Virus record (IMG/VR): IMGVR_UViG_3300029448_000144
Span: 1 to 23,383 of that record
Direction: 5' to 3' (one strand)
Origin: a virus
DNA: 23,383 nt
Part shown: positions 1 to 23,383 of the stretch, in pieces
Position numbering within the stretch: the first letter of the stretch is position 1
How the letters are laid out: each line of letters begins with the position of its first letter
The notes under the pieces: generated by a model
What the model saw: the letters and a program-made list of their open reading frames with translations, nothing else
Told to the model about the DNA's origin: nothing
Database searches by the model: none
Program-made: the position numbers and the translations under genes

Positions 1-1791
1 AAGCGAACCTGATGCGTCTGCTACACGAGTGCCCCAGAAGGATTCAAGTGCGCCAGCACCATAGGTTAAATCTCCGTCATTGCCATTGCTTGATACGTCA
101 ACAATGTTAGTTGTGCCGATGTCGCTTTGGAAGTCGTACTCAGCCAATACAGCAGTAGCACTTTCAAGCTTAACGTTATGAATAATACCGTTAAATGGAT
201 TTTGCAAAGCTGAAAAGTCCTCTCTGCCACCAATCCAAACGTTATCGTTTCTGTGATTTTGACCTGAAGTTGCAAAAGTAGACTGGACGACATCATTGAT
301 TTTTATTTCATTGTTATCGTAATCAACTTCAACCGTATACTTTGCTCCCGCAACAATAGTTGTGGTAGTAGTTCGGTTCGCCCCTAGGCTGTTACCTCTC
401 GCCTCTGGCTCTCCCTCAGATAAGGCAGTTCTCATTGAGCCGTCTGACAAAAGCTCAAGGCACGCGGGTCTGAAAATGCGCAATCCTAATAGAACTCCAT
501 CGTTTATTACAGTCGGTGTAAAGGTAACTGAATACTTTTTAACAAGTTGGTCGCTGACTCCAGTATCCACATAATCATCCACACCATCAAACGTAGCAAC
601 CTGTTTTGTCTTGGTGTTGAGTGCGGGAATCTTCTTAACAACAGTAAACTTAAGGTCACTAATAACTAAATTAGCCCCATTAAGTGCAATCAATCGAATA
701 TCACAATTACTTGAAGTAGAATTAAGAGTGGTAGAAAAAGTGTATGTACCTATTTGACCGCCTATGTATACAGACCCTTCAGACCATCCTGCTGAGGTTG
801 CCGATATAGCTACATCGGAACCACTTGCTTGACCAGTTGTTTGCGTTATAGTACCAGATACAACCAAAGTGTCACCCGAAACCATTCCATCAACAACTTG
901 CTTAAGTTTGCTAGAAGTTCCTGCGTTACCTGCTAATGTAAGATTAGATTCATTTACTGTCCAAGTACCATCAGCAGCTGCAGCTAAACTCCAGTAACCT
1001 GCATATCCTTTAAATATATCTGTATCAAACCCATACTCGTGGTTCCAAGACTCGATGTCGTCAAGTGTAGAATGTGTTGCATTAATTATTGTACCGTTAG
1101 CTCCATTACCGCTTACATCATAAGCTACAGAGCCAGAGCCTTCTGCTAATGGTAAATGAATGTTTGCACCTACAGAAGAGTTCGATACAGAAACATTAGA
1201 TATTTTGCCTTTAAAGCTTAGACCACCATTTCTGGCACCAATTTGAAACCCACCACTTCCTCCGTGACTACCTGCGGGTCTTATGTTTGCGTCTGTTTGT
1301 GTTGTTCCATCTGTTAGGTTTTCTAAAACAAAATTTGTTACCTGACCACTTGCATCATAAGTTATTGTGCTTCGATAAACCTTATTTAACTCTATAGCAA
1401 ATATTTCTGCACTACTACTATTTACCTTTAAAAAATTGTTTTGCGTAAATAATCTATAAGCTGCAAGACCATTAGAATAAATAGCTTGCGTAGTTGCTAC
1501 TTCCTGTTTAAAGGTTGCTGTAATAACACAAGAGCCAAAATGATTTCCTGCATTTGTTGTTAAATCTACACCACCCGATGAGTCAACTTTTACATAATCA
1601 CCAGACCCGTCAAAGCTCAGGCAGTTAACATTAGTGAGATCTAAATCAGTTGTGTTATCCAACTCATCGATCATAGCTCCATCTTCTGATCCGCGCTTAA
1701 AAAGCTGAAGCAGGTCAGCGGAAGATGCGATCGAGCGTCCACCACCACCTGTTCCGAACTTAGCAAAGCGACTTCCAAAGCCGCCAAACAT
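1..1791 (-). CDS. Tail fibre/appendage protein with two LamG-like domains (3' end outside window)
   Basis: Open for 597 codons from ATG 1791 to the left edge with no stop, so the C-terminus is missing. It starts with a glycine-rich head (MFGGFGSRFAKF), followed by a LamG/concanavalin-like jellyroll at about residues 55-240 (FDGSGDYVKV near its start, LPLAEGSGSVAYDVSGNG near its end). Residues about 260-385 look like a carbohydrate-binding beta-sandwich, and a second LamG-like domain spans about 395-575 (ATFDGVDDYVDTG to DVSSNGNDGDL). LamG-type folds in phage appendages usually bind surface glycans, so a receptor or polysaccharide contact role is inferred. The ATG overlaps the stop of the 103-aa gene (TAATG), which implies coupled translation from the promoter at 2140-2168. 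The family assignment rests on reading sequence patterns only. The missing C-terminus could hold an enzymatic or trimerisation domain. Confidence 0.75.
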   Translation of the reverse strand, partial: MFGGFGSRFAKFGTGGGGRSIASSADLLQLFKRGSEDGAMIDELDNTTDLDLTNVNCLSFDGSGDYVKVDSSGGVDLTTNAGNHFGSCVITATFKQEVATTQAIYSNGLAAYRLFTQNNFLKVNSSSAEIFAIELNKVYRSTITYDASGQVTNFVLENLTDGTTQTDANIRPAGSHGGSGGFQIGARNGGLSFKGKISNVSVSNSSVGANIHLPLAEGSGSVAYDVSGNGANGTIINATHSTLDDIESWNHEYGFDTDIFKGYAGYWSLAAAADGTWTVNESNLTLAGNAGTSSKLKQVVDGMVSGDTLVVSGTITQTTGQASGSDVAISATSAGWSEGSVYIGGQIGTYTFSTTLNSTSSNCDIRLIALNGANLVISDLKFTVVKKIPALNTKTKQVATFDGVDDYVDTGVSDQLVKKYSVTFTPTVINDGVLLGLRIFRPACLELLSDGSMRTALSEGEPEARGNSLGANRTTTTTIVAGAKYTVEVDYDNNEIKINDVVQSTFATSGQNHRNDNVWIGGREDFSALQNPFNGIIHNVKLESATAVLAEYDFQSDIGTTNIVDVSSNGNDGDLTYGAGALESFWGTRVADASGSL

Positions 1792-2102
1792 TAGATCTCT
1801 CCGAGAGGAACGATGTTGAGTACCGCAGTAGAACCGATATGCTCGCCAGCACGTAGGATAGTAGTATAGCTACCACCAGCGGGAAGCAAGAAGCCTTCGT
1901 CTGTAGCGGGTGATGGAGTAGAACCTTCGATCTTAATCCATGCGTCAGCTACTGTAGGGGTTAATACAACCGCCCGGTCAGCTCCTGTGTTTTCGTATGT
2001 TCCACCTGCAGATAAATTATTGTATAAATCTGTACGCAAGTGTGCGAATTGTAGTTTGTTGTTGTACCGATCTTCACCAGCTTTAATGTTACCTAGTCCC
2101 AT
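1791..2102 (-). CDS. Small virion-associated protein, unknown function
   Basis: 103 aa, ATG at 2102 behind a purine-rich GGTAAGGTA. I do not recognise a named family. The sequence is beta-rich, with a central YENTGADRAVVLTPTV stretch and a C-terminal LLPAGGSYTTILRAGEHI stretch. Patterns of this sort (a valued position, an optional PxxATDEG loop, then LLPAG) are common in small phage head-decoration or tail-accessory proteins. It is the first gene after a strong sigma70-type promoter, and its TAA overlaps the ATG of the LamG appendage gene. That context suggests a structural or appendage-assembly role. The function itself is inference. Confidence 0.6.
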   Translation of the reverse strand: MGLGNIKAGEDRYNNKLQFAHLRTDLYNNLSAGGTYENTGADRAVVLTPTVADAWIKIEGSTPSPATDEGFLLPAGGSYTTILRAGEHIGSTAVLNIVPLGEI

Positions 2103-2139
2103 TACCTTACCTAACCTTTCGTGTGTTAATTATTTATTT

Positions 2140-2168
2140 GTTATATATAAGTCTTATTAAGTTGTCAA
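2140..2168 (-). promoter_or_regulatory. sigma70-type promoter for the appendage genes
   Basis: Perfect -35 TTGACA (2168-2163), 17-nt spacer, -10 TATAAC (2145-2140, five of six consensus bases). The predicted start is near 2133, about 30 nt ahead of the 103-aa gene. The promoter overlaps the 3' end of the gp16-like gene (stop at 2165). It should give the small protein and the LamG appendage their own transcript from host RNA polymerase. Confidence 0.7.
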
Positions 2169-5100
2169 TCTATATTAAACTTTTTCGGTTCTTCCTTCTT
2201 CGTAGGCATGAATAAAGGCAGCACTGAACCCTCTTCTACAGCCTTATAAGCCCGTTTAGCACCAGTTACAGGAACACCTGCAGCTGCTAGTACACCCTGA
2301 TAGTCACGAAATTCTACATCCTGATCTGGGTCTGCTATCTTTTTACCTAGTTCAATAGCATCTTTACCTGCACCTATAATTGGTAATTCGTAGTCAAACC
2401 CTGACATAGTCTGAGCAACAGCACCACCAACCGGTCCCGATCCATTCAGGAAGATACTTGTCATCATATCGACTAGTTCTTCTTCATTCTCAGGTAACTT
2501 ACCATTATCAGAAGCCCAGATGCCTGTACCAGCTAATACAGTAGACATAATCAAACCTGTTAACTGATCACGTGACTGCTGGTCTTGTAAATTCTTAGCC
2601 AGCTTAGGCGCGCGATTGTATATGCCGTTATAAATTTTCAATAGCTGATTAGAGAACATCAATGCGGTTCTGTAGCCCTCACCCTTTTGATATATGCTAG
2701 CGAGGTCTGCGGCTACGTTGGTAGGCTGTGTACGCGCTGTAGTGTTTCTGGCTAGTCGTACCGCTTCTGCTTGAGTTTTATTTTCCTGCAATGCCTTCTT
2801 GTATACAGCATTCCATCCACTCGCTCTTACAACTTTGTCGGTTGCAACAATACCACGTAAGCCATCTTCACCTATTTTTCCTACAAGTTTGTCATAAACG
2901 TTCCGATGATTAGTTCTGAACTCATTGATAACACTATCAACAGTGGTGCTTCTGATGTTTTCATCCATCTTTTCAGCAAACTTAACCTGAGCGTTAACAA
3001 GTCTGGTCTTACCATTCTCCTTAACTGTAGTCCAGTTAGAAGCTGTATCTACCATTGATCTACCCAGTCTAGCCAATCCTTCTGGAGTAGAGCCTAGGTC
3101 TTGCATATAAAAGAAGTATGAAGGTATCTGCTTAGTTATAGTCTTAACATTGTATGCTAGGTAACCTACTGACAAATTCTTTCTAATAGTTTTAAAGACC
3201 TTGTCGACTTGATTATCCGCTTTATACAGTACGTCGGGGTTAGCTACGCGCTCTTGATAATTCTTTAACTCGTCTACCATAGACTTGCCATGAGCCTTCT
3301 CTATATCAGAGCCTAGGTTTTTAATGATGCCATCAATAGTCTTAACATTGTCTGCCTGATGTATGTAGTGTTCCATCTTGCTAGTCATGCCCAACCATTC
3401 GCCAACTAGGTCTAATCTAACTTCAGCATTTGAGCCAACACGCTGTTTCATTTGCGCCTTGGATAGCTGTGCAGTGGAGAAGTTACCAGAACCTTCCATC
3501 ATATTTTTAATATCATCAATACCCTTATTAAACTCTACGCCTTTTCTGTTTAGCGGTGTGTAGTAGTCTATATCGGCTAATGCTTTACCTTCTACCTTTT
3601 CATAGGTTTCAGCAATACGACCACGTGTTCTAGCGTAATCCGCAATAATATAGTCAGACATCTGCTTGAGTGCGGGATTGCTTTCTACGTACTTAATGGC
3701 AGAGCGCATAGCTGCTTTGTCGCCCTTGAAGTTACCTGCTAGTACAGCTCGCATACCACCAGTTTGTTTAGACTTAGCATAGATGCCCATAAGTTCTGAT
3801 CGGCTTAGTTTGCCATATCCGGGGTGGAAGCTAATCTTTTGACCCAGCTTACGGGTACTCATCTTCGCATCCTTCATTACTTTATCGAAGGCTTGCTTAC
3901 GGAATCGAGTCATCTTGGTAGCAGCAGCATCTCCTACCCGTCTGTTATCTACCAATGCTCTGTGCGCTGCTCCATCGTATTTAGCTTTACCACCATCTAA
4001 CGTGTCAGCTAACTCATCCATCGTTGAAAACTGTCTCTTCAGTGCGGTGGCTCCCTCTACTAGCCCTTTAAAGCCACGAGAATCGCGTGTAACGGCTTCT
4101 GTCTTCTTAGACGGCTTCTTATTCACCTTAAGGCTCTCACCGATTGTGGTGTAAATTTGACGCCTTCTCGCCTTTCCTTCCTTTTGGTTCTTTACTAGTT
4201 TCTGCTTTACTACACGTTTATCCTGCTTAAGACGTTGACCTGCGGTCTGTGCGCCCTCTGGTGTAAATACAGTTTCAGCCGCCTTGGTAGGAGCCATGTC
4301 TGCATCTGTGATAGGTCTACCTGTTAGATCCATGTAAGGGTTTGTTTCACCCTTCTTAACTTCCTGTCTGATCTCCTTGCGTGTAGGAGCAGTGCCTGTA
4401 CGTGCAGCTTGCTCTTGGGTAGCTCGTACTGATCTAGTCATTGCACCGAACGCAACATCAGGTCCGAAGTTCTGAATCATCTCGGACATGACGAATTGTT
4501 TCTCTATTTCGTAAATCTCTTCCTCAGTAGCACCTTCACCAGCCACTCGTTCAGCCATGCTTCTAGCTCTAGCTAATGCATCCTCCATGCGGAAGTTTTG
4601 CGTAATAGCTACGTTAGCACCAATGTCAGCTACGATAGCACCGAGGTTGGTTCTAGCTAGACCTGTTATCACGGGGGTCATACTCATGCCAGCCATTAAC
4701 CCAGCAGCCTTGGTACGCTCCTCTAGTGAGCCTGTAGTGGTAGCCATTGCGTATGCACCCATAAACGCACTACGTAAACTTGTAACTTTAAACAACTCTT
4801 TATAAGTCTTACCCTTGGCTATGAGTGATAAATTCTTACCTTTAAGTAATGCATTAGCACCCTTCATCATTTTACCCATTAGGAATAGTGTACCGCCTAC
4901 ATCGCTAACAGTCTTGTTTACAGAGCGTAATAGGAATTGACTTTGGTCGCCATTCTCTATAGCTTCTGTTAAACCCTTCATTTGTATAGAGTCTAGCTGG
5001 TCATACTTTTTATTCATTACGTTATCTTCATCACCAAAGATATCAATGATACCGCCTACACCTGATGTAAATGCTTTAACTGTACCCATGCCGAGTGATA

Positions 5101-5581
5101 GGGCTGTGTTGTCAGACATCTGCTGTTCAAAGCTCTCGCCCCATGCAGCGTTACCAAAGATAGTTGTCTGCGCTAGGTCTGATGCAAATTGAGCTTCCTC
5201 TTCGTTTAATCCGTTTTGTGCAGCAAACTGTCGTGCTATCTCGGAATCAAAAGTTTCTTTTAGCTGTGGGAATGCGTTGTAATCTAAATGCTCTTCTTCT
5301 TCTTCTAGCTCTGATAAATCTATAAGAGGCTCATTATCTTCTTCATCTAAAAACGCAAGCTCATCTACTGGATCGGAATCCTCTTCTTTATCTAAGAATG
5401 ATAGTTCATCAACTTCTGGCTTTTGATCTAAAAAGGATAGCTCATCTTCTTGTGTTATATTCTTATTGTTATCCTTCTTATAGTTAGGGTGCATTTCCTG
5501 CACTACCCCTAGTGCATCTCCTGCACCACCCTTGTGCATTTCCTGCACTACCCCCTCGTCCTTCTTCTCGCTTATTTCCAT
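2165..5581 (-). CDS. Large internal virion (ejection) protein, T7 gp16-like
   Basis: 1138 aa. The ATG at 5581 overlaps the stop of the previous gene by 10 bp. Size class, order (last of three internal proteins) and mixed helical/hydrophobic make-up match the large podovirus ejection protein that lines the DNA channel through the envelope. The N-terminal about 100 residues are very acidic and hold three DELSFLD-type motifs at 46-52, 58-64 and 73-79. Hydrophobic stretches occur near 290-325 and near 1005-1022, candidates for membrane insertion. I see no clear lytic transglycosylase (SLT) domain such as T7 gp16 carries at its N-terminus. Residues 10-31 encode VVQEMH twice, over a repeat that appears to be conserved as nucleic acid (see 5489-5548). 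The assignment is by position and style, not by a signature motif. Confidence 0.72.
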   Translation of the reverse strand: MEISEKKDEGVVQEMHKGGAGDALGVVQEMHPNYKKDNNKNITQEDELSFLDQKPEVDELSFLDKEEDSDPVDELAFLDEEDNEPLIDLSELEEEEEHLDYNAFPQLKETFDSEIARQFAAQNGLNEEEAQFASDLAQTTIFGNAAWGESFEQQMSDNTALSLGMGTVKAFTSGVGGIIDIFGDEDNVMNKKYDQLDSIQMKGLTEAIENGDQSQFLLRSVNKTVSDVGGTLFLMGKMMKGANALLKGKNLSLIAKGKTYKELFKVTSLRSAFMGAYAMATTTGSLEERTKAAGLMAGMSMTPVITGLARTNLGAIVADIGANVAITQNFRMEDALARARSMAERVAGEGATEEEIYEIEKQFVMSEMIQNFGPDVAFGAMTRSVRATQEQAARTGTAPTRKEIRQEVKKGETNPYMDLTGRPITDADMAPTKAAETVFTPEGAQTAGQRLKQDKRVVKQKLVKNQKEGKARRRQIYTTIGESLKVNKKPSKKTEAVTRDSRGFKGLVEGATALKRQFSTMDELADTLDGGKAKYDGAAHRALVDNRRVGDAAATKMTRFRKQAFDKVMKDAKMSTRKLGQKISFHPGYGKLSRSELMGIYAKSKQTGGMRAVLAGNFKGDKAAMRSAIKYVESNPALKQMSDYIIADYARTRGRIAETYEKVEGKALADIDYYTPLNRKGVEFNKGIDDIKNMMEGSGNFSTAQLSKAQMKQRVGSNAEVRLDLVGEWLGMTSKMEHYIHQADNVKTIDGIIKNLGSDIEKAHGKSMVDELKNYQERVANPDVLYKADNQVDKVFKTIRKNLSVGYLAYNVKTITKQIPSYFFYMQDLGSTPEGLARLGRSMVDTASNWTTVKENGKTRLVNAQVKFAEKMDENIRSTTVDSVINEFRTNHRNVYDKLVGKIGEDGLRGIVATDKVVRASGWNAVYKKALQENKTQAEAVRLARNTTARTQPTNVAADLASIYQKGEGYRTALMFSNQLLKIYNGIYNRAPKLAKNLQDQQSRDQLTGLIMSTVLAGTGIWASDNGKLPENEEELVDMMTSIFLNGSGPVGGAVAQTMSGFDYELPIIGAGKDAIELGKKIADPDQDVEFRDYQGVLAAAGVPVTGAKRAYKAVEEGSVLPLFMPTKKEEPKKFNID
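5489..5548 (-). repeat. Three tandem 15-nt hairpins with GGA loops
   Basis: Three copies of the inverted repeat GTGCA-N5-TGCAC start at 5489, 5512 and 5534 (steps of 23 and 22). In the mRNA each is GUGCA, loop GGAAA or GGAGA, then UGCAC. They lie in codons about 12-31 of the gp16-like gene. The outer two are read as QEMH, while the middle one is read in another frame as GAGDAL, so the conserved unit is nucleic acid rather than protein. Confidence 0.75.
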
Positions 5582-7251
5582 CGGTTATTATCCTTGAGTT
5601 TTTGTATAGCCTCTTCACGATCAATATTTAATTTACTCATGACTAATACTATATTAGACTCGTTAGCGTCAACGCTTTCTTTTGAATCACGGACTGGATT
5701 GGTTCTTCCAGTTCTTTCATCACCTTCTTGAGTAGCCGCAGTTTCTAGCAAGTTATACTCTTGGATTAATGATGGTGTATTTGCTTGAGCGAACTCATCA
5801 GATACTTGCTGAAATATTTCCTGTGCTTCTAGGCGAACGTCTTGTGTAGATGCGTCTGGGTTCTTCATTCTCCAGTCGTCTAGTCTGTCTTGAAGCTCAA
5901 CGATAGATGCTTGATTTAATGTGAATGCAGCACTTTCCCTTTGATCCTTATCCATGCCTTGAAATTGTCTGGTAGTATCTGTATCAAGCCATAAAAACTT
6001 TTTACCCGGCTCAATCAATGCGCCATCAGTAGCCATTTCCGCCAGTCTTTCAGCAAACTCTTTACGTACAGATACGTATGCTCTACCGGATGTTGCAGCA
6101 TCAGGGTCAATTTCTCTTAAGGAGTAGCTTGATAGTCTGCTCATGTAATCCTGTGAGTGCATTCCTGAGCCGTACTCTTCAACTAACTCTTGTACAGTCT
6201 TGCCATCAGGGTGGCGACCGGCAGCTGCTAAACGTATATCAGCACGCGCTTCACCTAGCTTGGTGATTTCTGAAGGTGATAGCTTGGGGTCTTCTTCTAT
6301 GCGACGTTGTTCGGCTAATCCTTTGGAGGAACTAATTTTACCATCAACAACTAGCTGATTAATAGTAGCCATCTTATCTGTGTCGCTCATGCTTTTATAA
6401 TTATCTGACAACCATGTGCTGTTAGCTAATTCATCCTGCTCCGCCTTCATAGCCGTTAAAGCCTCAGATTTAAGCGCCTTGATGTTTGCAGCACTAAGTG
6501 ACCCGTATGTCACCTCTTTACCGGAAAGTTGATTAGACGCAATCCTCAGGGCTTCTGAGGGGTCTTTAGAGATTAAATCACGAACCTGAAGCGTTTGATA
6601 CCCCGGAAGTATGTTATTCTTTAACTCAGTTAGCTTGGCTGGTTCCGATGAAAAATAATCCTGTACTTGGTCCGAACTCAGCAACGCATTAGCTTGTCCC
6701 AGCATTGCTTCGCTGTTTTCATCCGTCATGCTATTAATAATGTTATTAATTTTAGCTTCTGTTTGAGTACGACCCTTTGACATCAATCGATTAGTACCTT
6801 CACCCTGAGCCTTCAGCACAGACTGTGCTATTTTAAAATCCCATTCGCGCTTAACAGCCGCTTGATTTTCTGGTGGCACATCTGCTAAGTATGCATCACG
6901 ATTCTTGTTCATTGCCATGTAACCTTCATCTTTTTGAAGATCACCTAGGGTGGAAGGTGAGACTGTATCCCAACTAGATTCATACTGGGCTACGGCTAGT
7001 GTAGCTTGGTCAGCTGCATCCGTTTCGTACTGATCTGTAATAGCCTTTGCTCGCTTCTCAAGGATGTAACCCTGACGCTCCTTGTAGTCCTTTCTGGATT
7101 GCAATGCTCCCATTACGCCTTGAACCATATCCTGTTGTGCCGCTGCCGCCTGTAAAGGTGCTTGTGCTGCCGCCTGAATAGACACTTCCTTGCCACTAAA
7201 GTCAGAGGGTGTGACTGTTTGCTGTTGATACTTCTGTAGCTTGATTCCCAT
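5572..7251 (-). CDS. Internal virion protein, T7 gp15-like
   Basis: 559 aa, ATG at 7251 with AAGGAG upstream, 11 bp after the preceding stop. Predominantly helical and polar: an alanine/glutamine-rich N-terminus (AAAQAPLQAAAAQQD) leads into long charged helical stretches with no transmembrane segment and no enzymatic motif. It sits second of three consecutive proteins that follow the two tail tube genes. T7 gp15 occupies the same place and forms the middle part of the ejected trans-envelope channel. The role is taken from gene order, length and composition. I cannot see a diagnostic motif. Its stop overlaps the start of the gp16-like gene, fitting equimolar, coupled synthesis. Confidence 0.7.
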   Translation of the reverse strand: MGIKLQKYQQQTVTPSDFSGKEVSIQAAAQAPLQAAAAQQDMVQGVMGALQSRKDYKERQGYILEKRAKAITDQYETDAADQATLAVAQYESSWDTVSPSTLGDLQKDEGYMAMNKNRDAYLADVPPENQAAVKREWDFKIAQSVLKAQGEGTNRLMSKGRTQTEAKINNIINSMTDENSEAMLGQANALLSSDQVQDYFSSEPAKLTELKNNILPGYQTLQVRDLISKDPSEALRIASNQLSGKEVTYGSLSAANIKALKSEALTAMKAEQDELANSTWLSDNYKSMSDTDKMATINQLVVDGKISSSKGLAEQRRIEEDPKLSPSEITKLGEARADIRLAAAGRHPDGKTVQELVEEYGSGMHSQDYMSRLSSYSLREIDPDAATSGRAYVSVRKEFAERLAEMATDGALIEPGKKFLWLDTDTTRQFQGMDKDQRESAAFTLNQASIVELQDRLDDWRMKNPDASTQDVRLEAQEIFQQVSDEFAQANTPSLIQEYNLLETAATQEGDERTGRTNPVRDSKESVDANESNIVLVMSKLNIDREEAIQKLKDNNRWK

Positions 7252-7262
7252 TAGACAGCTCC

Positions 7263-7769
7263 TTATGTCGGGTCTTTCATCATGTCTTTACCTGCATACC
7301 AGCCCGTAAGACCGCCAGTAACCGCGCTAACATAGCCGGCTCGCTCTGTCCACTTAGCTTTTGTTTCTTCCATGTCGCCTTGGAACTTAGCTGATCTAGC
7401 TGTGTTAATACCACTTGTCCTTGCAAGGTCGCCTATATACATTTGATTTAAAGCATTTTCAGCCATTTTGCTGGATTCTGTTTGAACCTGCATGATGTCC
7501 CCACCAGCCTCCAATCCGCCACGTGAACCAATGGAGGCAATCTGCTGACCGGTAATCTGACGAGCTTGGCGGGTAGCCTGTTTAGCTTTAGTTGTTGCTT
7601 GATCAGCCTCTGACTCTGCACGCTTCATTGCTAAATCTGCGTTATAATTAGCCGCGTCCTGTGCTGCCTTTCCAGACGCCTTGGCTGCTTGTGCCTGTGA
7701 TACACCACTATAAATAGCAGATGCTGCTAATAAAAAAGGTATCCAAAATCCTGCTTCGACTATTTCCAT
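7263..7769 (-). CDS. Internal virion protein, T7 gp14-like
   Basis: 168 aa, ATG at 7769 behind GGAGG and one base after the tube B stop. The N-terminus has one hydrophobic segment (residues about 7-24, AGFWIPFLLAASAIYSGVSQ), followed by an alanine-rich helix (QAQAAKASGKAAQDAANYN), a central long helix rich in K, R, Q and A, and a glycine-rich C-terminal hydrophobic patch (VTGGLTGWYAG). This plan is typical of the small podovirus internal protein that in T7 enters the outer membrane during ejection. Position directly after the nozzle gene and before the gp15-like gene supports this. The ATG fits the Shine-Dalgarno well. The exact biochemical role is inferred. Confidence 0.75.
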   Translation of the reverse strand: MEIVEAGFWIPFLLAASAIYSGVSQAQAAKASGKAAQDAANYNADLAMKRAESEADQATTKAKQATRQARQITGQQIASIGSRGGLEAGGDIMQVQTESSKMAENALNQMYIGDLARTSGINTARSAKFQGDMEETKAKWTERAGYVSAVTGGLTGWYAGKDMMKDPT

Positions 7770-7770
7770 T

Positions 7771-10700
7771 TTATCCTCCGTAAACTTCTACCCATGCAGA
7801 CAGGGAAAGAACTGTCATAGGGTAGGGTAAAGTTTGTTTTATTTCAAGTAATTTTTGATTATTAAAGTCTTGAGCCATGTAGAATCTCTTTTCCTCTATC
7901 TCCATTTCGGCAATATTGTTAGCTACCGATGTGGTATCGAGGTCTTCATCTAGCGTGGCTGTCTTATCCTTTTCACCAACAGATGCCTGTTTAGTGTTAT
8001 AGAACTTAACATACATTTTAGACACACCCTTAACTCTTGAGTTAGGTAGTTTGCCTTGTATTACAGGCTCTACGGGTAACGGGCGAGCCATTGATTCGTA
8101 GTTTAATCCAAGGGTATGTACGCCAGCCAGAAAACTTTCTCCATCTGCGTAGGTTATTCCGGGGATAATAATTGTTGCTCCTGCGCTTGCTTGATAACCA
8201 ACGTATTTTCCCTCGCGCAATACATACACATCTTTTCCAACAAAACGTGCGGGAGTCGTGGTAACTGCTATTCCCGAAGCAAGCTCAAGACCTGAGTCTA
8301 CAAACGTGTCGCTTGATTCTTTTTCTAACAAATAGCTTCCGTTGCGCTCTACTACCCACCACACCTGCTCTTCACCATTAATAGTTAAGCTGGTGCCTGA
8401 CTTGTAATTGCCATCAGTTGTTAATCGTGACCACGCTACAACCTGCTGTCCTCGCTCGTATGTTAATGCTGCCACGTTGCCGTTTTCTTGTACGCAGTAT
8501 ACTACTGTATCTGGCTTGTTCTTGGCGAATATCTGTTTAATTGGTGATTCGCGAAGAATGTCGTCGCAGATTACGTTGAGGTTGTTTGCCACATATCCGG
8601 CTTCATTGCTGTTGTAAATAAGTTCGCGTAGCTTTTCACCTGACTTCTCAGCGTATAGCACAGCCCCGTTAACGAATAATGGTTGTGTTAGCTTTGAAGG
8701 GAATGAAGATTCCTTAATGGTTTCTACGTTAGCCTGTGTGGTTAATGCCTCGTCAGATGCGGCACCTACAGATACGAAGCCACCCTCTGTACCTAAGAAT
8801 AGACGCTTCTTGCCTTCTAAGAATACACCCTTTTCTGGGTTGTCAATGATACGCTTAATAGCTAAATCGTCCTCAGAACCGCCTAGGAAGTTGTAGTAGT
8901 CTCCAGTAACCGATGCATATAAAGCTGATGGCTCTGAATTGGAACCACTAAACCATAGTCTGTTTTGGAAGAACTTAGCAGCAGCGGGGTATCCGTTACG
9001 CTCTGAGAATGACTCTAGTGCGAAGTATGGTGTGGAGTATGCACCGACCAGTGGCGACTTAACCTCAACCCATGCAGTAGTAGAATCAACTACATCTAAA
9101 ATCTTTACAACACTTGTTAAGTCTGATTCAACAACTTCGAGTGATATAGCAGGGTATCCACCAGTATTTGATGCATCACGCATATATCGCACACGAATGA
9201 ATGTATTAGCACTTTCTCGTGTTGGACTAGCAACGATCTTGTTTGTTCCTTCCATGCCCGAGGTGTTATATACTATGTAAGAGTTCCATGTCTTACCGCC
9301 ATCAGTTGATCGTTCGACATCCACCAGTCCAGTCCAGTTGTCAGCGTCGACGGCATTGGTTGGTGATTGTGCTGTAGTAACTTCCCAGTTGTTGTATGAC
9401 ACGTTTAGTACACCTGTAAAGCCTACTCGACCGCCTGATAATGCTGCCGCTGAAAACTGACGCTGAACGCGCGTTCTTGTAGATACGTCTGTTGCATCTG
9501 AGTTACCCTGTCTTGTATAAGTTTTAATAGCGTAGTGCAACCCTTCATCAGATGTGTCTGTTATCTTAAGCCAGTCACCATTGTTGGTTGTGCCTAAGTA
9601 GAATCTGTTTGCCGGAGTTAAGCCAACCACGCTGTTCTCATATGTAGAGTCTGTTGTAACGCCACCAAAATCTGATGTTGGTTCATATATTCCATCACTT
9701 CGGTCAGCCCAGTTATCTCCGTAAGATATGACTGCAGTCGAGTTGCCCCATATTTCCACGAGCCTATCTTCTCCATTAGTGCAAACAAAGGTTTCTTCAC
9801 CAGCATCTAGAAACCCTCGCTCAACCAGAGAGGCTCCTCCTGTAGGCTCCTGCGTTAACAGATGGCTACCTACCATGTTGCTTTCAAAAAAGTCGTGGTT
9901 TGCCTTCAGTTGCAGTTTAAAGCCCTTCCTGATGATTGCGTCGGCAGATGTTCCTTCTAGGTCGTATGCGCTAGTGGCGTTGTCTGTGTAAGCGTATAGC
10001 GAGCCCACTCCGTCTGCAACACCATTAGTATAAACATATCCGTCCTCTTGCGGCGTGTTTCCGTTTTTAGGAACAAAAAATCTTAGCGTGTTGTCGCTGT
10101 TATCGTTTAAATCCTCAAATGGCTCGTAGTCGTATGTTACATCTTTGTATTCAAATACAAGAGGTGACAGATTGATACGGTTAAAAAACTTAGGCGGGTG
10201 ATTTGGATGTGTAAGAATCATTGTATCAAAAGACTGAGTGAACTGAACCTCATGCTTCTCATCGCCTGTGTATGATGGGTTAGCTTCTTGGTACACGTCC
10301 AATTCAACTATGTCGTGTATCCTTGCACTTGCACCAGCAGGGGCGTGTGCTATAACCAAGTCTGTAGAACTTGATGTAAAGTAATGAGTGTAGTCCTCTT
10401 TACCTGAAATGAAAACCTCAGAAACGTCTACGTCTACCCCGTTAATTGAAATGTAGGCATCTGATCCCCCTTGAAGGTGGAGTTTTAAATCTATTCTGTA
10501 AAAGCCACCAACTGTAAGTATTCCGGAAAATGTAGCACTAGAGCTTTGCGTAATTTCAAGATGACCAGAGGCGTCTATCCGTGCATCTGTTGCATCACTA
10601 AATGTAACTCCACCAAACTGCGACTGTAAAGGCGTCTGCATATCCAGCACCTTACCAGAGCTTCCATCATTAGCTGTGACTGATACGGATGCGTCGGATA

Positions 10701-10932
10701 ACTCTACTACGTATGATTCATCGGCATCAAACTGAAAGGGTATAATGCGTGTGTCAGCATTAAGCTCCTTGACCACATCAGTTCCATTACGACGTCCTAC
10801 TCCGCCTTGGGGTAGCACTTCAAAGTTCTCCAATCGATCACAGCCGTTCCGGTATAGGTCTAGGTCTGTGCGTCCTTGAGCCTTAGACCCAATCTCTCCG
10901 CTGTTAAATGCAGCCTGATGGTGTATAGACAT
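7771..10932 (-). CDS. Tail tubular protein B (nozzle), T7 gp12-like
   Basis: 1053 aa, ATG at 10932 behind AAGGAG. The N-terminus (FNSGEIGSKAQGRTDLDLY, then NFEVLPQGGVGRRNGT) is the usual opening of podovirus tail tube B/nozzle proteins. The conserved core near residues 645-685 (YPAAAKFFQNRLWFSG followed by ALYASVTGDYYNF) is also characteristic. In T7 the equivalent forms the hexameric tail nozzle under the gatekeeper ring. It is longer than T7 gp12 (about 794 aa). The extra length appears to be beta-domain insertions, one at about residues 95-215 and one at about 540-620 (DGGKTWNSYIVY), which may be receptor- or fibre-contacting. It follows the tube A gene by 13 bp, consistent with co-assembly of the two rings. 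Confidence 0.88.
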   Translation of the reverse strand: MSIHHQAAFNSGEIGSKAQGRTDLDLYRNGCDRLENFEVLPQGGVGRRNGTDVVKELNADTRIIPFQFDADESYVVELSDASVSVTANDGSSGKVLDMQTPLQSQFGGVTFSDATDARIDASGHLEITQSSSATFSGILTVGGFYRIDLKLHLQGGSDAYISINGVDVDVSEVFISGKEDYTHYFTSSSTDLVIAHAPAGASARIHDIVELDVYQEANPSYTGDEKHEVQFTQSFDTMILTHPNHPPKFFNRINLSPLVFEYKDVTYDYEPFEDLNDNSDNTLRFFVPKNGNTPQEDGYVYTNGVADGVGSLYAYTDNATSAYDLEGTSADAIIRKGFKLQLKANHDFFESNMVGSHLLTQEPTGGASLVERGFLDAGEETFVCTNGEDRLVEIWGNSTAVISYGDNWADRSDGIYEPTSDFGGVTTDSTYENSVVGLTPANRFYLGTTNNGDWLKITDTSDEGLHYAIKTYTRQGNSDATDVSTRTRVQRQFSAAALSGGRVGFTGVLNVSYNNWEVTTAQSPTNAVDADNWTGLVDVERSTDGGKTWNSYIVYNTSGMEGTNKIVASPTRESANTFIRVRYMRDASNTGGYPAISLEVVESDLTSVVKILDVVDSTTAWVEVKSPLVGAYSTPYFALESFSERNGYPAAAKFFQNRLWFSGSNSEPSALYASVTGDYYNFLGGSEDDLAIKRIIDNPEKGVFLEGKKRLFLGTEGGFVSVGAASDEALTTQANVETIKESSFPSKLTQPLFVNGAVLYAEKSGEKLRELIYNSNEAGYVANNLNVICDDILRESPIKQIFAKNKPDTVVYCVQENGNVAALTYERGQQVVAWSRLTTDGNYKSGTSLTINGEEQVWWVVERNGSYLLEKESSDTFVDSGLELASGIAVTTTPARFVGKDVYVLREGKYVGYQASAGATIIIPGITYADGESFLAGVHTLGLNYESMARPLPVEPVIQGKLPNSRVKGVSKMYVKFYNTKQASVGEKDKTATLDEDLDTTSVANNIAEMEIEEKRFYMAQDFNNQKLLEIKQTLPYPMTVLSLSAWVEVYGG

Positions 10933-10945
10933 TAAGTTCTCCTTC

Positions 10946-13900
10946 TTAGAATCTTGGTGTTTCGTAATTGCGAGAAGCTATCCAGTTGGCTTCTGAGTAT
11001 GGTATAAACCCTGTGTTGTTGAAGTAATCGTACGTTACATAGCTAGATTTAAACGCCTCTCCATCGCTAGCAACAGATGTCGTTTCATCGTAAACTAAGG
11101 AGCCTACAGTCCAGCCGGTGGTTGGCGGGTACTCTGTGTCTGCTGAGTTTGTTGAGACAGTAAATGTGTCCTCGCCAAAGTCGTCTAACATCGTCCACTG
11201 AGAGCCATCCCATTGTATTCTGTAAGACGCGCCGAGAGTATCGTCGTAATATCTAACCTTGCCATTTCTAGTTCCGTTGACAGTCATCCCTCCGTTTATG
11301 TTGGGCGCGGAAGTAATACCGCTAATAACGATTGAGTCGTAGCTCTCTACTGCTGTTGTTACTTGGTTGTACCACTGCTCCAGCTTTGGAAAGTCGTCGT
11401 TACTTGGTGTTTGATAGAACAAAACATCACTGTCAGTAGATATGCTAAAGCCATAAGAAATAACCCAAGCAAGTCCGCGAGTGTCAAAATCATACTTCTG
11501 GATAAAGTAACCATTGTCGTTTTTATAGTAGTAGTGTCCATTCGTGTCCTTTGATTGCAGGTTGTAGTCACCTGCGATTCGCTCGTCCGTTTCGTAGACA
11601 ACCTCAATGCACTTAGGATGCTCTGAGAACATCTCTGTGTAGTAGTCGTTCCACTCACGCTGAGTCTTGAGTTGCTCACCCATGCTAGCACGTTGTACTT
11701 GTCCGCCTGATGCAACCTTGTCTAAATCGGTAAGCAGATCCTCGGCTACTTGAGCGCGTTCTACATCACCAGATGCATCTACTTTGTCTAAATCTGTTAG
11801 CTTATCTTCCGCTACCTTGCTTCGCTCAACATCACCAGAGGCATCTACCTTAAGTAAGTCGATAGCTTTGTCTTTAGATACTGACGCTGTTTCAACAATC
11901 TGACTTGACGCAACCTTAAGCAAATCAATCGCTTCATTTACGGCAACCGTGTCCGCCTGAACGTCTTGGCTGGCGGCAACCTTAAGAAGGTCAATAGCTT
12001 TGTCAGCGGCAACTTTAAGGGTTTCCGTAGCTTGACCAGATGAAATTTTTACAGCGTCTGTTAGCTCTTCCTCAAGAACGTCAGCACGGGATACGTCGCC
12101 CTTAGCATCAATTTTCAGTAGGTCAACAGCCTTGTCCGCAGCAACCTTTAGGGTTTCGATTGCTTGGCTTGATGCTACCTTAAGTGTGTCTGTAGCTTCG
12201 TCCTCTGCAACAGCAGCTTGTTCAACGTCTCCACCTGCGGCTACTTTTAACAGATCAATAGCCTTGTCGGCTGTTACCGCTGCTGTTCTTACTGTCTGGC
12301 TTGATGCAACCTTAAGCAAGTCGATAGCCTCGTCAACTGCTACTATATCTTCCTGTACGCCCTGACTGGCATCAACCTTCAATAAGTCTGTAAGTTTATC
12401 TTCCGCCACCTTGCTTCGCTCAACGTCGCCAGAGGCATCAACCTTAAGCAGGTCAATAGCTTTGTCCTTGGCTACTGATGATGTTTCAACAGTTTGACTT
12501 GAAGCAACCTTGAGCAAATCAATTGTTTCATCTGCAGAAACAGCTTGAGTCTGAACGTCTTGGCTGGCGAAAACCTTTTGGATGTCAACAGCTTTATCGG
12601 CAGTAACTTTAAGAGTCTCAACCGCCTGAGAGGCTGCTACCTTATCGGTGTCTGTTAAAATATCTTCTGCAACCTTAAGGCGTTCTGTGTCCCCTGCTGC
12701 GTCAACCTTTAATGCGTCAATCACTTTGTCAGCAGCAACCTTTAATGTTTCTGTTGCTTGTGATGCGGCTACCTTGTCAGCGTCTACTAACTCATCAGCA
12801 GCAACCTTGGCTTGTTCTACAGCTTGGCTGGATGCAACCTTTAACAAATCAATAGCTTCGTCCTTAGAAACTCCAGCAGTAGCAACTACTTGTTCAGCAG
12901 CTACCTTTAGCAAGTCTGTAGCTTGATCTTCTGCTACTGCTGCCTGCTCAACGTCCCCGCCTGCGGCTACCTTTAACAAGTCATTCGCTTTGTCAGCTGA
13001 AACCTTGAAACCTTCTATCACTTGGCTGGCAGCAACCTTGTCCATATCTGTAAGCTTGTCCTCAGCAACCTTAGCGCGTTCAATATCACCAGCAGCGTCT
13101 ACTAGTAGTAAATCAATTGCCTTGTCAGAAGCCACCTGTAGTGTTCTTACAGCTTGTGATGCCGCTACCAAATCCTCGTCAACAGCTTGGTCAGCCGTAA
13201 CCATTGCTTCTCTAACGGCTTGGCTGGAGGCAACTTTCAGCAAATCAATAACTTCATCTTTAGCTACACCAGCAGTCGCAACAACCTGTTCCGCAGCTAC
13301 CTTCAATAAATCTGTAGCCTGATCCTCGGCAACAGCTGCCTGCTCCACATCGCCACCAGCGGCAACCTTCAGCAAATCAATAGCTTTGTCAGCTGCTACC
13401 TTAAGGGTTTCGATAACCTGAGAGCCAGCAACCTTATCAGTGTCTGTTAAAATATCTTCTGAAACCGCAGCTCGTTCGACATCACCAGCAGCATCTACTA
13501 GTAACAAGTCGATAGCTTTGTCGGAGGCAACCTGTAGCGTTCTTACGGCTTGCGATGCTGCAACTAAATCTTCGTCAACCGCTTGATCAGCTGTAACCAT
13601 TGCCTCTCTTACAGCTTGCGATGATGCAACTTTTAACAGGTCTACAACCTCATCCTTGGCTACACCTGCTGTAGCAACAACCTGCTCTGCAGCCACCTTA
13701 AGTAGGTCTGTGGCTTGATCTTCCGCTACGGCAGCCTGTTCTACGTCTCCACCAGCAGCAACCTTAAGTAAGTCGATTGCCTTATCGGCTGCAACTTTAA
13801 GAGTTTCAATTGTCTGAGAGCCAGCTACTTTATCAGTGTCTGTAAGTATATCCTCGGCAACCTCAGCTCGCTCGACGTCACCTGAAGCATCAACCTTCAA

Positions 13901-15298
13901 TAAGTCTGTAAGCTTGTCCTCGGCAACCGCAGCGCGTTCAACGTCACCTGAAGCGTCAACCTTTAACAAGTCAGTCCCTTTGTCAGCTGCAAGCTTGAAG
14001 CCTTCTACCAATTGGCTAGCAGCAATTTTGTCTAAGTCTGTAAGTTTGTCCTCTTCAAGCTTGGCACGTTCAACATCACCTGAAGCATCAACCTTCAACA
14101 AGTCAACGGCTTTATCGGAGGCAACCTTTAAGGTTTCAATAATCTGAGAGGCACCTACTAAATCTTCGTCAACAGCTTGGTCAGCCGCAACCATTGCTTC
14201 TCTGACCGCCTGACTTGATGCCACTTTTAACAGGTCAATAACTTCATCCTTAGCTACGCCAGCAGTAGCAATAACTTGCTCGGCAGCTACTTTTAACAAG
14301 TCCGTCGCCTGATCCTCAGCAACAGCCGCTTGTTCTACGTCTCCACCTGCTGCAACTTTTAGCAGGTCAATAGCCTTGTCTGCAGCTACCTTAAGAGTCT
14401 CGATGGTCTGAGATCCAGCAATCTTATCAGTGTCTGTTAAAATGTCTTCTGCAACCGCAGCTCGCTCAACGTCACCACCAGCGTCTACTTGTAATAAGTC
14501 TGTAATCTTGTCTTCTACAACCGCGGCTCGCTCAACGTCGCCAGAAGCATCCACCTTAAGTAAGTCGATAGCCTTATCGGCTGCAACTTTAAGGGTTTCA
14601 ACTGTCTGAGATGCTCCTACCTTGGAGGTATCAACCTCTGTATCGGCTGTAACCTTAAGCAACTCAGCTTGACGCGTATAGTCGATTTCCTGTTTAGCCA
14701 TGTGGAACTTAAGGAATGCTTCGTCTGTTAGGTCATGCTGCTTGTCGCCTGCTCCGTATAGTTCTTCTTCAGTCTTAACGGCTAGCTGTAAAGCTTCAGC
14801 GTATTCCTTTCCTAGCACAACACCAGACTCTTGGTCTAATGTTAACGCTGGTGCAATCTTGGAGGCTAGTTTTAGAACTATAAGCTGGTTAAGATGCTCA
14901 TCAAATGCTAAGGTTGAGGTGATGGATGTGTCAACAATAGACACTTCAAGTAAAAGGTTAGTGCTATTAACGTCAAATGTTTCCAACAGAAAGCCGTTAA
15001 CATTGTATTGGTGGGGTTGGAGGTATTCTCGTGTTACTGTGTTTGGTGTAAATACGCGGTGCAGTTTAACCACATTGTTGGGCATGGCATATAAAGCTCC
15101 ATCGCCAGCTGTTGATGATTTTGTTATAGATTGTATAGATGCTACACTTGAAAACTTGTGTGCTAAAATAACTTCTTTAATTGCTGAGTCGATATATGTG
15201 TTGGCTACTACCGATGGTCGGTCTGTGCCAGAAAGGTCGGTGGTGATGTCAGCTCCTACTCGGAGGAGTGCTTGGTTTGCAAGTTCTAGCTTAGTCAT
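10946..15298 (-). CDS. Tail tubular protein A (gp11-like gatekeeper) fused to a 90-repeat hendecad fibre
   Basis: 1450 aa, ATG at 15298 with TGGAG upstream. Residues 1 to about 190 match the podovirus gatekeeper/tail tube A pattern (MTKLELANQALLRVGADI, then RPSVVANTYIDSAIKEVIL). T7 gp11 is only about 196 aa and ends there. Here residues 222-1211 are exactly 90 uninterrupted 11-residue repeats of the type IDLLKVAADKA, a coiled-coil (hendecad) periodicity without a single insertion or deletion. Residues 1212-1450 hold two small aromatic/glycine-rich beta modules (RIAGDYNLQSKD near 1240 and SGITSAPNINGGM near 1326), each with NG and W landmarks. I infer a ring protein carrying its own long fibre tipped by ligand-binding modules. 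An alternative is a tape-like internal part. The N-terminal call is firm; the fibre role is inference. Confidence 0.85.
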   Translation of the reverse strand: MTKLELANQALLRVGADITTDLSGTDRPSVVANTYIDSAIKEVILAHKFSSVASIQSITKSSTAGDGALYAMPNNVVKLHRVFTPNTVTREYLQPHQYNVNGFLLETFDVNSTNLLLEVSIVDTSITSTLAFDEHLNQLIVLKLASKIAPALTLDQESGVVLGKEYAEALQLAVKTEEELYGAGDKQHDLTDEAFLKFHMAKQEIDYTRQAELLKVTADTEVDTSKVGASQTVETLKVAADKAIDLLKVDASGDVERAAVVEDKITDLLQVDAGGDVERAAVAEDILTDTDKIAGSQTIETLKVAADKAIDLLKVAAGGDVEQAAVAEDQATDLLKVAAEQVIATAGVAKDEVIDLLKVASSQAVREAMVAADQAVDEDLVGASQIIETLKVASDKAVDLLKVDASGDVERAKLEEDKLTDLDKIAASQLVEGFKLAADKGTDLLKVDASGDVERAAVAEDKLTDLLKVDASGDVERAEVAEDILTDTDKVAGSQTIETLKVAADKAIDLLKVAAGGDVEQAAVAEDQATDLLKVAAEQVVATAGVAKDEVVDLLKVASSQAVREAMVTADQAVDEDLVAASQAVRTLQVASDKAIDLLLVDAAGDVERAAVSEDILTDTDKVAGSQVIETLKVAADKAIDLLKVAAGGDVEQAAVAEDQATDLLKVAAEQVVATAGVAKDEVIDLLKVASSQAVREAMVTADQAVDEDLVAASQAVRTLQVASDKAIDLLLVDAAGDIERAKVAEDKLTDMDKVAASQVIEGFKVSADKANDLLKVAAGGDVEQAAVAEDQATDLLKVAAEQVVATAGVSKDEAIDLLKVASSQAVEQAKVAADELVDADKVAASQATETLKVAADKVIDALKVDAAGDTERLKVAEDILTDTDKVAASQAVETLKVTADKAVDIQKVFASQDVQTQAVSADETIDLLKVASSQTVETSSVAKDKAIDLLKVDASGDVERSKVAEDKLTDLLKVDASQGVQEDIVAVDEAIDLLKVASSQTVRTAAVTADKAIDLLKVAAGGDVEQAAVAEDEATDTLKVASSQAIETLKVAADKAVDLLKIDAKGDVSRADVLEEELTDAVKISSGQATETLKVAADKAIDLLKVAASQDVQADTVAVNEAIDLLKVASSQIVETASVSKDKAIDLLKVDASGDVERSKVAEDKLTDLDKVDASGDVERAQVAEDLLTDLDKVASGGQVQRASMGEQLKTQREWNDYYTEMFSEHPKCIEVVYETDERIAGDYNLQSKDTNGHYYYKNDNGYFIQKYDFDTRGLAWVISYGFSISTDSDVLFYQTPSNDDFPKLEQWYNQVTTAVESYDSIVISGITSAPNINGGMTVNGTRNGKVRYYDDTLGASYRIQWDGSQWTMLDDFGEDTFTVSTNSADTEYPPTTGWTVGSLVYDETTSVASDGEAFKSSYVTYDYFNNTGFIPYSEANWIASRNYETPRF
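11666..14635 (-). repeat. 90 in-frame 33-bp (11-aa) repeats
   Basis: Codons 222-1211 of the tube A fusion. Each unit follows the pattern V/I/T-D/E-x-x-x-V-A/D-x-x-x-x, alternating types such as IDLLKVAAGGD and VEQAAVAEDQA. Higher-order blocks of 12 units (units 25-36 and 37-48, 396 bp apart) are almost identical as protein but very different in synonymous codons. The + strand of this stretch also stays open for long runs, an artefact of the repeat. Confidence 0.95.
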
Positions 15299-15375
15299 GA
15301 TAGCTCCAGTTTATTAAAAGGGTAAAAAAGTAGCTGGACTTACGGGGCGAGAAGGAAAACCTCTGCCAGCCGGGT

Positions 15376-15401
15376 AAAACGAAAGGGGGCTATTAACCCC
15401 C
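15376..15401 (-). terminator. Intrinsic terminator after the major capsid gene
   Basis: In the mRNA a GGGGG/CCCCC stem (15401-15397 with 15389-15385) and a 7-nt loop are followed by UUUCGUUUUA, starting 7 nt after the capsid stop codon. It corresponds in place to the T7 terminator behind gene 10. Partial read-through would set tail proteins below capsid protein. The rest of the 109-bp gap up to 15298 shows only the ribosome-binding site of tube A. Confidence 0.8.
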
Positions 15402-15407
15402 AGTTAA

Positions 15408-16388
15408 TTACGCGTCTACTGTTTCGTCACAGTCAACACGAACAACTTTAGCTTCTTCCATACGAACAGCACCGAAGCGAGCTGAAGCGTATGCATACCA
15501 GTTGAACCGCATATCTGCACGTTTTTCGACTTCAGTCTTGATGTCAGAACCAGTTACAGTACGGATACCAGACTTACACCATACGATGTTAGAACGGATG
15601 TCTCCATTAGTAGTAGGAGAAGCAACAGTTCCAGCGTCAGGAGCGTCGTTAGTCCAAGAAAGAACAACACCGCTGTCGTCAACTTTAGGCAGCAAGTTGC
15701 TGATGCAGAAGTTGAAGCCGAGGAAGTTGTTAACTTTACCAGAAACCAACGCTTGGATGTTGTTGTAGTCGCTAGAGATAACGTTCTCTTCAGCCAACAA
15801 GTCAGCGATCTGCTTAGGTGTAACAGCAATGTAAAGCGCGTTCATTGGGTCGTCGAGGTCGATACCAGCGATTTCCAACTTAGCACGTGCTTCACGCAAC
15901 TTAGCAACAGTTAAGCCTTCGTTGTTGTTAGCGATAACTTGATCAGAGCCTAATGCAACAGGAGTGTCAGTACCAGCTTTACCTACAGAAGCGTTTCCGA
16001 GGATGCCAGAAATGAACTCAATGTCACGCTTCCGGTTCAATGCAGAAACCATACGCTGAACGTATTCAGCAGAAGGATCGATCAAAGAACGAAGCTTGTC
16101 TTGGCTGTCGATCATTAGACCAACATCATATGAGCTAGCAGAAACCCGACGACGATCGTGAGCGATGCTTGCGATTGGGCTAGTGTTAGATGTTCCGCTT
16201 ACAGAAGCAGTAGTTACTTCTGATGCAGTTACAGAAGCCAATGTGTCGTAGAATTTGTATTCTCCGTCGATTGTATCTTCCATTGATTTGCCAGCGAACT
16301 TTCCGCCCTTAGTCTCTGTGAGGAGGTGAAGGGTAGAAGCAAACTGGTTTACGAAGTTAGGATCCAAAGGACCACCTGTATATGCCAT
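15408..16388 (-). CDS. Major capsid protein
   Basis: 326 aa, ATG at 16388 behind GGAG at good spacing. It follows the scaffold gene and precedes the tail tubes, the usual capsid position. The sequence fits a podovirus HK97-fold coat protein: an N-terminal arm with LHLLTETKGGKFAGKSMED, a conserved DRRRVSASSYDVGLMID stretch, the spine-helix region ending in ALNRKRDIEFISGILG, and a C-terminal MRFNWYAYASARFGAVRMEE. It has its own sigma70-type promoter (16552-16579), a leader of about 155 nt and an intrinsic terminator, all suited to very high expression. I saw no slippery site that would suggest a frameshifted long form such as T7 gp10B, although I cannot exclude one. Confidence 0.9.
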   Translation of the reverse strand: MAYTGGPLDPNFVNQFASTLHLLTETKGGKFAGKSMEDTIDGEYKFYDTLASVTASEVTTASVSGTSNTSPIASIAHDRRRVSASSYDVGLMIDSQDKLRSLIDPSAEYVQRMVSALNRKRDIEFISGILGNASVGKAGTDTPVALGSDQVIANNNEGLTVAKLREARAKLEIAGIDLDDPMNALYIAVTPKQIADLLAEENVISSDYNNIQALVSGKVNNFLGFNFCISNLLPKVDDSGVVLSWTNDAPDAGTVASPTTNGDIRSNIVWCKSGIRTVTGSDIKTEVEKRADMRFNWYAYASARFGAVRMEEAKVVRVDCDETVDA

Positions 16389-16551
16389 TTTATTTCTCCA
16401 ATTTAATTTTAATTAAGTTAATATATTTATGTTGCTTGTCATGACGCTACTTAATTATCCACAGAGTGGGTCGTTCGCTAGCATTTAAAGTCTGCGTGGA
16501 CTGCATCTTCCGAAGATTCCGAGGAGTTGCCTCCGGAATGATGCGTTATGT
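16389..16551 (-). promoter_or_regulatory. Structured 5' leader of the capsid mRNA
   Basis: Non-coding, about 155 nt from the predicted start to the ATG. At 16516-16539 the RNA can form ATTCC/GGAAT and GGAG/CTCC stems with a GCAA tetraloop (GNRA type) and a two-base bulge. The adjoining palindrome ATCTTCCGAAGAT (16505-16517) shares two bases with it, so the two could be alternative folds. An AGTC/GACT hairpin follows, then a long AT-rich tract and the ribosome-binding site. Likely roles are mRNA stability or start accessibility. I see no known riboswitch. Confidence 0.5.
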
Positions 16552-16579
16552 TGTATAACAATCTTTTAAAGACTGTCAA
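16552..16579 (-). promoter_or_regulatory. sigma70-type promoter for the capsid gene
   Basis: Perfect -35 TTGACA (16579-16574), 16-nt spacer, -10 TATACA (16557-16552, four of six). It lies just behind the scaffold stop and ahead of the capsid leader, the place where T7 has its strongest late promoter. It suggests host RNA polymerase drives capsid expression. Confidence 0.6.
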
Positions 16580-16585
16580 GATGTT

Positions 16586-17464
16586 TTATAAATTATCACC
16601 TAGTTTACGCATTAGATCAAGTCGCTTGTCCTGAATGTGCTGTGGAATATTCCCAGTACTACCCAATAGCTCTTTAATCTGCTGGTTAACATCAAACAAC
16701 TGATCTTTCAGTCCAGCCATTGTGTTAGTATGGTGGTGTCCAATCTCTACATCATCAGCAAATGACTTAGAAATGTTACCTAGAGTTTTAGCTAATGCAG
16801 CGTTTCCTGTAATACCAAGAGACTCTATATTTTCTGCACTCATACCATTGTTCATTAACATAGCTTTGATGCCGTCATTCATTCCGTCGTAGGAATCTCC
16901 CCACTCCTTCTTGACTTCAGCTTCCTGTTCTGTGTAATGAGCTTCGTTAACCTTGTTAGTTTCCTGAACGTCTGTAGCAATCTGACCTAAATACCAGTCT
17001 ACTAATTCGTCAGCTTGATCGGTAGAAGCTCCAAGCTTAAATGCTTGCTCCTTAAATCCGTCGATAGCTTGTTCAAAGAAAGGTACAGCTTCTTCGCCTA
17101 CCAACTCCTTGAAATCATCGTTAATGTTAAAGTCATAACCTTCAATAGACTCAGGTCGACCCATCTTAGCGTAGAAATCATTCCACTCTTCTTCACTTGC
17201 GTCCTTAGTAGGGATATCACCCTTCTTGCCAGCAAAGCTCTGAAGCTCCTTGATGTACTTACCAACCTCGTTAGCATCCTTGCCTTCTAGGTTCTTCCAG
17301 AATCCAGCAGATTTAACGTCATCATCATCTATCTGTGACAGCATAGAGTCAACGAACGCTTGCTCAGTTACTTCCTCAGTTGCTTCTGCTGTAGGTTGCT
17401 CAGTCGTTTCCTCTACAACCTCTTGTGTTTCTACTACTTCTTCTTGTACTTGTTCTTCAGCCAT
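16586..17464 (-). CDS. Capsid assembly scaffold protein
   Basis: 292 aa, very acidic, ATG at 17464 inside a TAATG junction with the preceding 34-aa ORF and with its own GGGAGAAGGA ribosome-binding site. The N-terminal 45 residues are mostly E, V, T and Q (low complexity). The middle carries the pattern common to podovirus scaffolds (EEWNDFYAKMGRPESIEGYDF, then a helical region with QADELVDWYLGQ), and the C-terminus is helical and ends in basic KRLDLMRKLGD, a likely coat-binding tail. Length and place directly before the capsid gene agree with T7 gp9. It is expected to act inside the procapsid and leave before or during packaging. Confidence 0.88.
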   Translation of the reverse strand: MAEEQVQEEVVETQEVVEETTEQPTAEATEEVTEQAFVDSMLSQIDDDDVKSAGFWKNLEGKDANEVGKYIKELQSFAGKKGDIPTKDASEEEWNDFYAKMGRPESIEGYDFNINDDFKELVGEEAVPFFEQAIDGFKEQAFKLGASTDQADELVDWYLGQIATDVQETNKVNEAHYTEQEAEVKKEWGDSYDGMNDGIKAMLMNNGMSAENIESLGITGNAALAKTLGNISKSFADDVEIGHHHTNTMAGLKDQLFDVNQQIKELLGSTGNIPQHIQDKRLDLMRKLGDNL

Positions 17465-17568
17465 TATCCTTCTCCCTTTGACTTTTTAGTTGTGTACTTT
17501 TTCTTACTTGCTGGATATGTCTTACCAGATACTTTTGCGTTTGTGTATTTCTTTTTAGTACTTCTCAT
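17464..17568 (-). CDS. 34-aa lysine-rich ORF with hairpin-bridged start
   Basis: Short ORF with 34 codons from ATG 17568 to TAA 17466-17464. The protein is strongly basic with an internal repeat: KKKYTNAK near the start and KKKYTTKK near the end. No family is recognised. The stop overlaps the scaffold ATG (TAATG), so it may be a translation-coupling leader as much as a functional peptide. The nearest good Shine-Dalgarno, GGAGG at 17609-17605, is 36 nt away, but the intervening RNA can fold (see 17569-17609) and reduce the effective spacing to 5 nt. That design, plus tight coupling and resemblance to the C-terminus of the 55-aa ORF at 18347, favours a real gene. Confidence 0.55.
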   Translation of the reverse strand: MRSTKKKYTNAKVSGKTYPASKKKYTTKKSKGEG

Positions 17569-17609
17569 AATAATAGCGAAGTTATCCCTATTGGGGTGTC
17601 GCTACCTCC
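17569..17609 (-). promoter_or_regulatory. Split Shine-Dalgarno joined by an RNA hairpin
   Basis: GGAGG (17609-17605) abuts a perfect 6-bp stem UAGCGA (17604-17599) with UCGCUA (17579-17574), inside which a CCC/GGG mini-stem can also form. After the stem come UUAUU and the AUG at 17568. Folding turns a 36-nt gap into 5 nt, the optimal spacing. A comparable device is known for T4 gene 38. Confidence 0.6.
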
Positions 17610-17621
17610 TTTATGTAATGA

Positions 17622-17903
17622 CTACCACTTAACTTTGTTCGCCCAGTATGCGGCAGATAATACACCCTTGCGGATGTTCTTGCCGTGCCGAGCTTTGAAA
17701 GATTTGCGTCTAGCCTTTTGTTTTTTAGTTGTAGGATTCTTGCCAGCACCAGAAACTCCTTGCTGTCCGAACCTTATTGTTTTAACCGTAGAGCCTGACT
17801 TGGCTACTACTACATGAGATTTCTTCGCATGACCCGAAGTGCGCTTGGGCTTATTGTACCCTGACACCCCTATGCGTTTTAAAATTGACGCTTTCTTAGT
17901 CAT
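17622..17903 (-). CDS. Small basic phage protein, unknown function
   Basis: 93 aa, highly basic (many K and R, very few acidic residues), ATG at 17903. N-terminus MTKKASILKRIGVSGYNKPK; the C-terminus carries RRKSFKARHGKNIRKG followed by SAAYWANKVKW. I recall closely similar RHxKNI...SAAYWA endings in small proteins of marine podoviruses and cyanophages, generally unannotated and found in the structural region. That is recollection, not a search. The charge suggests DNA or capsid-interior binding. It lies between portal and scaffold, a common spot for head-associated minor proteins. Confidence 0.7.
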   Translation of the reverse strand: MTKKASILKRIGVSGYNKPKRTSGHAKKSHVVVAKSGSTVKTIRFGQQGVSGAGKNPTTKKQKARRKSFKARHGKNIRKGVLSAAYWANKVKW

Positions 17904-17911
17904 ATTAAATA

Positions 17912-18079
17912 CTACTGCATACCTAACATACGTAGCAAGTTGTTGTTCTGTTGCTTTTCGTCGCCTTCAACTGTAGCTAAATCAGGGTCGATTAACTTTT
18001 CAGCATCAACAGTAGCTGGCTTGTACTTAGCTAGAACGTCTTGTGTTGTAACGGTTTTATATTTATCCATCATTCCCAT
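17912..18079 (-). CDS. 55-aa hypothetical protein
   Basis: 55 codons from ATG 18079 (AGGAG six bases upstream) to TAG 17914-17912. It begins MGMMDKYKTVTTQDVLAKYK and ends with NNNLLRMLGMQ; charged and probably partly helical. The start overlaps the end of the preceding 93-aa gene by 17 bp. No family is recognised. The good ribosome-binding site and tight packing between two other genes support coding. Internal ATGs at codons 3 and 4 are alternative starts but have worse spacing. Confidence 0.65.
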   Translation of the reverse strand: MGMMDKYKTVTTQDVLAKYKPATVDAEKLIDPDLATVEGDEKQQNNNLLRMLGMQ

Positions 18080-18344
18080 CGTATTCTCCTATTTCTTTCA
18101 TGTTTAATTGTTGTTTAATTGCTAGCATTACATTTCTCAAAGAGTTTATCTTAGCTTCAATTACTGGGTCATTATACTCAGTAATATCCTGCCACTTACA
18201 AACCCCTACTAAAAACCTCATAACTAGTTGGGCATCCATATCATCCTCATTGAAGATTTTAACAAATGCCTGTCTAGTTTGTTCAGCCAAGTCCCTCTCG
18301 TCATCCCACTTAAAATCGTAGGTGACCTTGTCTACTATATCCAT
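18063..18344 (-). CDS. 93-aa hypothetical acidic protein
   Basis: 93 aa, ATG at 18344 two bases after the stop of the 55-aa ORF upstream. Acidic and helical, with MDIVDKVTYDFKWDDERDLA at the N-terminus and NSLRNVMLAIKQQLNM near the C-terminus. No cysteine cluster, no membrane segment and no motif I recognise. Its position between portal and scaffold suggests a head-assembly or head-completion helper. That rests on location alone. Confidence 0.65.
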   Translation of the reverse strand: MDIVDKVTYDFKWDDERDLAEQTRQAFVKIFNEDDMDAQLVMRFLVGVCKWQDITEYNDPVIEAKINSLRNVMLAIKQQLNMKEIGEYDGNDG

Positions 18345-18346
18345 AA

Positions 18347-18514
18347 CTACTTCCCTTTTGTTGTGTACTTACGCTTTGCTGTTCTGCCGACTTCCATCTG
18401 AGCATCTGCTTCAGGTGCAAGTTCTAATTTGCCACCAACGTTCTTTAAACGCTTCAGCTTACTTGGATCAGCATACTTAAGAAATCTTCCCATATTACTG
18501 CCGCCACCCATCAT
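18347..18514 (-). CDS. 55-aa small basic protein
   Basis: 55 codons, ATG 18514 to TAG 18349-18347. The portal stop is two bases upstream, and a strong ribosome-binding site (GGAGGTGA) lies within the portal's last codons. Sequence features: glycine-rich MMGGGSNMGRFLKYADPSK at the start and RTAKRKYTTKGK at the end. The C-terminus resembles KKKYTTKK in the 34-aa ORF at 17464. A second ATG at codon 8 (MGRFLKY) is possible. No family is recognised. It is probably a minor head protein. Confidence 0.65.
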   Translation of the reverse strand: MMGGGSNMGRFLKYADPSKLKRLKNVGGKLELAPEADAQMEVGRTAKRKYTTKGK

Positions 18515-18516
18515 TA

Positions 18517-20157
18517 TTATTCACCTCCAAACATCTTCATTAAGTCCTCAGCTCCAGAGCCAGCCTCCGGTGCTTTCTGTGTTTTAACATAGGCATCTGC
18601 TGCTGCTGTAGATTGTTGTATCTGAGCTTGCTGTGCAGCCTGTTGAGCTTGCTGTTGACGTTTTCCATCACGCTGTTCGACAGTAGTTTGAACATTGTTG
18701 GGAACCATGTTAACATCCTGAATGAATCTAGCCATAGCGTCTGCATCAATGTTGTCCCATATCTCAGGTTTGACCTGACCGATAAGACCCATCTGCTCCA
18801 TTGCTGTCATAGTGCCAAACAATTCGATCTGACGAGATGCTAATGCTGCTTTACCTACTAGCTCGAACTCGATCTCAGCTCCACTAAGCTCCTGAATCTG
18901 AAGCTCCGGGAACTTACGCGCCCGATACATGATGCCAAATGCGCGCTCTAAGATAGGACGTACGAAGTATTTGTTAAGTCGGTTTACGGCTGGTGTAAGG
19001 AACTGAAGTGACAAGTTCAAACGCTCGGATGATTCAAACGCAGTCATGTTCTTCTTGTTCATTAACGGATTGAATAATGGTACATAGAACGCATCGAGAA
19101 TCTCTTCCTCTTTCTTGCGAATCATGTCATCATTAATCATTACATTGTCAGCTGGGCGTAACTGCTCCGGCTTAGACATTGGATTACCAGCGTTCCAGTA
19201 AATGATAGAGCCTTGATCGTTGCTAATACGACGAACACTGCCATCGTTAGGTGCCAACCATGGTGGGTTAGATACACGTTCGGCTCCACGAATGCGAGTA
19301 ACTTCCATGCGGTTAAGCATAGGTAGCGTAGAGAACACCTCTGTAGCAGGGGAGCGTCCGTACTTCTCGTAGTTAGTCTTATAGAATCGACCAACACTGT
19401 AGGGCATTTCATCAAAGCCAGACTCACGTACAATCTCTTGAGCATCTAAGCTAACGTAGTATGACGCGATTGGCTTCTCATTCTTCTTCTGAGTACCAGC
19501 CATGCCACCTTTGCGAGGTGTAACAATGTGAATAAACTTAAACTCCTTGTTGTTTGTGCCTACATCATTAGCGTGATCCCTGATCATTACGGGTAATTCA
19601 TCACCGAACTGCTGATACGCCTGACGCGCTGTAAGTGTGAACTCACGGATAACTGTATCTACCTCGCCTAAGTAGTTTTCACAAAAGGCAAACTGGTTGA
19701 TGTAGTGGCTACGGAAGTTAAGCATACGCTTGTCAGTTCCTTCGCAGTACAAAGCTGTAGTACCAATGTATCCACAAGCGTCAACGCACTGTCCCATCTC
19801 TTCATAGAAGTTAGACTCTTCGATGGCACGATTAAAACGTTTAGTGGCTGCATTTAATGCGCGCTTAACATTATCGTTCTCAGAAAGCTCTTCACTCTTA
19901 ACTGATAACCGAACCCAGTTCTGTCCCTGTGGGAACAGGTGGCTCATCATGCCAGCAGTAAACATACGACGCGCTTTAATACCAATATCGATTACACGCT
20001 TGTTATCCTTGCGCTCACCAGCAGTTTGTAATGCCTCGATGTTGTCAGCCTTCGGGTTGCAGAACTCTGCCGCCGATTGATACAGGCTGTTAAAGTTTGT
20101 ACGCTCGGCAGAACTCATCTCCCGTTTATACATTTTGATCAAGTCAGTTGCGTTCAT
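18517..20157 (-). CDS. Portal protein (head-to-tail connector)
   Basis: 546 aa, ATG at 20157 in an ATGA junction with the preceding 59-aa ORF. The opening (LIKMYKREMSSAERTNFNSL then YQSAAEFCNPKADN), the conserved ARRMFTAGMMSHLFPQGQNW stretch and the later GRSPATEVFSTLPMLNRME match podovirus head-to-tail connector proteins (T7 gp8 family, Pfam Head-tail_con type). It forms the dodecameric DNA gate at one capsid vertex, binds terminase during packaging and the tube A ring afterwards. The C-terminal about 50 residues are rich in glutamine and alanine and probably form the helical barrel end. Length agrees with T7 gp8 (about 536 aa). Confidence 0.93.
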   Translation of the reverse strand: MNATDLIKMYKREMSSAERTNFNSLYQSAAEFCNPKADNIEALQTAGERKDNKRVIDIGIKARRMFTAGMMSHLFPQGQNWVRLSVKSEELSENDNVKRALNAATKRFNRAIEESNFYEEMGQCVDACGYIGTTALYCEGTDKRMLNFRSHYINQFAFCENYLGEVDTVIREFTLTARQAYQQFGDELPVMIRDHANDVGTNNKEFKFIHIVTPRKGGMAGTQKKNEKPIASYYVSLDAQEIVRESGFDEMPYSVGRFYKTNYEKYGRSPATEVFSTLPMLNRMEVTRIRGAERVSNPPWLAPNDGSVRRISNDQGSIIYWNAGNPMSKPEQLRPADNVMINDDMIRKKEEEILDAFYVPLFNPLMNKKNMTAFESSERLNLSLQFLTPAVNRLNKYFVRPILERAFGIMYRARKFPELQIQELSGAEIEFELVGKAALASRQIELFGTMTAMEQMGLIGQVKPEIWDNIDADAMARFIQDVNMVPNNVQTTVEQRDGKRQQQAQQAAQQAQIQQSTAAADAYVKTQKAPEAGSGAEDLMKMFGGE

Positions 20158-20333
20158 TTAAGGTTGAGTCCCCCACCTAATGATTGACCTCTGGTGATCC
20201 ATGAAGCCATAGCTCCCTTGCGCTCTTGTAGCCGCTTCTTGGTTGCTCGACCTGTTTCGGCAGCATCCTGTTTAATCACTGGTGCTGGTGGAGTCTTTAC
20301 TGGTGGTATCTCAGGTGTGTCATACTTACCCAT
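20154..20333 (-). CDS. 59-aa small protein between terminase and portal
   Basis: 59 codons, ATG 20333 to TGA 20156-20154. It overlaps the preceding gene by 8 bp and the portal ATG by three bases (ATGA). The N-terminal half is proline-rich (TPEIPPVKTPPAPVIK), the rest basic (TKKRLQERKGAMASWITRG) with a glycine-rich end. The family is not recognised. The two-sided overlap strongly supports coding and suggests its translation feeds the portal start, which itself lacks a good Shine-Dalgarno. Confidence 0.68.
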   Translation of the reverse strand: MGKYDTPEIPPVKTPPAPVIKQDAAETGRATKKRLQERKGAMASWITRGQSLGGGLNLK

Positions 20334-20664
20334 TGAACTTTCTCCTTAATCTTTCTAAGTTATATACTTTGTAGCCTCTATTAGCTCGTTCCCAAATAAT
20401 CCATTTGTGCTTATTACCCATCATCTTTGCAAGATGGTTCATGTCACCTGCGAAGAACCCTACTAGCCAAGCATCCCATTTGTCAACTGGTTTCTCTAAA
20501 TTCTTTCCAAGAAAGTAATCTTTTGAGTGATCACAAAACATAACAAACATATGTTCATCCTTGTAAACGTACCCATGTCTTAGATACCAGTCGAGCAGTC
20601 TATCATAGGATTCCCCCAGAAAATCCTTTGCCTCCTGTATCAAATCCCCACCCTGCGTCTGCAT
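20326..20664 (-). CDS. 112-aa hypothetical protein downstream of terminase
   Basis: 112 aa, ATG at 20664 with GGAG seven bases upstream. Overlaps the last 62 bp of the terminase gene in another frame. Rich in aromatic residues; features include LLDWYLRHGYVYKDEHMFVMF, WLVGFFAGDMNHLAKMMG and a C-terminal WIIWERANRGYKVYNLERL. Small proteins in this place of related phages are sometimes annotated as acetyltransferase-like or as internal virion protein A, and the WERANRG...Y pattern is reminiscent of them. I cannot identify acyl-CoA binding residues and leave the function open. Confidence 0.68.
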   Translation of the reverse strand: MQTQGGDLIQEAKDFLGESYDRLLDWYLRHGYVYKDEHMFVMFCDHSKDYFLGKNLEKPVDKWDAWLVGFFAGDMNHLAKMMGNKHKWIIWERANRGYKVYNLERLRRKFNG

Positions 20665-22027
20665 ACTCTTCTCCTTCTCCTGATGTGTAATCTGGCAGAT
20701 ATATCTCTGCTGAATCTGTTAAGTACGGACTTATCAAGTTTAAATGATCAGCCATTACCATTGTTCTAAAAGCGTCGGCACCATGCGAGTGCATATCATG
20801 TACAGGTCTACCAGAAGCTCCCTCTCTGTAGCTTTCAAGGTGTACCATTAAATCTTCGCACCTATCATGCATCCATACATTCCGCATACTGCGTCGGCAT
20901 ATCTCAATATCATCCAGAACTGAGTTAGTCTTTGGAACTCTTCTAAAGTCTATACCAACTTCCTTAGCCTTTGACACTAAATCACCAAACAACATTCTCT
21001 TACTTACATCATGCGGTGCGAAATGTCCACCATATTTCCAAGTTTTGCTGTGGATAATCTGTGCATAGTCCTCAATCTTCTTACCACTAGACTCATGGTA
21101 GTCCAGTATGGAGAGCTTATCGCCCTGTAGTTGAGCGAACACAATACACGTATCATCACTGGTACCTAAGTCCCAGAATGTATACACTGGTGTGCCGTTA
21201 TCTTGGATGTTGCCGTAACGCCCTTCCCCCTTGAGAAGGTTAAGCTCGTGTCCATAGTATGATTTCTCTACATTAGCTACGGCTTCGTTTAAATACTCCT
21301 GCTTCGCCATGGTTAAGCTGATGATACCAGCATCCACATCGTCCTGAATGTTCTTGTATAGTCTGCCATCGTAGGGATTAATGATGCCCTCTAACTCTGG
21401 GTTAATGCATATCTCGCCATTAGGGCTAATCCAGTAGTTGGTCTTGGTATCAGCCAGTGTTAAATGCTGTGTAAACCAATTGTCCCGATCTTTGTTAGCC
21501 TCGTATAGCTTGTAGAGGTGATTGGCTCTACCACGCATCGTTCCGTTGAATATAGCAAACGCTGAACCTTCAGTTAGAATGGGAGCAAGGAACCCTGTTA
21601 CTTCCTCTTTGTGCAAGGAAAACTCGGATAGCACGTATCCTGAGCCTCCTTGTCCCACAAAGTTTAAGTTATCCGTACCATCAATCTTGATGCGACTGCC
21701 ATTAATCAAGTCTAAATAAAAATCTGAGTTGTTCTTTTTCTTTACAATCTCTGGAGGACAGAGTAGGTCGACTAGTTTAACGCCCCCTGCCCATTCACAG
21801 ATGTTGTCCCATAATGCACGTTGCGCCCATGCTCTGGTGGGGAATAGATAGTAGTAACTGCCCGGATTCTGGATAGCCCGACTGACCAGTGCAGCAAATG
21901 AAGTAACATCCTTACCAGCACGACGACACCAAGAGATCACTGAGTATTGCGCCCCTGTGTCAAATGCTTGTAGGAATGGTAGCTGGTATGGTCTAGGATT
22001 AACAGCTGGAAGAACTATCTTCTTCAT
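20603..22027 (-). CDS. terL: Terminase large subunit (packaging ATPase/nuclease)
   Basis: 474 aa, ATG at 22027, overlapping the 51-aa ORF by 29 bp. N-terminal ATPase: Walker A-type loop CRRAGKD at residues 34-40 (K39) and Walker B YVLSE at 131-135 (E135 catalytic). C-terminal RNase H-like nuclease with acidic residues at TFWDLGTSDD (D286), APHD (D340) and HGADAFR (D418). These are the classic TerL motifs. It docks on the portal, pumps DNA into the procapsid and cuts the concatemer. The length is slightly short of the T7-type (about 586 aa) but both domains are complete. Its position upstream of the portal, rather than after the tail genes as in T7, matches SIO1/VpV262-like phages. Confidence 0.95.
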   Translation of the reverse strand: MKKIVLPAVNPRPYQLPFLQAFDTGAQYSVISWCRRAGKDVTSFAALVSRAIQNPGSYYYLFPTRAWAQRALWDNICEWAGGVKLVDLLCPPEIVKKKNNSDFYLDLINGSRIKIDGTDNLNFVGQGGSGYVLSEFSLHKEEVTGFLAPILTEGSAFAIFNGTMRGRANHLYKLYEANKDRDNWFTQHLTLADTKTNYWISPNGEICINPELEGIINPYDGRLYKNIQDDVDAGIISLTMAKQEYLNEAVANVEKSYYGHELNLLKGEGRYGNIQDNGTPVYTFWDLGTSDDTCIVFAQLQGDKLSILDYHESSGKKIEDYAQIIHSKTWKYGGHFAPHDVSKRMLFGDLVSKAKEVGIDFRRVPKTNSVLDDIEICRRSMRNVWMHDRCEDLMVHLESYREGASGRPVHDMHSHGADAFRTMVMADHLNLISPYLTDSAEIYLPDYTSGEGEEYADAGWGFDTGGKGFSGGIL

Positions 22028-22154
22028 ATTCCTTCTCTTTTTCTAGGCATCGTAGGCATACTGATGCAGATACCTCACCATTAATATCAAGATACTCTAG
22101 AACAGGATTGGTTAAATCATGATCTGTTGTATCACACTCCCAGCATACTTTCAT
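21999..22154 (-). CDS. 51-aa four-cysteine zinc-finger-like protein
   Basis: 51 codons from ATG 22154 (AGGAGAG upstream) to TAA 22001-21999. Opening MKVCWECD gives CxxC at residues 4-7, and VCLRCLEKEKE gives a second CxxC at 33-36, so a four-Cys zinc knuckle is likely. The C-terminus is a serine run ending in Cys. It overlaps the terminase start by 29 bp. Function unknown; it could bind nucleic acid or protein during packaging. The ribosome-binding site, the clean zinc motif and the overlap support coding. Confidence 0.72.
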   Translation of the reverse strand: MKVCWECDTTDHDLTNPVLEYLDINGEVSASVCLRCLEKEKEYEEDSSSSC

Positions 22155-22187
22155 TTCGGCTCTCCTTGTTAATCCTTATGGGTTATA

Positions 22188-22206
22188 TCAAATGCGAAGC
22201 ATTTAA
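22188..22206 (-). other. Intercistronic RNA hairpin
   Basis: UUAAAUGC/GCAUUUGA stem (8 bp, one G-U) with a UUC loop in the 58-bp gap between the 83-aa and 51-aa genes. There is no U tract after it on this strand, so it is not a terminator. It could be an mRNA processing or stability element. Confidence 0.35.
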
Positions 22207-22212
22207 GTTTTT

Positions 22213-22464
22213 CTATCCTATGATCTCTAGTTGCTCAACACACCCCATGGGTATGGCGATCTGATCTTTGAGGTCACAATGCTCATCCGTCTTATAACGG
22301 CACGTACTTAATCTAATATATTTCTTTGTAACACTGTCTACCCAGCCCATCACTTCTGCTGCGGCTGGTTCTAGCTTTGCATCGCTATGCAAGTCTGCGG
22401 TTATATCCATCCACTCTATGTATACCGCGTCGCCTTTAGAAACTTTCATCTTCTTCATCATCAT
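22213..22464 (-). CDS. 83-aa small protein, probable SH3-like barrel
   Basis: 83 aa if the first ATG (22464) is used. Three ATGs in a row follow GAGG, and the third (22458) has the best spacing, giving 81 aa. The body reads GDAVYIEWMDITADLH, a central GWVDSVTKKYIRLSTCRY and a C-terminal DQIAIPMGCVEQLEII. Small proteins with this W...GWV...IP.G.I layout are widespread in phages as uncharacterised beta-barrel proteins, and I place it there by pattern only. It overlaps the 99-aa gene by 29 bp, consistent with coupled expression in the packaging operon. Confidence 0.68.
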   Translation of the reverse strand: MMMKKMKVSKGDAVYIEWMDITADLHSDAKLEPAAAEVMGWVDSVTKKYIRLSTCRYKTDEHCDLKDQIAIPMGCVEQLEIIG

Positions 22465-22735
22465 CCTCGCCTAGCTCTCTTAGCCATTTCATCATATCAT
22501 CTAGGTTATCGAACTTCATCGTATTGATCTCTTCGCCATCAGCATCCTCAGTTATATACTCAGCCTCTGGGTCGCTAAAGTCCTCCGTACCGAATATCTC
22601 CTCTGTACCACAGAAGGGGCAGAACTTCGGCTTGCTATGCAAACCCTCTATCTGGACGCCTGATGTGTCCTCTGGCACCAAGAACTTATTCCTACAGCAC
22701 TTGCATACCCAGTTATCTAACCATTCCATATCCAT
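22436..22735 (-). CDS. 99-aa acidic zinc-ribbon protein
   Basis: 99 aa, ATG at 22735 in a TAATG junction with the upstream gene. CKCC at residues 11-14 and CPFCG at 39-43 make a four-Cys zinc ribbon. The second half is strongly acidic (GEDDDEEDESF at the end) and includes a helical NLDDMMKWLRELG. The zinc ribbon plus acidic tail recalls small transcription- or recombination-associated phage proteins, but no partner can be named from sequence. The extra Cys at 13 is not needed for zinc binding. Confidence 0.75.
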   Translation of the reverse strand: MDMEWLDNWVCKCCRNKFLVPEDTSGVQIEGLHSKPKFCPFCGTEEIFGTEDFSDPEAEYITEDADGEEINTMKFDNLDDMMKWLRELGEDDDEEDESF

Positions 22736-23067
22736 TACTCAGACTCTTCTTTGGCTATATAGTCTTTGTAAGATATTACTTCGATTGTTATATCCTGCTC
22801 GGTCTCCCCAAGACCTGCCAGCCTCGCTAGCTTATCTGACGCCTGAGCGTTGCCGTTACTAGACTCCCTAAGCAGGTGGGTCATTACCATCTCCTTCAAG
22901 CGCGCCTTATCCTCTAGGTCTACGTTACCAGCTTGCGCTGCCCCTAAGGACTCCTTAGCTTTCTCTAACGCCCTATGAGTTTCCGCGAAACGCCCTGCCA
23001 TAGCCCACAACTTCTTGTTGTCATCTAGGTTATCTGTGATCTGATTATATATTTCTTGCTGATTCAT
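22735..23067 (-). CDS. Possible terminase small subunit
   Basis: 110 aa, first gene of the operon, ATG at 23067. Helical and charged: N-terminal NQITDNLDDNKKLW, a long central helix (ETHRALEKAKESLGAAQAG), then LRESSNGNAQASDKLARLAG and a short beta-type TIEVISYKDYI end. The GNAQASDKLARLAGL stretch resembles the region before the C-terminal portal-binding tail of many small terminase subunits, and the place at the head of a packaging operon fits. A clear N-terminal helix-turn-helix is not evident and three genes separate it from terL, so the call is moderate. ATG 23067 lies exactly where the promoter at 23074-23102 predicts the transcript to start (see findings). Confidence 0.55.
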   Translation of the reverse strand: MNQQEIYNQITDNLDDNKKLWAMAGRFAETHRALEKAKESLGAAQAGNVDLEDKARLKEMVMTHLLRESSNGNAQASDKLARLAGLGETEQDITIEVISYKDYIAKEESE

Positions 23068-23073
23068 TTGTCC

Positions 23074-23102
23074 CTTATACTCAAATGTTACAATCTTGTC
23101 AA
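23074..23102 (-). promoter_or_regulatory. sigma70-type promoter of the packaging/structural operon
   Basis: Perfect -35 TTGACA (23102-23097), 17-nt spacer, -10 TATAAG (23079-23074, five of six). The predicted +1 is at about 23067, the A of the first ATG, giving a leaderless or nearly leaderless message. The only Shine-Dalgarno-like bases (AAGGGA) overlap the -10 and would not be in that transcript. Confidence 0.72.
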
Positions 23103-23189
23103 TACTTTATCTGAATATCTCAAAGCTCCATATTTGCGTTCTAAGACGTTTTCTTATGTTTAAGTATGTCATCATATAGGTAAATACCC

Positions 23190-23228
23190 AAAAAGCCCTT
23201 AGAATGCATCCTCATGCGTTTTAAAGGG
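23190..23228 (-). terminator. Possible terminator ahead of the operon promoter
   Basis: In the minus-strand RNA, CCCTT (23228 side) pairs with AAGGG (23200-23196), with a nested GCAT/ATGC mini-stem, followed by CUUUUU. It would end transcripts entering from beyond the right edge. The stem is interrupted by unpaired bases, so strength is doubtful. Confidence 0.35.
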
Positions 23229-23283
23229 TATGTCTGGTATATGTATACATAGCTTAGGTATCCTATCGCTACCGCTCAGGTAT
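23227..23283. repeat. Phased GGTAT direct repeats with a 12-bp palindrome
   Basis: GGTAT occurs at 23227, 23236, 23257 and 23279; the last three are 21 and 22 bp apart, about two helical turns. The longer units GCTTAGGTATCC (23252) and GCTCAGGTATGC (23274) differ at two bases. A perfect palindrome TATGTATACATA lies at 23240-23251. This could be an operator or iteron cluster; no regulator is known here. The remaining 23103-23226 stretch is AT-rich with no ORF. Confidence 0.45.
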
Positions 23284-23355
23284 GCTTAGTTCAAATATTC
23301 TATATTTTGCTTGGGGTCTAAATATATGATTGTCAAGCACCTTGTCCCGACGGTA

Positions 23356-23380
23356 CCCCCCAAAAAACCCCCCTCCCCCC
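23356..23380. repeat. C6-A6-C6-T-C6 homopolymer block at the window end
   Basis: On the + strand, runs of six C, six A, six C, one T, six C, flanked by GACGG (23348-23352) and CCGTC (23379-23383). The minus strand carries three G6 runs and could form a G-quadruplex. It may mark a genome or contig end or a control element. Run lengths are vulnerable to sequencing error. Confidence 0.7.
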
Positions 23381-23383
23381 GTC

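Follow-up and report, generated by a model that had tools for sequence, protein, structure and literature searches.

In phage T7, gp11 forms a ring between the portal and the nozzle, and the fibres that attach to this ring are proteins of their own. In T4, the whiskers made of fibritin (gpwac) are helical rods that leave the neck, and fibritin is a separate protein, a parallel trimer that lies outside the connector ring. The adaptors of PHROG 394, which are found in HTVC010P-like and epsilon15-like phages and with which the Carin-1 connector (PDB 8ck1) can be grouped for the present comparison, end in a short arm peptide. Additions to the gatekeeper chain itself have also been seen: the tail tubular protein of Vibrio phages VP2, VP5 and JSF9 (PHROG 9239), encoded beside tube B, joins a gatekeeper core and a large extra part in one chain, and in VP2 (741 aa; 744 aa stop to stop) the arm is intact and in place (ADTLINARRG) and is followed by Ig-like and Gly-rich domains. 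In gp83, the adaptor subunit of phage DEV, helices 2 and 3 are separated by an outward-facing, lectin-like insert of 101 aa, and the C-terminal arm reaches in between portal protomers (PMC10925440); in SU10, the embracing loops at the C-terminus are wedged in among the portal clips (PMC9509320). Gatekeeper-borne appendages as a kind are therefore not new, since Vibrio phage VP2 already has one. The viral gatekeeper that we describe here has the core fold, gene position and arm peptide of the PHROG 394 adaptors, but its sequence places a module of about 1,240 residues, most of it a regular repeat array, between the last helix of the core and the C-terminal, portal-binding arm. This arrangement is unlike the VP2-type extension, and searches of the protein for Ig-like domains and for PHROG 9239 gave no match; it is also unlike the insert of DEV gp83, which has no long repeat.

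The window, by which we mean the whole stretch of 23,383 nucleotides that was analysed, covers bases 1-23383 of a 36,920-base IMG/VR virus record, a single uncultured record. A run of genes on its minus strand encodes terminase, portal, a scaffold-like protein, capsid, the 1450-aa ORF, tube B and internal virion proteins (Table 1), and the order capsid, tail tube A, tube B is the same in HTVC010P, HTVC035P, MZH0603 and others. Among named phages, the HTVC010P-like pelagiphages and the epsilon15-like phages come nearest, with about 25-30% identity in portal and tube B, and contig L010 is the closest relative. The 1450-aa ORF lies on the minus strand at the coordinates from which the original prediction had worked, with zero indels or stops over 4.35 kb, where the other frames contain 43-155 stops. 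Tube B starts 13 nt past its stop codon, behind an AAGGAG-type site.

Table 1. Features of the 1450-aa gatekeeper gene and its neighbours in the window.
Feature	Residues	Position	Strand	Basis
Portal gene		18517..20157	minus	PHROG 332, E=4.1e-112
Major capsid gene, directly upstream of the 1450-aa ORF		15408..16388	minus	PHROG 3437, E=2.4e-62; 49% identity to L010
Whole ORF, gatekeeper with inserted repeat and beta module	1450 aa	10946..15298	minus	only open frame
Gatekeeper core (tail tube A / head-completion adaptor)	1-185	14744..15298	minus	PHROG 394, AlphaFold, Foldseek, alignment with 33 relatives
Link from last core helix into array (insertion point)	186-210	14669..14743	minus	alignment; low-confidence helix prediction
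Array of 91 x 11 residues, predicted alpha-helical	211-1211	11666..14668	minus	22-residue true unit
Super-repeat copy 1	244-397	14108..14569	minus	88-97% aa identity to residues 442-595, 66-aa windows
Super-repeat copy 2	442-595	13514..13975	minus	aa identity to copy 1
Super-repeat copy 3	596-771	12986..13513	minus	matches residues 464-639
Beta-type module, without known relatives	1212-1433	11000..11665	minus	AlphaFold strands at low pLDDT
C-terminal arm peptide of gatekeeper (YSEANWIASRNYETPRF)	1434-1450	10949..10999	minus	matches the chain ends of ordinary gatekeepers
Tail tube B / nozzle gene, directly downstream	1053 aa	7771..10932	minus	PHROG 376, E=4.8e-104; synteny

The N-terminus of this protein is a head-tail gatekeeper, an assignment that is sound at the level of the fold. 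Residues 1-177 match PHROG 394 ('tail protein', E=5.7e-13), the family of the HTVC010P, Vibrio 1.182.O and L010 proteins at the same gene position, and seven invariant columns are common to the window core and six annotated relatives. The AlphaFold model of residues 1-185 has a pLDDT mostly of 75-97, and with this model Foldseek retrieves the Carin-1 connector (1.7e-10) and T7 gp11 (6.8e-7), as well as cyanophage A4 and LME-1; in all, 26 PDB chains, which are phage adaptor or portal-tail entries, are found at E<=0.001, in agreement with the adaptor fold of a helix bundle plus a beta dock domain. The protein gave no match to PF17212 (Pfam Tube) or to PHROG 446, whereas T7 gp11 itself matches both. 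The original prediction had called the N-terminus gp11-type, and this holds for the overall fold and for the place of the gene; as to family, its sequence assigns the gatekeeper to the PHROG 394 type of HTVC010P-like phages and not to that of T7 gp11 proper.

How unusual the length of this protein is can be judged from a survey of loci gathered through relatives of the capsid and tube B in viral and bacterial genome collections, together with annotated phages. Among 115 intact gatekeeper ORFs measured, a count of ORFs and not of independent lineages because many are close relatives of each other, 113 are 183-296 aa long. The other two are the window protein and that of VP2, which was picked for its length from a predicted-structure library, so that the fair sample is the survey apart from VP2. 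Further gatekeeper-fold proteins of 492-1139 aa are listed in that library. Among the ORFs examined, no other carries a helical array inserted ahead of its arm. The earlier view that no fibre of this build has been described is only partly right, given the gatekeepers with added domains in VP2 and DEV (gp83; PMC10925440).

The evidence for an insertion comes from the two ends of the module. The chain of an ordinary gatekeeper ends in a short peptide, [FW]-[ILTV]-x-[AS]-R, and this arm is present in the window protein, shifted to where the 1450-aa chain ends: the last 17 residues, YSEANWIASRNYETPRF, correspond to the conserved arm of the closest relative, PESQWITSRGYTY. The window arm matches the gatekeeper C-termini of L010, L092, L094 and L097 (aligned segments SEANWIASRNYE in the window, PESQWITSRGYT in L010, PESQWVTARKYT in L092 and PESQFLLARNNT in L094), and none of the C-termini of other ORFs in two control sets, 0 of 2,870 and 0 of 4,910, scored as well. 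A family-wide PSSM for the arm gives weaker support (p of about 0.02), and the peptide is short at 17 residues. At the other end of the module, the match to PHROG 394 breaks off at the junction with position 170 of its 190, whereas relatives match as far as 179-189. Taken together, the early stop of this match and the arm at the chain end indicate that the module was inserted inside the gatekeeper, before its arm, and not appended to it. The ring subunit's own chain does carry the repeat, as had been proposed, but not as the simple C-terminal extension that was envisaged. Residues 1212-1450 had been described as a single beta-type region, and here too the reading needs to be divided: residues up to 1433 are indeed predicted to form strands, at low confidence, and the last 17 residues are the gatekeeper's own arm. 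For residues 1212-1450 we found no family in PHROG or Pfam and no match in PDB or among phages, and no meaningful fold match came from searching with the low-confidence model of residues 1014-1450.

The array is very regular. Residues 222-1211 divide into exactly 90 11-mers without an indel, just as the original prediction had counted, and residues 211-221 add a 91st unit. Position 6 of the 11-mer is V/I/L/M in all 90, and V/I/T occupies position 1 in 89 of them. The periodicity greatly exceeds chance: self-identity is 0.47 at lag 22 and 0.24 at lag 11, with other lags at about 0.05-0.13; because identity at lag 22 is about twice that at lag 11, the true unit is one of 22 residues, made of two halves that are related to each other. 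Proline is absent from the array, which contains 19% Ala, 14% Val and 13.5% Asp and has a net charge of -101 and no obvious hinge. Superimposed on the short units is a super-repeat of about 132 residues, whose copies are 86-98% identical in protein (66-residue windows; window positions 12986-14569), with a fourth, weaker copy at about residues 750-837. Between the best copies pN is 0.01-0.08 and pS 0.57-0.84, such that synonymous sites are saturated, and the longest exact DNA repeat in the array is 26 nt, as in shuffles. We saw no active codon scrambling beyond randomness, as the identical-codon fraction is 0.445 compared with 0.403 in shuffled sequences, slightly more and not less. Nearly identical protein over saturated synonymous sites points to old copies kept by strong purifying selection, and not to misassembly. 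The pattern, near-identical protein with scrambled codons, suggests a likeness to polyubiquitin, and if it is read in that way, selection may hold the array at a fixed length and sequence. These super-repeats, like the C-terminal arm and the PHROG 394 type of the core, are points that the original prediction had missed.

One might nevertheless suspect that a repeat-rich gene was wrongly joined to a gatekeeper in assembly or annotation, given that the sequence comes from a single uncultured record in which a scaffold gap immediately follows the window, and that regions of this kind are error-prone in short reads. Such an artefact, of the kind that a sequencing error joining two genes would produce, seems to us barely credible: both gatekeeper ends flank the module in one frame, no indel or stop interrupts the 4.35 kb, the start of tube B follows closely, and the saturated synonymous sites and the absence of exact repeats longer than 26 nt argue that the super-repeats are not duplicated reads. 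Since identical repeats collapse in assembly, assembly may favour our seeing an array like this one, although it would not create identity in protein. When viral contigs were scanned with single sequences, namely those of the gatekeeper core, beta module, array and tube B, no relatives came up; an alignment of array segments used as query found none either, and neither did tblastn of the whole 1450-aa protein against annotated phages. PHROG and Pfam matches inside the array (SAS-6 helical, UBA and others) were set aside as artefacts of repeats or composition.

We think that the array is probably alpha-helical, and favour this fold only moderately. AlphaFold (monomer) makes the array helical in both models, at low confidence (pLDDT about 45-69), and the absence of proline and the Ala content of 19% also speak for a helix. 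Residue coupling peaks at separations of 3-4, not 2 (a period of 4.0 was equalled in 0 of 3,000 permutations; a period of 3.667 gives p=0.08), and charge pairs at i+3 are opposite in 97 cases and like in 14; the units in the coupling test are related by descent, so that the coupling is supportive of a helix and not conclusive. The canonical hendecad coiled coil that the original prediction had in mind is a different matter. The 11-residue period is present, but the amphipathic signal at the helical angle is absent: hydrophobic power at 98.2 degrees is not above that of permuted columns (p=0.49 on the KD scale, p=0.99 for large hydrophobics), and the near-invariant Val at position 6, the most conserved hydrophobic residue, would sit on the outer face of a simple hendecad coil. 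There are two hydrophobic seams, at positions 1/4/8 and at position 6, which are nearly opposite, and one side is strongly charged. If the array is helical, its two seemingly buried faces would be easier to accommodate in bundles, hairpins or helical sheets than in a lone dimer.

The strongest hydrophobic harmonics of the array are at 131 and 65 degrees, and these would be in keeping with a solenoid, LRR-like or of another beta type, in which 45 coils of 22 residues build a compact adhesin arm of about 20 nm. When the array sequence is compared with solved proteins, only leucine-rich-repeat chains match (PDB 5il7, the CtRoco LRR, E=2.5e-11), and against 22-residue LRR profiles a single register fits, with a hydrophobicity correlation of r=0.82 where the next is 0.37 (permutation p=0.006; VETAKVAEDKATDLLKVAASQD compared with LTELQLSSNQISDIAPLASLKS). 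A compact solenoid would, moreover, solve the return of the chain to the ring. We consider it quite unlikely all the same. Checked against LxxLxLxxNxIxDIxxLxxLxx, the array has Asp for the ladder Asn and Ser/Gly/Glu for the Leu at LRR position 20, and its two 11-residue halves are alike, with a lag-11 identity of 0.245 as against 0.147 in LRR. A profile of the array as query found no LRR, the couplings prefer separations of 3-4 over 2, and AlphaFold, which usually recognises solenoid repeats, builds helix instead.

A straight helix of 990 residues would measure about 148 nm at 0.15 nm per residue, and from that distance the arm could not return. This leaves three arrangements: a rod that folds back, a compact array, or an arm that has ceased to dock. 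With a docked arm, the rod has to fold back and would reach no farther than about 75 nm, instead of 150. We favour an inserted, folded-back neck appendage, and put the probability of this reading as a whole at roughly 0.5. The gene product would be a 12-copy ring protein between the portal and the tail nozzle, and its module would consist of a very long and probably alpha-helical rod, made of 91 eleven-residue units, with a beta-type domain behind it. The module would start from the ring at both of its ends, the N-terminal side from the core and the C-terminal side through the arm, which, as in solved relatives, would wedge between portal subunits. Whisker- or fibre-like appendages might thus leave the neck, folded back on themselves, and reach for the host surface; the likeness of such rods to T4 fibritin is offered as a proposal only.

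The original prediction had the rod run one way for about 150 nm, which conflicts with docking of the arm. In such a fibre, parallel helical bundles of up to about 150 nm would end in a distant tip made of the beta module and the arm peptide, the latter either a relic or a tip cap. An unbroken register with no hinge and the helix prediction for the array are both consistent with this arrangement, and so is a beta module at the distal end, the usual order in phage fibres. A conserved arm peptide is, however, hard to explain 150 nm away from its portal partner, when ordinary relatives keep the arm as an element of the ring, and we regard the one-way fibre as unlikely. It differs from the folded-back appendage only in topology, and an external helical rod, of one topology or the other, is likely.

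It is also conceivable that the helices do not form separate fibres, and that twelve of them are instead aligned on the tail axis as a barrel or sleeve. The ring would be twelve-fold, helices with an 11-residue period suit near-straight packing, and the two nearly opposite seams and the one strongly charged side would fit such a wall. Precedents are the 12-fold portal barrel and the 12-fold tail tube of DEV, which is described as an upside-down portal barrel with an outer diameter of 63 A (PMC10925440). Yet the gene for the tube B nozzle is kept, and its product should sit directly below the ring; a tube of 150 nm would far exceed any short tail, and the C-terminal arm would still have to get back to the portal. 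All this makes the barrel highly improbable. Another possibility is that the module is cleaved away as the particle assembles, or kept inside it, as a chaperone, a ruler or an ejected protein, with only the ring staying in the tail. Phage structural proteins often mature by proteolysis, and an array that appears frozen would suit a ruler. We identified neither a protease gene nor a cleavage site here, however, in known relatives the ring is added after packaging, and if the module were lost, the conserved arm would come away with it, which leaves a cleaved or internal module very unlikely.

Returning to the folded-back appendage, binding at the host surface could pull on the portal-docked arms. 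More specifically, we speculate that each module may act as a giant connector loop, a helical hairpin of at most about 75 nm that is anchored both in the ring and between portal subunits, such that contact at its tip pulls the portal gate; we put this forward tentatively. An open question about short-tailed phages is how the signal 'receptor found' reaches the gate behind which their DNA is kept, and a receptor arm built into the gatekeeper together with a portal-docking arm would, if true, provide a single-chain link that is directly testable. Apart from any role in adhesion, the array is a natural long repeat protein whose blocks are nearly identical while its codons are fully scrambled, and it bears on the stability of repetitive genes.

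Several smaller observations concern the surroundings of the gene. Tube B is 1053 aa long here and 835 aa in L010, so the tail of this phage may perhaps be enlarged in more than one part. Between the gatekeeper and tube B genes, L010 has a separate 114-aa ORF (L010:10252-10596) that is without a counterpart in the window. At window positions 1-1791 a long ORF resembling a surface protein runs off position 1, and at the record's other end an open ORF enters on the same strand (L009:16536-16919), as if the record had been cut within one gene; a terminal repeat was looked for in the record, whose ends carry these open ORFs, and was not found. The scaffold gap consists of 10 N directly past the window end, at record position 23384-23393 (L009:3384-3393). 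Finally, a stretch of about 102 bases is shared, at 88% identity and in opposite orientation, by window positions 5456-5555 and L009:9269-9370; it lies at the start of a 1138-aa ORF (5581..2165) in the former case and in a replication-type ORF in the latter, and both encode GAGDALG and VVQEMHPNYKK.

Follow-up and report, generated by a model that had tools for sequence, protein, structure and literature searches.

Saturated silent sites and a nearly fixed protein sequence in the hendecad array of a phage tail-adaptor-like gene

Two adjacent 12-unit blocks of a hendecad array, encoded within a single phage gene, specify nearly the same protein with codons that agree about as often as independent choice predicts. 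Silent sites between the copies are saturated, without excess divergence, and dN/dS is very low. We consider it likely that the blocks are old duplicates under strict protein selection whose silent sites drifted to saturation, the scrambling of codons being a passive result of age. The first-pass annotation had offered two options for this pattern, an old duplication with strict selection on the protein or DNA selected to diverge. The former agrees with the estimates obtained here (dS of at least 2.3, omega about 0.004); the latter does not, as neither identical codons nor long exact matches are in deficit, close copies are no more diverged than distant ones, and codon evenness is ordinary. 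Scrambled codons between repeats are therefore not by themselves a sign of recoding. The stretch analyzed, referred to as the window (23,383 nucleotides), is part of a 36,920-base virus record (IMG/VR-type virus contig), and all positions are those of the window unless another record is named.

The array gene and its setting

The array lies in a 1450-aa gene flanked by a capsid gene (15408-16388, PF19821) and a TTPB-like gene (7771-10932, phrog_376). Its parts are as follows.

10946..15298, minus strand: 1450-aa open reading frame with a tail-adaptor-like N terminus, the hendecad array and a C-terminal domain
14687..15298, minus strand: putative tail tubular protein A (gp11/TTPA-like adaptor) part, 204 aa, from the phrog_394 profile and the alignment with L002
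11684..14686, minus strand: array of 91 in-register hendecads, from the unit list
14060..14455, minus strand: block A (units 7-18), a further copy, 90% identical to B
13466..13861, minus strand: 12-unit block B (units 25-36), with 127/132 residues and 56/132 codons the same as in block C
13070..13465, minus strand: 12-unit block C (units 37-48), with the same counts against block B
12674..13069, minus strand: block D (units 49-60), a further copy, 78% identical to B
13887..13912, minus strand: 26-nt sequence, the longest exact repeat of the array, from an exact-match scan; its second copy is at 12369-12394
10946..11683, minus strand: C-terminal 245-aa domain, with no relative found in the searches given below

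The N-terminal 204 aa match the phrog_394 "tail protein" profile over residues 1-177 (E 4.4e-13) and can be aligned with a 204-aa open reading frame (ORF) of the closest relative found, L002, at about 26-31% identity. The best named-phage matches of the capsid are Pelagibacter phages of the HTVC010P kind (~37% identity), and the gene order resembles that of the same phages. Judged by sequence, the phage is a podovirus related to HTVC010P, and the array gene is of the tail-adaptor-like (gp11/TTPA) kind; its product, at 1450 aa, departs from the size of the TTPA/gp11 family (~200 aa). For the C-terminal 245-aa domain, we obtained no tblastn match in the phages set (E 0.01), no Pfam match to E 1, and no PHROG match to E 0.1.

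The array spans codons 204-1204 of the gene (0-based). We counted 91 in-register 11-residue units, one more than the 90 first reported, with valine at the first position in 84 of them; the unit count and position profile both display the 11-residue periodicity with hydrophobic positions of hendecad coiled coils. An AF2 model of two blocks, with paralogous blocks supplied as the alignment, was all-helical at low confidence (mean pLDDT 54.1). A PDB sequence search with the array returned leucine-rich-repeat chains with 22-residue repeats (E 1.3e-10), matches that we judge to come from the shared 22-residue period. Of the two folds, we take a helical rod to be more likely than a leucine-rich-repeat-like structure. 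If the rod were one continuous helix, its 1001 residues at 1.5 Å each would span about 150 nm. The AF2 model of the C-terminal 245-aa domain was too poor to use (pLDDT 37.6).

Four antisense ORFs of 92-205 aa lie on the plus strand opposite the array gene (12648-12926, 12990-13322, 13836-14147, and 14700-15317) and are probably a by-product of its composition.

Elsewhere in the window, the start of the gp16-like gene contains three GTGCA-N5-TGCAC palindromes at 22-23 bp spacing (5489-5548, minus strand). Two further copies and one variant copy, at 23-24 bp spacing, occur in L088 (6277-6338, plus strand; record 29276-29337), within the gene for a predicted replication initiator (phrog_270; O-like initiators match more weakly). 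An AT-rich stretch, almost the same in both places, follows each cluster (0.03-0.1 expected by chance). The sequences look as if origin iterons had been copied into a virion gene. A different iteron, GGTTCA-N5-TGAAC, forms two clusters in the closest relative (L002 16660-16735; G001:C1:1418-1481, 18993-19054), one of them at the same place in its gp16-like gene. Within a genome the two clusters agree; between the two phages they differ.

Codon identity between repeat copies

Over their full length, blocks B and C share 127 of 132 residues at a nucleotide identity of 0.780. Their residue identity of 96% is far above the 52% expected from the hendecad pattern for in-register units of the same parity. 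The number of identical codons, 56, matches the 54.4±5.2 expected under position-specific codon shuffling. A recount of the 111 codons aligned in the first-pass annotation (13511-13843 against 13115-13447, minus strand) reproduced its figures of 46 identical codons, 63 synonymous differences, and 2 amino acid changes, the identical codons again lying within the expectation from shuffles (41.9-46.9). Its description of the silent sites as near saturated also held: 45 of 108 degenerate sites encoding the same residue are identical, close to the 40.9, 43.6, or 49.2 expected from independent codon choice with genome, array, or position-specific usage, respectively.

We extended the comparison to homologous block pairs, defined as runs of at least four unit pairs each with at least 8 of 11 residues equal. 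The nine such pairs overlap one another, and their probabilities are not independent. Summed over these pairs, 327 of 706 degenerate codons are identical, slightly above chance in either array-wide (284±12) or position-specific (300±12) shuffles. Residual silent memory is seen in pair 66/84 (27 identical codons versus 16.9 expected) and in pair 6/36 (x10; blocks A and C; 56 versus 45.3), as expected from decay at different ages. Pairs 9/51 (18 versus 24.2, P 0.07) and 22/86 (12 versus 16.4, P 0.09) are low, and the other five fall between these extremes. Block D shares 31, 34, and 42 identical codons with A, B, and C, respectively (37.4, 36.6, and 37.6 expected), all within the shuffle range (lowest P 0.086). 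A low-side P below 0.05 was found in only 1 of 12 pairs, 73/10 (P 0.037), in which 7 of 33 residues are shared and 0 of the 7 have the same codon; it consists of nonhomologous units used as background. Among single-unit pairs sharing 1 to 11 residues, codon identity stays at 0.41-0.49 throughout.

The second of the two options holds that array copies with long matches were lost by recombination between direct repeats, leaving an array that is naturally recoded. We regard this as unlikely, although several observations lean toward it. Among the predicted products of the phage is an exonuclease (phrog_298, E 7.1e-16), which makes homology-driven deletion plausible; at 96-98% protein identity, the B/C codons (45/108) are more diverged than those of capsid (0.76), terminase (0.53), and portal (0.57) orthologues, whose protein identity is lower; the longest in-register nucleotide run between B and C is 14 versus 17.2 expected, a difference that is not significant (P 0.36); and pairs 9/51 and 22/86 have few identical codons. 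The exact matches themselves point the other way. In the full set of unit pairs, the longest match measures 26 nt versus 21-24 expected. Matches of at least 17 nt number 19, where three nulls give 6.7±2.6, 10.4±3.5, and 5.4±2.4; of 100 shuffles under each null, 0, 2, and 0, respectively, had as many. Homologous in-register pairs taken alone are at chance rather than below it, with a longest match of 22 nt (20-21 expected) and four matches of at least 17 nt (2.3 and 3.1 expected). The array therefore has neither fewer nor shorter exact matches than codon-shuffled controls. Matches as long as chance codon choice allows were half of what the first-pass annotation had named as counting against selected divergence, and the longest match is indeed not below chance.

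Distance between units likewise has no effect on codon identity (0.434, 0.423, 0.443, 0.422, and 0.426 over five unit-distance bins), and the codon evenness of the array (0.398) lies within the range of ten other genes or gene parts (0.343-0.507). Codon identity also falls fully to the random level, with no stop at the point where long matches would be broken. Selected divergence was tested by five measures and is unsupported, and all tests for an active push on the silent sites of the array were negative.

Once silent sites are saturated, they no longer show how fast they changed. Silent change could have been sped up after each duplication by the deletion of copies with long identity, with selection ceasing once matches fell below the recombination length and drift then carrying codon identity to the random level. 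To this sequence of events we assign a low probability.

Protein constraint, age, and relatives

Codon maximum likelihood for B and C gave a dS of at least 2.3 and an omega of 0.0044 (0.0004-0.0171). Between the window and L002, orthologue omegas are 0.072 for terminase, 0.080 for capsid, 0.034 for the middle part of the gp16-like gene, 0.019 for portal, and 0.004 for scaffold. The B/C value is lower than those of terminase, capsid, and the gp16-like gene (2ΔlnL 14.0, 21.5, and 6.1) and is not distinguishable from those of portal and scaffold (2ΔlnL 2.1 and 0.04), which are loose because their own silent sites are near saturation (the upper dS limit of both is at the grid edge, and the scaffold dS ran to 245). 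For a repeat array, constraint of this strength is unusual; it is read from copies within one gene.

Codon identity is 0.51-0.76 in orthologues at 57-91% residue identity (terminase, portal, scaffold, capsid, and three gp16-like parts) and 0.33-0.48, with 0.36-0.38 expected, in those at 25-44% residue identity (TTPA, TTPB, gp14-like, and gp15-like). What is surprising is that B and C have older silent sites than the conserved genes and, at the same time, fewer residue changes. This mix reflects either protein constraint or the silent rate, which the data alone do not separate. Pair 66/84 has the reverse mix, with younger silent sites than B/C and yet more residue changes, suggesting that constraint may differ along the array. 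Over five units, its omega of 0.13 (0.025-0.37) differs from that of B/C (2ΔlnL 5.0); over four units, the value of 0.043 (0.0070-0.16) overlaps more with that of B/C.

On the reading that we prefer, old duplication under strict protein selection, a long and probably helical rod in the tail-adaptor protein would have grown long ago by duplication of multi-hendecad blocks, and purifying selection would have kept nearly every residue of B and C as their silent sites drifted until saturated. Such a rod may hold the C-terminal domain at a distance from the adaptor ring, and residue-specific packing between chains may be what freezes the array sequence.

We searched for relatives carrying the array by scanning viral_contigs with the whole protein, capsid, TTPB, two degenerate array DNA patterns, and alignments of TTPB, the array, and TTPA; genome_contigs with the array alignment; and phages with the whole protein, both ends, and blocks B and C. 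None was found in the three sets by tblastn with a low-complexity filter, a search whose coverage may lack the records nearest to the window. Stretches that matched the patterns and failed tblastn confirmation numbered 12 for the whole protein, 76 for the array in viral_contigs, and 104 for the array in genome_contigs. L002, with a capsid 91% identical, has a 204-aa adaptor without the array. Of 122 phage records with a capsid match, 3 were inspected. In HTVC010P, a 582-base ORF at 7501-8082 (annotated as hypothetical) was taken as TTPA; in MW202510, the protein annotated as tail tubular protein A has 276 aa (7303-8133). We identified no TTPA in Vibrio phage K300, whose 750-aa "tail tubular protein" was checked for periodicity only. 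Adaptor ORFs of the inspected relatives are ~194-276 aa long, without the array.

The TTPB alignment recovered at least 559 relatives in viral_contigs, of which the best 80 were kept. At the best 14 of these 80 loci, we read the ORF upstream of TTPB and found no array; 13 ORFs are complete (212-228 aa, stop to stop), and that of L011 is cut by the contig end. Loci L017-L021 look near-identical to one another. The array was also absent from the five TTPA loci, four of which stop at 199-214 aa, while that of L097 is still open after 223 aa, where the contig ends and members of the family usually stop. None of the 10 ORFs of 200 aa or more in the degenerate-pattern match L006 is an array gene, and neither L006 nor L007 has a periodic stretch. 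A periodicity scan of L002-L087 (110-residue stretches, identity above 0.30 at periods 7, 11, 14, 15, 18, 22, and 33) returned five rows in L002, L005, and L048, at periods 7, 15, and 18, and no hendecad array. In L002, the gp16-like gene is split into three ORFs (16638-17651, 17632-19323, and 19379-20191), through either frameshifts or assembly errors, where the window has one 1138-aa ORF.

These searches bear on another origin for the blocks, in which B and C are diverged alleles from separate phage lineages, joined by unequal recombination between homeologous arrays. Such a history would yield saturated silent sites without long co-residence, and the flanking tail genes of L002 (TTPA 31%, TTPB 40%, and gp14-like 25% identical, versus 91% for capsid) suggest that the region may have been exchanged between lineages. 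It seems improbable to us, since no donor array was found in viral_contigs, genome_contigs, or phages and strong protein constraint would still be needed.

The choice of arrays available for study may matter as well. Identical recent copies would collapse or break contigs, so that silent-diverged arrays would be the ones seen, and collapsed copies may be hidden. The window comes from an IMG/VR-type contig, and its longest internal exact array repeat, 26 nt, would be resolvable by an assembler; if the contig was assembled from short reads, arrays of recent identical copies may be missing, favoring scrambled ones. As the whole explanation this is very improbable, because it accounts for which arrays are seen and not for the frozen protein; it is a bias on top of old duplication under strict selection rather than a full rival.

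Comparison with known systems

Compared with the T7 gp11-type tail tubular protein A (phrog_394), the array gene is alike in its N-terminal 204 aa and in its position between the capsid and a TTPB-like gene. The inspected relatives end at ~190-280 aa, whereas the array gene adds 91 hendecads and a 245-aa domain, which would make it an unusual tail adaptor extended by a rod. With hendecad coiled coils, the array shares a strict 11-residue register (valine first, then V/I/T and L/A positions); its AF2 model is helical at low confidence. It differs in that its units alternate glycine and serine.

Our literature search on natural repeats recoded against recombination returned none by title or by the start of the abstract. 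Ubiquitin units become monomers and are conserved across eukaryotes; the array repeats, in contrast, seem to remain parts of a single long protein, and the sets searched yielded no relative of the array. Polyubiquitin genes are otherwise similar, with tandem coding repeats, a near-invariant protein, and many silent differences within one gene (PMC10457151), and the array copies likewise combine near-identical protein, diverged silent sites, and a dN/dS far below 1. For polyubiquitin, strong purifying selection and concerted evolution have been debated, as described in PMC10457151, and Nei et al., as cited there, held that strong purifying selection with silent divergence suffices. Against strict selection on old duplicates stands the rule reported by Persi, Wolf and Koonin (2016; PMC5120217), by which the copies of a repeat inside a protein as a rule first diverge, with selection relaxed or positive, and become conserved afterward. 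By analogy, the array is best read as the logic of polyubiquitin at work in a phage, a counterpart in which saturated silent sites accompany nearly fixed residues, contrasting with the relaxed selection usually reported.
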